From Immundisolibacter sp. (GTDB taxonomy: Bacteria > Pseudomonadota > Gammaproteobacteria > Immundisolibacterales > Immundisolibacteraceae), in the NCBI RefSeq assembly GCF_014359565.1, contig NZ_JACIZD010000001.1:1-64000 (forward strand): a DNA stretch of 64,000 bases. The letters are read 5' to 3'. The notes below the pieces were generated by a model that saw only the letters and a program-made list of their open reading frames with translations, ran no database searches and was not told where the DNA came from. Positions 1 to 64,000 of this stretch are shown piece by piece. Made by a program: the position numbers and the translations under genes. The number at the start of each line of letters is the position of its first letter. The stretch's first letter is position 1.

Positions 1-32
1 GCGTACTCGAGATCGGAAAAGCTCGTTTGCAT
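1..32 (-). CDS. IS5-family transposase, N-terminal 10 codons only (cut by window edge)
   Basis: The reverse strand opens with ATG at position 32 and reads MQTSFSDLEY before the edge. From memory this resembles the N-terminus of IS5-group transposases (MQ.SFS.LEY). About 50 bp outside its start codon lies a sequence that looks like an IS5-type terminal repeat, at the distance expected for such an element. Only ten codons are visible, so the call rests on N-terminal likeness and context. Confidence 0.5.
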   Translation of the reverse strand, partial: MQTSFSDLEY

Positions 33-73
33 GACGTCTGCTCACCCCCGCTGCGGACCAGACCGCATTGTCT

Positions 74-88
74 CAGGACCAAGGTCTC
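74..88. repeat. Probable terminal inverted repeat of the IS5-type element
   Basis: The plus strand here reads CTCAGGACCAAGGTCTC or close to it; read from the other strand it begins GAGACCTTGG. IS1051-like members of the IS5 family begin with GAGACC. It would mark the right end of the insertion sequence whose transposase starts at position 32. The other end is outside the window, so repeat symmetry and target duplication cannot be checked. Confidence 0.4.
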
Positions 89-228
89 ACGCCACCAAGA
101 CGTGGGAATAAATCAGCGTTTCCCTAGGCGCCTCGCTTCAGGAAACCGTCGCTGCAAATCCGGAGACCATCAAGGCCGCCGAGTTTTCGGCAGCTTCTGC
201 TAAGCAAGAATCCGGGACCCTGCGCTGG

Positions 229-750
229 TTGCTCGGCATCAATGCACTTCTGTTCGTGGTGGAAATGACTGCCGGTCTGATCGCCCGGTCCACCGGCCTG
301 ATTGGAGAATCCCTGGACAATTTTGCCGATGCGGCGGTGTACGGGCTTGCCCTTTATGCGGTTGGACATAGCGTGAAAATGCAGGTACGTGCCGCGCATC
401 TTGCTGGTGTACTGCAACTGATCTTGGCTGTGGGCGTGCTCGTAGAGGTGGTGAGACGCTTTGTATTCGGTAGTGAGCCTGAATCGCTGGTGATGATGGC
501 TATCGCATTCGTCGCATTGATTGCCAATACCAGTTGTCTGCTGCTCATATCCAAACATCGGGAAGGCGGGGCGCACATGAAGGCAAGCTGGATATTCTCG
601 GCCAACGACGTGGTGATCAACCTGGGGGTCATCACCGCCGGCGCCCTGGTCGCGTGGACCGGTTCCAATTATCCGGATCTGATTATCGGCACCATCGCGG
701 GGGGCATTGTACTTAACGGTGCCAGACGCATTTTGGCGTTGAAGGGTTAA
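229..750 (+). CDS. Cation efflux (CDF-like) transporter, N-terminus possibly truncated
   Basis: Small membrane protein of 173 aa from a TTG codon, matching the short cation-transporter family that travels with lspA and ISL3 transposases. Expected role: metal-ion export across the inner membrane. It has about five hydrophobic segments. The pattern GLIGESLDNFADAAVYG has the Asp residues typical of the CDF metal site, and HMKASWIFSANDVV resembles the later metal-site helix. The frame stays open upstream to a stop at 109-111 with no ATG or GTG, so the natural start is probably lost. Full-length relatives have a Cys-containing N-terminus that is absent here. The nearby IS5-type end is a likely cause. 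It is followed after 3 bp by lspA and lies in the same element as the ISL3 transposase. Substrate cannot be told from sequence; Pb, Cd, Zn or Co are plausible. Confidence 0.75.
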   Translation: MLGINALLFVVEMTAGLIARSTGLIGESLDNFADAAVYGLALYAVGHSVKMQVRAAHLAGVLQLILAVGVLVEVVRRFVFGSEPESLVMMAIAFVALIANTSCLLLISKHREGGAHMKASWIFSANDVVINLGVITAGALVAWTGSNYPDLIIGTIAGGIVLNGARRILALKG

Positions 751-753
751 ATA

Positions 754-1266
754 ATGCTCATTATTGGCAAAAAGCTCTCGCCGTATGCCCTATTGTCCAT
801 ATCGGGCCTGCTGGCAGCGTCTGATCAGGCTGTAAAGTGGCTGGTGCAGCAATCAATGGCCTATGGCGAGTATGTTTCGGTGACCCCGTTCTTTAACTGG
901 GTGCACCTATGGAACACCGGTGCCGCATTCAGTCTTTTTGCGAATGGTGGAGGCTGGCAGCGCTACTTTTTTACCGGAATCGCGGTAGTGGTCTCGATTT
1001 TTCTGATCAAGCTGATCCTTGAAAATCGTCATAAAGGAGAAGCCATCGCTTACAGTCTTATCCTCGGTGGCGCCATGGGCAACCTGATTGACCGGGTCTT
1101 TCGCGGCTATGTTGTGGATTCCTTTGATTTCTATTGGCGAGACTGGCATTGGCCGGCCTTCAACCTGGCTGATATTGCAATTGTCCTCGGTGCCTTACTT
1201 TTCGTTTCCAGCAGCTTGTTGGGTAAAAAAGCAAACACCAATGCCGAGTCGGATGGATCTGACTGA
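754..1266 (+). CDS. lspA: Signal peptidase II (lipoprotein signal peptidase), accessory copy
   Basis: 170-aa inner-membrane aspartyl peptidase that removes the signal peptide of prolipoproteins. Four hydrophobic segments are visible. Both catalytic Asp motifs are intact: GGAMGNLIDR (about residues 103-112) and FNLADIAI (about 137-144). WNTGAAFS at about residue 50 is another family signature. It starts 3 bp after the efflux gene and ends 21 bp before the transposase, so the three are probably co-transcribed. lspA copies of this kind are known passengers of ISPpu12-like elements and of lead-resistance loci. This is therefore unlikely to be the cell's housekeeping lspA, which normally sits beside ileS. 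Confidence 0.93.
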   Translation: MLIIGKKLSPYALLSISGLLAASDQAVKWLVQQSMAYGEYVSVTPFFNWVHLWNTGAAFSLFANGGGWQRYFFTGIAVVVSIFLIKLILENRHKGEAIAYSLILGGAMGNLIDRVFRGYVVDSFDFYWRDWHWPAFNLADIAIVLGALLFVSSSLLGKKANTNAESDGSD

Positions 1267-1287
1267 CACCTACGCCTATACAACACC

Positions 1288-2577
1288 ATGACCGAACTTC
1301 CCGACAACATCCTTCACCTGCCGCAATACCAAGTACTGGGCTGCAAATCAACCGACGACGAAATGCACTTCCAGGTGGACGTGCCCGATCCCATCGCCTG
1401 CGAGGAATGCGGCGTGCAGGGTGAGTTCGTACGGTTCGGCAAGCGTGACGTTCCCTATCGTGATCTGCCCATCCACGGCAAGCGGGTCACTCTCTGGGTG
1501 GTCCGCCGCCGATACACCTGCCGGGCCTGCAAGACAACATTCAGGCCCCAGCTACCGGAGATGGTGGACGGATTCCGTATGACACTGCGGCTGCATGAGT
1601 ACGTGGAGAAGGAATCCTTCAACCACCCCTACACCTTTGTGGCGGCACAGACCGGCCTGGACGAGAAGACGGTGCGCGACATCTTCAACGCCCGCGCCGA
1701 GTTCCTGGGGCGCTGGCACCGCTTCGAGACGCCCCGCATCCTGGGCATTGACGAGCTATACCTGAACAAGCGCTACCGCTGCATTCTGACCAACATTGAG
1801 GAGCGAACCCTGCTCGACCTGCTGGCCACCCGCCGCCAGGACGTGGTGACCAACTACCTGATGAAGCTGAAAGACCGGCAGAAGGTCGAGATCGTCAGCA
1901 TGGACATGTGGAACCCCTACCGGGCAGCGGTCAAGGCTGTGCTGCCCCAGGCCCGTATCGTGGTCGATAAGTTCCATGTGGTGCGCATGGCCAACGATGC
2001 CCTAGAGAGAGTGCGCAAGGGCCTCAGAAAGGAGCTGAAACCGTCCCAGAGCCGGACTCTCAAGGGAGACCGGAAAATCCTGCTGAAACGCGCTCACGAA
2101 GTCTCAGACCGGGAGCGCCTCATCATGGAGACCTGGACAGGCGCGTTCCCGCAACTGCTGGCCGCCTACGAGCACAAGGAGCGCTTCTACGGCATCTGGG
2201 ACGCCACCACACGGCTCCAGGCAGAAGCCGCCCTGGACGAGTGGATAGCCACCATCCCGAAGGGCCAAAAGGAAGTCTGGAGCGATCTGGTCAGGGCAGT
2301 GGGAAACTGGCGCGAAGAGACCATGACCTACTTCGAGACGGACATGCCCGTCACCAACGCTTACACGGAGTCCATCAACCGACTGGCCAAGGACAAGAAC
2401 CGTGAAGGGCGCGGTTACTCCTTCGAGGTGATGCGGGCACGAATGCTCTACACCACGAAGCACAAGAAGAAGGCACCGACTGCGAAGGTCTCTCCTTTCT
2501 ACAAGAAAACCATCGGTTACGGACTGCCGGACTTCGCAGAGGAACTCAACTACGGAGTCGATCTATCAACCATCTGA
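1288..2577 (+). CDS. tnpA: ISL3-family transposase
   Basis: 429-aa transposase. The N-terminal zinc-binding part has CEECG (about residue 36) and CRACK (about residue 75). A DDE-type catalytic core follows: the first Asp in ILGIDELYL, the second in the VVDKFH region, and the Glu in NAYTESINR near residue 360. The length is normal for the ISL3 family. The order efflux gene-lspA-tnpA on one strand is that of ISPpu12-type elements, which carry lspA and cation-efflux passengers. The ORF looks intact. I could not delimit the terminal repeat with certainty; the 231 bp after the stop are AT-rich and contain GATGGGG/CCCCATC, but no clear element end. Confidence 0.93.
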   Translation: MTELPDNILHLPQYQVLGCKSTDDEMHFQVDVPDPIACEECGVQGEFVRFGKRDVPYRDLPIHGKRVTLWVVRRRYTCRACKTTFRPQLPEMVDGFRMTLRLHEYVEKESFNHPYTFVAAQTGLDEKTVRDIFNARAEFLGRWHRFETPRILGIDELYLNKRYRCILTNIEERTLLDLLATRRQDVVTNYLMKLKDRQKVEIVSMDMWNPYRAAVKAVLPQARIVVDKFHVVRMANDALERVRKGLRKELKPSQSRTLKGDRKILLKRAHEVSDRERLIMETWTGAFPQLLAAYEHKERFYGIWDATTRLQAEAALDEWIATIPKGQKEVWSDLVRAVGNWREETMTYFETDMPVTNAYTESINRLAKDKNREGRGYSFEVMRARMLYTTKHKKKAPTAKVSPFYKKTIGYGLPDFAEELNYGVDLSTI

Positions 2578-2808
2578 GGGTGGTATCAGATTGATGGGGT
2601 GAAGGTGCCCCATCAACCATTAAATCCGTATACCCATAAATAACTAAGTCATTTTGAATTATTACGTTAATTTTGTTCCTGTGACTTTCGTTGGCTTCCT
2701 CTGCGAGGGTGTAAAAATTCCTAACACTTACGGTTGCCGTCTTTACAAGCCCAATGGGATGGGACAGATGGGTTACGCGCAACGTAACGCATCGCTCTTG
2801 TAGCGCCA

Positions 2809-3570
2809 TCAAAACCACAGCCGCAACCCGGCCACCAGACCGAGGTTGCCGGTGTCCTCCCCTTCCGCGCGGGCGAAGTCGGCGGTGTCGCCGAGCTTCC
2901 TGACCCACTCGACGCCCACGTAGGGCGCGAATTCGCGGCGGATTTCGTAGCGCAGGCGCAGGCCCAGTTGCAGGTCGTTCAGGCCGCTGCCGACACCCCA
3001 GCTTTTCACCTGCTGCGCGGCGGCATTGACCTCGACCCGCGGCTGCAGGACCAGGCGCTGCGTGAGCAGCAGGTCGTACTCGAACTGGGCGCGCGCGCTC
3101 AGGTCGCCGTCCTCACTCACGAACAGGGCCAGATCGGTCTCGAAGCGGTACGGCGCCAGGCCCTGCACGGCCAGCACGCCGAAGGCGCGGTCGCGGTCCG
3201 GCCCGCTGCCGAAGGTGCGGTCGTAGCGCAGGCCGGCCTGCAGGTCCCAGTACGGCGCAATCAGCCGACCGTAGAGCGCCTGCCCTTCGAACTCGCCGTT
3301 GCTGTCCGAGACCGGGCTTTCGCCCTCGGTCTTCAGCCACAGGCGGTTGTAGTCGCCGCCGTACCAGCCCTGCGCGTCCCACAGCAGGTGGTTCGGCCCC
3401 TCGTCGTCGCGGTATTCGAGGCGGTCGATCAGGGCCAGCCCGAAGGGATGATCGTCTTCGTGCACGTGCGGGAAATCCGCCGGTGCGCCGGCGCCGGGTT
3501 CCGCCCCGTGAACCGCCGCGCCGACCAGGCCCAGCAGCGCCGCGCCGATGCCTCCGATAATGGGCTTCAT
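2809..3570 (-). CDS. copB: Copper resistance protein B, outer-membrane
   Basis: 253 aa. A signal peptide (about residues 1-22, ending AAVHGA) is followed by a His-containing segment (HVHEDDHPFG) and a CopB/PcoB beta-barrel region with alternating hydrophobic strands. It ends in an aromatic residue (LRLWF), as outer-membrane proteins do. Role: works with the multicopper oxidase in periplasmic copper sequestration. The ATG was chosen because it overlaps the copA stop as ATGA, giving translational coupling, and opens directly into the signal peptide. Classical CopB proteins often carry a long Met-rich N-terminal stretch that is missing here, so this is a short form. Last gene of the copper cluster. 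Confidence 0.9.
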   Translation of the reverse strand: MKPIIGGIGAALLGLVGAAVHGAEPGAGAPADFPHVHEDDHPFGLALIDRLEYRDDEGPNHLLWDAQGWYGGDYNRLWLKTEGESPVSDSNGEFEGQALYGRLIAPYWDLQAGLRYDRTFGSGPDRDRAFGVLAVQGLAPYRFETDLALFVSEDGDLSARAQFEYDLLLTQRLVLQPRVEVNAAAQQVKSWGVGSGLNDLQLGLRLRYEIRREFAPYVGVEWVRKLGDTADFARAEGEDTGNLGLVAGLRLWF

Positions 3571-5531
3571 GACACCACCTCCATGACGCGGAACATACCC
3601 ATGTGCATGTGGTAGAGCAGATGGCAGTGCCAGGCCCAGCGGCCGGGTTCGTCGGCAGTGAGCAGCAGCGTCATGCGCTCGGCCGGGCGCACGTTCACGA
3701 CGTGCTTGCGCGGGAGGTACTCGCCCTGGCCGTTGTCGAGCTCGACGAACATGCCGTGCAGGTGGATGGGGTGCTCCATCATGGTGTCGTTGACCAGCAC
3801 GATGCGCAGGCGTTCGCCGTAGCCCACCTCGATCGGCGCCTTCACCTCCGAGAACTTCTTGCCGTCGAATGACCACATGAAGCGCTCCATGTGCCCGGTG
3901 AGGTGCAGCTCGAGCGTGCGCCCGGGCGGTCGCGGATCGGCGCCGGGCGCGCGGCTGCGCAGGTCGGCGTAGACCAGCACGCGGTGCTCCTCGCGGTCGA
4001 GGCCCAGGCCGGCCTCGGCGGTGCGGTCGCGCTGCACCATCGCCACCGCCTGGTTGCCGACGCCGTGCGTATCCGCGTCGTGCTGGCCGGCCACGGGCCC
4101 CGGCGCGGCGCGCTCGCGGCCGGTGCGCGCGCTGCGCACGCGTCCGGGCGCGAGGTCGAGGGGCGCGGCGTGCGCGCCATGCGGCGCGTGGTCGGTGCCG
4201 CCCAGCACGCCGCGGGACGGCGCGGCCGGCTCAGGACCGGCGTGACCGGCGTGGGGCGCACCGCCGGCCGGCGGGCCGTGGCCCATGGCGGCGTGATCGG
4301 CTGCGCTCGCACCGGCCGGCGCTGGGGCCGGCATGGCGTGACCCATCGCCGCGTGGTCCATGCCGGGCATGGCGGCCGCGGCCGACCCGCCACCGCCGTG
4401 GCCTGCGTGGCCGCCGGCGCCATGGTCCATGCCCATGTCCACCATCGTGCGGCGCACCGGTTTGCGCAGCGCCGGCACCGCCGCTGCCATGCCCGGCCGC
4501 GGGGCGAGCGTGCCGCGCGCGTAGCCGCTGCGGTCCATGGCCTCGGCGAACACGGTGTAGGCACGGTCCTCGCCGGGGGTGACGAGCACGTCGTAGGTCT
4601 CGGCCACGGCGATCTGGAACTCATCCGTCTCCACCGGCTCGACGTCCTGCCCGTCGGCCTGCACCACCGTCATCGGCAACCCGGGGATGCGCACGTTGAA
4701 GTACGTCATCGCCGAGGCGTTGATGAAGCGCAGCCGCACGCGCTCGCCCGGGCGGAACAGGCCGGTCCAGTTGCCGTCCGGGTGCAGGCCGTTCAGCAGG
4801 TAGGTGTACGTGTAGCCGGTGATGTCGGCGATATCCGCCGGGCTCATGCGCATCGCGCCCCAGGCAAGCCAGTCGCGCCAGCCCGCCGCGCCGCCGGCGA
4901 TCACCTCGGGCAAGGTCACCTGCTGGAAGTTGTAGTAGTCGCTCTGCTTCTTGAGCTTCTTCATCACGGCCCACGGGTCCTCGAAGGTCCAGTCCGACAG
5001 AATCACCACGTAGTCGCGCTCGAAGGGCTCGGCGTAGCCGCCGGCGGGGTGGATCACCAGCGGGCCGTACACGCCGGTCTGTTCCTGAAAGCCGGAGTGG
5101 CTGTGGTACCAGTAGGTGCCGGCCTGACGCACCGGAAAGCGCGCCTCGAAGCTCTGCCCCGGCGCGATGCCGGGAAAGGTCACGCCCGGCACGCCGTCCA
5201 TCTCGAACGGCAGCAGGAGGCCGTGCCAGTGAATGGAGGTGGGCTCGTCGAGCGTGTTGTGCACCCGCAGCCGCGCCTCGTGGCCCTCGTGCAGCTCGAT
5301 GAGTGGCCCCGGCACGGTGCCGTTCAGGGTGTGGGCGTAGGCCTCGCGCCCCGCGATCGGGATGCGCGTGCGCGCGATGCGGATGTCGTACTCCGACGGA
5401 CCGGGCTGACGGGCGCCGACCGCCCCGCCGATCGGCCGCGCCCACGCCGGCGCCAGCAAGTCGAGACCCGCGAGCGTGCCGCCAGCGGCCAAGCCAGCGA
5501 GCACGCGCCGGCGGGTACGGTCAGTGCGCAT
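3567..5531 (-). CDS. copA: CopA/PcoA-type multicopper oxidase, Tat-exported
   Basis: 654 aa. The N-terminus has a twin-arginine signal (TRRRVLAGLAAGG). Cupredoxin domain 1 has copper ligands in SIHWHGLLLP and YWYHSHSG. The C-terminal domain has HPIHLHG and WHCHLLYHMHMGMF, which form the T1 and T2/T3 sites. It likely oxidises Cu(I) to less toxic Cu(II) in the periplasm. Between them lies a stretch of about 110 residues very rich in His, Met and Gly, with repeated HAAMGH units, probably binding extra copper. ATG at 5531 is preferred because it starts the Tat signal and overlaps the upstream cytochrome gene's stop by 11 bp. The ATGA at its end couples it to copB. Confidence 0.94.
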   Translation of the reverse strand: MRTDRTRRRVLAGLAAGGTLAGLDLLAPAWARPIGGAVGARQPGPSEYDIRIARTRIPIAGREAYAHTLNGTVPGPLIELHEGHEARLRVHNTLDEPTSIHWHGLLLPFEMDGVPGVTFPGIAPGQSFEARFPVRQAGTYWYHSHSGFQEQTGVYGPLVIHPAGGYAEPFERDYVVILSDWTFEDPWAVMKKLKKQSDYYNFQQVTLPEVIAGGAAGWRDWLAWGAMRMSPADIADITGYTYTYLLNGLHPDGNWTGLFRPGERVRLRFINASAMTYFNVRIPGLPMTVVQADGQDVEPVETDEFQIAVAETYDVLVTPGEDRAYTVFAEAMDRSGYARGTLAPRPGMAAAVPALRKPVRRTMVDMGMDHGAGGHAGHGGGGSAAAAMPGMDHAAMGHAMPAPAPAGASAADHAAMGHGPPAGGAPHAGHAGPEPAAPSRGVLGGTDHAPHGAHAAPLDLAPGRVRSARTGRERAAPGPVAGQHDADTHGVGNQAVAMVQRDRTAEAGLGLDREEHRVLVYADLRSRAPGADPRPPGRTLELHLTGHMERFMWSFDGKKFSEVKAPIEVGYGERLRIVLVNDTMMEHPIHLHGMFVELDNGQGEYLPRKHVVNVRPAERMTLLLTADEPGRWAWHCHLLYHMHMGMFRVMEVVS

Positions 5532-6165
5532 GGGCGTCGTCTCCTTGGTGGTGGTCGTGACCGCTGGGCGCCGGTGCGGCGGCGGGCGCCTGGTCGGGCG
5601 GATCAGCGCCGTCCGGGCCGTGGCGGTGGGCGTGGCCGTCGCCGGCAGGCAGGCGGCGGGCGCGTGCAAGCAGCGCGTCGTAGCCGGCGCCGTCGAGCCC
5701 CCGGGCCCGCCACAGAAAGGTCACGAGCTGCCACAGCTCGGCGTCCGTGTGGGTCGGGCCGAAGGCCGGCATGGCGGTCATGCGCACGCCGTTTTGGATC
5801 ACCCAGAACGCCTCCTCGGGCGTGCGCCGCGCGGTGAGCTCGGTGAGCGCCGGCGGCGATGGGTTCAGGCCCGCGCTCTGCACCGTCGGCTCCCGCCCGG
5901 GCGGGGTGTGGCAGATCGTACATATCTCCTCGAAGGCGCGCGCGCCGGCGAGCGCGTGACCCGGATCGGCGGTGGACGGCACCTCGATGCCCGCGGCGCG
6001 GCGGGCCACCGAGCGCTCATAGGTGGTGTGCAGCAGCCAGGCCAGGATGGGCGGATCGCGCCAGCCGGCGGCGACGTTCGGCAGCCCGCCCAGGACCATG
6101 GCAAGCCCGCCCGCCAGCATCAGCAGCAGGCCCAGGACGACGCCCATCAGAAGCTGCTTGATCAC
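5521..6165 (-). CDS. Membrane-anchored c-type cytochrome in the copper operon
   Basis: 214 aa, starting at GTG behind a strong GGAGGTG ribosome site. It has one N-terminal membrane anchor (about residues 4-28) and one haem-binding motif CTICH (about residue 83). A likely distal Met lies in MTAMPAFG, as in class I cytochrome c. The C-terminal 40 residues are rich in His and Asp (HGHAHRHGP, HDHHQGDDAHAH), suggesting metal binding. Its stop lies inside the start of copA. Such cytochromes recur in copper clusters; a role as electron acceptor for CopA or in copper binding is inference. Confidence 0.85.
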   Translation of the reverse strand: MIKQLLMGVVLGLLLMLAGGLAMVLGGLPNVAAGWRDPPILAWLLHTTYERSVARRAAGIEVPSTADPGHALAGARAFEEICTICHTPPGREPTVQSAGLNPSPPALTELTARRTPEEAFWVIQNGVRMTAMPAFGPTHTDAELWQLVTFLWRARGLDGAGYDALLARARRLPAGDGHAHRHGPDGADPPDQAPAAAPAPSGHDHHQGDDAHAH

Positions 6166-6282
6166 GATTCACCTCCGCCCGGTGCGGCCGGGCACCTCAC
6201 GCCGTGCGGCATATGCAGTCATGCTCGGACCTGGCACCAGGACACAAGTCAAGCGGCCGGTGCCGAGGCGCCGGGCACGCCC

Positions 6283-6783
6283 TCAGCGCCCGGCCGCCGG
6301 GTACTCGGCGAAGGTCCGCGGCGCACCCGTGCCCCACAGCAGCACCCGGTAGGGTTCCTGCCGATCGCCATGCTCCATGCCGGGCGAGCCCAGCGGCATG
6401 CCCGGCACCGCCAGCCCCTTTGCCGCCGGCCGCTGCTCGAGCAGACGGGCGATGTCGGTCGCCGGCACGTGGCCTTCGATGACATAGCCGCCGACTGTGG
6501 CCGTGTGGCAGGAGCCCAGCGACTGCGGCACGCCCAGGCGCGTCTTGACCGCCTGCAGGTCCGCCACGTCGTGCACCTGGGTCACGAAACCCGCCCCCCG
6601 CAGGTGCGCGACCCAGGCGCCGCAGCAGCCGCAGCTGGCGGTCTTGTAGACCGTCACTGCCGGTGGCGTCGCCTTGGCCCCACCGGGCAGCCAGCCGGCC
6701 ACCAGCATCAACGCGGCGCCGATGGCCAGCACGCCGAGCGTTCGGCCCAGCGGCCGCGCACCAAGCTTCGAAAATACCCTCAT
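6283..6783 (-). CDS. DUF411 family periplasmic metal-binding protein
   Basis: 166 aa. An N-terminal hydrophobic segment (about residues 14-32) acts as anchor or signal. The DUF411 core has a CGCC motif in ASCGCCGAW (about residue 52), then GSCHTA and GYVIEGHVPA, which are conserved in the family. Members are common in copper and silver loci and are thought to bind metal in the periplasm; the biochemical role is not settled. It lies 34 bp after the merR-type gene and 117 bp before the cytochrome, in line with the operon. Confidence 0.88.
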   Translation of the reverse strand: MRVFSKLGARPLGRTLGVLAIGAALMLVAGWLPGGAKATPPAVTVYKTASCGCCGAWVAHLRGAGFVTQVHDVADLQAVKTRLGVPQSLGSCHTATVGGYVIEGHVPATDIARLLEQRPAAKGLAVPGMPLGSPGMEHGDRQEPYRVLLWGTGAPRTFAEYPAAGR

Positions 6784-6817
6784 GTCGTGTCCCCCATGAC
6801 AGTGCGTGATGCGGCGT

Positions 6818-7249
6818 TCAGGCGTCGCCGACCCCGTTCAGAACATCGACCGGAACGCTGTCGAGCAGCGGGCACAGCCGCTGCGGGTCCGGCTGGCCGT
6901 CCGGTGCGGCCTGCCAGCGCGCCCGAAGTGCCTTCAGTCGGGCCTGCTTGCGTGCCAGCGCGCGGCGCTGCGCAGCGATGTCGGCCAGCCGCCGGTCGAG
7001 CAGCTCGCGCACGCCCGGACAAGGCGAACGGCCGGCGTCGGCCTCGTGCAGCAAGCGGGCGATGTCGCGCAGCGTAAAGCCCAGCGCCCGGGCGGCGACG
7101 ATGAAGCGCAGCCGCACCAGCGCCGGCCAACCGAAACAGCGGTAGCCGTTGCCCGCATCGCGGCGGGCCGGCAGCAGTCCGCGCCGGGCGTAGTAGCGCA
7201 CCTTGGCCGCCGGCACGCCGGCGGTGCGGGCCAGTTCGTTCACGGTCAT
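6818..7249 (-). CDS. MerR-family metal-responsive regulator
   Basis: 143 aa. A winged-helix DNA-binding domain (about residues 1-70, [11 protein letters not shown]) is followed by a dimerisation helix and a metal-binding loop. Cys77 and Cys126 (RLCPLL) align with the first and third metal-binding Cys of MerR. The middle Cys found in MerR is absent, so the site is not a standard mercury site. Expected role: copper- or silver-dependent activation of this cluster. It overlaps the end of cusA by ATGA, so it is inside the operon and not divergent from it, which would allow positive feedback. Cognate metal is inferred from the neighbours. Confidence 0.88.
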
Positions 7250-10200
7250 GGCGATTCCTCCACGGCGAACAACCCAGGTGACGTCGAAGCGCCGCGATCA
7301 CGGCGCCGCAGCAGCCGGTAGGCGGCCGGGATCACGAACAGGGACAGCAGCGGCGCCGTCAGCATGCCGCCCACCATGGGTGCGGCGATGCGGCGCATGA
7401 TTTCGCTGCCGGCGCCCTCACCCCAGAAGATCGGCAGCAGGCCGGCGACGATCACCGCCACGGTCATGGCCTTGGGCCGCACGCGCAGCACGGCGCCCTC
7501 GCGGATGGCATCGCACAGGTCCGCTTCGCTCGATTGGCCCCGCTGCAGGCGCTCGCGCCAGGCGTTTTTCAGGTACAGCAGCATGATCACGCCAAACTCG
7601 GCCGCGACCCCGGCCAGCGCGATGAAGCCGACGCCGGTGGCCACCGACAGGTTGTAGCCGAGCAGGTACAGGAACCACACGCCGCCTGTGAGGGCGAACG
7701 GCAGGGTGGCCATGATCAGCAGCGCTTCGCCGCCGCGGCCAAAGCTCAGGTACAGCAGCACGAAGATGACCCCCAGCGTCGCCGGCACCACCAGCCTGAG
7801 GCGGGCGTTGGCGCGTTCCAGGAACTCGAACTGCCCCGAATAGACCAGGCTCATGCCCGGGTCGAGCTGCACGTCCCGCCCGATGGCGCGCCGCAGATCG
7901 CCGACCACCGCGGCCAGGTCGCGGCCATGGGCATCGATGTAGACCCAGCCACCAGGACGCGCGTTCTCGCTCCTGAGCATGGCCGGGCCATCGGCGACCT
8001 CGACGCGGGCGACCATCCCCAGGGTGATCTGGCTGCCGGCCGGAGTGATAAAGGGCAACTCGCGCAGCCGCTCCAGGGTGCCCCGCCAGGCGCGCGGGTA
8101 GCGCAGGTTGATCGGGTAGCGCGCGCGGCCGTCGACGACCTCGCCGATGGTCTCGCCGCCGATCAGGCCGGCCACCACCGACTGCACGTCGGCGATGTTC
8201 AGACCGTAGCGGGCAGCGGCGGCACGGTCGATGTCGATGTCCACATAGCGCCCGCCGGTGAGGCGCTCGGCCAGCGCGGAGCTCACGCCCGGCACCGTCT
8301 TGGCGACGCGCTCGACCTGCTGCGCAACACGGTCGATGGCGGCCAGGTCATTGCCGGCGATCTTGACCCCGATCGGGCTCTTGATGCCGGTGGCCAGCAT
8401 GTCCAGACGGTTGCGGATGGGCGGGATCCAGATATTGGCCAGGCCCGGCACCCGCACCACGCGGTCCAGCTCGGCCTGCAATGTTTCCGGCGTCATGCCG
8501 GGCCGCCACTCGCTGCGCGGCTTGAACTGCACGGTGGTCTCGAACATCTCCAGCGGCGCCGGGTCGGTGGCGGTATCGGCGCGGCCGGCCTTGCCGAAAA
8601 CGCGCGCCACCTCCGGCACGGTTTTGATCAGGCGGTCGGTCTGCTGCAAAAGCTCACTCGCCTTCTGCGCCGACAGCCCCGGCAGGGCGCTTGGCATGTA
8701 CAGCAGGTCGCCCTCGTCCAGCGGCGGCAGGAACTCGCCGCCCAGGCGCGCCAGCGGCCACAGCGCGGTCAGGAACACCAGCCCCGCCACCGCCAGGGTG
8801 AGTTTTGGCCAGGCCAGGACCGCTTCGAGCAGCGGCCGATAGAGCCTGATCAGCACGCGGTTCAGGGGATTGCGGGTCTCGTCCGGCAGCCGGCCGCGAA
8901 TCCAGTAGCCCATCAGCACCGGCACCAGCGTCACCGACAGTCCGGCCGCGGCCGCCATGGCGAACGTTTTAGTGAAGGCCAGCGGCCCGAACAGCCGGCC
9001 CTCCTGCGCCTGCAGCAGGAACACCGGCAGGAAGGACACGGTGATGATCAGCAGCGAGAAAAACAGCGCCGGACCGACCTCGGTGGCGGCCTCGGTCATC
9101 ACCTGCCAACGGGCCTCGCCGGCCAGCGTCTGTCCCGGATGCACGTGCTGCCAGGCCTCGATCTTCTTGTGCGCGTTCTCGATCATCACGATGGCGGCAT
9201 CGACCATGGCACCGATGGCGATGGCAATGCCGCCCAGCGACATGATGTTGGCGCTCAGGCCCTGCTGGCGCATGACGCCAAACGCGATCAGCACGCCCAG
9301 CGGCAGCGCCACGATGGCCACGCCGGCCGAGCGCAGGTGCCACAGGAACACCGCGCACACCAGCGCCACGACGATGAACTCCTCGATCAGCTTGCGCGCG
9401 AGGTTGTCCACCGCGCGGTCGATCAACTGGCTGCGGTCGTAGGCGGTGACGATCTGCACCCCCGGCGGCAGGCCGGCGCGCAGTTCGGCGATCTTTGCGT
9501 GCACGGCGCTCAGCGTGCTGCGCACATCCTTGCCCGAGCGCAGGATCACCACGCCGCCGACGGCCTCGCCCTCGCCGTCGAGTTCCGCCACGCCGCGGCG
9601 CATTTCCGGGCCGAGCTGAACCTGCGCCACGTCGCCCAGGGTGACCGGCACGCCGCCGACGAGCTGCAGCGGGATGGCGCGAAAGTCCTCCAGCGTCTTC
9701 AGGTAGCCGCTGGCGCGCACCATGAATTCAGCCTCGCCCAGCGTCAGCACGGCGCCGCCGGTCTCCTGGTTGGCGCCCTCGATGGCGGCGCGCAGCGCCT
9801 GGTGAGTGATGCCCAGCGCCGCCAGCTTCACCGGATCGGGCACGATCTGGTACTGCCTGACCATACCGCCTATGCTCGCCACCTCGGCCACGTTGGGCAG
9901 GGTTTTGAGCTCGAAGCGCAAAAACCAGTCCTGCAGGGCGCGCAGTTGCGACAGGTCGTGCCGGCCACTTTTGTCGACCAGCGCGTACTGGTAAATCCAG
10001 CCGACGCCGGTGGCATCCGGCCCCAGCGCCGGTCGGGCACCCGGCGGCAGGCGCGACTGCACCTGGCTCAGGTACTCCAGCACCCGCGAGCGCGCCCAGT
10101 AAAGATCAGTGCCGTCCTCGAACAGCACGTAGACGTAGCTGTCGCCAAAGAACGAGAAACCGCGCACCGTCTTCGCCCCCGGCACCGACAGCAGGGTGGT

Positions 10201-10410
10201 GGTCAGCGGATAGGTGACCTGATCCTCCACCACCCGCGGCGCCTGGCCGGGATACGCGGTGCGCACGATGACCTGCACGTCGGACAGGTCCGGCAGGGCG
10301 TCGATGGGCGTGCTGCGCAGGGCCCAGATGCCCCAGGCGGTGACCAGCAGCGTCGCCAGCAAAACCAGAAAGCGGTTGGCCACGGACCAGCGGATGACGC
10401 GGGCGATCAC
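7246..10410 (-). CDS. cusA: CusA-type heavy-metal RND efflux pump, inner-membrane subunit
   Basis: 1054 aa, starting at GTG that overlaps the cusB stop as GTGA. It has the RND layout of 12 membrane segments and two large periplasmic loops. The TM4 segment reads [20 protein letters not shown], as in the Cu(I)/Ag(I) branch and unlike the Zn/Co/Cd CzcA branch. Periplasmic Met residues in LEMFETTV and [11 protein letters not shown] match the Met sites of CusA. Role: proton-driven export of monovalent copper or silver through CusB and CusC. Full length with no frameshift seen. Confidence 0.95.
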
Positions 10411-11714
10411 GGCGCGGCCCCCGCCCCATCCCCCTGAACATGCCCGCTGTGTGGCGCAGCCACTGGCCGGTCCGCAGCCGGGCCAACGCCGATGCCGAGC
10501 AGGCTGGCTTCCGAATCGACCAGGAACTGGCCGCTGGCAACGACTTGCTGGCCCTCGTCCAGGCCGGCGCGGATCACCGTTTTGTCGCCCAGCTCCGGGC
10601 CAAGGGTGACTTCCTGCGGCCGGTAACGTCCGCCGTCGCTCGCTACCATCACCAGCGCCCGCCGACCAGTGCGGATCACCGCCTCGGTCGGCACCGCGAG
10701 CGCCGTGTCCGCGCCGTCGCCGACCAGCTGCACCTGCGCCGACTGGCCGGGCCGCAGCCTGCCATCCGCGTTGGGCAGCTCGACCCGCACCCGCAGGCTG
10801 CGCGTGGCGTCGTTCAGGGTCGGCAGCAGCGCGGTCACCCGCCCGACAACCGTCTCCCCAGGCGCTGCGGCCAGGTGGGCTTCAGCACGCGCACCAACCG
10901 TCACCTGACGCGCCTGCGCCTCCGGCACTGCCACTTCCAGCCACACCGGATCGAGCCCGTTGATGCGCGCCAGCGTCTGGCCGGCGGCCAGGGTCATGCC
11001 GGCGCGCACGTCGAGGGACTCCAGCACGCCACCGATGGGCGCGCGCACCGTATGGCGCGCCTGTACAGCATCACCTCGCTCCAGTGCGCGAACCTCGGCC
11101 AGCGTCATGCCAAGCGACAGCAGCCGCTCGCGCGCCGCCGCCAGCAGGGCGGCATCATCCGCGCCGCGCACGGCGATGAATTCGTGCTGCGCCGCCGCCC
11201 ATTCGGGCACCCGCAGCTGCGCCAGCGGCTGCCCGGCAGTCATCACATCGCCCGGCGCCAGTGGCCACACGCGCTCGACGAAGCCGGCAGCGCGGCTTTG
11301 CAGCACCGCCACTGCGCGCTCGTTCAGGCCGACGATGCCGCTCGCGTCGACGTGTGCCACAAGGGAAACGCGCTCCACCGTGGCCAGCCGCATCCCCAGG
11401 TTCTGGGTGAGGACCGGATCGATTTTCACGCCGCCCTGCCCGGCGGCCGGGTCCACCCCCTCGTCGGCGTAGCGCGGCACCAGCTCCATGTCCATGAACG
11501 GCGACTTGCCGGGCCGCTCGAAACGCTGCTGCGGGTACATGGGGTCGTACCAGTACAGCACCTCGCGCCGGGCGCCCGCGGCATCGCCCGGCGGGGCGTC
11601 AGGGGTAGCCGGTTCGGCGCTGCGCAGCGTCCACCAGCGGCCGGCCAGCGCGCCGGCGCCGCTACCGACAGCCGCCGCCACGAGCAACAACAAGACACTT
11701 CGGAACGCTTTCAT
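10407..11714 (-). CDS. cusB: CusB-type periplasmic adaptor (membrane fusion protein)
   Basis: 435 aa. An N-terminal membrane anchor (about residues 5-27) is followed by a heavy-metal-binding domain with YWYDPMYP and [11 protein letters not shown] (about residues 53-82), typical of CusB/SilB. The coiled-coil, lipoyl and beta-barrel parts of HlyD-type adaptors follow (for example [15 protein letters not shown]). It links CusA to CusC and passes Cu(I) to the pump. Met residues in the N-terminal domain are likely ligands. ATG overlaps the cusC stop as ATGA. Confidence 0.93.
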
Positions 11715-12985
11715 GGCAGCTCCCCGGAGCCGGCATCGGCATAGGCGTAATGCAGCCGGGCCGCCATCTGCTGGCGCTCGCCGTGCAGGGCAATCGCCTC
11801 GAGTTCAGCCTCGATCCGCTCGCGACGGGCGCCGATCAGCTCGGTCAGGCTGGCCTGGCCGCCGCGCCAGGCGGCTTCGATCAGCGCGACCTTTTCCGCC
11901 GCCAGCGGCAGCAGTTGCCGGTTCTGGCGCGCCAGCGCCCGGCCCAGCCGACGGTACTCGGCAAGATCCGTGTCCAGCTCGGCGGCGTGTTCGCGCAGCG
12001 TGGCCTCCCGCTGTGCATCGAGCGCGTCGCGCTGCGCGCGGCGGGCGGCGATGGTCGGGTCCTGACGGCGGGCGGTGAACAGCGGCAGGTCGAAGCTCAG
12101 CTCCAGCATCGCCATGTCGCTGAACTGCGGGCCGCGCTGCTGATAGGCCAGCGCCAGCGCCCAGTCGGACTTCTTGGCCGCCTGCGCCTGGGCGATGGCG
12201 GCCTGGGCCACGCTCGCCCTGGCGTCGAAAACCGCCAGGTCCGGATGCGCGTGCAGGCGCCGCAGCAGCGCATCCCGGTCGATCGGCCAGTCGGGCACGG
12301 CGCCGGTGAGCGGCTCGCGCGCCGCCGCGCCGACCCAGCGCGCGAGGCGGGCGATAGCCTGCTCGCGCCGGGCTTCGAGTCGATCCTGCAAGGCGTCGAT
12401 CGCGGCCGCTTCCTGGCGCGGCGCCACGGCGTCCGCCGCCGCGGCGCCGCCACCGGCAATCCGTGCCCGCACGCCAGCATCCAGCAGCCGGTTCTCGGCG
12501 CGCAGCGCGTCGATATGCGCCAGTTGCCGCTCCACCGTGTGGCGGGCGATCCAGGCCAGGGCCGCCTGCTGGCGCACCTGCTGGCGGGTGATCGCGATCT
12601 GCGCTGCAGCAACCGCGGCCTCGCCCTGCGCCACTGCCACGCGCGCCTGGCGCTTGGCCCGGTTGGGAAACTCCTGCCTCAACCCGACCCGGCGCATGGT
12701 CATGAAGTCCTCGCCGACCCGGTACCGGTCAGGACCGTTTATCGGCAGGTTGTCCAGGCCCAGGACGAGCTTCGGATCGGGCAACTGCCCGGCCGGCAAC
12801 ACGGCGTGGCGGGCGGCGGCGAGCTGCGCCGCGTCGGCACGCAGCGCCGGTGTTTCGCCAACTGCCAGCTCCAGTGCGCGGGCGAACGACAAGGGCTCGG
12901 CGCCCGCCAGGCCGGCGCATCCGGCCAGCAGCGCAAGCGCCGCCGCGCGGCCGAACCGGCCGGCAGGGGAAATAGGCGAGTGCAT
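11711..12985 (-). CDS. cusC: CusC-type outer-membrane efflux protein
   Basis: 424 aa, TolC/OEP superfamily, with two repeats of long amphipathic helices that build a trimeric outer-membrane channel. The signal sequence ends in LLAGC at Cys23, a possible lipobox, so lipid anchoring is likely; cleavage at AGA/EP is an alternative. ATG at 12985 is chosen because it opens the signal peptide and has TTGGAG five bases upstream. A longer frame upstream lacks a signal. It is the first pump gene and is preceded by a 119-bp leader with two hairpins. Confidence 0.9.
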   Translation of the reverse strand: MHSPISPAGRFGRAAALALLAGCAGLAGAEPLSFARALELAVGETPALRADAAQLAAARHAVLPAGQLPDPKLVLGLDNLPINGPDRYRVGEDFMTMRRVGLRQEFPNRAKRQARVAVAQGEAAVAAAQIAITRQQVRQQAALAWIARHTVERQLAHIDALRAENRLLDAGVRARIAGGGAAAADAVAPRQEAAAIDALQDRLEARREQAIARLARWVGAAAREPLTGAVPDWPIDRDALLRRLHAHPDLAVFDARASVAQAAIAQAQAAKKSDWALALAYQQRGPQFSDMAMLELSFDLPLFTARRQDPTIAARRAQRDALDAQREATLREHAAELDTDLAEYRRLGRALARQNRQLLPLAAEKVALIEAAWRGGQASLTELIGARRERIEAELEAIALHGERQQMAARLHYAYADAGSGELP

Positions 12986-13022
12986 GCTCCAACTCCAAGC
13001 GAATCCGGTCGATTCGGGCGAG

Positions 13023-13082
13023 CGGTGGGCACGGTTCAAGCGCGCCCACCGACCGCACGAGAGCCGCTGCCCGGGCAGCGGC
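13023..13082 (-). promoter_or_regulatory. Two strong hairpins in the leader before cusC
   Basis: In transcript order there is a perfect 20-bp palindrome at 13063-13082 (GCCGCTGCCC/GGGCAGCGGC). It is followed by an 8-bp perfect stem, CGGTGGGC/GCCCACCG, at 13023-13051 with a 13-nt loop. They lie between the Cys-rich ORF and the cusC start, and no T-run follows. They could be an operator, an attenuator or a structure controlling translation. Confidence 0.5.
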
Positions 13083-13104
13083 GACACGCGAGATCGTCAG
13101 GAAG

Positions 13105-13467
13105 TCAGATCAGAGTCGGGGGTCGCCAGACGGCGCAGGAATGGCAGGCAGCCACCAGTAAGCGCACGGGCAGCGCCCGCAGCGCAGCCCGCGGGCCAGG
13201 CACGGCGCCAGCGGAAGTCACCGCAATGCCAGGGCCACCGCACGGGCAATCCTGCCCGGCCTTGCACGCGCCGCCGGCCTGGTCGCCATGCTCACAGCAG
13301 GCATCCATGCCGGCCAGATCGCTGGCGGCATCGGTGACCGGCGCCGTCGCCTGCGACTGCGGGGGCGACATCGGGCACGGCGCCGGAACGTCAAGCACCC
13401 CCGCGCCGACCCGCAAGGGCAGCGCGGCACACAGCACACACAGCAGGAAGCGTTGCAGACGGCGCAT
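13105..13467 (-). CDS. Small secreted Cys-rich protein upstream of cusCBA (CzcI/CopL-like position)
   Basis: 120 aa. The signal peptide covers about residues 1-22 (MRRLQRFLLCVLCAALPLRVGA). A Cys/His cluster follows: ACCEHGD, ACKAGQDCPCG, then CHSC near the end, with a C-terminal VWRPP. From memory, small proteins with similar Cys clusters and a terminal WRPP stand at the head of czc/cus-type RND operons. Their role is thought to be metal binding or control of the downstream pump. ATG at 13467 is preferred over longer frames because it opens the signal peptide. It precedes cusC by 119 bp on the same strand. Function is not proven. Confidence 0.7.
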   Translation of the reverse strand: MRRLQRFLLCVLCAALPLRVGAGVLDVPAPCPMSPPQSQATAPVTDAASDLAGMDACCEHGDQAGGACKAGQDCPCGGPGIAVTSAGAVPGPRAALRALPVRLLVAACHSCAVWRPPTLI

Positions 13468-13570
13468 GACGCGCCCTGTATGCCGCAACTGCCGGCGCGT
13501 GTCCAGCGCCACGGCGGATCCTCGCCGGCCACGGTTATGCTCGCCACCCCGCCTTGCCCAGGAGCCGGTC

Positions 13571-14299
13571 ATGACACTCGCCACCGACACGGTTGCCACG
13601 CTCGCTGCCCGCTTACGGCAGGCCGCAGGCCAGACCTAGGCCACAGCGCCACTGAGCGACGCTTACCCCGACCTGACCGAGGCCGACGCCTACGCCATCC
13701 AGGCCGAGCTGCTGCGCCTGCACGGCGGCGTGCGCGCGGGCTACAAGCTCGGCTTCACCAGCGCCGCCATGCGCCAGCAGATGGGCGTGGAGCATCCCAA
13801 CAGCGGCGTGCTGCTGGCGGACATGCGCCTGCCCGAGCCGCGCCTGCCGGCCGGCGCGCTGATCCAGCCTCGCGTGGAGCCGGAGATCGCCATCCTGCTC
13901 GGGCGCGATCTGCACGGCGAGGCGGTGACGTCCGAGCAGGTGGCGGCCGCCACCGCCGCCGTGCTGCCGGCCATCGAGGTGGTCGACAGCCGCTACCGCG
14001 ACTACCGGTTCAAAGCGGTCGACAACATCGCCGACAACAGCTCGGCGGCGCGTTACCTGCTGGGCGCGCCGCGGGCGCTGTCCGATTGCGGCGACCTGCG
14101 CCTGGTCGGCGTGCTCCTGAGTATCGACGGCGTTGCCGTGGATCAGGGCCTGGGCGCCGCTGCGCTGGGTTCGCCGCTGGCCGCGGTAGCCTGGCTGGTC
14201 CGGCATTTATCGATTCGGGGGGCTTGCCGGGAGTACCCCATGCCGCATTCATCGTGGCGCCCGCGCAGCAGCGGCCCTATACCCAAAGGCTTCCGATAA
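13571..14299 (+). pseudogene. 2-keto-4-pentenoate hydratase (MhpD-like) pseudogene
   Basis: Reading from ATG 13571 gives 22 codons, then an in-frame TAG at 13637-13639. The same frame continues as a clear hydratase of the fumarylacetoacetate-hydrolase superfamily, with GYKLGFTS, QPRVEPEIAILL and VVDSRYRDYRF. A single C-to-T change (CAG to TAG) would explain the stop. Similarity ends near 14,205 at AWLVRHLS, before the normal C-terminal third or so. The rest of the frame to 14299 is unrelated. Intact enzymes act in meta-cleavage pathways for aromatic compounds. The gene is thus broken twice: by a nonsense codon and by truncation at the junction with the conjugative-element segment. Confidence 0.85.
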
Positions 14300-14401
14300 A
14301 GGCCAAAGGGCCAGGAAGGGACAAGGGAAGGGAGGCCAAGGGGAAAGGCCCTACCCGAAAAGGCGACAAGGCCCCGCTCCCGCCGCTACCGCAGGTACTT
14401 C
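14206..14401. other. Junction segment between hydratase remnant and relaxase
   Basis: About 196 bp without a recognisable gene. It includes a purine-rich, mononucleotide-like run (14,300-14,360, many AAGG and GGGAAGG units). It probably contains the upstream region of the relaxase gene and the breakpoint that removed the hydratase C-terminus. Confidence 0.5.
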
Positions 14402-16246
14402 ATGCTCGCGCTGTTCCAACGCAAAGGGCTGCCGCCTGGTCCTGGTCCATCGTCCGCCGGCATGCCGACGGGACTGACGCGGCCGGAATCGGCCGCATCG
14501 CTGCTGGCCACGCCGCGTCGGCAGAAACTGCTGGAACACATCTGGCAGCGCACGTCGCTGTCGCGCCGGCAGTTCGCCACGCTCTACCTCGCCCCACTGG
14601 AGCGCTACGCCGAGCTGGTCCAGCAGTTCCCGGCCTCCGAGAACCACCACCACGCCTATCCGGGCGGCATGCTGGACCACGGCCTGGAGATCGTCGCCTA
14701 TGCGCTGAAGCTGCGGCAGTCATACCTGCTGCCCGCGGGCGCCACGCCGGAGGCACAGGCGGCCCAGGCCGAAGCCTGGACCGCAGGCACGGCCTACGCG
14801 GCCCTGCTGCACGACATCGGCAAGATTGCGGTCGATCTGCACGTCGAGCATGCCGACGGCAGCGTCTGGCATCCCTGGCACGGCCCGCTGCGAAAGCCCT
14901 ACCGCTTTCGTTACCGTAAGGCGCGCGAGTACCGCCTGCACGGCGCCGCCACCGGGCTGCTCTACGCGCGCCTTCTCGATCCGGACATCTTCGACTGGCT
15001 GAGCGGCTATCCCGACCTGTGGGCCGCGCTGCTGTACGTGCTGGCCGGCCAGTACGAGCATGCCGGCACGCTCGGCGAGCTGGTCGTGCAGGCCGACCAG
15101 GCATCGGTCGCCCGGGAACTCGGCGGCGATCCCGGCAAGGCGCTGGCGGCCCCCAGGCATGCGCTGCAGCGCAAATTGCTCGACGGCTTGCGCTACCTGC
15201 TCAAGGAGGAGTTCAAGTTGAACCAGGCCGGCCCGGCGGATGGATGGCTGACGCAGGACGCACTCTGGCTGGTGAGCAAGACCGTCTCCGACAAGCTGCG
15301 CGCACATCTGCTGTCGCAGGGCATCGACGGCATCCCGGCGAGCAACACGGCGGTGTTCAACGTGCTGCAGGATCACGGCATCGTGCAACCGACGCCGGAT
15401 GGCAAGGCGATCTGGAAGGCGGCCGTCACCAGCGACGCTGGCTGGTCGCACGCCTTCACCTTCCTGAAGCTCTCGCCGGCGATAATCTGGGAGGCCGCCG
15501 ACCGGCCGGCGCCGTTCGCCGGCCGTGTGCAGGTCGAAGCGGAACGGGCGGAGCCGACGCCGCAGGCGCCGGCCGTGGCCGATGGGCCGCGCGTGGACGG
15601 CATCGAAGCTGCACCCGCGAGCACGGCGCCGATCGCATCCGCAGCGACGGACACCGGCATGGCCGCGCTGCTCGACCTGCCGGGCGACGCCGCTCCGCCC
15701 GTCGCACTGGAGGCCCCGAGTTGCCCTGTTGCCGCCGCCGAGCCGGCCCCTTCGACCGTGCCCCCGCCGCAGATGAGCCTCGCGCCTGCCCAGGATCGCG
15801 TGGAGCCCTCCGGGGCGCACTTCATGGCCTGGCTGCGTCAGGGGATCCAGACGCGCAGGCTCATCATCAACGACGCCAAGGCGCTGGTGCATACCGTCGC
15901 CGGCACGGCCTACCTCGTCAGCCCCGGCGTGTTCCAGCGCTACGCGCAGGAGCACCTTCAAGTCGCCGCGCTGGCCAAGCAGGAGAAGCTGGAGGGGTGG
16001 CAGTGGGCACAGAAGCGCTTCGAGAAGCTCGGGCAGCACCGCAAGCAGCCGAGCGGGCTGAACATCTGGACCTGCGAAGTCACGGGGCCGCGCAAGTCGC
16101 GCCGGCTGCACGGCTATCTGCTCGCCAGCCCGGATGCACTGTTCCAGGAGAAGCCGCCCGACAACCCATACCTGCGGCTCGTCAACGAGGCCGCAAAGCG
16201 CGAAGATTCAGCCCTTGGCGGCAAGGACGGCGACGATCAGAGGTAG
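14402..16246 (+). CDS. MobH-family relaxase (TraI of PFGI-1/ICEclc-type elements)
   Basis: 614 aa. The N-terminal TraI_2 domain has an HD-type metal site: NHHHAYPGGMLDHGLEI at about residues 80-96 and LLHDIGK near 138. A Pro/Ala-rich linker (about 385-470) joins it to the C-terminal TraI_2_C domain (FMAWLRQGIQTRRLIIND to the end, with LHGYLL). This layout defines the MobH relaxases that nick the transfer origin of ICEs such as ICEclc and PAGI-2. It is full length. No coupling protein or type IV secretion gene lies nearby, so any conjugation functions must be outside the window or lost. Confidence 0.93.
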   Translation: MLALFQRKGLPPGPGPSSAGMPTGLTRPESAASLLATPRRQKLLEHIWQRTSLSRRQFATLYLAPLERYAELVQQFPASENHHHAYPGGMLDHGLEIVAYALKLRQSYLLPAGATPEAQAAQAEAWTAGTAYAALLHDIGKIAVDLHVEHADGSVWHPWHGPLRKPYRFRYRKAREYRLHGAATGLLYARLLDPDIFDWLSGYPDLWAALLYVLAGQYEHAGTLGELVVQADQASVARELGGDPGKALAAPRHALQRKLLDGLRYLLKEEFKLNQAGPADGWLTQDALWLVSKTVSDKLRAHLLSQGIDGIPASNTAVFNVLQDHGIVQPTPDGKAIWKAAVTSDAGWSHAFTFLKLSPAIIWEAADRPAPFAGRVQVEAERAEPTPQAPAVADGPRVDGIEAAPASTAPIASAATDTGMAALLDLPGDAAPPVALEAPSCPVAAAEPAPSTVPPPQMSLAPAQDRVEPSGAHFMAWLRQGIQTRRLIINDAKALVHTVAGTAYLVSPGVFQRYAQEHLQVAALAKQEKLEGWQWAQKRFEKLGQHRKQPSGLNIWTCEVTGPRKSRRLHGYLLASPDALFQEKPPDNPYLRLVNEAAKREDSALGGKDGDDQR

Positions 16247-16272
16247 GCATGCCGCCGCTGCGCAGGCCGGAT

Positions 16273-16572
16273 TCAATCCGGGGATGGGGCCGACTCTGCC
16301 AGCTTGGCTTCGGTCAGCGTCATCAAGTGGGCGGAACTGCATTTCAGCGCACGGGCGATCTTGAGGATAAGCGGCAGCGTGGGGACATGCTCGCCGCGCT
16401 CGATCTTGCCCATGTGCGACCGTTCGATGCCGGCCAGGTGGGCCAGCGTTTCCTGAGCGATGCCCTGGCTGGTTCTTTCTTCCCGCACGGCCGTCCCAAA
16501 CGCGATGGCGGGTTCCGCTTCGTAGGTGGTACTGCCGGTGGGGCGGCCCCTTTGGATCGAACGCTTTGGCAT
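16273..16572 (-). CDS. XRE-family helix-turn-helix regulator
   Basis: 99 aa. The Cro/CI-type HTH is at about residues 28-82 (TSQGIAQETLAHLAGIERSH, then GKIERGEHVP). A basic N-terminal extension (MPKRSIQRGRPTG) precedes it. ATG at 16572 is preferred over an in-frame TTG six bases upstream. It converges on the relaxase gene and is divergent from the LysR-like gene, so it may control either. Regulators of this size often sit near the integrase end of ICEs. Target unknown. Confidence 0.85.
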   Translation of the reverse strand: MPKRSIQRGRPTGSTTYEAEPAIAFGTAVREERTSQGIAQETLAHLAGIERSHMGKIERGEHVPTLPLILKIARALKCSSAHLMTLTEAKLAESAPSPD

Positions 16573-16680
16573 TGCCAAGAGCGTCGAACACGGTCACGAT
16601 TTAAACCACGTTAAACTTAACTCATTCAGCGGCTTCGAGATTCAGGTGCCACCATATTCACTGCCTGAAGGGAGCCCGAC

Positions 16681-17307
16681 GTGGAATCGAGTGACAGCAC
16701 CGCCGAGATTCGCATGGCCGTCCTGGGCGAATGGGTGCCGCCCCAGCTCGCCGACGTGCTCGCCCTGCAGCGCGCCGAAGAGCCGCAGACTCACGCCGTC
16801 CTGGCCGGATGGACAGCTCCCGTTCAAGGCGCGGAGCTGCCGGGCGACGGCTTCGACTTCGCCCTGTCTGCGGCTGTCCGGCAGTGGCCTGGCTGGGTAT
16901 GCGAGCCGCTGTGGCATGACACGCTGGCGGTCGCCGTGGCCAAGCGCTCCCACCTGCTGGCCCACCGTGAAGTGCCGTGCCAGGAAGTGCTCAAGCAGCC
17001 CTTGATCTGCTCGCGGTCCACGGCCGATGAACCATGGCGCGTGACCGCACAGTGCGTGTTCGAGAACGCGCTGCACGAGCGAGAGCAAACGGTGGAGACA
17101 TTCGAGGTGACGATGACGCTGGTTGCCGCCGGGTACGGGATCGCTATTGCGCCTGCCGCGCGACTGGCGGGCTACCTGCGCCGAGGCATCGCCGTGCGGC
17201 CGCTGGCCGGCGCACCGACCATCGTGATGGTCTATCTGCTTCGCCCTGATGTCTCACTGGCAGGCTCACGGGCAAGATTCGTTCGACGTGCGCGCTCGCT
17301 GTCCTGA
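16681..17307 (+). CDS. LysR-type substrate-binding domain protein without DNA-binding domain
   Basis: 208 aa from GTG. The whole protein corresponds to the effector-binding domain of LysR regulators (IRMAVLGEWVPPQL at the start, TMTLVAAGYGIAIAP near residue 150). The usual N-terminal winged helix (about 60 residues) is missing. No HTH is encoded in the preceding 108 bp, so it is either a truncated regulator or a stand-alone sensor domain. It lies between the XRE gene and the integrase and is convergent with the integrase. Confidence 0.82.
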   Translation: MESSDSTAEIRMAVLGEWVPPQLADVLALQRAEEPQTHAVLAGWTAPVQGAELPGDGFDFALSAAVRQWPGWVCEPLWHDTLAVAVAKRSHLLAHREVPCQEVLKQPLICSRSTADEPWRVTAQCVFENALHEREQTVETFEVTMTLVAAGYGIAIAPAARLAGYLRRGIAVRPLAGAPTIVMVYLLRPDVSLAGSRARFVRRARSLS

Positions 17308-17323
17308 ATACACCCCGCGGGCA

Positions 17324-18592
17324 TCACTCGCGCTCGATGACTCTCAGCAGTGCCCTGCGCCGCTTGGACAGCGGGCCGAAGGCTTCCATGATCTCGCTCA
17401 TCGAATCGCCGCGGGCCAGTGCATCCAGGATGTCAGCCCAGTCCTGCATGATGATCGCCCGCGACGCGATGTACTTCGTGTGGTCATACGGCGCGCGTGA
17501 GGAATCCTTCTTCCGCTTCGAGTGCGCCAGTTGCAGGTCGACTCGATTCTCGGGATAGCTCAACAATCCGAGCAGCGTCGTCGCTGTCGAACGGAAACCG
17601 TGCGACGAGAACTGGCCGCCGTAGCCCATGCGCTCCAACACCTTGTTGAGCGTCGTGGCGGACATCACTTCTCCCGGCTTTCGATAGCTGGGGAACAGCA
17701 CCTTGCCACCACCAGTCAGCGTGTGGAGCTCCTTCAGCAGCATGATCGCCTGCTTCGAGAGCGGAACGATGTGAGGCTGGCGCATCTTCATGCGCCCTTC
17801 GGGAACCGTCCACATCGCATTATCCAGATCGAACTCAGACCAGTACGCCTTGCGCAGCTCGGCCGTGCGGACAAACGTCAGCGCCATCAGCCGCTGCGCG
17901 ATCACGGTAGTCCGGTAGCCCGCATCATCCACGCTGTTCAAGAACTTCGGGATGTCCTGCCACGACAGCGGCGGGTTGTGCCGAACCCTCGGGCGCTTCA
18001 CTGATTGCTTCAGCAATGCAGTCGGGTCGTTTTCGCAAAACCCCTCTCCCGATGCGTATGCGAAGAGCTGACCACTCCACTGCCGGATCAAGATCGCCAC
18101 CGTAGGAGCGCCGCGGTCAACCACCCCTTGGATGATGGGCCGCAGGTGAGACGCCTTGATCGCGCCGATCGGCAGCTTGCCGAGCTTGGGAAACACGTCC
18201 TTCTCAAGATAGGTCTTCACCTGGCCGGCGTAGTAGTCGCTCCAATGCGCGTTGCTCGCCATCCACCTGCGGGCAACCTCCTCGACAGTGTGCTCGTTCC
18301 GCTCGACTTGGTTGGCGATCTTGACCCGCTTCTCCAGGATAGGATCGCGCCCCTCGCGAACCAGGTTGCGCGCCCAATCTCGCTCCTGTCGCGCAACCTC
18401 CAGAGTCACCTTGGGAAACGAACCAATCGAGTAGACCTGCGCGGCGTTGCCCAGGCGATACCGATACCACCAGAGCTTGCTTCCATTGGGCTGTATGCGC
18501 AGGAACAGGCTGCCGCCATCCCTGAGCGTGTAGGCCTTGGGCTTGGCTTGCGCCGTCTCGATCTTGCGTACGGTGAGGAGATTGAGAGCCAT
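17324..18592 (-). CDS. int: P4-type tyrosine integrase of the integrative element
   Basis: 422 aa. The N-terminal DUF4102 arm-binding domain contains TLRDGGSLFLRIQPNGSK. A core-binding SAM-like domain is followed by the catalytic domain with the Arg in FVRTAELRKA, the SSHGFRSTATT box and the Tyr near DHTKYIASRA. It catalyses integration and excision. It is the last element gene before the chromosomal trpE. It reads inward, as expected of an integrase next to its attachment site. No tRNA gene lies beside it. An inverted repeat surrounds its probable promoter. Confidence 0.93.
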   Translation of the reverse strand: MALNLLTVRKIETAQAKPKAYTLRDGGSLFLRIQPNGSKLWWYRYRLGNAAQVYSIGSFPKVTLEVARQERDWARNLVREGRDPILEKRVKIANQVERNEHTVEEVARRWMASNAHWSDYYAGQVKTYLEKDVFPKLGKLPIGAIKASHLRPIIQGVVDRGAPTVAILIRQWSGQLFAYASGEGFCENDPTALLKQSVKRPRVRHNPPLSWQDIPKFLNSVDDAGYRTTVIAQRLMALTFVRTAELRKAYWSEFDLDNAMWTVPEGRMKMRQPHIVPLSKQAIMLLKELHTLTGGGKVLFPSYRKPGEVMSATTLNKVLERMGYGGQFSSHGFRSTATTLLGLLSYPENRVDLQLAHSKRKKDSSRAPYDHTKYIASRAIIMQDWADILDALARGDSMSEIMEAFGPLSKRRRALLRVIERE

Positions 18593-18638
18593 GTGTATAA
18601 CGCCCTGCAGGGGACTCGTTACTCACATTGTTATACAC
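18593..18638 (-). promoter_or_regulatory. Inverted repeat at the integrase promoter
   Basis: Two 9-bp arms, GTGTATAAC at 18593-18601 and GTTATACAC at 18630-18638, are perfect inverted copies 28 bp apart. The right arm, read on the minus strand, contains a TATAAC -10-like box. The left arm touches the integrase start codon. A 10-bp palindrome, CCCTGCAGGG, lies between them (18603-18612). This suggests an operator for self-control of int or binding sites for an excisionase or the integrase. Confidence 0.5.
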
Positions 18639-19032
18639 TTTGGCAGTGGATTGGTCTAGCAAGTGACAGAACCCACCAGACTCTCAACCATTGCAAATCA
18701 ACGCATTATGTATGCACCATGGAACTCGGTGGCATCCGGTGGAGCTCAATCGTAGTTGTCGAGCATGAAAACCATGCGCGCGGGGTCTCGGTGGCAGTGG
18801 GGCACAAACGCAAAGGGCGCGTATTTTCCGCTCAATGGCGGCGCAGGGGAAATCGCCCTGCCAGCCATCGGGAGACCGGACATTTTTCAGTCGGGGCTCA
18901 AGCCGGGCGCCACTGCGGCCGGTGCCCGGGAGGGACCTGGCCCAAGCACCCGCCCTGTAACGCCCCCTTTTTGAACCCGGCGCATTGCAGGCGCGCGGTT
19001 GCCTCAGATGCTGCCGGCCCGCTCCAACGCCC
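18639..19032. other. Element-chromosome boundary region, no recognised gene
   Basis: About 390 bp between integrase and trpE. The attachment site should lie here, but no tRNA, tmRNA or other usual target was found by eye. The part near 18,640-18,770 has lower GC than the flanks, consistent with element DNA. An ORF at 18756-18974 has no recognisable family and lacks supporting signals. The other att copy is not in the window, so the exact boundary is unknown. Confidence 0.5.
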
Positions 19033-20514
19033 TCACGCCACCGCGTCCAGCCCGGCCTGCGCCATCTCGGCCGCCCGCAGCAGGGCGCGGGCCTTGTTCT
19101 CGGTTTCCTGCCATTCGCTCTCGGGCACCGAGTCGGCCACGATGCCGGCCGCTGCCTGCACGTACAACTGGCCATCCTTCACGATACCGGTACGAATCGC
19201 GATCGCCAGGTCCATGTCGCCCGAATAGCTGAGGTAACCGCAGGCGCCGCCATAAATGCCGCGCTTGACCGGTTCCAGCTCGTCGATGAGTTCCATCGCC
19301 CGCACCTTGGGCGCGCCGGTCAGCGTACCGGCCGGGAAGCTCGCCCGCAGCACATCCAGGTTGCCCATGCCCGGCCGCAGCAGGCCTTCCACGTTCGACA
19401 CGATGTGCATGACGTGCGAGTAGCGCTCGATCACCATCTCGTCGGTGACCTCGACGCTGCCGATCTGCGCAATCCGGCCGATGTCGTTGCGGGCCAGGTC
19501 GATCAGCATCACATGCTCGGCGCGCTCCTTCGGATCGGCCAGCAACTCGTCGGCGAGGCGACGGTCCTCCTCGGGCGTGGCGCCGCGCGGGCGGGTGCCG
19601 GCCAGCGGACGGATGGTGACGCGGGTGCCGGCGGCGGTCGCCTCCTGGCGCACCAGGATTTCCGGCGAAGCACCGACGACCTGGAACTCGCCAAAGTCGT
19701 AGAAGTACATGTACGGCGAGGGATTGAGCGAGCGCAGCGCCCGGTACAGCGTCAGCGGCGACTGCGCAAAGGGCGTGCGGATGCGCTGGCCGACCTGCAC
19801 CTGCATCAAGTCGCCGGCGGCAATGTAGTCCTTGGCACGTGCCACGGCGGCCAGGAAATCGGCCTTGGCGAAACCGCGCACCGATTCGCTGACGGCACCC
19901 GGCGGACTGGCCGGCGGCGCCAGCGGACTGCGCAACCGGACAAGCAAGGTGCGCAGGCGCGCCATGCCCGCCGCGTAGGCATCCGGCATGGCCGGATCGA
20001 CGTAGACGATCAGGTAGATCTTGCCGGCCAGGTTGTCGACCACGGCCAGTTCCTGCGTCTCCAGCAGCAGCAGGTCCGGCGTGCCGATCTCGTCCGGCTG
20101 GTCGAAGCGGGCCAGCCGCGGCTCGATGTAGCGCACCGCGTCGTAGCCGAAATAGCCGGCCAGCCCGCCGCAGAAACGCGGCATGTCCGGCGGCACGTAC
20201 ACGCGCTGACGCTGCTGGTAGCGCTCGACGAAATCGAGCGGATTGCCGTCATCGCGCTCGATCACCACACCGTCCTCAACCACCTCGGTCGCGAAACCGC
20301 GGCTGCGCAGCAAACGCCGCGCCGGCAGGCCGATGAAGGAATAGCGCCCGAAACGCTCGCCGCCGACCACCGATTCCAGCAGGAAGCTGTTCGGTGCGTT
20401 CGCCAACTTCAGGTACAGCGACAGCGGGGTGTCGAGGTCGGCGTAGGTCTCCAGCGTCAGCGGGATGCGGTCGTAACCTTGCGCGGCAAGGGCGGCAAAT
20501 TGGGCGTGATCCAT
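19033..20514 (-). CDS. trpE: Anthranilate synthase component I
   Basis: 493 aa. It makes anthranilate from chorismate with TrpG in tryptophan synthesis. The N-terminal domain has the Trp feedback-binding LLES motif (NSFLLESVVGG, about residue 45). The chorismate-binding domain fills the C-terminal half, with PLAGTRPRG, DLARNDIGR and GTLTGAPKVRA. ATG at 20514 is chosen over an in-frame TTG at 20535. It follows rpe by 44 bp. The expected downstream partners trpG and trpD are not present: the integrase of the mobile element lies there instead. Confidence 0.95.
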   Translation of the reverse strand: MDHAQFAALAAQGYDRIPLTLETYADLDTPLSLYLKLANAPNSFLLESVVGGERFGRYSFIGLPARRLLRSRGFATEVVEDGVVIERDDGNPLDFVERYQQRQRVYVPPDMPRFCGGLAGYFGYDAVRYIEPRLARFDQPDEIGTPDLLLLETQELAVVDNLAGKIYLIVYVDPAMPDAYAAGMARLRTLLVRLRSPLAPPASPPGAVSESVRGFAKADFLAAVARAKDYIAAGDLMQVQVGQRIRTPFAQSPLTLYRALRSLNPSPYMYFYDFGEFQVVGASPEILVRQEATAAGTRVTIRPLAGTRPRGATPEEDRRLADELLADPKERAEHVMLIDLARNDIGRIAQIGSVEVTDEMVIERYSHVMHIVSNVEGLLRPGMGNLDVLRASFPAGTLTGAPKVRAMELIDELEPVKRGIYGGACGYLSYSGDMDLAIAIRTGIVKDGQLYVQAAAGIVADSVPESEWQETENKARALLRAAEMAQAGLDAVA

Positions 20515-20558
20515 GGCGCGGGCGGCGGGCGGCAAAAAAGGCCGGCAGTCTTGGCCGC

Positions 20559-21230
20559 TCAGGGAGCGCCGTCAAGCGCCGCGCGCATGGCGGCAAGGGT
20601 GGCCGCGTAATCGGGCGAGTTGAACACTGCCGAGCCGGCGACGAAGGTGTCGGCGCCGGCCCGCGCCACCTGCGCGATGTTGTCGACCTTGATGCCGCCG
20701 TCGACCTGCAGGCGAATGTCCCGCCCGCTGGCGTCTATCCGCGTGCGCACCTGCGCCAGCTTCGGCAGCGTGGACGGGATGAAGCTCTGCCCCCCGAAGC
20801 CCGGGTTCACCGACATCAGCAGGATCAGGTCCAGCCGCTCCATGACGTGATCCAGATGACACAGCGGCGTGGCGGGATTCAGCACCAGCCCGGCCTGGCA
20901 GCCGTGGTCGCGGATCAGCGACAGCGTGCGGTCGACATGCCGCGAAGCCTCCGGGTGAAAGCCGATCAGGCTGGCGCCGGCGGCGGCGAATGCCGGCACC
21001 AGCGCATCGACCGGCTGCACCATCAGATGCACGTCCAGGAAAGCCTGCGGCGCGTGGCGGCGCAGCGCCTCGACCACCAGCGGGCCAATGGTCAGGTTCG
21101 GCACGTAGTGGTTGTCCATCACATCGACGTGGATCCAGTCCGCGCCCGCCGCCAGCACGGCGTCCACTTCGGCGCCCAGGCGCGAGAAATCGGCCGACAG
21201 GATGGAAGGAGAGATGATGTAGTTCGACAT
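20559..21230 (-). CDS. rpe: Ribulose-phosphate 3-epimerase
   Basis: 223 aa, full length. It interconverts ribulose 5-phosphate and xylulose 5-phosphate in the pentose phosphate pathway. The TIM barrel carries the family motifs [22 protein letters not shown] (metal ligands His and Asp), [10 protein letters not shown] and VDGGI. It starts 2 bp after the phosphohexomutase stop and precedes trpE. The gph gene often found between rpe and trpE is absent. Confidence 0.96.
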
Positions 21231-21232
21231 GG

Positions 21233-22618
21233 TCAGAATGGCAGTGTCAGATCGGGCCGGACGCGCGCGAACAGCGCCCGGAATTGCGCCTCGATGCGCT
21301 CCAGCGCCGCCTGGTCGTCGGCCTCGAAGCGCATCACCAGCACCGGCGTGGTGTTGGAGGCCCGCACCAGGCCAAATCCGTCCGGATAATCGGCGCGGAT
21401 GCCGTCGAGCGTGCTCACATCGGCGCCCGGAAAATCGGCCGCGGCGGTCAGGGTCTTCATCAGCGCGAAGTGCTCGCCTTCCTGCAGGTGCAAATGCAGC
21501 TCGGGCGTGCTGGCCGAGTCCGGGATGGCGGCGAAGACCTGCTCCGGCGTTTCAGCCTGGCGACTGAGGTACTCCAGCAGCCGGCAGGCGGCGTACACGC
21601 CGTCATCAAAGCCGTACCAGCGTTCCTTGAAGAAGATGTGCCCGCTCATCTCGCCGGCCAGCGCGGCGCCGGTCTCGGCCATCTTGGCCTTGACCAGCGA
21701 GTGGCCGGTCTTCCACATCAGCGGCCGGCCGCCGGCGGCGGCGATGGCACGCGGCAGGTGGCGCGTGCACTTGACGTCGAACAGGATGGTGGCGCCCGGC
21801 ACGCGCGAGAGCACGTCGCGCGCAAACAGGATCATCAGCCGGTCGGCGAACACGATGCGCCCGCTGGCGGTGACCACGCCCAGGCGGTCGCCGTCGCCGT
21901 CGAAGGCCACGCCAAGGTCGAGACCTTTTTCGCGCACGCAGGCGATCAGATCCTGCAGGTTCTCCGGCTTGGTCGGGTCCGGGTGGTGGTTCGGAAAATT
22001 GCCGTCCACCTCGGCGAACAGCGGCACCACCTCGCAGCCGAGCGCCTCGATCAGCGCCGGCGCGCTGGCGCCGGCCACGCCGTTGCCGCAGTCGACGCCC
22101 ACGCGCAGGCGCCGGGCCAGCTTCACGTCGCCCAGGATGCGCTCGCGGTACGGGGCGAGCGCGTCGGCCTCGCGCACGTGGCCGAAGCCGGTTTCAAGAT
22201 CGTCCGCCTCGATCAGCGCGCGGATGCCCAGGATGTCCTCGCCGGACAAGGTCTTGCCGGCCACGACGATCTTCAGGCCGTTGTAATCGGGCGGGTTGTG
22301 GCTGCCGGTGACCGCCACGCCGCAGCCGGTGTCGAATTCGTAGCTTGCGAAATAGACCACCGGCGTCGGCACCATGCCGACGTCGATCACGCCGCAGCCG
22401 CTGGCCGCCAGGCCGCGCACCAGCGCATCGGACAGCGCCGGTCCCGACAGGCGCCCGTCGCGGCCTACGACCACCTCGCGGCAGCCGGCGCGGCGCACCA
22501 GCGTGCCGATGGCGCGGCCGATCTGGTACACGCCGACCTCGGTCAGGCTCTGGCCGACCACGCCGCGGATGTCGTAGGCGCGGAAGATTTCCAGGGGTGG
22601 CAGGCTCGCTGCGTTCAT
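21233..22618 (-). CDS. algC: Phosphomannomutase/phosphoglucomutase
   Basis: 461 aa, four-domain alpha-D-phosphohexomutase. The catalytic phosphoserine lies in [11 protein letters not shown] (about residue 100). The Mg-binding loop is DGDGDRLG (about 240), and a sugar-binding GEMSGH near 320 fits mannose/glucose specificity. It supplies mannose 1-phosphate or glucose 1-phosphate for surface polysaccharides. ATG at 22618 fits the family N-terminus (IFRAYDIRG). Confidence 0.92.
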
Positions 22619-22652
22619 TGCGCGCTCGTCAGGTTGGGTTGAAAGGCAATTC

Positions 22653-23108
22653 TCAATCGCGGCCGGTGTGGCCAAAACCGCCGGCGCCGCGCGCCGACGG
22701 CGTGAAGCTGTCCACCACCGCAAACTCGGCCCGCACCACCGGCACCAGCACCAGCTGCGCGATGCGCTCGCCCGGCTCGATGGTGAACGGCGCCGCGCCG
22801 CGGTTCCAGCACGACACCATCACCTCGCCCTGGTAGTCGCTGTCGATCAGCCCGACCAGGTTGCCGAGCACGATGCCGTGCTTGTGGCCGAGGCCGGAGC
22901 GCGGCAGCAGCACGGCTGCCAGGCCCGGATCGGCGATGTGCAGGGCAAAGCCGGTGCGGATCAGCTCGGTCTGGCCGGGCGCCAGCGTCAACGGCGCATC
23001 CAGACACGCCCGCAGGTCGAGGCCCGCGGCGCCGTCGGTGGCGTGCTGCGGCAGCGGAAATTCGCGGCCCAGACGCGCATCCAGAACCTTGATCTCAACC
23101 CGGCGCAT
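22653..23108 (-). CDS. dut: dUTP diphosphatase
   Basis: 151 aa, the normal size of a trimeric dUTPase. Five family motifs are visible: [47 protein letters not shown] and the glycine-rich C-terminal GGFGHTGRD. It hydrolyses dUTP, keeping uracil out of DNA and giving dUMP for dTMP synthesis. It overlaps the coaBC stop by 14 bp, the usual gammaproteobacterial coaBC-dut pair. The third residue of the final motif is Phe as usual, and the tail is short. Confidence 0.96.
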
Positions 23109-24306
23109 GCAGCCGCTGCGCAATCACGGCGATCAGGTCGCGCGCCAGCGTCGCCTTGCTGGCGCGCGGCAGTTCCCGCTGCCCGCCCGGCCACAGCAGC
23201 GTCAGCGCGTTGTCGTCCACCTCGAAGCCCTGGCCGGCGCCGACCGTGTTGGCGCCGATCAGGTCCAGGCGTTTTTCCTCCAGCTTGCGCCGCGCGTAGC
23301 CGAGCACGTCGTCGGTCTCGGCGGCGAAGCCGACCGTGAACGGCCGCTCGGCGAGCGCCGCCACCTCGGCCAGGATGTCCGGATTGCGCACCAGCTCGAG
23401 GGTCAGCGACTCGCGGGTCTTTTTGATCTTGTGCGCGGCCGGCTGCGCCGGACGGTAATCGGCCACCGCCGCGGTGCCGATGAACACATCCATGCCGGCC
23501 ACCGCCTCCAGCACCGCGCGGTGCATGTCGAGCGCCGAGCGCACGCGCCGCACCGTCACACCCGGCGGGTCCGCCAGCGCCACCGGGCCGCTGATCAGCA
23601 GCACCTCGGCCCCCGCCGCGCGGGCGGCCTGCGCCACCGCGTAGCCCATGCGCCCGGAGCTGCGGTTGCCGAGGTATCGCACCGGGTCCAAGTCCTCGAA
23701 GGTCGGCCCGGCCGTGACCAGCACCCGCCGCCCAGCGAGCGGTCCTGGGGCCGGCTCACCGCCCAGCAGCGCCGCGCAGCGGTCGACCAGCTCCATCGGC
23801 TCCAGCAGGCGCCCGGCGCCGACCTCGCCGCAGGCCTGGCTGCCGCTGGCAGGACCCCACACCTGCACGCCGTCGGCCTGAAGCTGGCGCAGATTGCGCT
23901 GCGTGGCCGGGCTGTCCCACATGCCGGCGTTCATGGCCGGCGCGATGGCGATCGGCACCCGCGCCGCCAGGCAGCAGGCGCCCAGCAGGTCACCCGCCAG
24001 ACCGTGCGCCAGGCGCGCCATGAAATCGGCCGTGCAGGGAGCGATCAGGATCAAATCGGCCCAGCGCGCCAGCTCGATGTGGCCCATGCCGGACTCGGCC
24101 TCGGCGCTGAGCAGGTCCTGATGCACCGGCTGGCCGCTGACCGCCTGCAGCGTCAGCGGCGTGATGAAGGCACCGCCGGCGGCCGTCAGCACCACCTGCA
24201 CCTGCGCGCCCGCATCGCGCAGGCGGCGCACCAGCTCCGGCGCCTTGTAGGCGGCGATGCCGCCGGTGACGCCCAGCAGGATGTGTTTATTGGCAAGAGC
24301 GTTCAT
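23095..24306 (-). CDS. coaBC: Bifunctional phosphopantothenoylcysteine decarboxylase/synthetase
   Basis: 403 aa. The CoaC half (about 1-190) is a flavoprotein decarboxylase with [19 protein letters not shown] and the catalytic Cys in [12 protein letters not shown]. The CoaB half (about 190-403) is the ligase, with [17 protein letters not shown] and SSGRMGYA. Together they carry out two successive steps of coenzyme A synthesis. ATG at 24306 is used because the frame upstream has no family similarity. It is divergent from radC with 56 bp between the start codons. Confidence 0.96.
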
Positions 24307-24362
24307 GATTGTGGGGCAGTTTAGCAGCGCGTTGTGACGGCTACTTTTACCGGAGGACCCGC

Positions 24363-25037
24363 ATGGCAATCGTGGACTGGCACCCGGACGAGCGCCCCCG
24401 CGAGCGGCTGCTGGCCAGCGGCCCGGCGGCGCTGAGCGACGCCGAACTGCTGGCCATTTGTCTTCGCACCGGCGTGCGCGGCGAATCGGCGGTCGATCTG
24501 GCGCGCAACCTGCTCGCCGAACACGGCGGCGTGCGCGGCCTGCTGACCGGCGATCGCCACGCGCTGCTCGGGCGGCGCGGCCTGGGCGCCGCCAAGTACG
24601 CGCAGCTGCTGGCGGTGGCGGAACTGGGCCGCCGCTACGCGCAGGAAGTGCTGCGCCGCGGCGAGGCGCTGGCCTCGCCACAGGCGGCGCGCGATTACCT
24701 GGCCATGCAGCTGCGCGACCACCCGCAGGAGGTGTTCGGCTGTTTGTTCCTGGACAACCGCCACCGCGTGCTGGCCTTCGAGGAACTGTTCCGCGGCACC
24801 GTGAACGCCGCCAGCGTCTACCCGCGCGAGGTGGTGCGCGCGGCGCTGCGCCACAACGCGGCGGCGCTGATCCTGGCCCACAACCACCCATCCGGCGTGG
24901 CCGAGCCCAGCGACGCGGACCTGAGCCTCACGCGACGCCTCAAAACCGCCCTGGAACTGGTCGACGTGCGGGTGCTGGACCACATCGTCATCGGCGATGG
25001 ACAGAGCACCTCGCTGGCCGAGCGCGGGCAGTTGTGA
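24363..25037 (+). CDS. radC: RadC/YicR family JAB-domain protein
   Basis: 224 aa. An N-terminal helix-hairpin-helix part ([19 protein letters not shown]) is followed by a JAB/MPN-like metalloprotease fold with the zinc motif [14 protein letters not shown] (about residue 178). A GGAGG-type ribosome site (CCGGAGGACCC) precedes ATG 24363. Often annotated as a DNA repair protein, but its biochemical role is unsettled. It is divergent from coaBC, the normal neighbourhood of the gene. Confidence 0.95.
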
Positions 25038-25071
25038 GCAGCCCGGCAGCGCGGCGGGGCACAATCGGACC

Positions 25072-26433
25072 ATGCCGCCCGATCCCGCCTCCATGATTTC
25101 CGACCCACCCGCGTCAGGCGGACCGTCGATGCTGCGGGCGCTGCGCCACCGCAACTTCAAGCTGTTCTTTTTCGGCCAGCTGCTGTCCCTGCCGGGCACC
25201 TGGATTCAGATGGTGGCGCAGTCGTGGCTGATCTACCGGCTGACCGATTCAGCCGTGCTGCTGGGGCTGGCGGGCTTTGCCAGCCAGTTTCCGGTGTTCC
25301 TGATCGCGCCCCTGGGCGGCGCGCTGGCGGACCGGTTCAGCCGCCACCGGCTGCTGATCGGCACGCAGCTGGCGTCGGCCGTGCTGGCGCTGGCTCTTGC
25401 CGCACTCACGCTCAGCGGGCAGGTCGAGGTCTGGCATGTATTCACGCTGGCCTCGCTGCTGGGCGTGGTCAACGGCTTCGATCTGCCGGCGCGCCAGGCG
25501 TTCACGGTCCAGCTGGTGGGTCGCGACGATCTGCCAAACGCCATTGCGCTCAATTCGTCGGCCTTCAATGCCGCGCGCCTGGTCGGCCCGGCGGTGGCCG
25601 GCGTGCTGGTGGCGGCCGCCGGCGAGGGCTGGTGTTTTCTGCTCAATGGCGTCAGTTACGCGACCGTGCTGGCGGCGCTGCTGGCGATGCGCCTCACGCC
25701 GACCGAAAAGCCGATTCATACCGGCTCCGTGCTGGCGCACATCGTGGACGGCGTGCGCTACGTGCGCGGCCATCTGCCGATCCGCAGCCTGCTGTTGCTG
25801 CTGGGCATGGTCAGCCTGGCCGGCATGCCGTACGCGGTGCTGATGCCGGTGTTCGCGGACCGCATCCTGCACGGCGGGCCGCAGGGACTGGGCATTCTGA
25901 TGAGCTGCGCCGGCGGCGGGGCATTGGTCGGCGCACTGCTGCTGGCGGCGCGGCGCAGCCCACGCGGGCTTGGTGCCTGGGTGCCGTGGGCGGCGTTCGG
26001 ATTTGGGCTCGGCCTGGTCGGCTTTTCGCTGTCGCGCAGCTTCTGGCTGTCCGGCGCGCTGCTGGTGCCGACCGGCTTTGCCATGATGGTGCAGATGGCC
26101 GCTTCCAACACGCTGCTGCAGATGATGGTGCCCGATGCCCTGCGCGGACGGGTGATGTCGCTTTATTCGATGATGTTCATGGGCATGGCGCCGCTGGGCT
26201 CGCTGCTGGCCGGCAGCCTGGCCGGGGTGATCGGCGCGCCCGGCACGGTGGCCGGCGGTGGCGCGCTGTGCATGCTGGCGGCGCTGTGGTTCAGGCGGCG
26301 CTTACCGCAGATTCGCGGCGCCATCCGCGGAGCCGGTTCGGGCGAGCCGGCTGCCGATGGCCGCGGCGCGCAGCCGGTGGACGGCGCCCGGCGGCCTGAG
26401 CCGCAATCCGGGGCGCCGGAACGGCTGGACTAG
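25072..26433 (+). CDS. MFS transporter, EntS/MFS_3-like exporter
   Basis: 453 aa with about twelve hydrophobic segments. It opens with ALRHRNFKLFFFGQLLSLPGTWIQ and has an A-motif-like GGALADRFSRHRLL after TM2, both typical of the MFS_3 group that includes enterobactin exporter EntS. Substrate cannot be deduced. ATG at 25072 gives a short cytoplasmic N-terminus; 25131 is an alternative. It ends in a TAG that overlaps the stop of the opposite-strand gene. Confidence 0.88.
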   Translation: MPPDPASMISDPPASGGPSMLRALRHRNFKLFFFGQLLSLPGTWIQMVAQSWLIYRLTDSAVLLGLAGFASQFPVFLIAPLGGALADRFSRHRLLIGTQLASAVLALALAALTLSGQVEVWHVFTLASLLGVVNGFDLPARQAFTVQLVGRDDLPNAIALNSSAFNAARLVGPAVAGVLVAAAGEGWCFLLNGVSYATVLAALLAMRLTPTEKPIHTGSVLAHIVDGVRYVRGHLPIRSLLLLLGMVSLAGMPYAVLMPVFADRILHGGPQGLGILMSCAGGGALVGALLLAARRSPRGLGAWVPWAAFGFGLGLVGFSLSRSFWLSGALLVPTGFAMMVQMAASNTLLQMMVPDALRGRVMSLYSMMFMGMAPLGSLLAGSLAGVIGAPGTVAGGGALCMLAALWFRRRLPQIRGAIRGAGSGEPAADGRGAQPVDGARRPEPQSGAPERLD

Positions 26434-26867
26434 CGAAAGCCGCCGTAGCCGCGGCGCTTGCGGCCGCCCAGCCATGGCAGGATGAGGCCGAGCAGCAAGC
26501 CGGCCATGAGCACCGCGGCGCCGGTCACGAACCAGCGGCGGCGGTCATCGGTCCGCAAGGCAGCCGCTTCGTCGCGCAGCCCGTCCACCTGCGCCTGCAG
26601 GGACTGGATCTGCTCTTCGAGCTGCCGGTTCTGGCTGGCCAGCGCCGCCGCTTGGCCGGCCGCTTCCTGCAGGGCCGGTTGCTGCGCCACCAGCGCCTCG
26701 TGTTCGCGCTGCAGGGCACGCAGTGCCTGCGCCGGCTCCACCGCCGGCTGGCGCGCCGGTTCCACCATGGGCTGGCGCGGCGGCTCCTGGCCGGCTTCGA
26801 TGGCCAGGGCCCGGCCGCTCACCAACACGGCAAGCGCGAGCGCGAACACACATCGATTCAAGGTCAT
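26430..26867 (-). CDS. Signal-peptide, coiled-coil, membrane-anchor protein; SH3-less relative of the SH3-and-anchor family
   Basis: 145 aa. The signal peptide covers about residues 1-22. A short Pro/Gln repeat follows (RQPMVEPARQPAVEPAQ, about 30-46). A coiled coil occupies about 48-105, and a C-terminal membrane helix (FVTGAAVLMAGLLLGLILPW) leads to a basic tail. The coiled coil and tail strongly resemble the TIGR04211 SH3-and-anchor family. The SH3 domain that should follow the signal peptide is missing. ATG at 26867 starts the signal peptide. Convergent with the MFS gene; the two stop codons share CTAG. Function unknown. Confidence 0.75.
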   Translation of the reverse strand: MTLNRCVFALALAVLVSGRALAIEAGQEPPRQPMVEPARQPAVEPAQALRALQREHEALVAQQPALQEAAGQAAALASQNRQLEEQIQSLQAQVDGLRDEAAALRTDDRRRWFVTGAAVLMAGLLLGLILPWLGGRKRRGYGGFR

Positions 26868-26977
26868 GGGCGACAGGTCTCCGGCAACGCAGCGCGGCAT
26901 TCTAGCAACCCGCCCCGGCCAGCCCGGGGCCACGCCTTACAATGCGCGCCAACCCTGCCCGCGGTATGCGCCCGCCG

Positions 26978-28105
26978 ATGATCCGCCCCGCCACGCTGGA
27001 CGACCTGGATGCCCTGGTCGAGATCGAGGAGCGCTGTTTCGACAGCGATCGCCTGAGCCGGCGCAGCTTTCGCCACCTGCTCACGCGCGGTCACGCCGCA
27101 ACCCTGGTCGCCGACGAGCATGGCGCGATCCGCGGCTACGGCATGGTGCTGTGCAACGCCGGCACCTCGCTGGGGCGCCTGTATTCCTTCGCCGTCGATC
27201 CGGCAGCCCGCGGCCGCGGGCTCGGCCATCGGCTGCTGGAGGCCTGCGAGCAGGCGGCGCTGGCGCGCGACTGCGTCACGCTGCGCCTTGAAGTGCGCCC
27301 CGACAACGCGGCCGCGATCCGGCTCTACGAGGCCCACGGCTACCGCCGCTTCGACGTGGTGGAGGACTACTACGAGGACCACGCCGAGGCGCTGCGTTAC
27401 GAGAAGCAGGTCGCGCCGCACCTGAAGCCCGACCTGGTGCCGGTGCCCTACTACCAGCAGACGCTGGATTTCACCTGCGGACCGGCGGCGCTGATGATGG
27501 CGATGAAGGCCCTGCAGCCGACCCTGCGCACCGACCGCAAGCTCGAACTGCGCCTGTGGCGCGAGTCGACCACCGTGTTCATGACCTCCGGCCACGGCGG
27601 CTGCGGCCCGTATGGCATGGCGCTTGCGGCCTGGCAGCGCGGTTTCGACGTCGAGGTGTTCGTCAACGACGAGGGCGCGCTGTTCGTCGATTCCGTGCGC
27701 AGCCCGGACAAGAAAGCCGTCATCACCCTGGTGCAGGAGGACTTCCTGGACCAGCTGCGTGCCCTGCCGGTGCCGCTGCACCGCGGTGCCGCCAGCCTCG
27801 ACCGCTTGCAGGCGGCATTCGCCGACGGCGGCATCCCGATCGTGCTGATCAGCTCGTACCGCATCTATCACGAAAAATTTCCGCACTGGCTCGTGGTCAC
27901 AGGCTTCGACGACCGCTACGTGTACGTGCACGATCCCTTCGTCGACGCCGAAACCGGCAAGACCCGCATGGACTGCATCAACATGCCCATCCTGAAGAAA
28001 GACTTCCAGCGCATGGCCCGCTACGGCAAGGCCGGCCAGCGCGCCACGCTGGTGATCCGCCGCCGCGCGAATGCCGCCAGCGTGCCGGCCGTGGCCGCCG
28101 GCTGA
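26978..28105 (+). CDS. GNAT acetyltransferase fused to C39-like cysteine peptidase
   Basis: 375 aa. Residues about 1-145 form a GNAT domain with the acetyl-CoA motif DPAARGRGLGHRLLE. Residues about 155-365 form a papain-like C39-type domain with a likely Cys-His-Asp triad: Cys in DFTCGPAALMMA, His in KFPHWLVVTGF and Asp in YVHDPF. It lies 7 bp before a RimK-like ligase, a pairing seen in many proteobacteria and thought to modify a peptide or protein. Substrates are unknown. ATG 26978 fits a standard GNAT N-terminus; 26966 and 26942 are possible. Confidence 0.85.
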   Translation: MIRPATLDDLDALVEIEERCFDSDRLSRRSFRHLLTRGHAATLVADEHGAIRGYGMVLCNAGTSLGRLYSFAVDPAARGRGLGHRLLEACEQAALARDCVTLRLEVRPDNAAAIRLYEAHGYRRFDVVEDYYEDHAEALRYEKQVAPHLKPDLVPVPYYQQTLDFTCGPAALMMAMKALQPTLRTDRKLELRLWRESTTVFMTSGHGGCGPYGMALAAWQRGFDVEVFVNDEGALFVDSVRSPDKKAVITLVQEDFLDQLRALPVPLHRGAASLDRLQAAFADGGIPIVLISSYRIYHEKFPHWLVVTGFDDRYVYVHDPFVDAETGKTRMDCINMPILKKDFQRMARYGKAGQRATLVIRRRANAASVPAVAAG

Positions 28106-28112
28106 GGCGCCG

Positions 28113-29591
28113 ATGTCGGTTCATCTGATCGTGGTGGAACACCGCCGGGACTGGCCGGCCCACTTTCCGCCGGCCATGGTGGTCACGGTGCAGGACTACC
28201 TGGCCACGCCCGAGTACCAGAAGCTGCGCGACGTGCGCGTGCTGAACCTGTGCCGTGGCTACCGGTACCTGAGTCTGGGCTACTACTGCTCGCTGCTGGC
28301 CGAGGCGCGCCGCCACCGGGTGATCCCGGCCATGCGCGCCATCACCGACCTGTCGGCCAAGGCCATCTACAGCCTGGGCGCGGAGGATCTGGACGCGCAG
28401 GTGCACCGCTCGCTGTCGAGGCGGATCGCGCGCCAGGCCGGTCGCAGCGAATTCGAGATGGACATCTACTTCGGTCGCTGCGCCGACGAGGCGTTGCAGG
28501 ACCTGGCCGAGGAAATCTTCGAGCTGTTCCCGTGCCCGCTGCTGCGGGTGCAGTTCGAGCACGACAGCAAGTGGCGCATCAGCGCCATCCGGCCGCTGGC
28601 ACTTGGCGCCATCCCCGCCGAGCAGCAGGCGCTGTTCGTGGCCAGCTTCGAGGCCTACGTCAGCCGGCGCTGGCGCTCGCCGCGGGTGCGCGAGTCGGCC
28701 CGCTACGACATCGCCATCCTGCACAACCCGGCCGAGAAGCTGCCGCCGACCAGCGCCCGCGGCCTGCAGCGCTTCATCCGCGCCGGCAAGAAACTCGACC
28801 TGTCGGTGGACCTGATCGAGCGCAAGGACTACGGCCGGCTGGCCGAATATGACGCGCTGTTCATACGCGAGACCACGGCCATCGACCACCACACCTACCG
28901 CTTCGCCAAGCGCGCGCAGGCCGAGGGCATGGCCGTCATCGACGACCCGGACTCGATCGTCAAGTGCACCAACAAGGTCTACTTGCACGAGCTGCTCAGC
29001 GCCAATCGCGTGCCGGTGCCACGCACGCGCGTGCTGCAGAAAGGCCAGCTCGATGGCCTGGCGCTGGATGCGGTGACCTACCCGGCAGTGGTGAAGATTC
29101 CGGACGGTTCGTTCTCGCGCGGCGTGCACAAGGCCGAGAATCGCGAGCAACTGGAGCAGTACGCACGCGAGCTGTTGCGCGAGTCGGACCTGATCCTGCT
29201 GCAGGAATTCGTGTACACGGAGTTCGACTGGCGCATCGGGGTGCTGAACCGCAAGCCGATATATGCCTGCCAGTACTTCATGTCCAAGCACCATTGGCAG
29301 ATCGTCAAGCACGGCGCCGACGGCCAGTTCACGGAAGGCAACGCCCGCACCGTGGCGGTGGAAGACGCCCCGCCGCAAGTCGTGAAAACCGCGCTCGCCG
29401 CCGCCAACCTGATCGGCGACGGCTTCTACGGCGTGGACATCAAACAGGCCGGCGAGCGGGTGGTGGTGATCGAGGTCAACGACAACCCGAACGTCGACCC
29501 GGGCATCGAGGACGCGGTACTGGGCGATCGCCTGTACGAGCTGATCCTGGAAGACCTGGCGCGGCGCCTGGACGAACGGCGCGCACGCTAG
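28113..29591 (+). CDS. RimK-like ATP-grasp ligase with RLAN N-terminal domain
   Basis: 492 aa. The N-terminal part (about 1-190; VVEHRRDW, NLCRGYRYLSLGYYCSLLAEA) matches the RLAN domain found in front of some RimK-like enzymes. The C-terminal part (about 200-490) is an ATP-grasp ligase with KCTNKVYLHELL, PAVVKIPDGSFSRGV and the Mg-binding VVVIEVNDNPNVDPG. Such enzymes join an amino acid to a carboxylate using ATP. It follows the GNAT/C39 gene by 7 bp, so the two probably act in one pathway. Not the ribosomal S6 modifier RimK itself. Confidence 0.87.
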   Translation: MSVHLIVVEHRRDWPAHFPPAMVVTVQDYLATPEYQKLRDVRVLNLCRGYRYLSLGYYCSLLAEARRHRVIPAMRAITDLSAKAIYSLGAEDLDAQVHRSLSRRIARQAGRSEFEMDIYFGRCADEALQDLAEEIFELFPCPLLRVQFEHDSKWRISAIRPLALGAIPAEQQALFVASFEAYVSRRWRSPRVRESARYDIAILHNPAEKLPPTSARGLQRFIRAGKKLDLSVDLIERKDYGRLAEYDALFIRETTAIDHHTYRFAKRAQAEGMAVIDDPDSIVKCTNKVYLHELLSANRVPVPRTRVLQKGQLDGLALDAVTYPAVVKIPDGSFSRGVHKAENREQLEQYARELLRESDLILLQEFVYTEFDWRIGVLNRKPIYACQYFMSKHHWQIVKHGADGQFTEGNARTVAVEDAPPQVVKTALAAANLIGDGFYGVDIKQAGERVVVIEVNDNPNVDPGIEDAVLGDRLYELILEDLARRLDERRAR

Positions 29592-29622
29592 GGCCGCCGC
29601 TGCCGCCTTTTCTCGATTCGGC

Positions 29623-30399
29623 TCAGCGCAGCGTCAACCCGCCGTCGGCGACGATCACCTGACCGGTAATCCAGCGCGCGTCGGTCGAGCACAGCAGCGC
29701 GATCACGCGCGCGATGTCGTCGGCCTCGCCCACCCGCCCGCGCGGCGTGCGCTTGACCCACTCGGCCGCTGCGGCGGCGTAACCGCCCGGCTCGTGCGTG
29801 TCCGCCCACAGGCGCGCCGAATCGGTGGCCACGAAGCCCGGCACCACGCAATTGGCGTTGATGCCCAACGGCGCCAGCTCCGCCGCCAGGTAGCGCGTCA
29901 GCGTCTCCACCGCCGCCTTGGCGGCGCCCAGCAAACCATGCCCCGGCAGACAGCGCAGCGTGTCGAAGCCGGACACGGTGACGATATTCCCGGCCCGCCC
30001 CTGCATCAGCGGCACCGCCGTGCGCACCAGCGTCAGCAACGACTGCACGCTGGTGTCCAGCGTCATGCCGATGTTGTGGGGGGCCAGCTCCAGCAGCGGC
30101 TTGAAGGCTGTCGAGGCGGCATTGGCGACCAACACATCGAGCCGCCCGAACTCGGCTCCCACCTGCTGCACCAGCGCCGCGACGGCCTCCTGGTCGCGCA
30201 AGTCGGCACGCACGGCGATGGCGCGCACACCGGCCGCGCGCGCCTCGCTGCACACCGCCAGCGCAGCTTCCTCGTCACGCCGGTAATGGACCGCGATGTC
30301 TGCGCCGCGGCGCGCCAGCAACAGCGCCGTGGCGCGACCAATGCCGCGCGAGCTGCCGGTGATCAGCGCCACCTGGCCGCGAAAAGGCTGTTCTGCCAT
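29623..30399 (-). CDS. FabL-like short-chain dehydrogenase lacking the catalytic tyrosine
   Basis: 258 aa. The Rossmann nucleotide motif is TGSSRGIG (about residues 14-21), followed by VANAAS. The closest family by eye is FabL (enoyl-ACP reductase III), with similar RLDVLVANAAS, AAKAAVETLTRYLAAEL and GQVIVADGG. FabL has a Tyr seven residues before the catalytic Lys; here Lys161 is present but position 154 is His, and position 157 (the classical SDR Tyr) is Leu. Activity is therefore doubtful or altered. ATG 30399 follows GGGGGAG. A regular fabI is present at 60057. Confidence 0.85.
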   Translation of the reverse strand: MAEQPFRGQVALITGSSRGIGRATALLLARRGADIAVHYRRDEEAALAVCSEARAAGVRAIAVRADLRDQEAVAALVQQVGAEFGRLDVLVANAASTAFKPLLELAPHNIGMTLDTSVQSLLTLVRTAVPLMQGRAGNIVTVSGFDTLRCLPGHGLLGAAKAAVETLTRYLAAELAPLGINANCVVPGFVATDSARLWADTHEPGGYAAAAAEWVKRTPRGRVGEADDIARVIALLCSTDARWITGQVIVADGGLTLR

Positions 30400-30921
30400 G
30401 ACTCCCCCAATACTCATCGTGCTGACTGCACGCGCAGCGTGCCCAACAGGCAGTGTGCCGGAGTGGACGTGCCCGAACAAAGGCCGGCGCCCGCGCCAGG
30501 GTGACAGCGATCAGCGCCGTGGGTAGTTCGCGTGGTCCGCCAAGGCGCGAGGTCATATCCCGCGCGAACTGTGGTCAGCCGCCTACCCAGTTTGTCCCCC
30601 TTACCTCGCGGAACAGCCTTCGACATGGGAACGGGGCCTGTCCCCGGTTATTCCTTCGGGGGTGGCGCTTGCCGTGGAACAGGATGTATCGTTTTATTCA
30701 GTGGACGTAGGGAGTCTCGGCCCGCTTGGCGTACCCCCGCCGCCGGACCGCTCCCGAACTTGGTCCAGCAGATCGGGTAGCGAAGCGGAGGGCGAATGGT
30801 GGATAATCCGGCATGGCCATTCAACTTGCGAATTTATAAAGACTGTTCCGGAAATTCATGCCAGATTGCACGCCAAATGGTGTACATATTACGCTATGTG
30901 GCTAGATAATTAGGAGTGTGC
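30400..30921. other. Intergenic stretch without recognised gene
   Basis: About 520 bp. It contains a small hairpin CGGGG/CCCCG at 30632-30646 within a sequence of the type often found beside REP elements. The part from about 30,780 is AT-richer and leads into the cassette-like gene. No convincing promoter or coding frame was found. Confidence 0.5.
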
Positions 30922-31404
30922 ATGGTCGAGTGTCAGCAATTGGCTTCAGTGCCGCCCATCTGGGTGACCACTCTAGCCGCACTACTCACACCGACAATCG
31001 CGATCATCGCGGTTTACATCGGATGGCAACAATGGCGCACGAATAGAAACAAACTGAAGTTGGATTTGTTTGATCGTCGATTCACGGTGTACGACGCCGC
31101 TCGAACTCTGATAGGTCGCGTGCTTACACAGTCCCATGCCAAAAATGACCAAATCTTGGAGTTCCTTACTGGAACACGAGAAGCAAGGTTCCTTCTCGAC
31201 AAACAGATTGCCGAATACCTGTTTAAGGAGTTTCATCTCAAAGCCATCTTATTGTTGACTCTACATTCTGAACTTGAAGGGTCGCCGGGCGGGACTGAGC
31301 GGACCAAGAACATAGAGCACAGGCGCGAGGTGCGCAATTGGTTCGAGCAACAGTATGACGTACTAGATGAAAAATTCTCGAAGTACATTCAACTTGAGCA
31401 CTAG
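30922..31404 (+). CDS. Unknown membrane-anchored protein, integron-cassette-like gene 1
   Basis: 160 aa. One membrane segment lies near the N-terminus (about residues 12-33). A charged, helical cytoplasmic part follows (WQQWRTNRNKLKLDLFDRRF near residue 36). No known domain recognised. ATG 30922 has TAGGAG six bases upstream; an in-frame GTG at 30916 is less likely. Codon use is AT-richer than in the flanking chromosomal genes, indicating transfer. It is followed three bases after the stop by a 68-bp sequence with the structure of an attC site, so it was probably an integron cassette. Confidence 0.7.
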   Translation: MVECQQLASVPPIWVTTLAALLTPTIAIIAVYIGWQQWRTNRNKLKLDLFDRRFTVYDAARTLIGRVLTQSHAKNDQILEFLTGTREARFLLDKQIAEYLFKEFHLKAILLLTLHSELEGSPGGTERTKNIEHRREVRNWFEQQYDVLDEKFSKYIQLEH

Positions 31405-31406
31405 CT

Positions 31407-31474
31407 ACATAACAGCACATTCGAGTGGGACGCGCGCAAAAAGCGGCGCGCGCCCCACAATGTGCACGTTGGGC
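31407..31474 (+). repeat. attC-like recombination site
   Basis: The 68-bp segment starts with ACATAAC, close to the inverse core consensus RYYYAAC, and ends with GTTGGGC, which fits the core consensus GTTRRRY. Between them imperfect arms pair: GCACATT with AATGTGC, GTGGG with CCCAC, and GCGCGC with GCGCGC, with extra unpaired bases on one strand. Length, core sites and bulged arms are as expected for integron attC sites. No integrase gene is near. Confidence 0.65.
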
Positions 31475-31497
31475 GTCTAGCTCGCGAAGGAATGCTT

Positions 31498-31899
31498 ATG
31501 GCAAATAATTCAAACGAAATCACCAAGGCATTTTGCGCGCTTGGCGACTACTTCTCCCGAATGGGGGGCGCCGCTCGATACTTCAACATGCCTGAGTCCG
31601 ACATACCGCTCTACATAGCTTGCCAGTTGGCAAGTAAACATTGTCCATCCTTCGAGCAGAACGAGTATGTAGTTCCTCAATTCATCGAGGCTGCATCACC
31701 CGTATTGAAGGAAGTTCACTCTCACTTGGAAGTGGTTACTGCTCAGGGCGATGAACTGGCGGGCCTAATTTGTGAGTTTGTGAATTTTGTCAACTCAAAG
31801 CTGAAGGAACATGACCGGTCATCCCGTTGGAACCGATTCACTGAATGGTCAAGCAGAACATACGCCCAACCCATCATTCCACACGACGCTGCGCGATAA
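31498..31899 (+). CDS. Unknown protein, integron-cassette-like gene 2
   Basis: 133 aa, no recognisable domain; probably soluble and helical. ATG 31498 has GAAGGA upstream at a normal distance. The gene begins 23 bp after the core site of the attC-like sequence, as cassette genes do. Its last codons (YAQPIIPHDAAR) run through a second inverse core site, GCCCAAC at 31864-31870, a common feature of cassette genes whose ends overlap attC. Base composition is AT-richer than its surroundings. Confidence 0.65.
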   Translation: MANNSNEITKAFCALGDYFSRMGGAARYFNMPESDIPLYIACQLASKHCPSFEQNEYVVPQFIEAASPVLKEVHSHLEVVTAQGDELAGLICEFVNFVNSKLKEHDRSSRWNRFTEWSSRTYAQPIIPHDAAR

Positions 31900-31910
31900 A
31901 GCCGCGCAGC
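31864..31910 (+). repeat. Left half of a second attC-like site, right half missing
   Basis: GCCCAAC (31864-31870) fits RYYYAAC. It is followed by an arm-like sequence and a perfect tip stem GCTGCGCG/CGCGCAGC (31888-31910). The expected right arm and GTTRRRY core are absent; a REP-like sequence begins at about 31,912 instead. Confidence 0.5.
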
Positions 31911-31911
31911 A

Positions 31912-32176
31912 ACCGTAGCCTGGATGAAGCGCAGCGGAATCCGGGATGATCCGCCCAACGCGGACTTCGTTTGCTACGCCATACTACGGACGGCGATAGG
32001 CCGCGTTCGGCGCGAGCCGAATTTCGGACAGCCCGCCGTAGGATGGGTGAAGGCTGCCAAGCCGCAACCCATCATCCGGGGCCGGGCACACGCCGGACCC
32101 CGCGCCGGCAATCCGGCAGCCTGTGCCTATTTGCGGATTGATGGGTTTCGCTGTGCTGCACCCATCCTACATTCGG
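31912..32176. repeat. REP-like hairpin repeats
   Basis: Three pieces of widespread proteobacterial intergenic repeats lie in tandem. The first is a CCTGGATGAAGCGCAGCGG-type arm near 31,920. The second is a hairpin GGATGGGT/ACCCATC at about 32,041-32,073. The third is a hairpin GATGGGT/ACCCATC at 32,140-32,166 with the loop GCTGTGCTGC. No gene is visible between the cassette genes and the toxin gene. Confidence 0.6.
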
Positions 32177-32188
32177 ATTTCAGCCCGC

Positions 32189-32578
32189 CTAGGGCCGCTC
32201 CACGCGTCGGTCGGTGTGCTTCCTGGCGTTCTTGATGAAGCTGGTATCGAAGGTCTTGAGCGAGTCTTGTTCCTTGCTCAGGGCAAGGTGAAAGGCATCC
32301 GCGAAGTCAAAGCCGGCTTCATGCCAGTCGATCACCTGGGCAATGAGTTGCCCGTCGCTCACCGTGACGTTGCGCAGGCCGCAGATCCGTCGCAAGGCCG
32401 TGCATATGTCTGCGGGGCTCAAGTCAAAGGCAGCGCGCAGGACCCATTCGGTTTCCAGCAGCACCGTATCCGGGATGAAGATGTCATCGGAAGCGAACAG
32501 CTTTTGGCTGGCCTTGCTCTGCGCCGCGTCGTCGCTTACTAGAAGGCGCACCAGAACGTTGGTATCAATTGCTGTCAC
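32189..32578 (-). CDS. VapC-like PIN-domain toxin
   Basis: 129 aa. The PIN ribonuclease fold has the acidic residues in place: Asp5 (AIDTNVLVRLL), Glu42 (LLETEWVL) and Asp91/Asp94 (FDFADAFHLAL). Such toxins cut RNA, often tRNA. It starts at GTG inside the antitoxin gene, overlapping it by 14 bp, which couples translation. The toxin gene is directly downstream of the antitoxin as usual for vapBC. Confidence 0.9.
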   Translation of the reverse strand: MTAIDTNVLVRLLVSDDAAQSKASQKLFASDDIFIPDTVLLETEWVLRAAFDLSPADICTALRRICGLRNVTVSDGQLIAQVIDWHEAGFDFADAFHLALSKEQDSLKTFDTSFIKNARKHTDRRVERP

Positions 32579-32828
32579 GCCACTTCCTGCGCATGTCCTG
32601 AAGCAGTGCAGCTTCGATCTGGGCATCGGTCTTGGCGGCAACCTTGCCGCTGAACATGCCGATGACCTCGGAAAGCTCCGAGGGGGCAAAGGGGGCCTTG
32701 GGCTTCAGAAGCAGGCCATCCCCGGTGTCTATCACCATGAGTTCAAGGCCAGGTTCCCAGTGGTGGGTGCTGCGGAAGGCCTTGGGGATGATCACCTGGC
32801 CCTTGCTGGAAAGCTTGGTGGTTTTCAT
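32565..32828 (-). CDS. AbrB/SpoVT-type antitoxin (VapB-like)
   Basis: 87 aa. The N-terminal swapped-hairpin DNA-binding domain (MKTTKLSSKGQVIIPKAFR) is followed by a C-terminal tail that would wrap the PIN toxin. Expected to neutralise the toxin and repress the pair's promoter upstream of 32828. It lies in a pocket of mobile sequences. Confidence 0.9.
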   Translation of the reverse strand: MKTTKLSSKGQVIIPKAFRSTHHWEPGLELMVIDTGDGLLLKPKAPFAPSELSEVIGMFSGKVAAKTDAQIEAALLQDMRRKWRDSN

Positions 32829-32917
32829 GAGGCGCTCGGGAAGTAAGAGTCAGGTAAGACTATGCCTGGGGGGCAGGCCGGTCAAATCGAGCGGCGCTGA
32901 CCCTGCCCGGCAGGCGC

Positions 32918-33724
32918 TTACTCACCCTCCCGCCCCAAACGCTCCCAGTCGAAGGCCAGCGGCTGGCGATCCAGCGTGCGCTGCACGGCGTCCTGGTAGT
33001 AGTCGGTGCCCATGCATACGGCCTGGGCATGGCTTTCCAGGTCTTCGAGCGCGTGCGCGTCCAGGTGCAGGGCCTGGTTCAGGATGTTCTTGGACAGGCC
33101 CAGCGCCTCGCGCGAGGCGTGGCAAAATCGCTTGGCCAGCGCCTGCGCGGCGGGCATCAGCTGCTGCGGCGGGTGCAGGGCATAGACGATGCCGAGTCTC
33201 TGCGCTTCCTCGGCCGGCAGGACGCGGGCCGAGTAGATCAGCTCCTTGGCGCGCGCCAGGCCGACCACGCGCGGCAGCAGGTGGAACATGCCAAGGTCCG
33301 GCACCAGACCGATGCGCCCGAACACGGCGCAAAAACGGGCACGCGGCGTGGCCAGGATGAAATCGGCCGCCAGCGCGAACGAAAAGCCGGCGCCGTAGGC
33401 CGAGCCGTCCACGGCCGCGATGACCGGCATTTCCAGATCCACCAGATCGCGCAGCCAGCGGTGCACGGCCTTCACCCGGCCGCGCGAGGCGTGCGGCGGG
33501 CGTCGCTGCTCGCTCATGCTGCGCAGATCGCCGCCGGCGCAGAAATGCTCGCCGGCGCCGGTCAGGATCAGCGCGCGTATCTGGGTGCTCGCCGCCAGTT
33601 CTGCGACCACGTCGGCCATTTCGGCGCGCATGGTCATGTCCAGGGCGTTGCGGGCCTGCGGACGGTTCAGGGTCAGCGTGGCGATGCCGTCGGCAACGAC
33701 GAAGTCGAGCGTGGTGTAGGGCAT
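32918..33724 (-). CDS. Enoyl-CoA hydratase/isomerase family protein
   Basis: 268 aa, crotonase fold. The oxyanion-hole motifs are HFCAGGDLRS (about residue 61) and DGSAYGAGFSFALAADF (about 105-121). At the catalytic position the sequence reads GRIGLVPDLGMFHLLPRVVG; the Glu of classical hydratases is replaced, and the pattern resembles PaaG-type isomerases, which use an Asp in PD. So an isomerase or other crotonase reaction on an acyl-CoA is more likely than plain hydration. It is not in an operon with other fatty-acid genes, though fadH lies nearby on the same strand. Confidence 0.85.
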   Translation of the reverse strand: MPYTTLDFVVADGIATLTLNRPQARNALDMTMRAEMADVVAELAASTQIRALILTGAGEHFCAGGDLRSMSEQRRPPHASRGRVKAVHRWLRDLVDLEMPVIAAVDGSAYGAGFSFALAADFILATPRARFCAVFGRIGLVPDLGMFHLLPRVVGLARAKELIYSARVLPAEEAQRLGIVYALHPPQQLMPAAQALAKRFCHASREALGLSKNILNQALHLDAHALEDLESHAQAVCMGTDYYQDAVQRTLDRQPLAFDWERLGREGE

Positions 33725-33825
33725 TGACGGCTCCGGCGGGTGTGCGGCCAGTCACTCCAGGACATTCACCAACGAACCGGCATGCCGGCGGCTTGGCTGC
33801 CGGGATGAACAGCCGCGCACCAGTG

Positions 33826-34029
33826 TCAGCGCAGCAACTTCGTCAGAATGCCCCAGAGGCTGAACGTCGTCCTCGAATAGACACAGTTATAAGCGGCCCG
33901 CCTCGGGTTCGTCAGCCAGCCCCAACCGCGGGGAGCTTTCAGGCCCAGGTTGTGGCGGATGAATCGGGCGGGAGAGGTACGCGCCGCGATCATCTTTCTC
34001 AGAGACGGCTTTCGGACGCCGAATTTCAT
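33826..34029 (-). CDS. Short conserved basic protein
   Basis: 67 aa, strongly basic. It starts at ATG 34029 behind GGAGGGG. It reads KFGVRKPSLRKMIAART and later GWGWLTNPRRAAYNCVYSRTTF. This matches a small family of unknown function seen in phages and many bacteria (pattern GVRKPS..K...ART ... NP..AAYN..Y..TT). No known domain or enzyme motif. It stands alone between a crotonase gene and fadH. Confidence 0.65.
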   Translation of the reverse strand: MKFGVRKPSLRKMIAARTSPARFIRHNLGLKAPRGWGWLTNPRRAAYNCVYSRTTFSLWGILTKLLR

Positions 34030-34153
34030 ACTGGCCCCTCCGCTACAGGGCTGCTGAACCCGCCTGAGCATGTCCTTTTGGAAACAGACACTGCGGTGCG
34101 AGGCCATCGACGCCATGAATTTCCGCCAGGCCGCCTCGGCTGCATCGTAGTCC

Positions 34154-37160
<3,007 letters not shown>

Positions 37161-37168
37161 CGGGGCGC

Positions 37169-37456
37169 CTATTCGGCCGGCTCGAAGCCTTCCAGGCGCA
37201 GCTGGCCGTTCTGCTCGACCAGCTGCTGGACCTTAAGTTCCGCGCTTTTGAGAGCCAGCTGACAACTGCGGGCAAGCTGCACGCCGCGCTCGAAATCGCG
37301 CAGCGAGTGCTCCAGGCTCAGTTCGCCGCGTTCGAGCTGCTCGACCAGGGCCTCGAGCTCGGCCAGCGCGGCCTCGAAATCGGGCGCGGCCGGCGCCGCT
37401 TCCATGCCGGTCGTGGCATCGGCGGCCGGCGCCGCGGGCTTACGCTTGCTGGTCAT
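37169..37456 (-). CDS. xseB: Exodeoxyribonuclease VII small subunit
   Basis: 95 aa. The conserved core is [20 protein letters not shown], then [16 protein letters not shown], forming helices that bind XseA. An Ala/Pro-rich N-terminal tail of about 25 residues makes it slightly longer than usual. ATG 37456 was chosen; another ATG lies at 37468. Divergent from parE with 84 bp between. Confidence 0.94.
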
Positions 37457-37540
37457 AGTGGCTAGCATAGCGCACCCTTCGCCCGCCCCGGCAGCCCTGC
37501 GCCGCCCGTCCGCCCGCCGTTTGCGGCCCGCCCGAGCCTG

Positions 37541-39421
37541 ATGAATCAAACCTACGACGCCGCTTCCATCGAGGTCCTGACCGGCCTCGAGCCGGTGCGC
37601 AAGCGCCCCGGCATGTACACCCAGACCGAACGCCCCAACCACCTGGCGCAGGAGGTCATCGACAACGCGGTGGACGAGGCGCTGGCCGGTTACGCCCGGC
37701 ACATCGCCGTCACCCTGCACGCCGACGGCTCGCTGTCCGTGCGCGACGACGGGCGCGGCATGCCGGTCGACATCCACCCCGAAGAAGGCCTGCCGGGCGT
37801 GGAGGTGATCCTGACCCGCCTGCACGCCGGCGGCAAATTCTCGAACAAGGCCTATCAGTTCTCCGGCGGCCTGCACGGCGTGGGCGTGTCGGTGGTCAAC
37901 GCCCTGTCGTCGCGGCTGGAAGTGACGGTGTGGCGCGACGGGCGCGAGTACAAGATGGCGTTTGCCAACGGCGAGAAGGTCACCGACCTGCACGTGATTG
38001 GCGAGGTGCCCCGGCGCACCACCGGCACCGAGGTGCGCTTCTGGCCGGATCCGGCGTTTTTCGACCAGCCGAGCTTCCACGTCGGGCGCCTCAAACACCT
38101 GCTGCGCGCCAAGGCGGTGCTGTGCCCGGGCCTGGAGGTCAGCTTCACGGACCCCAGCGGCACCGAGACCTGGCTGTACAAGGACGGCCTCGGCGAGTAC
38201 CTGAGCAGTGCCGTGGGCGATCTGCCGCGGCTGCCGGAGACGCCGTTCACGGCCAGTTTCAGCGCCACCAACGAGGCCGCCGATTGGGCCGTCACCTGGC
38301 TGCCGGAAGGCGGCGAGACGATCGCCGAAAGCTACGTCAACCTGATCCCGACCGCGCAGGGCGGCACGCACGTCAACGGCCTGCGCACCGGCCTGACAGA
38401 GGCCATCCGCGAGTTCTGTGAGTTCCGCAACCTGCTGCCGCGGGGCCTGAAGCTGGCCCCCGAGGACGTGTGGGAGAACGTCGCCTACGTGCTGTCGGTG
38501 AAGCTGCGCGAGCCGCAGTTCACCGGCCAGACCAAGGAGCGGCTGTCGTCGCGCGAGTGCGTCGCCTTCGTGTCGGGCCTTGCCAAGGACGCGTTCAGCC
38601 TGTACCTGAACACGCACACGCAGATCGGCGAGCAGCTGGCGGAACTGGTCATCAGCCGTGCCGCCCGGCGCCTGAAGGCCGCCCGTCAGGTAGTGCGAAA
38701 GCGCATCACCTCCGGCCCGGCACTGCCCGGCAAGTTGGCCGACTGCACGCTGCAGGACCCGGCGCGCACGGAGCTGTTTCTGGTCGAGGGCGACAGCGCC
38801 GGCGGCAGCGCCAAGCAGGCGCGTGATCGCGAATTCCAGGCCATCCTGCCGCTGCGTGGCAAGATTCTGAACACCTGGGAAGTGGACGGCGCCGAGGTGC
38901 TGGCCTCGCAGGAAGTGCACCACATCGCCATTGCCGTGGGCATGGACCCGGGCTCGAACGACCTGTCCGGCCTGCGCTATGGCCGCATCTGCGTGCTGGC
39001 CGATGCCGACTCCGACGGCGCGCACATCGCCACGCTGCTGTGCGCGCTGTTCGTGCGCCATTTCCCGGCCCTGGTGGCGGCCGGCCATGTATTCGTGGCC
39101 ATGCCGCCGCTGTACCGCATCGACGTCGGGCAGCACCAGTTCTATGCGCTGGACGACACCGAGCGCCAGGGCGTGCTGGATCGCATCGCGGCCGAGAAGA
39201 TCAAGGGCAAGGTCAACGTGCTGCGCTTCAAGGGCCTGGGCGAAATGAACCCGCCGCAGCTGCGCGAGACCGTGATGGCGCCCGACACGCGCCGCCTGGT
39301 GCAGCTCACCGTCGACGACGGCGACGACACCAACGCCCTGCTCGACATGCTGTTGGCCAAAAAGCGCGCCCAGGATCGGCGGCGCTGGCTGGAGGACAAG
39401 GGCGACCTGGCGGAGGTGTAA
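37541..39421 (+). CDS. parE: DNA topoisomerase IV subunit B
   Basis: 626 aa. The GHKL ATPase domain has [24 protein letters not shown] and [13 protein letters not shown]. The transducer domain and the C-terminal TOPRIM/GyrB part follow, with [20 protein letters not shown] and DADSDGAHI. The absence of the GyrB-specific insertion and the length near 630 aa support ParE over GyrB. It decatenates daughter chromosomes with ParC, which is not in the window. Confidence 0.95.
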
Positions 39422-39436
39422 GAGCGCGCGAGACTT

Positions 39437-40180
39437 TCAGTCCGCGTGCTCGCACAGGGCATCCACCGTGCCCGTCAGACGGCGCAGGTCGTCCGGATTC
39501 GACAGGCGGTGATCGCCGTTCTTGAGCAGGGTCAGCGCGACATCGTCGCCCTGCAGGCGCTCGACCAGGGTGATCGACCGCTGCCACGGCACGTCACTGT
39601 CGCGCATGCCATGCAGGATGCGTACCGGGCATGAGATGTCGATCGGCGCATGCAGGAGCGCATGGCGGCGGCCATCCTCGATCAGCCGGCGCGTGATCAG
39701 GTACGGCTGTTCGCTGTACTCGGACGGCCGCTCGATGTGGCCGTCGCGCTGCATGCGCTCGCGCTCGTCGGGCGTCAACTCGTCGTCCCAGATCGCCTGC
39801 GTGAAATCCGGCGCCGGCGCCAGCAGCGCCAGCGCGCGCACCCGCTGCGGACGGGCCAGCGCCAGCAGCAGGGCGATCCAGCCGCCCATGGACGAGCCGA
39901 CGATCACCTGCGGGCCCGCGGTCAGTTCATCCAGCACCGCCAGCGCGTCGCCCAGCCAGTCGCCGATGCAGCCGTCCGCAAAGCGCCCGCCGGACGCGCC
40001 GTGGCCGGAATAATCGAAGCGCAGGAAGGCGCGACCCTGCTGCCGGCAATGATCGGCGAGGGCGGTGGCCTTGCTGCCGCTCATGTCGGACATGAAGCCG
40101 CCACAGAACAGCACGCCGGGCGTGCGGCCGGCGATTTGCTCGTAGGCGAGGCGATGGGAACCGCGGTCCAGGAACTGCAT
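39437..40180 (-). CDS. Alpha/beta hydrolase
   Basis: 247 aa. Nucleophile elbow GSSMGGW (about residue 94), an oxyanion region near GVLFCGGFMSDM, and a catalytic His in NGDHRLSNPDD near the end with a likely Asp in MRDSDVPW. It resembles the ABHD10/palmitoyl-thioesterase-like group of small hydrolases; the substrate is unknown. ATG 40180 fits the domain start. The stop lies 15 bp from the convergent parE stop. Confidence 0.85.
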   Translation of the reverse strand: MQFLDRGSHRLAYEQIAGRTPGVLFCGGFMSDMSGSKATALADHCRQQGRAFLRFDYSGHGASGGRFADGCIGDWLGDALAVLDELTAGPQVIVGSSMGGWIALLLALARPQRVRALALLAPAPDFTQAIWDDELTPDERERMQRDGHIERPSEYSEQPYLITRRLIEDGRRHALLHAPIDISCPVRILHGMRDSDVPWQRSITLVERLQGDDVALTLLKNGDHRLSNPDDLRRLTGTVDALCEHAD

Positions 40181-40211
40181 GACGGGGATCAAGAGCTGCT
40201 CCAGAAAATTA

Positions 40212-40227
40212 TTTTGCGATCGCAAAA
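40212..40227. promoter_or_regulatory. 16-bp perfect palindrome upstream of the small-RNA promoter
   Basis: TTTTGCGATCGCAAAA is a perfect 16-bp palindrome centred on GCGATCGC. It ends 7 bp before the -35 box of the promoter at 40235. It lies between divergent transcription units and could be a regulator-binding site. Confidence 0.5.
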
Positions 40228-40234
40228 AAATAGG

Positions 40235-40264
40235 TTGACAGGATCGGCAGGGGGCTTTTAAGAT
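40235..40264 (+). promoter_or_regulatory. Sigma-70 promoter for the candidate small RNA
   Basis: A consensus -35 box TTGACA (40235-40240) is followed after 18 bp by TAAGAT (40259-40264). Transcription would begin at about 40,270-40,272. This is one of the best promoter matches in the window. Confidence 0.7.
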
Positions 40265-40270
40265 TCGTCC

Positions 40271-40345
40271 CGACGTTCGCAATGAACGTCGTTTCTCCTC
40301 CTCTTAACCTCCAATCGGGAGTGCCTCGGCCCTCCCGATTTTTTT
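40271..40345 (+). ncRNA. Candidate trans-acting small RNA, about 75 nt
   Basis: Predicted transcript from the promoter at 40235-40264. A perfect 8-bp 5' hairpin, CGACGTTC/GAACGTCG with loop GCAAT (40271-40291), comes first. A 21-nt single-stranded pyrimidine-rich stretch with CTCCTCCTCTT (40292-40312) follows. An intrinsic terminator closes it (40313-40345). The layout of hairpin, unpaired anti-Shine-Dalgarno sequence and terminator is typical of regulatory RNAs that mask ribosome sites. No open frame of note is contained. I do not recognise it as a known RNA family. It could also be a leader ending in an attenuator before htpX, whose start is 188 bp further. Confidence 0.6.
40313..40345 (+). 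terminator. Intrinsic terminator of the candidate small RNA
   Basis: The 9-bp stem AATCGGGAG/CTCCCGATT encloses a 10-nt loop and is followed by T residues (seven in a row including the stem end). Confidence 0.88.
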
Positions 40346-40532
40346 GACCTTGCGGAAAACGATCGTTCGGCAGGGCCATTTCGTGATGTCATGGCCACAT
40401 CTGTTCGGGTGGCTGGGCGAGAGTAGCGAAATTTCGCGCCGAGTGTTGCCCGCCTGACTTGAACCGGACCCGCCTCGCCCCTATCTTGGCAGCCAGTTCG
40501 TCCCGTCGCGGATGCCAAGTCAAGGAGCTTCC

Positions 40533-41405
40533 ATGAAGCGGATCGTGCTGTTCGTCCTCACCAACCTGGCGGTGCTGCTGGTCCTGAGCGTCGCCCTCAG
40601 CATCATCATGCCGCTGCTGGGCATTCGCCCGGAGCAGGGGGGCATGGCACCGCTGCTGGTGTTCGCCGCGGTGTTCGGCATGGGCGGCGCGTTCATTTCG
40701 CTGGCGATGTCCAAGTGGACCGCCAAGCGCATGGTCGGCGCGCAGGTCATCGACCAGCCCCGCAACGACACCGAAACCTGGCTGCTGAACACCGTGCGCC
40801 GGCAGGCCGAGCTGGCCGGCATCGGCATGCCGGAAGTGGCCATCTACGATGCGCCGGACGTGAACGCGTTTGCCACCGGCATGAGCCGCAACAACGCGCT
40901 GGTCGCCGTCAGCAGCGGCCTGCTGCGCGCCATGTCGCGCGACGAGGCCGAGGCCGTACTGGGCCACGAGATCAGCCACGTCGCCAATGGCGACATGGTG
41001 ACCCTGACGCTGATCCAGGGCGTATTGAACACCTTCGTGATCGTGCTGTCGCGCCTGGTCGGGCAGTTCATCGACCGCGCCGTGTTTCGCAACGAGGACG
41101 GTCATGGCGCCGGCTTTTTCATCGCCACCATGGTGGCGCAGCTGCTGTTCGGCATCGTCGCCAGCGTGATCGTGATGTGGTTCAGCCGGCAGCGCGAGTT
41201 TCGCGCCGACACCGGCGGCGCCCAGCTGGCGGGGCGCGGCAAGATGATCGCGGCCCTGCAGCGCCTGAAGGCCGCCCACGAACCGCCAGTGCTGCCGGAG
41301 CAACTGGCCGCGTTCGGCATTTCCGGCGGCAAGGGCATCTCGCGACTGTTCATGTCGCACCCGCCGCTGGAAGAGCGCATCGCCGCCCTGCAACAGGCGG
41401 CCTGA
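40533..41405 (+). CDS. htpX: Protease HtpX
   Basis: 290 aa inner-membrane zinc metalloprotease. Two N-terminal membrane segments (about 5-55), the zinc motif [10 protein letters not shown] (about residue 141), two further hydrophobic segments, then the third ligand Glu in [10 protein letters not shown]. It degrades misfolded membrane proteins, complementing FtsH. ATG 40533 has AAGGAG seven bases upstream. Confidence 0.96.
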
Positions 41406-41423
41406 CCGCGTATCAAATCAACC

Positions 41424-41458
41424 AGCGCCTGGTTCCCGCCGGAGCCAGGCGCTTTTTT
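41424..41458 (+). terminator. Intrinsic terminator after htpX
   Basis: Perfect 9-bp stem AGCGCCTGG/CCAGGCGCT with a 12-nt loop, followed by a T6 run. It begins 18 bp after the htpX stop and separates it from the next gene. Confidence 0.9.
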
Positions 41459-41483
41459 GTTTGTTCGTTTCGAGGATTGCCCG

Positions 41484-42707
41484 ATGTCCCTGATTCGCCC
41501 GTTTCGTGGTCTGCGCCCGGCTCCCGGACGCGCCAGCCAGATCATCGCCCCACCCTACGACGTGATGAACACGGCCGAGGCGCGCGCCATGGTCGAGGGC
41601 CGGCCGCTGAGTTTCCTGCACGTGTCGCGGCCGGAAGTGGACCTGCCTGCGGACACCGATCCCTACGCCGATGCCGTCTACGCCAAGGGCGCCGAAAACC
41701 TGCGGCGCATGATCGCCGACGGCGTGCTGCGCCAGGACGACGCGCCCTGCTACTACGCCTACCGGCTGGTGATGGACGGGCGCGCGCAGCTCGGCCTGGT
41801 GCTGGCGGCCTCGGTCAAGGCCTACGACGAGAACCGCATCCGCCGCCACGAGTTCACCCGCCCGGACAAGGAAAACGACCGCGTGCGGCACATCGACACC
41901 AGCAACGCGCAGACCGGGCCGGTGTTCCTGGTGCATCGCGCCACGGCGGCGCTGGACGGCGTGCTGGCTCGGGCCAGCCAGGGTGAGCCGGCGGCCGACG
42001 TGGTGGCCGATGGCGGCGTGCGCCACACGCTGTGGGTGATCGATGCCGCCGCCGACATCGCCGCCATCAGCGCGGCGGTCGAGGCGCTCGGCGTGCTGTA
42101 CATCGCCGACGGCCACCACCGCAGCGCCGCCGCCTCGCGCGTGGCCGCCCAGCGCGGCGGACCGGCGGATGCCGAGCACTGGTACTTCCTGGCCGTCAGC
42201 TTTCCGCACGACCAGGTGAAGATTCTGGACTACAACCGCCTGCTGACCGACCTGAACGGTCTGGACGAGGCCGCCTTCAAGGCGCGCGTAGCCGAGCATT
42301 TCCAGATCGAACCGGTCACCGGCGAGGCGCGCCCGTTGGCTGCCAACACATTCGGCATGTACCTCGGCGGCCAGTGGTACCGGCTCACGTTGAAACCTGG
42401 CCGGGTGCCGGCCGATCCGGTGGGCCGGCTCGACGTGAGCCTGCTGCACCAGTACCTGATCGAGCCGATTCTTGGCGTCAGCGACCCACGCCGCGACAAG
42501 CGCATCGATTTCGTCGGCGGCATCCGCGGCCTGGGTGAACTGCAGCGCCGGGTGGACAGCGGCGAGATGGCGGTGGCCTTCGCCCTGTATCCGACCTCGC
42601 TCGAAGACCTGATGGCGGTGGCCGACGCCGGCCAGGTGATGCCGCCCAAATCGACCTGGTTCGAACCGAAACTGGCCGACGGCATGGTCAGCCATTTGCT
42701 GGACTGA
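41484..42707 (+). CDS. DUF1015 family protein
   Basis: 407 aa. Family signatures: RPFRGLRPAPG and APPYDVMNTAEAR at the N-terminus, RRHEFTRPDKENDRVRH near residue 120 and YIADGHHRSAAASRVA near 210. The family is annotated SpoOJ/ParA-associated or kinase-like, but no function is established. ATG 41484 starts at the conserved MSLIRPF. It is separated from htpX by a terminator and converges on cysS. Confidence 0.9.
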   Translation: MSLIRPFRGLRPAPGRASQIIAPPYDVMNTAEARAMVEGRPLSFLHVSRPEVDLPADTDPYADAVYAKGAENLRRMIADGVLRQDDAPCYYAYRLVMDGRAQLGLVLAASVKAYDENRIRRHEFTRPDKENDRVRHIDTSNAQTGPVFLVHRATAALDGVLARASQGEPAADVVADGGVRHTLWVIDAAADIAAISAAVEALGVLYIADGHHRSAAASRVAAQRGGPADAEHWYFLAVSFPHDQVKILDYNRLLTDLNGLDEAAFKARVAEHFQIEPVTGEARPLAANTFGMYLGGQWYRLTLKPGRVPADPVGRLDVSLLHQYLIEPILGVSDPRRDKRIDFVGGIRGLGELQRRVDSGEMAVAFALYPTSLEDLMAVADAGQVMPPKSTWFEPKLADGMVSHLLD

Positions 42708-42773
42708 GCCCGCAGCCGAGCCCGCTTCGCAGACTCTCTGCGGCTCGGGAACTTCCCTGGCGGCAGGCCGTGC

Positions 42774-44150
42774 CTAGCGCCGCCGCCAGGCGGTCCCCGA
42801 CGGGCCGTCCTCCAGCACGATGCCGGCCGCGTCCAGTTGCGCGCGGATGGCATCCGCCCGCGCGAAATCGCGCGCCTTGCGGGCGTCGATGCGGGCCTGC
42901 ACCAAGGCGTCGATTTCCGCATCCGACGGGCCTTCGGTACCAACGGTGCCCTTCAGAAATGCCTGCGCATCGTCCTGCAGCAGACCGAGCACGCCGCCCA
43001 GGTGGCGCAAGGTCGCGGCCAGGCGGGCCACCGCCGCCGGCTCCTGCGCGCGGTTCAGATCGCGCACCAGCTCGAACAGCACCGCGATGGCGCCGGGCGT
43101 GTTGAAGTCGTCCTGCATGGCGGCATCGAAGCGCGCCACATAGTCAGGATCAGGTTCCGCGCCCGTGGCGGCACCGGCCTTGGCCAGCGCCAGGTAGCAG
43201 CGGGTCAGGCCCTCGCGGGCGGCATCGAGCGCGGCATCGGAGTAGTTCAGCGCGCTGCGGTAGTGGCTGGCGAGCAGGAAAAAGCGCAGCACTTCCGGCT
43301 GGTAGCGGGCCAGCACCTCGCGGATGGTGAAGAAGTTGCCGAGCGACTTCGACATTTTCTCGTCGTCGATGCGCACGAAGCCGTTGTGCATCCATATGTC
43401 GACATAGCGCTCGCCGGTGGCCGCCTCGGACTGGGCGATCTCGTTCTCGTGGTGCGGAAAGATCAGGTCGTGCCCGCCGCCGTGGATGTCGAAATGGGCA
43501 CCCAGACAGGCCGTGGACATGGCCGAGCACTCGATGTGCCAGCCCGGCCGGCCGGCGCCCCACGGGGAGGGCCAGGCCGGCTCGCCCGGTTTGGCGGCCT
43601 TCCACAGGGCAAAGTCGAGCGGATCGGCCTTGGCCTCGTTGATCTCCACCCGCGCGCCGGCCCGCAGATCCTCCATGACGCGGTGCGACAACTGCCCGTA
43701 GCGGTCGAAGCTCTGCACGGCGTAGTAGACGTCGCCGTTGTCCGCCCGGTAGGCGTGGCCGCCCTGGATCAGCATCTCGATCATGCGCACGATGTCGCCG
43801 ATGTGCTCGCTAGCGCGCGGCTCCTGATCCGGCGGCAGCACGCCCAGCCGCGCCAGATCCTCGTGCATGGCGGCGATGTAGCGCTCGGTCAGGGCCGTGG
43901 TGGACTCGTTGTTCTCGGCCGCGCGGCGGATGATCTTGTCGTCGATGTCCGTGATGTTGCGCACATAGTGAACCGTCAAGCCCAGGTGGCGCAGGTAGCG
44001 CACCACCATGTCGAACACCACGAACACCCGCGCGTGACCCACGTGGCAGTAGTCGTACACCGTGGCGCCGCACACGTACATGCGCACCGTGCCGGGAACC
44101 AGGGGGCGCAGCGGCTGCTTGTCGCCGGTGAGGGTGTTGTGAATCAGCAT
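42774..44150 (-). CDS. cysS: Cysteinyl-tRNA synthetase
   Basis: 458 aa, full length. The class I signature is HVGHAR (about residue 36, the HIGH motif) and KMSKSLGN near 270. Zinc ligands include Cys in [10 protein letters not shown] and in WHIECSAMS, with the [15 protein letters not shown] region. It charges tRNA-Cys in the cytoplasm. Convergent with the DUF1015 gene and divergent from the cyclophilin gene, a common gammaproteobacterial neighbour. Confidence 0.97.
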
Positions 44151-44271
44151 GCGTGGGCCGGGTCGGAAAAACGGGCGCGGAATGATACCGCGTGGCCTGC
44201 GCGGACCCGCCGGGACGCCGCCCGCCCCATGCTAGAGTAGCCACCCCGTTTTACCTCTCCCGCTGCGCGCC

Positions 44272-44862
44272 ATGCCGTTACGCCTGCTCCTGTCCCTGGT
44301 GCTTGGCCTGCTGCCGCTGGCCGCTCCTGCCAAGGAAGCCACTGCCATGCCGGTCAATGTCTTGCTCGAAACCAACCTCGGCGCCATCACCCTGGAGCTG
44401 TACCCGGACAAGGCGCCCAAGACGGTGGCCAATTTCACCGACTACGTGCGCGCCGGACACTACAACGGCACCGTGTTCCACCGCGTGATCCCGAATTTCA
44501 TGGCCCAGGGCGGCGGCTTCACGGCTGATTTGCAGCAAAAGCCCACCAACGCGCCGATCACGAACGAGGCCGACAACGGCCTGCAGAACCTGCGCGGCAC
44601 CATCGCCATGGCGCGCACCGGCGAGCCGCACTCGGCCAGCGCGCAGTTCTTCATCAACGTGGCCGACAACGCGTTCCTGAACTTCACCGCGCCGACCCGC
44701 CAGGGCTGGGGCTACGCCGTGTTCGGCAAGGTCACCGCCGGCATGGACGTGGTGGATGCGATGGTCGCCCTGCCGACCGGCGCTGCCGGGCCGTTCGGCT
44801 CGGACGTGCCCAAACAGGCCGTCGTGATCGAATCGGCGCGAGTGCTCGACGCCGCCGAATAA
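44272..44862 (+). CDS. Cyclophilin-type peptidyl-prolyl isomerase, exported
   Basis: 196 aa. A signal peptide (about 1-20, ending AAPAKEA) precedes one cyclophilin domain with FHRVIPNFMAQGG, ARTGEPHSASAQFFINV and VFGKV. The active-site Arg and Gln residues are present. It would speed proline isomerisation in folding envelope proteins (PpiA-like by location). It is followed after 21 bp by lpxH. Confidence 0.92.
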   Translation: MPLRLLLSLVLGLLPLAAPAKEATAMPVNVLLETNLGAITLELYPDKAPKTVANFTDYVRAGHYNGTVFHRVIPNFMAQGGGFTADLQQKPTNAPITNEADNGLQNLRGTIAMARTGEPHSASAQFFINVADNAFLNFTAPTRQGWGYAVFGKVTAGMDVVDAMVALPTGAAGPFGSDVPKQAVVIESARVLDAAE

Positions 44863-44883
44863 CGGCGGGCAACGCGGCTGCCG

Positions 44884-45612
44884 ATGCTGCGCATCTTCAT
44901 CGCCGACCTGCACCTGCGTGCGGACGCGCTGGATCAGGCGCGCTTCGTCGATTTCCTGCAGGGCTTCGGCGCGCACAGCGAGCTGTACGTGCTGGGCGAT
45001 CTGTTCGACCTCTGGCTGGGCGACGATCTGGACCTGCCGCGCTACCGGCCCGTCATCGGCGCACTGCGTGCCTATGACGAGCGCGGCGGCGTGGCGCGCA
45101 TCATGGTCGGCAATCACGACTTTCTGATCGGCGATGCGTTTTTTGCCCAAACGCGCGCCCGCCCCTTGCCCGACCCGACCGTCATCGAACACGCCGGCCA
45201 ACGCCTGCTGCTGACCCACGGCGACGCGCTGTGTCTGGCCGACGTGGACTACCAGGCGTTTCGGAAGCGCATTCGCCAGCCGGCGTTCGTGGCGCAGTTT
45301 CTGGCCCAACCGGCCGAACAGCGCATCGCCATCGCGCGCGAATTCCAGGACGGCAGCCGCACCGCGACCGCCAGCAAACCGGCGGCGATGATGGATGTGG
45401 ATGCCGATGCCGCCAATGCGGCCCTGATCGATGCGGGAGCCGGCCTGCTGCTGCATGGCCACACACACCGACCCGGCGTGCACCGATTGCCGGCTGGCCG
45501 GCGGGTGGTGCTCGGTCCGTGGTTCGAGAAAGAAAGCGCCCTGATCTGGCCGGCCGATGGCGCGCCGCAGCCGCTCAACATGGGCTGTAACGCGACCGAC
45601 ATCGTCGGCTGA
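44884..45612 (+). CDS. lpxH: UDP-2,3-diacylglucosamine diphosphatase
   Basis: 242 aa calcineurin-like phosphoesterase. Metal-binding motifs in order: FIADLHL, LGDLFDLWLGDD, VGNHDFL, LTHGDALC and LHGHTHRP. It makes lipid X in lipid A synthesis at the inner face of the membrane, so the host is a Gram-negative with LPS. The neighbourhood cysS-cyclophilin-lpxH is conserved. Confidence 0.96.
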   Translation: MLRIFIADLHLRADALDQARFVDFLQGFGAHSELYVLGDLFDLWLGDDLDLPRYRPVIGALRAYDERGGVARIMVGNHDFLIGDAFFAQTRARPLPDPTVIEHAGQRLLLTHGDALCLADVDYQAFRKRIRQPAFVAQFLAQPAEQRIAIAREFQDGSRTATASKPAAMMDVDADAANAALIDAGAGLLLHGHTHRPGVHRLPAGRRVVLGPWFEKESALIWPADGAPQPLNMGCNATDIVG

Positions 45613-45750
45613 ACCAGGCCCGTAGAGGGAATCGGCGCCCTGCCGCGTGACCCACACTCCGGTGCGCAGCTTCGCTGCCCCCTGATTCGTGCGGGAACCT
45701 CATCGCCCGGTATGGCCGGGCTCCTGCATCATCCGCGATGCAAACCCGCC

Positions 45751-46671
45751 TCAGGGCGTCTGCGCGCCTTCCTTGACCGGCGCGATCATGTCGCGCGCCG
45801 ACAGACCGGTCGGCAGCAGCGACCAGCTGGCCACGTAAATGGTCGAGTAGGCGCCCGCCAGCACGCCGATCAGCATCGCCAGCGAGAAGCTGTGGATGGC
45901 ATCGCCGCCGAACAGCACCAGCGGCAGCAGCGCCAGCACCACGGTGGCGGTGGTGGCGATGGTGCGCGTCATGGTCTCGTTGACCGAGCGGTTGATGACC
46001 TCGCGCGTGCTGGCCTTGCGCATGCGCGGGAAGTTCTCGCGGATGCGGTCATAGATGACCACCGTGTCGTTGATGGAGTAACCGATCACGGTCAGCACCG
46101 CCGCCACCACAGTCAGGTCGAATTCCAGCCCGACCAGCGCGCAGAAGCCGACCGTGATGATGGCATCGTGCGCCAGCGACACGACGGCGCCGATGGCGAA
46201 GCGGTACTCGAAGCGGAACGCCACGTAGGCGCCGATGGCCAGGATGGCGTACAGCAATGCCAGCGCGGCGTTGGTGACCAGCTCATCGCCGACCTGCGGC
46301 CCCACGAACTCCACCCGCTGCAGGGTGATGTTCTGACCGCCGCTGCCGAGCGCCTCCAGCACGCGTGTGCTCAGCTCGCCCGTGGAGCCGGCCACACCCG
46401 CCGGAATGCGCACCAGTACCTCGCTGCGGGTGCCGAAATACTGCACCACTGCGCCTTCCAGGCCGTGGCCGGCCAGCGCCGCCTGCACCTGCGCCAGTTC
46501 CACCGGCGCCGGGTACTGCACCTCGACCAGCGTGCCACCGGTGAAGTCGATGCCGAAATTCAGGCCCCGTACGGCCAGCGCCAACACCGACACCAGCACC
46601 AGCACGCCGGACAGCGTCAGCATGACCGGCGCATAGCGCATGAAGTCGACTTTGAAAGCTTGCTGTGCCAT
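45751..46671 (-). CDS. secF: Protein translocase subunit SecF
   Basis: 306 aa, six membrane segments. Motifs: GIDFTGGTLVEV in the first periplasmic part, and GYSINDTVVIYDRIREN and MTRTIATTATV in the membrane domain. It acts with SecD in proton-driven protein export. ATG 46671 begins 4 bp after the secD stop. Confidence 0.96.
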   Translation of the reverse strand: MAQQAFKVDFMRYAPVMLTLSGVLVLVSVLALAVRGLNFGIDFTGGTLVEVQYPAPVELAQVQAALAGHGLEGAVVQYFGTRSEVLVRIPAGVAGSTGELSTRVLEALGSGGQNITLQRVEFVGPQVGDELVTNAALALLYAILAIGAYVAFRFEYRFAIGAVVSLAHDAIITVGFCALVGLEFDLTVVAAVLTVIGYSINDTVVIYDRIRENFPRMRKASTREVINRSVNETMTRTIATTATVVLALLPLVLFGGDAIHSFSLAMLIGVLAGAYSTIYVASWSLLPTGLSARDMIAPVKEGAQTP

Positions 46672-46675
46672 TGGC

Positions 46676-48547
46676 CTAGCCCCGCGCGGCTGCTGCCGCG
46701 CGGCGAGCGCGCGGCTGGATGAGGTTGACCATGGCACGCGTCACGAACACCGCCGTGAACACCGTGGTGACGATGCCGATCGACAGCGTGACGGCGAAGC
46801 CCTTGACCGGACCGGTGCCGAAAATGAACAGCAGCAGGCCGGCCAGCAACGTGGTGACGTTGGCATCCAGGATGGTGCCGAAGGCCCGCTCGTAGCCGGC
46901 CGCGATGCTGGCCTGCGGCGAGTTGCCGTTGCGCCGTTCCTCGCGGACGCGCTCGTTGATCAGGACGTTGGCGTCCACCGCCATGCCCAGCGTCAGCACG
47001 ATGCCGGCGATGCCCGGCAGGGTCAGCGTGGCCTGCAGCAGCGACATGATGGCCAGGATCAGCAGCAGGTTGCCGACCAGGGCGAGGTTGGCAATCATGC
47101 CCAACGTGCGGTAGCGGATGGCCATGAACAGCACTACCAGCAGCAGCGCCGCCAGCACCGCGCGCACGCCCTTGTCGATGTTCTCCTTGCCCAGGCTCGG
47201 GCCGATGGTGCGCTCCTCGACGATGGCCAGCGGCGCCGCCAGGGAACCTGCGCGCAGCAGCAGCGCCAGGTCGCGCGCCTCGCGGGCGTTGTTCATGCCG
47301 GTGATCTGGAAACGCCGGCCGAGGCGATCCTGGATAACCGGCGCCGTGATGACTTCTTCGGTGCGGCGGCTTCGGCGCTCCAGCTTGCCGTCCGCGCCGC
47401 GCACGGTGTCGGTCGTGTTCTCGATGAACACCACCGCCAGCCGGCGGCCGATGTTCTCGCCGGTGACGCGCTCGAAGATGCCGGCGCCGCGACCGTCGAG
47501 GGACACGTGCACGACCGCCCCGCCGCTTTGCTGGTCGAAGCCCGAGGCGGCGTCGGTGATGTACTCGCCGGTCAGGATGGCCCGGTCCTTGATCAGGATC
47601 TGCCCGCCGGCGCGCAGCGGATACAAACGCGAACCAGGCGGCACGCGCCCGGCCAGCGCGCCGGCCAGGTCATGCTCCTCGTCCACCAGCTTGAATTCCA
47701 GCGTGGCGGTGGCGCCCAGCACTTCCTTGGCACGGGCCGTGTCCTGCACGCCCGGCAGCTGGACGATGATGCGGCTGTCACCCTGCTGCTGCACGATCGG
47801 CTCGGCCACGCCCAGCTCATTGACGCGGTTGCGCAGCGTGGTGATGTTCTGCTGCAGCGCCAGGCGGCGCACCTCGCTGCGGTAGGGATCGCCGAGACGC
47901 CCGATCAGGCGCTGGCCGTCGTCGGCCGCCGTGTCGACCACCAGCTCCGGATGTGTGCGGGCGATCAGCGCCTGCGCCTTGCCGACGTCCTCGGCCGAGC
48001 GCAGGCGCAGCTCGACGCCACTGGTTTCGCCTTCGGCCACGCGGCGCACCCACTCGTAACGCAGCTTTTCCTCGCGCAGCAGCTGGCGCAGGTCATCGAC
48101 CAGTCGCTCCTCGGCCGCGCGCACCGCAGAGGCGGTGTCGACTTCCATCAGGAAATGCACGCCACCGCGCAGGTCCAGACCCAGGAACATCGGCTGCGCA
48201 CCGATGCGCGACAGCCACGGCGGCGCCGCCGGCACCAGGTTCAGGGCCACCGTGTAGTCCTGACCCAGGGCGTCGCGCACGGCGTCCTGTGCTTTCAGCT
48301 GCTGGTCGGTGTCGACAAAACGCAGCGTGACGCCATCGGCGGACGGCGTCAGCGACTTGGGCGAAACACCAACGGCCTTGAGCGCAGCCGTGATTTTTTC
48401 GGTCGTGACGGCATCCACCGCCCGCCCACGCTGGCCGGAAATCTGCAGCGCCGGATCGGTGCCGTACCAGTTCGGCAAGGCATACAGGGCGCCCACGGCC
48501 AACACCAGGGCGATCAGCAGATTGGCCCACCAGGGGTAGCGGTTCAT
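46676..48547 (-). CDS. secD: Protein translocase subunit SecD
   Basis: 623 aa, six membrane segments with a large periplasmic P1 domain. Motifs: GLDLRGGVHFLMEV (about residue 120), TLGMAVDANVLINERVREE and a C-terminal GPVKGFAVTLSIG. Assists SecYEG by pulling exported proteins with the proton gradient. Starts 9 bp after yajC. Confidence 0.97.
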   Translation of the reverse strand: MNRYPWWANLLIALVLAVGALYALPNWYGTDPALQISGQRGRAVDAVTTEKITAALKAVGVSPKSLTPSADGVTLRFVDTDQQLKAQDAVRDALGQDYTVALNLVPAAPPWLSRIGAQPMFLGLDLRGGVHFLMEVDTASAVRAAEERLVDDLRQLLREEKLRYEWVRRVAEGETSGVELRLRSAEDVGKAQALIARTHPELVVDTAADDGQRLIGRLGDPYRSEVRRLALQQNITTLRNRVNELGVAEPIVQQQGDSRIIVQLPGVQDTARAKEVLGATATLEFKLVDEEHDLAGALAGRVPPGSRLYPLRAGGQILIKDRAILTGEYITDAASGFDQQSGGAVVHVSLDGRGAGIFERVTGENIGRRLAVVFIENTTDTVRGADGKLERRSRRTEEVITAPVIQDRLGRRFQITGMNNAREARDLALLLRAGSLAAPLAIVEERTIGPSLGKENIDKGVRAVLAALLLVVLFMAIRYRTLGMIANLALVGNLLLILAIMSLLQATLTLPGIAGIVLTLGMAVDANVLINERVREERRNGNSPQASIAAGYERAFGTILDANVTTLLAGLLLFIFGTGPVKGFAVTLSIGIVTTVFTAVFVTRAMVNLIQPRARRAAAAARG

Positions 48548-48556
48548 CGCTGAGGC

Positions 48557-48901
48557 TCAGATGGACTTCAGCGTCCCTTTGGGCAGCAACTGGCCAACAG
48601 CGCCTTTTTGCACCTTGACCTCGACGCCGTCGGCAATCTCGACCGCCAGATACTGCTCGGTGACACGCGCCACGCGCCCGGCCAGGCCGCCGGCCACCAC
48701 CACCTCGTCGCCGACCTTGATCTCGGCGATCATCTTGCGGTGCTCCTTCTGCCGCTTCATCTGCGGCCGGATCATCATGAAATAGAACACCACGAACAGG
48801 GCCAGCACGAAGAACATGCTCTCGAAGCCCGGCGGCGCACCGGCACCGGCAGCAGCCGCGGGCGCCGGCTCGGCAAAGGCGTTCTGGATGAACATCGACA
48901 T
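48557..48901 (-). CDS. yajC: SecYEG accessory protein YajC
   Basis: 114 aa. One membrane helix (SMFFVLALFVVFYFMMIRPQ, about residues 29-48), then the conserved RPQMKRQKEHRKMI and GDEVVVAGGLAGRV. An Ala-rich N-terminal tail is exposed to the periplasm. Forms a complex with SecD and SecF, whose genes follow. ATG 48901 or 48895 are possible starts. Confidence 0.95.
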   Translation of the reverse strand: MSMFIQNAFAEPAPAAAAGAGAPPGFESMFFVLALFVVFYFMMIRPQMKRQKEHRKMIAEIKVGDEVVVAGGLAGRVARVTEQYLAVEIADGVEVKVQKGAVGQLLPKGTLKSI

Positions 48902-48955
48902 GCGGTTGTTCCTGCAACAGCGGAGCGTTTGCCGCCCCCACAAAAAGGCGCCGGA

Positions 48956-51114
<2,159 letters not shown>

Positions 51115-51193
51115 GGGGCCGCGGATGGTAGCAGAGGGCACACCGGCGGCTTGAGTCCGGCCCGCCGGATGCCCATACTAGGCGCCCCTCCCG

Positions 51194-51280
51194 GCCGGGA
51201 TGGCGAAACCGGTAGACGCGCCAGACTCAAAATCTGGTGGGGGTAACCTCGTGAGAGTTCGATTCTCTCTCCCGGCACCA
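51194..51280 (+). tRNA. tRNA-Leu (anticodon CAA)
   Basis: 87 nt including an encoded CCA end. Acceptor GCCGGGA pairs with TCCCGGC. The anticodon loop CTCAAAA lies in the stem CCAGA/TCTGG. A long variable arm (GGGGGTAACCTC) marks a class II tRNA, and the T-loop reads GTTCGATT. Reads UUG codons. Confidence 0.95.
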
Positions 51281-51402
51281 GAAAATCCGCCGGCATCACC
51301 CGCTCGAGCGCCGACTGCAGCAGGCCGAGGCCAGCGCGGACCGTCCGACAGCCCCGGGCGCCTTCGGTATACTGCCGCGCTGAAAAAACGACGATTTGCC
51401 TT

Positions 51403-51487
51403 GCGAAAGTGGCGGAACTGGTAGACGCACTGGTTTTAGGTACCAGCGGGGCAACCCGTGAGAGTTCGAGTCTCTCCTTTCGCACCA
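51403..51487 (+). tRNA. tRNA-Leu (anticodon UAG)
   Basis: 85 nt including CCA. Acceptor GCGAAAG pairs with CTTTCGC. The anticodon loop TTTAGGT lies in the stem CTGGT/ACCAG. The long variable arm GGGGCAACCC is typical of leucine tRNAs. Lies 35 bp before the trigger-factor gene. Confidence 0.95.
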
Positions 51488-51521
51488 TTGCCTCCCATTT
51501 ACTCAACCTCCCGAATCCGTA

Positions 51522-52805
51522 ATGACCACTTCCCTGGAAAGCACCGGCGCCCTGCAGCGTCGCCTGACGTTGACCCTGCCCGCGGACGAGATCGAGCAAC
51601 AGGTCGCCGCGCGCCTGAACCAGCTGGCGCGCCAGGTGCGCGTGAACGGCTTTCGCCCCGGCAAGGCGCCGCTGTCGGTGGTGCGCCGCCAGCACGAGGC
51701 GCGCCTGCGCGACGAGGTGGTGGGCGAGCTGCTGCAGGGCAAGTTCATCGAAGGCCTGGGCGAGCACCAGTTGCGCCCGGCCGGCAACCCGGACATCCGC
51801 GCCGAACCCGCCGATGGCGGCGAGGCGCTGCGCTTCTCGGCCAGTTTCGAGGTATTTCCGGACATCACCCTGGCGGACCTGAGCGGCGTGACGCTGAGCC
51901 TGCCCACCGCCACCGTGACCGATGCCGACGTCGAGAAAATGCTCGACCGCATGCGCCGCCAGCGCGCCGAGTGGCCCGAAGTCGCCCGTCCGGCCGCCCG
52001 TGACGACCGCGTCATGATCGACTTCGTCGGCACCATCGACGGCGAGGCCTTCGAAGGCGGCACCGCGCAGGACGTGCCGATCGTTCTGGGCAGCGGCACC
52101 CTGATCGGCGATTTCGAGGACCAGTTGCTAGGCGCCAGCGCCGGTGAGGAGCGGACCGTCAAGGTCACCTTCCCGGCCGACTACCCGCGCGACACCCTGG
52201 CCGGCAAGGATGCCCAGTTCGCGGTCACCGTCAAGGCCGTGCAGGAAATCGCGCTGCCGGAAATGAACGTCGAGTTCGTGCAGGCCTTCGGCATCGAGGA
52301 TGGCGACCTGGATGCGCTGCGGGCGCGGCTGCGCGAGCGGCTCGACCAGGAGCTGACGACCGCGCTGCGCCGGCGCCGCAAGGCGGCCGTCATGCAGTTG
52401 CTGGAGCAGCAACACCAGTTCGACCTGCCGCGCCGCCTGGTGCACGAGGAGGCGCACAGCCTCGCCCACCTGGCCCAGCAGCGCAATCCGGCCGTCGATC
52501 CGCATGCGGACATGGCGCCCTACGAGGCTGAAGCCGAACGACGGGTCAAACTTGGCCTGTTGCTTGCTGAAATTACCCGGCGCGAAGGCATCAAGACCGA
52601 CCCGGCTCGTGTGCGCGCCGAAATCGAGCGCATGGCCGCCGGCTTCGACGACAAGGACATGGTGATCAACTGGTACTACAGCCAGCCGGAGCGCCTGCAG
52701 GAAATCGAAAACATGGCGCTCGAAGAGCAACTGGTCGACTGGGTGCTGTCAAAGGTGCAGGTCACCGAAGAGGTCTTGTCCTTCGACGACACCGTCGCCA
52801 CCTGA
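51522..52805 (+). CDS. tig: Trigger factor
   Basis: 427 aa. The N-terminal ribosome-binding domain has the signature [12 protein letters not shown] (about 43-54). A FKBP-type isomerase domain (about 150-245) and the long helical chaperone domain follow. It meets nascent chains at the ribosome exit. First gene of the conserved tig-clpP-clpX-lon group. Confidence 0.97.
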
Positions 52806-52849
52806 AGCCGAACGCACGCAGCACCCTTACACCACGGAGCATTGCCTTC

Positions 52850-53473
52850 ATGACCGACCCGTTCCACAGCCTGCCCGGCCCCGTTGCCCAGGGCCTCGTG
52901 CCGATGGTGGTGGAGCAAACCGCCCGCGGCGAGCGCGCCTACGACATCTTCTCGCGCCTGCTCAAGGAGCGGGTGGTGTTCCTGGTCGGCCCGGTCGAGG
53001 ACCACATCGCCAATCTGGTGGTGGCGCAGCTGCTGTTCCTGGAGTCCGAGAACCCGGACAAGGACATCCATTTCTATATCAATTCGCCGGGCGGCTCGGT
53101 CACGGCCGGCCTGGCCATCTACGACACCATGCAGTTCATCAAGCCGGCGGTATCGACGCTGTGCATCGGGCAGGCGGCCAGCATGGGTGCCGTGCTGCTG
53201 GCGGCCGGCGCGCCTGGCAAGCGATTTGCTTTGCCCAACTCGCGGGTGATGATCCATCAGCCGCTGGGCGGCTTTCGCGGCCAGGCCTCGGATATCGAGA
53301 TCCACGCCCGCGAGATGCTCAAGATTCGCGATCTGCTGAACGATATCCTGGCCGGGCACACCGGCCGCACGATCGACCAGATTCGCCAGGACACTGACCG
53401 CGACAACTTCCTGTCGGCGAAGGAAGCGGTCGAGTACAACCTGGTCGACAAGGTCATCGACAAGCGGGTGTGA
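52850..53473 (+). CDS. clpP: ATP-dependent Clp protease proteolytic subunit
   Basis: 207 aa serine protease of the tetradecameric Clp complex. Catalytic Ser111 in [11 protein letters not shown], His136 in MIHQPLGG, and the likely Asp in the TDRDNFLS region. It starts 44 bp after tig and is followed by its ATPase clpX. Confidence 0.97.
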
Positions 53474-53614
53474 GCGCTGGACGGACCGACGAAAGGTTTC
53501 TTGCAGGTGCCGTTGGCGGTATAAATTTGCTGACGAGGGATTCTGAAACGGGGCGCACCACCGGCTTTCGACGGCCGGCCCGGACGCCGAAGCAGTGACT
53601 TGCAGGATGAGGTT

Positions 53615-54892
53615 ATGAGCGACGACAAACGCAGCAGCGACGGCGAGAAGCTCCTGTACTGCTCGTTCTGCGGCAAGAGCCAGCACGAGGTGCGCAAGCT
53701 CATCGCTGGCCCGTCGGTATTCGTCTGCGACGAGTGCGTCGAGCTGTGCAACGACATCATCCGCGACGAGGTGGGTGAGAAGGCCGCCGACGAGCGGCGC
53801 AAGCGCCTGCCGACCCCGCGCGAGTTGTGCAAGCACCTGGACGATTACGTCATCGGCCAGGAGCAGGCCAAGAAGATCCTGTCCGTCGCCGTCTACAACC
53901 ATTACAAGCGCCTCGACGCCGGCCAGCAGAAGGACGAAGTCGAGCTGAGCAAGAGCAACATCCTGCTGGTCGGGCCGACCGGCTCGGGCAAGACCCTGCT
54001 GGCCGAGACCCTGGCGCGCATCCTGAACGTGCCGTTCACCATCGCCGACGCCACCACGCTGACGGAAGCCGGTTACGTCGGCGAGGATGTCGAGAACATC
54101 ATCCAGAAGCTGCTGCAGAAGTGCGACTACGACGCCGAGCGGGCGCAGACCGGCATTGTCTACATCGACGAAATCGACAAGATTTCGCGCAAATCCGACA
54201 ATCCGTCCATCACCCGCGACGTGTCCGGCGAGGGCGTGCAGCAGGCGCTGCTGAAGCTGATCGAGGGCACCATCGCCTCGGTGCCGCCGCAGGGCGGGCG
54301 CAAGCACCCGCAGCAGGAATTCCTGCAGGTGGACACGCGCAACATCCTGTTCATCTGCGGCGGCGCCTTCAATGGCCTGGAGAAAATCGTCCAGCAGCGC
54401 ATGGAGAAAGGCGGCATCGGCTTCTCGGCCGACATCAAGAGCGATGCCGAGAACAAGGACACCAGCCGCCTGCTGGCCAAGGTCGAACCGCACGATCTGA
54501 TCCGTTTCGGCCTGATTCCGGAGTTCGTCGGCCGCCTGCCGGTCGTGGCGACGCTGAGCGAACTGAACCGCGAGTCGCTGATCCGCATCCTGACCGAGCC
54601 GAAGAACGCCCTGGTCAAGCAGTACCAGAAGCTGTTTCGCATGGAAGGCGTGGAACTGGAATTCCGGCCCGAGGCGCTGGACGCCATCGCCGACAAGGCC
54701 ATGGAACGCAAGACCGGCGCCCGCGGCCTGCGCTCGATCCTGGAGCATGCCTTGCTCGACATCATGTTCGAGCTGCCGTCGATGCGAAACCTGAAAAAGG
54801 TCGTCTTCGACGACAACATCTTCGGCGCCGAAGGCAAACCGCTGCTGATCTACGAAGACGCGCCGTTGCAGCAAAGCGCTGCCGGCGACTGA
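53615..54892 (+). CDS. clpX: ATP-dependent Clp protease ATPase subunit
   Basis: 425 aa. The zinc-finger domain has Cys16, Cys19, Cys38 and Cys41. The AAA+ module has GPTGSGKT (about 119), the pore loop GYVGED, Walker B VYIDEIDK, the RKH loop in GGRKHPQQ, and sensor 2 near GARGLRS. The IGF loop in GGIGFSAD docks ClpP. It unfolds tagged substrates and feeds them to ClpP. ATG 53615 follows GGATGAGG. Confidence 0.97.
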
Positions 54893-54933
54893 AAGCGCCA
54901 CCCCGCCCGGTCCGGCAAGCCGCCCGGTCGGGG

Positions 54934-54962
54934 CTTGAGTTCGACCGGCGCCGCCTCCATCT
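54934..54962 (+). promoter_or_regulatory. Probable heat-shock (sigma-32) promoter of lon
   Basis: CTTGAG at 54934-54939 and CTCCATCT at 54955-54962, 15 bp apart, match the RpoH boxes CTTGAA and CCCCATNT closely. Transcription would start about 50 bp before the lon start codon. lon is a known member of the heat-shock regulon in enteric bacteria. Confidence 0.55.
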
Positions 54963-55016
54963 GTTGCGCATGGCGGCCGCCGCGCTGCCCTTCCCCACTG
55001 CCGAGGCCTACCCCGG

Positions 55017-57434
55017 GTGACCGACCGTAAGCACAAGCGCTCCGACGCTGATTCCGATTCCCTGACGCTGCCGGTGCTGCCGCTGCGTGACGTGGTGGTA
55101 TTCCCGCACATGGTGATCCCGCTGTTCGTCGGGCGGGAAAAATCGATCACTGCGCTTGAACTGAGCGACGCCCACGACAAGCGGATTTTCCTGGCCGCGC
55201 AGAAAGACGCCGGCATGGACGATCCGAAAGCGGACGACATCTACACCGCCGGTACCGTGGCGCACGTGCTGCAGATGCTCAAGCTGCCGGACGGTACGGT
55301 AAAGGTGCTGGTCGAGGGCATCAGCCGGGCCAGCGTCACCGAGTGGTCACAGCGCGACGGCTGTTTCATGGCCAAGCTGGCCATCCCGCAGGCAGCCGAG
55401 GTCGACCCCAAGGAAGACACGGTCCTGCAGCGCAGCGTGCTGGAACAGTTCGAGCAGTACGTGCGTGGCAGCAAGAAGATTCCGCCCGAGGCGCTGACGG
55501 CACTGGCCGAGATCAGCGACTCCTCGCGCCTGGCCGACACCATCGCCGCCCACCTGCCGGTGCGCCTGCCCAAGAAGCAGGAACTGCTGGAAATCGTCGA
55601 CGTCGTGCCGCGCCTCGAACATCTGCTGCATCTGCTGGAGACCGAGATCGACCTGCTGCAGGTCGAGAAGCGCATGCGCGGCCGGGTCAAGCGCCAGATG
55701 GAGAAAAGCCAGCGCGAGTACTACCTGAACGAACAGATGCGCGCCATCCAGAAGGAACTGGGTGAGCTCGAAGACGGTGGCAACGACCTGGACGAACTGG
55801 AACGGCGCATCGAGGCTGCCGGGCCGCCCAAGGCGGTACTGGCCAAGGCGCGCAGTGAACTGGCAAAGCTGCGCATGATGTCGCCGATGGCGGCCGAAGC
55901 CACGGTGGTGCGCAATTATCTGGACTGGATCGTACAGCTGCCGTGGCGCACGCGCAGCCGCGTGCGGCGGGATCTGGACCAGGCCCAGCAGGTGCTGGAG
56001 CGGGACCACTACGGCCTGGAGAAGGTCAAGGAGCGGATTCTCGAATATCTGGCCGTGCAGCAGCGGGTGCGCAAGCTCAAGGGTCCGATCCTGTGCCTGG
56101 TCGGCCCGCCGGGAGTGGGCAAGACCTCGCTCGGGCGTTCGATCGCCAACGCCACCGGGCGCAAGTTCGCCCGCATGTCACTCGGCGGCGTGCGCGACGA
56201 GGCTGAAATCCGCGGCCACCGGCGCACCTACATCGGCTCCATGCCGGGCAAGGTGTTGCAGAACCTGGCCAAGGTCGGCACCCGCAATCCGGTGTTCATG
56301 CTCGACGAAGTCGACAAGATGGCCATGGATTTTCGGGGCGATCCGGCCTCGGCGCTGCTCGAAGTGCTCGATCCGGAGCAGAACCACGCCTTCAACGACC
56401 ACTATTTGGAGGTCGATTACGACCTGTCGGACGTGCTGTTCGTGGCCACCGCCAACACGCTGAACATCCCCGCGCCGCTGCTGGACCGGATGGAAGTGAT
56501 CCGCCTGGCCGGTTACACGGAAGACGAGAAGCTGAACATCGCCAAGCGCTACCTGGTGCCCAAGGCGCTCACCGACAATGGCCTGAAGGACACCGAAATC
56601 GCGTTCTCGGACGAGGCGTTGCGAGCCATCATTCAGCTGTACACCCGCGAGGCGGGCGTGCGGAATCTGGAGCGCGAGATCAACAAGGTCTGTCGCAAGG
56701 CCGTGCGCCAGGCGGTGCAGAAGACGCGCAAGGGCAAGCTGCGGATCACCGACAAGAATCTGGGCGAGTTTCTGGGCGTGCAGCGCTACCGGCCCGGCCT
56801 GGCGGACACGCAGAACCGGATCGGCCAGGTAACCGGGCTGGCCTGGACCGAAGTTGGCGGCGAACTGCTGACGGTGGAAGCCGCCGTCGTCCCGGGCAAG
56901 GGCGGTCTGACGCTCACCGGACAGCTGGGCGAAGTCATGCAGGAATCGGTAAAAGCGGCCCTGACCGTGGTGCGCAGCCGCGCGTCACAGCTGGGAATCA
57001 CCGCAGAAAGCTTCCAGCAGAACGATTTTCACCTGCACGTACCCGAGGGCGCGATACCCAAGGACGGCCCCAGTGCCGGCGTCGCCATGGTCACGGCGTT
57101 GACCTCGGCGCTGAGCGGCATTCCGGTGCGGGCGGACGTAGCCATGACCGGCGAAATCACCCTGCGCGGCGAGGTGTTGGCAATCGGCGGCCTGAAGGAA
57201 AAGCTGCTGGCCGCACTGCGAGGCGGGATCGTCAAGGTATTGATTCCGAAAGATAATGAAAAAGACTTGGCCGATGTGCCTGAGGACGTTAAGCAACGCC
57301 TCGACATCCAGCCGGTGCAATGGATCGACGAGGTATTCGAGCACGCCCTGACCGCGCTGCCAGGGGCCGTATCGGTGCCGGTGACGGCGACGGATACGCC
57401 GCCCGCGCCCGCAGAAAGCTACATCGCACACTGA
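55017..57434 (+). CDS. lon: ATP-dependent protease Lon
   Basis: 805 aa. N-terminal substrate domain (LPVLPLRDVVVFPHMVIPL), AAA+ module with GPPGVGKTSLG (about residue 363) and Walker B VFMLDEVDKM, and C-terminal Ser-Lys peptidase with Ser686 in PKDGPSAGVAM and Lys727 in GGLKEKLLAA. Degrades misfolded and short-lived regulatory proteins. It starts at GTG with only a weak GAGG ten bases upstream. Followed by hupB as in enteric bacteria. Confidence 0.97.
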   Translation: MTDRKHKRSDADSDSLTLPVLPLRDVVVFPHMVIPLFVGREKSITALELSDAHDKRIFLAAQKDAGMDDPKADDIYTAGTVAHVLQMLKLPDGTVKVLVEGISRASVTEWSQRDGCFMAKLAIPQAAEVDPKEDTVLQRSVLEQFEQYVRGSKKIPPEALTALAEISDSSRLADTIAAHLPVRLPKKQELLEIVDVVPRLEHLLHLLETEIDLLQVEKRMRGRVKRQMEKSQREYYLNEQMRAIQKELGELEDGGNDLDELERRIEAAGPPKAVLAKARSELAKLRMMSPMAAEATVVRNYLDWIVQLPWRTRSRVRRDLDQAQQVLERDHYGLEKVKERILEYLAVQQRVRKLKGPILCLVGPPGVGKTSLGRSIANATGRKFARMSLGGVRDEAEIRGHRRTYIGSMPGKVLQNLAKVGTRNPVFMLDEVDKMAMDFRGDPASALLEVLDPEQNHAFNDHYLEVDYDLSDVLFVATANTLNIPAPLLDRMEVIRLAGYTEDEKLNIAKRYLVPKALTDNGLKDTEIAFSDEALRAIIQLYTREAGVRNLEREINKVCRKAVRQAVQKTRKGKLRITDKNLGEFLGVQRYRPGLADTQNRIGQVTGLAWTEVGGELLTVEAAVVPGKGGLTLTGQLGEVMQESVKAALTVVRSRASQLGITAESFQQNDFHLHVPEGAIPKDGPSAGVAMVTALTSALSGIPVRADVAMTGEITLRGEVLAIGGLKEKLLAALRGGIVKVLIPKDNEKDLADVPEDVKQRLDIQPVQWIDEVFEHALTALPGAVSVPVTATDTPPAPAESYIAH

Positions 57435-57440
57435 TCCGAA

Positions 57441-57483
57441 AAAAAACGCTTTGTTGACATGCGTTTTTTGCCGTTGGTATAAC
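57441..57483 (+). promoter_or_regulatory. Lon terminator hairpin with the hupB promoter in its loop
   Basis: A 9-bp inverted repeat AAAAAACGC (57441-57449) and GCGTTTTTT (57461-57469) ends in a T run, as an intrinsic terminator after lon. Its 11-bp loop contains TTGACA (57454-57459). With TATAAC at 57478-57483 and an 18-bp spacer, this forms a strong sigma-70 promoter for hupB. Confidence 0.75.
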
Positions 57484-57572
57484 TCGCCGGCCCATGTCTG
57501 GCGCGGGTTTTCCGCGTATTCCCGGGCGAACAAGACTCAGGGCAACTCAACCACCGACCCAGGGGGACTCAC

Positions 57573-57845
57573 GTGAATAAATCTGATCTGATCGACGCGA
57601 TTGCCGACGGCGCCGAAATTTCCAAGGCGGCCGCCGGACGCGCGTTGGACTCGGCCGTCGACGCCATCACCGCAGCGCTCAAGAAGGGCGACACGGTCAC
57701 TATCGTAGGCTTTGGCACGTTTTCGGTAGGCAAGCGCGGCGCGCGTACCGGTCGCAATCCGCGCACCGGCCAGCCCATCAAGATCAAGGCCAGCAAGACC
57801 GCCAAGTTCAAGGCTGGTAAAGGCCTCAAAGACGGCATAAAATAA
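57573..57845 (+). CDS. hupB: DNA-binding protein HU-beta
   Basis: 90 aa, exact HU length. The DNA-binding arm contains [21 protein letters not shown] (here given in part as [10 protein letters not shown], about residues 60-69) and the N-terminus [10 protein letters not shown] is typical. Nucleoid protein that bends DNA. Starts at GTG behind AGGGGG. Confidence 0.97.
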
Positions 57846-57858
57846 CGCGTTCTTGCAG

Positions 57859-57931
57859 GGGTGCTTAGCTCAGCTGGTAGAGCGTCGCCTTTACACGGCG
57901 GATGTCGGGAGTTCGATCCTCTCAGCACCCA
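57859..57931 (+). tRNA. tRNA-Val (anticodon UAC)
   Basis: 73 nt without an encoded CCA end (the sequence continues CCG). Acceptor GGGTGCT pairs with AGCACCC. Anticodon loop TTTACAC in the stem TCGCC/GGCGG (first pair T-G); T-loop TTCGATC. CCA must be added after transcription. Confidence 0.94.
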
Positions 57932-57943
57932 CCGAATGCATCT

Positions 57944-58020
57944 GGAGCGGTAGTTCAGCTGGTTAGAATACCGGCCTGTCACGCCGGGGGTCGCGGGTTC
58001 AAGTCCCGTCCGCTCCGCCA
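57944..58020 (+). tRNA. tRNA-Asp (anticodon GUC)
   Basis: 77 nt including CCA. Acceptor GGAGCGG pairs with CCGCTCC. Anticodon loop CTGTCAC in CCGGC/GCCGG; T-loop TTCAAGT. GTC is the type of anticodon modified by QueA and Tgt, which are encoded nearby. Confidence 0.95.
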
Positions 58021-58114
58021 ATTTTGGCGCTACGCCATTTACCAGCCGTGAAGGGTGGAGTCGGTCCCAACCGGCTTCACCCTTTGTGTTTTCTGCAACC
58101 TGAAAAACAGACCC

Positions 58115-60019
58115 ATGCTGGAACAAATCCGCGAAAAGGCCCCACGCTGGCTGGTCAGCACGATCCTGGTGTTGCTGGTCGTGCCCTTTGCGCTGTGGGG
58201 AGTCAATTCCTACGTACAGCCAACCGGCAACACCGCCGCGGCGCGCGTCGGCGACGCTTCCATCACCGTCGATGCCCTGCAACAGGCCCTGCGCCAGGAA
58301 GGGCAACGCCTGCGCCAGAGCCTGGGCGACGCCTATTCACCGGAATTTCTCGACCATCCGGGCACCCGGCGCGCGGTGCTCGAGCGCCTGATCAACCGCG
58401 AGTTGCTGCTGCAGGAGGCCAATCGGCGGCGTCTGCAGGTGCCCGACGCGGCCGTGGCGGCGGTCATCCAGGCCGCGCCGGCCTTTGCTGGAGAAAACGG
58501 CTTCGATCGAGCACTCTACGAGTCGCAGCTGCGCCGCCAGGGGCTCACGCCCGCCGCCTTCGAGGCCGACTTGCGCAGCTCGCTGGCCTTGCAGCAGCTC
58601 GAGTCCGGCCTTGCCGAAACGGCATTCATCTCTGCAGCCGAGCTCGATGAGCTGGCCGCACTGTGGTTCGAGCGGCGCGACCTGCGCCTGGCAACGATCG
58701 ACTGGCAAAAATTCGCGCCTGCAGCCCCCCCGGACGATGCGGCCATCCAGGCCTATTACGACGCATACAAAACCGACTTCCAGACCGCCGAGCAGGTGCG
58801 CGTGGCGTACCTGGAACTGAGCCTTGACGCGATGGCGAGTGAACTGGCCATCGACGACGCCATGCTCCAGAAGCGCTACGAGGAACTCAAACCCGAGCTC
58901 GGCAGCGCCGAGCAGCGCCGGGTTCGGCACATCCTGATCCGGGTGGCCGAGGATGCGCCGCCGCAAGCCGTCGAGCAGGCGCGGCTGAAGGCCGCCGAGC
59001 TACGCGCCAAGCTCCTCGCCGGCGCTGATTTCGCAGCGCTGGCCAAGGCCGAGTCAGCCGATCCGGGCTCCGCCGAGCAGGGTGGCGATCTGGGCTATTT
59101 CACGCGCGGCGGCATGACCGCCGCCTTCGACGAGGCGGCGTTCACGCTGGCCAAGAACACCCTGAGCGAACCGATCCGTACGCCGTTTGGCTTTCACCTG
59201 CTGGAAGTGACCGACATCAAGCCCGGCAGCGTGCCGCCGCTGGCCGAAGTGCGCGACAGCCTGCGCCAGCGGCTGCAGCGCGAACTGGCCGAGGAGCGGT
59301 TTTTCGCCGCCGCGGAAACCCTGCGCAACCAGAGCTTCGAACACCCGGACACGCTGGAACCGGCCGCCAAGGCGCTGGGGCTGCCGGTGCAGGAAATCGG
59401 CCCTGTTGCGCGCAGCGGCAACACCGGCATCGCTGCCAACCCGGAATTCCTGCGCCATGCCTTCAGCAACGAGGTCATCGGCGGTGAGAACAGCGAGGTG
59501 TTCGAACTGGGCAGCGGGCGCTACGCGGTGCTGCGCGTGACCGAACACACGCCGGCGGCACCGCGTCCACTGGAGGATGTGAGGGCGGACATTGTCCTGC
59601 GCCTGCGCCAACAGGACGGTGCGGCGGCGGCCCGCAAGGCCGGTGAGGCGCTGCTCGAGAAACTGTGGGCCGGTGAGAACATCGAGGCACTCCTGAGACA
59701 ACACGGTGCGGAATTCAAGGCGCTGCCCGACGTGGGCCGCGAGGGCACGGAAGGTCTGCCGGCTGCGGTACTCAAACAGGCCTTTGCCTTGCCGGTCAGC
59801 GACGGCATACCGGGCCACGGTGGCCTGGCGCTGGACGACGGCAGTTACGTAATCGTCACGGTCACCGGCCGTCACGCCGGGGCGGCAGCCGCGGATGCCC
59901 AGACGCGGGAGGCGCTGCGCACGCAGTTGCTTGCCATTCGCGCCGACCAGACGCTGACCGAACAGCTCGCCGCGCTGCGAGCGCGGTATCCGGTGCGGAT
60001 CGTCCAGAACCAACCGTAG
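58115..60019 (+). CDS. ppiD: Periplasmic folding chaperone PpiD (SurA_N/parvulin)
   Basis: 634 aa. N-terminal inner-membrane anchor (about 13-33; LVSTILVLLVVPFALWGV), a SurA-like N-terminal domain, one parvulin domain (about 265-365; RRVRHILIRVAED to PFGFHLLEV) and a C-terminal chaperone part. It helps newly exported proteins fold beside the Sec translocon. ATG 58115 is used; an upstream extension has no support. Follows hupB and two tRNAs and is convergent with fabI. Confidence 0.95.
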   Translation: MLEQIREKAPRWLVSTILVLLVVPFALWGVNSYVQPTGNTAAARVGDASITVDALQQALRQEGQRLRQSLGDAYSPEFLDHPGTRRAVLERLINRELLLQEANRRRLQVPDAAVAAVIQAAPAFAGENGFDRALYESQLRRQGLTPAAFEADLRSSLALQQLESGLAETAFISAAELDELAALWFERRDLRLATIDWQKFAPAAPPDDAAIQAYYDAYKTDFQTAEQVRVAYLELSLDAMASELAIDDAMLQKRYEELKPELGSAEQRRVRHILIRVAEDAPPQAVEQARLKAAELRAKLLAGADFAALAKAESADPGSAEQGGDLGYFTRGGMTAAFDEAAFTLAKNTLSEPIRTPFGFHLLEVTDIKPGSVPPLAEVRDSLRQRLQRELAEERFFAAAETLRNQSFEHPDTLEPAAKALGLPVQEIGPVARSGNTGIAANPEFLRHAFSNEVIGGENSEVFELGSGRYAVLRVTEHTPAAPRPLEDVRADIVLRLRQQDGAAAARKAGEALLEKLWAGENIEALLRQHGAEFKALPDVGREGTEGLPAAVLKQAFALPVSDGIPGHGGLALDDGSYVIVTVTGRHAGAAAADAQTREALRTQLLAIRADQTLTEQLAALRARYPVRIVQNQP

Positions 60020-60056
60020 CCGACCGGCCCCGCAGAACCGGCGCTGCGACGGCGTA

Positions 60057-60833
60057 TCAGCCGCCCATGCCGACGATGTTGTAACCGCCGTCGACGTAGG
60101 TGATCTCGCCGGTCACGCCGGCCGCCAGGTCCGAGCACAGGAACGCCGCCACGTTGCCGACGTCCTCGATGGTCACGTTGCGCCGCAGCGGCGCATGGGC
60201 GGCGTGGTAATCGAGCATGCTGCGCAGGCCGGAGATGCCGGACGCCGCCAGGGTGCGGATCGGGCCGGCCGAGATGCCGTTGACGCGGATGCCGTCCGGC
60301 CCCATGGACGCGGCCAGGTAGCGGATGCAGGCCTCGAGGCTGGCCTTGGCCAGGCCCATGACGTTGTAGTTCGGCAGCACCCGCACGGCACCCAGATAGC
60401 TCAGCGCCAGCAGCGCGCCGCCGGGGCGCAGCATCGGCCGGGCGGCCTTGGCCAGCGCCGCCAGGCTGTAGGCGCTGATGTCGTGCGCCTGGCGAAAACC
60501 CTCGCGCGTCACGGCCTCGACAAAGCTGCCCTGCAGTTCCTCGCGCGGCGCGTAGGCGACGCTATGCACCACGATGTCGAAACCGTCCCAGCGCTGGCCA
60601 AGCGCTGCAAACGCGGCCTCGATCTGGGCGTCGTCACCCACGTCCAGCGGCAGGGTGATGTCGCTGCCGCACTCGGCCGCGAATTCCTCGACCCGCTTGC
60701 GCAGCTTGTCGTTCTGGTAGGTGAAGGCGAGCTCGGCACCCTGCCGGTGCATCGCCTCGGCAATGCCGGTGGCAATCGAGCGATCACTGGCCACGCCGAC
60801 GACTAGCGCCCGTTTGCCGGTCAAAAATCCCAT
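60057..60833 (-). CDS. fabI: Enoyl-ACP reductase (NADH)
   Basis: 258 aa. N-terminal [21 protein letters not shown] with the FabI form of the nucleotide motif, [16 protein letters not shown], and the active site [20 protein letters not shown] with Tyr six residues apart from Lys. Last step of fatty-acid elongation and the target of triclosan in relatives. Complete. Confidence 0.96.
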
Positions 60834-60950
60834 CGCGTACCCCCTGCCCTGCGCCTGATCGGGCGCGCATTATAGCCGCCGGCCGGTATTCCCCCAGCGG
60901 CGCCGGCGGCTGCGTCCGGCGCCGGGGCCGCTATGGCAGAATCGCCGCCA

Positions 60951-63109
60951 ATGCGCCTTCCCGTCCCGTTTCGCCTGCTGTTGCCCCTGCTGCTGATCGC
61001 GCTGGCCGGCTGTGGCGAGGCGCCCCTGAACAGCCCTTACCCGGCCAGCGAGCAAAACGCGAACACGCTCTACGCGGCGTTCGCCGAACGGCCCAAGCAT
61101 CTCGATCCGGCGGTCGCCTACAGCTCGAACGAGTACGCCTTCATCCAGCAGGTGTATGAGCCGCCGCTGCAATACCACTACCTGCGCCGGCCGTACGCGC
61201 TGGTGCCGCTGAGCGCGGCCGAACTGCCCCGCACGACCCTGCTGGACCGCGTCGGCAATGCCCTGCCCGCCGACGCCGACCCGGCCCGTGCAACGGCCAG
61301 CATGTATGAAATCCGCATCCAGCCGGGCATCCGCTACGCACCGCACCCGGCCTTTGCGCGCGGCGACGACGGGCGGCTGCTTTACCACCGCCTGGACCCG
61401 GCCGCGCTCGGACGCATCGACACCCTGGCCGACTTTGCGCAGCGCGCCAGCCGCGAACTGACCGCCGACGATTACGTCTATCAGATCAAGCGCCTGGCGA
61501 GCCCGCGCGTGCAGTCGCCGATCCGCGGCCTGCTGCAGGCCCACATCGCCGGTTTCGCGCAGCTGACCGAGGCGCTGGCGGCTGTCGATGATGACAAGTG
61601 GCTGGATCTGCGCCGCTTCGATCTGGCCGGCGTGCAGGCGGTCGACCGCTACACGCTGCGCATTCGCCTGACCGACGTCTACCCGCAGTTCACGTACTGG
61701 CTGGCGATGCCGTTTTTCGCGCCGCTGCCGTGGGAAGCGGACCGCTTCTACAGCCAGCCGGGCCTGGCCGCCAAGAACATCAGCCTGGACTGGTACCCGG
61801 TCGGCACCGGGCCGTACATGCTCAGCGTGAACGATCCGAACCGGCGCATGGTGCTGGAGCGCAATCCGCTGTTCCGCGGCGAGCCGTATCCGGCCGACGG
61901 CGAGCCGGGCGACGCCGCCGCCGGCCTGCTGGCCAATGCCGGCAAGCCGATGCCGTTCATCGACCGGGCCGTGTACAGCCTGGAGCGCGAGAGCATTCCG
62001 GTGTGGACCAAGTTCCTGCAGGGCTACTACGACCGCTCGGCGGTGGGCCAGGACAGCTTCGACCAGGTAGTGAACCTGGGCGCCGGGGGCGAGCTCGAGC
62101 TCACCGAGGCCATGCGCGCGCGCGGCATGCGCCTCAGTTCCAGCGTCATGTCGTCGATCTTCTACACCGGTCTGAACATGCTCGACGACACCGTCGGCGG
62201 TTACGGCCCGAAACAGCGCGCCATGCGCCAGGCCATCGCCATCGCCATCGACCAGGAAGAATCCATCGCCATCTTCCAGAACGGCCTGGGCCTGGCCATG
62301 CAGGGGCCGCTGCCGCCCGGCATCTTCGGCTACCGCGACGGCGAGGCCGGCATCAACCCATACGTCTATGGCTGGCAGGCGGGCCGGCCGCAGCGCCTGG
62401 GCATCGAGCGCGCCCGGGCACTGCTCAAGACGGCCGGTTACCCCAACGGGCGCGATGCCGCCAGCGGCAGGCCGCTGGTGCTGTACTTCGACTCCATGGC
62501 CAGCGGCCCGGACGCCAAGAGCTACATGGACTGGCTGCGCAAGCAGTTCGGCAAGCTGGGCGTGCAACTGGTGGTGCGCAGCACCGACTACAACCGCTTC
62601 CAGGACAAGATGCGCCGCGGCCAGGCGCAGATTTACCAATGGGGCTGGAACGCCGACTACCCGGACCCGGAGAATTTCCTGTTCCTGTTCTATGGGCCCA
62701 ACGGCAAGGTCAAGCACGGCGGCGAGAACGCCAGCAACTACGCCAATGCCGAGTTCGACCGCGCCTTCGAGCGCATGCGGGTGCTGCCAAACGGCGCCGA
62801 GCGCCAGCGGCTGATCGACCGCATGGTCGAGCTGCTGCGCCGCGACGCGCCCTGGGTAGCCGGCTTTCACCCGCAGCAGGTGGTGCTCAATCACGCCTGG
62901 ACCGGCAACCTGAAACCCAACGACATGGCCACCAACACGCTCAAGTACCAGCGCCTCGATCCGTCCCTGCGGGCCAGCATGCGGGCGGCCTGGAACAAGC
63001 CTCACTGGGCACCGGTCGTGGCCGTCGGCGCGCTGTTGCTGCTGAGCACGCTGCCGGCGATCCGCCTGTGGCGCAGACGCCTGCGCGCAAACGCCCACGG
63101 CGACCACCC

Positions 63110-63113
<4 letters not shown>
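60951..63113 (+). CDS. Peptide ABC transporter substrate-binding lipoprotein
   Basis: 720 aa, SBP_bac_5 family (OppA/DppA-like). Lipoprotein signal with lipobox LAGCGE (Cys about residue 20). Family features include AAFAERPKHLDPAVAY at the start of the mature part, PVGTGPYMLSV and QIYQWGWNADYPDPENFLFLFYG. A hydrophobic segment near the C-terminus (VVAVGALLLLSTLPAI) followed by basic residues is unusual and may form a second membrane anchor. Start ATG 60951 opens the signal. Its stop overlaps the permease start as ATGA. Confidence 0.9.

Positions 63114-64000
<887 letters not shown>

Follow-up and report, generated by a model that had tools for sequence, protein, structure and literature searches.

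Among the closest described systems, MmgR (alpha-r8, RF00519) of the alphaproteobacterium Sinorhizobium meliloti is an Hfq-dependent small RNA (sRNA) of 77 nt that is repressed by PhaR/AniA (PMC8401924, PMC12542648). It is encoded by a stand-alone gene with a palindrome in the promoter region, in a host that stores PHB. The alphaproteobacterial RNAs Cuckoo, CcsR and alpha-r14 (NfeR1) use a CU-rich anti-Shine-Dalgarno (anti-SD) motif as seed. In NfeR1 the translation-silencing seed CCUCCUCCC (PMC10746234) occurs in the single-stranded regions of three hairpins; the CcsR RNAs share a transcript with a DUF1127 gene. For Immundisolibacter (order Immundisolibacterales, Gammaproteobacteria), a soil genus of pollutant degraders, the literature found contained, by title and abstract, nothing on riboregulation and no described riboregulators.

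We analysed a stretch of 64,000 nt from an Immundisolibacter genome (NZ_JACIZD010000001.1, positions 1 to 64,000), referred to as the window, and delimited in it an sRNA gene that is of a known general kind, yet uncatalogued. Like MmgR, it is a stand-alone gene for an RNA of similar length, with a palindrome in its promoter region and a PHB-storing, Hfq-encoding host; unlike MmgR, it has no RF00519 match, its palindrome does not have the known PhaR spacing, and it belongs to a different class of Proteobacteria. A CU-rich anti-SD motif links it to Cuckoo, CcsR and NfeR1. However, the motif occurs singly in a linker, the gene is single-copy, and neither repeated CCUCCUCCC hairpins nor, among the scanned neighbours, a DUF1127 gene were found at the locus.

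Gene structure and conservation in Immundisolibacter

The sRNA lies between a divergent alpha/beta hydrolase gene (39440–40180, minus strand, start at 40180; PF12146) and the M48 peptidase gene htpX (40533–41405, plus strand; PF01435), which is itself directly followed by a strong terminator-like stem of 13 bp (AGCGCCTGGTTCC..GGAGCCAGGCGCT) and a T run at 41424–41453. Its first element is the palindrome TTTTGCGATCGCAAAA (TTTTGC-GATC-GCAAAA, 40212–40227, no strand assigned), a candidate operator directly upstream of the -35 box. The sigma-70-like promoter TTGACA-18-TAAGAT follows on the plus strand (40235–40264, -35 box at 40235–40240, -10 box at 40259–40264). An RNA of about 76 nt, supported by conservation and fold z-score, has its predicted ends at 40270 and 40345 (plus strand), the start site being a prediction from sequence. 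It consists of a 5' hairpin CGACGUUC-GCAAU-GAACGUCG (40271–40291) with a perfect 8-bp stem (40271–40278/40284–40291), a CU-rich linker UUUCUCCUCCUCUUAACCUCC (40292–40312) that is unpaired in both the MFE and the centroid structure and is a putative seed complementary to Shine-Dalgarno sequences, and an intrinsic terminator (40313–40345) with a 9-bp stem AAUCGGGAG/CUCCCGAUU, an inner 2-bp extension (stem 40313–40341) and a U run to 40345. Within the linker, CTCCTCCTCTT occupies 40295–40305, and CUCCUCCUCUU and AACCUCC are each complementary to Shine-Dalgarno sequences; CTCCTCCTC is present once in the window. The preliminary description had listed a perfect 16-bp palindrome, the promoter, an 8-bp hairpin starting at the predicted +1 and an unpaired core followed by a 9-bp terminator stem with a T run, and all of these were recovered at their places.

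The RNA folds far more stably than expected from its composition: positions 40267–40347 reach -30 kcal/mol versus -14.3 kcal/mol for shuffled sequences (z = -5.8), none of 200 shuffles folded as well, and the predicted structure is the 5' hairpin, an open linker and the terminator. The promoter match is the sole sigma-70-like site scoring at least 9/12 in 36000–46000, where shuffles lead to an expectation of 0.6, and it sits exactly before the 5' hairpin. The palindrome alone is no evidence, because the window contains six perfect palindromes of at least 16 bp, but it gains weight because its outer half-sites are conserved.

In a search of 37 relatives, the segment was found only in the genome of the window and two others of the genus (G001 and G002); one of the carrier contigs is NZ_JAQVGQ010000026.1 of Immundisolibacter sp. 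STE_186. It occupies the same place in both other genomes (parE, hydrolase, sRNA, htpX), so that the synteny with htpX anticipated earlier holds in all three, and the order shared with G001 extends from parE through the divergent hydrolase, the sRNA and htpX to a DUF1015 gene. The RNA is 99% identical to that of G002 and 94% identical to that of G001 (74 of 79 positions, 40268–40346), as compared with 79% for the flanking hydrolase gene and 87% for htpX in G001; the RNA is therefore more constrained than its protein-coding neighbours. Identity to G001 is concentrated in the functional parts (hairpin 20/21, linker 20/21, terminator 32/34, -35 box 6/6) and drops to 9/18 (50%) in the promoter spacer, 16/32 upstream of the palindrome and 19/33 (58%) downstream of the terminator. 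G001 retains the -35 box TTGACA, both stems, the CUCCUCCUCU core, the terminator and the outer half-sites of the palindrome, while its -10 box reads TATCAT instead of TAAGAT. The expected conservation of promoter, stems, terminator and core in relatives was thus observed within the genus.

The 5' hairpin of G001 differs by a single substitution, through which a U-A pair becomes U-G. All three genomes have the same outer terminator stem, the only stem-loop change of G001 there lies in the inner part, and the remaining RNA changes fall in the linker, the inner part of the terminator or the ends. The comparison within the genus comprises three genomes, of which two share 97% identity in this region; here compensatory change in the stems, proposed as a check, was limited to the U-A to U-G type of exchange.

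The sRNA and htpX share one strand and a conserved order, as they would if 40270–40345 belonged to htpX as its regulatory leader or as an attenuator and no separate RNA were made. But a strong conserved terminator lies about 190 nt upstream of the start of htpX, in both species htpX is preceded by a heat-shock-like promoter motif of its own (sigma-32-like, CTTGAAC-N13-CCCCTATCTT, 40458–40487, plus strand, read from the sequence and also upstream of htpX in G001), and the sequence from the terminator to htpX is not conserved (58% identity immediately after the terminator). A leader is very improbable on these grounds, and the doubt raised at the outset, that the element might be merely a leader, is answered by the same conserved terminator and downstream promoter motif. 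The CU-rich block could also be only the reverse complement of a Shine-Dalgarno sequence serving a longer hydrolase with a TTG start at 40282 on the minus strand, where the window has an in-frame TTG after GGAGGUUAAGAGGAGGAG. This reading, which leaves promoter, stems and terminator unexplained, fails because in G001 the TTG, at a distance of 101 nt from the ATG of the hydrolase, is not in its frame, with a stop just before it, and because homologs in G001, G004, G007 and G308 align from residue 2–3 of the short form; we give it almost no credence. What remains is a promoter and an intrinsic terminator of its own that are conserved as a unit across species and in synteny, which is the mark of an independent trans-acting sRNA gene. 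Sequence comparison thus argues strongly that this is a genuine sRNA gene of about 76 nt with a transcript of its own, and we regard its existence as highly probable.

Predicted action of the sRNA

We propose that 40270–40345 (plus strand), as a gene on its own, encodes a trans-acting sRNA of about 76 nt that probably depends on Hfq, is controlled through the palindrome and lowers translation by pairing with Shine-Dalgarno sequences, an account that we consider reasonably probable as a whole. In this model, the sRNA would be made from the sigma-70 promoter under the control of a transcription factor bound to the palindrome beside the -35 box, and would be ended by the intrinsic terminator. The 5' hairpin may guard the 5' end of the RNA, and the unpaired CUCCUCCUCUUAACCUCC would pair with several mRNAs at their purine-rich Shine-Dalgarno regions, lowering their translation.

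The interpretation in the preliminary description was supported in part; its claim that the RNA blocks ribosome sites agrees with the observations and has precedents such as NfeR1. The linker holds an unpaired, conserved, CU-rich sequence complementary to AGGAGG, and hfq is encoded in all six genomes tested, with PF17209 above cut-off in G000, G001 and G002; Hfq binding is probable and an anti-SD mechanism likely. Pairing energies did not add to this: in 400 kb of the genome of the window, with gene starts guessed by a simple rule, the core paired with 288 translation starts at -8.99 kcal/mol, which is better than with coding interiors (-7.09 kcal/mol) but no better than the values of shuffled (-8.95 kcal/mol) or reversed cores (-9.15 kcal/mol). 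Because shuffled and reversed cores pair equally well, the energies support no specific target, and the most promising candidates were not conserved between species. The complement of a 12-nt core occurs at a dihydrodipicolinate-synthase-like and a UbiD-like start (named from sequence), each in one species only, and the window species has an 8-bp pairing with the phasin mRNA (GGAGGUUA) that G002 lacks. For an extended target complement of 23 nt with three mismatches, the sole match was the sRNA itself.

This outcome of the base-pairing test, together with a possible overlap between the RNA and the leader of the divergent hydrolase gene, leaves some room for action by another route, as a protein sponge, a small-peptide mRNA or an antisense RNA to the hydrolase 5' leader, with the CU-rich stretch as a protein-binding site. 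CU-rich anti-SD seeds are a well-known design, however, and conservation tracks the stems and the core and not codons, so that we hold such a route to be improbable and continue to favour the anti-SD account.

The promoter palindrome and possible control by PhaR

A perfect TTTTGC-N4-GCAAAA occurs once each in the genomes of the window and of G002, at the sRNA promoter region in both, and with one mismatch in G001; other one-mismatch matches in the genomes are at control level. In G001, 11 of the 12 outer bases are kept and all four central bases differ, GATC being replaced by ACGT, which is still self-complementary. The conserved half-sites and the changed centre suggest a dimer-binding site with a free centre. 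A literature search did not find the palindrome reported as a bacterial site. With one perfect site per genome and only a partial resemblance to PhaR sites, the controlling factor put forward in the preliminary description is a putative one.

The genus encodes phaR, phasin and phaC, and PhaR-type sites with a 3-nt spacer precede phasin (TTTTTGC-AGT-GCAGAA) and phaC (GTGC-ACT-GCAAAA); PhaR-type sites in Immundisolibacter lie near 61386 of contig C6 in G000 (L134) and at 376306 and 382506 of contig C1 in G002. The half-sites of the sRNA palindrome are the same as in these sites (TTTTGC-GATC-GCAAAA; in G001 TTTTGC-ACGT-GCAGAA). This raises the possibility that the sRNA belongs to a PHB (carbon storage) circuit in which PhaR would bind the palindrome and the RNA would adjust storage or the catabolism of carbon, a lead made more attractive because MmgR, likewise a short sRNA, is PhaR-repressed and Hfq-dependent in Sinorhizobium (PMC8401924). 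Sibling-like sRNAs of another gammaproteobacterial family, described below, also carry clear PhaR-type sites. The spacer, however, is 4 nt in all three genomes, as opposed to 3 nt at the phasin and phaC sites of the genus and in the Ralstonia consensus YTKNTGCRNYGCANMAR (PMC12849132). From this consensus the sRNA sites deviate by 3 and 4 mismatches, values equalled by 9 and 47 of 100 shuffles, respectively, and the phasin mRNA pairing is the one lost in G002. For PhaR of Paracoccus, a spacer of 3–4 nt has reportedly been given. Judged by these sites, control of the sRNA by PhaR is possible, while its placement in a PHB circuit as a whole strikes us as rather unlikely.

Searches outside the genus and a multicopy sRNA family

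The family had not been recognised at first sight, and Rfam 15 covariance models gave no match over the sRNA, either at the gathering score or at E <= 1. By similarity, no relative was found outside Immundisolibacter; plasmids yielded no match, the hydrolase locus of G004, G007 and G308 lacks the sRNA, and a covariance model of the RNA (R1) had no match in the second genus of Immundisolibacteraceae. Across 369 genomes of the class, R1 returned outside the genus only matches of 27–31 bits, mostly lone hairpins or terminators. The sole one with the whole layout, in G308 (JAFEGB01, 'Proteobacteria bacterium SZAS TMP-80'; L009, the same locus as L048), has a CGACAUC hairpin, UUCUCCUCCUCCUC and a terminator; at 30.8 bits it is the best match outside the genus, but with an E value of 0.0016 per genome and 369 genomes searched the link is not significant. 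A pattern of core plus T run, run over about 85,000 species genomes, hit 42 loci, of which only those of Immundisolibacter (L044) and L048 combined hairpin and terminator, the L048 terminator being missed by the stem rule of the script and plain on reading the sequence. Over the class, this pattern matched about as often as a backward control. As far as sequence can tell, the sRNA is specific to Immundisolibacter, to which it adds a well-delimited, uncatalogued sRNA gene.

Pattern searches revealed two tandem copies of a similarly built sRNA in G308 and related copies in 18 of 39 genomes of its family. These RNAs share with the window RNA a 5' hairpin C(G/A)ACAUC..GAUGU(C/U)G, a UCUCCUCCU-type core, a terminator and a length of about 75 nt. 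They differ from it in their several, often tandem copies (at least six in G308), in the UUUGGUGG that follows the core in most of them, and, for one subgroup, in having PhaR-type sites at most promoters. None belongs to an Rfam family, and together they form a separate family. An alignment with the window RNA shows compensatory changes in four of seven hairpin pairs, the pairs being taken from an automatic alignment; the layout is common to both, and homology is not established.

The subgroup with PhaR-type sites has the hairpin CAACAUC..GAUGUUG, a UCUCCUCCUUUGGUGG core and a terminator, with copies at 1583 in L102, 1355 and 1516 in L104, 854 and 1005 in L122, 909 in L124 and 1526 in L009, and in L113, L114, L116, L119 and L121. 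In most copies the site has mostly 2–3 mismatches to YTKNTGCRNYGCANMAR, rarely equalled by shuffles; one example is TTGACGCAGTGCAACAT at the -35 box. A second subgroup of the same bacterial family (L105–L112, L115, L117 and L118, near position 1500, or 314 in L118) has no PhaR-type site and is built from the hairpin GUGUGGCAGGC..GUCUGCCACAC, with UUCUCCUC often in the loop, followed by UCCUCCUUUGGUGGUUUUUGGCCGG and a terminator. A larger uncatalogued multicopy anti-SD sRNA family with PhaR-type promoter sites thus occurs elsewhere in Gammaproteobacteria, which makes a link between carbon-storage sensing and anti-SD sRNAs beyond Sinorhizobium testable. It is conceivable, albeit doubtful, that PHB-storing Gammaproteobacteria use PhaR-controlled short anti-SD sRNAs, represented in Immundisolibacter by the window RNA, whose operator would have a four-base spacer. 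With MmgR of Alphaproteobacteria as a further case, the coupling of a carbon-storage sensor to RNAs that block translation would then be recurrent and perhaps convergent.

Two further loci drew attention during the searches. L030 (G084, 1380–1610) is sRNA-like and without an Rfam match; its sigma-54-like promoter reads TTGGCAC-N5-TTGTA, and it has a hairpin whose loop contains CCUCCUU, a second hairpin followed by UCCUCCUCC, and a terminator-like stem. L029 (G007, same order, 1440–1550) is unrelated to the window RNA and has a sub-threshold similarity to RF00519 (23.7 bits versus a cut-off of 41); this non-coding segment has a hairpin with CUCCCUCCUCUU in its loop, as well as UUCUCCUCCUC and a strong terminator.
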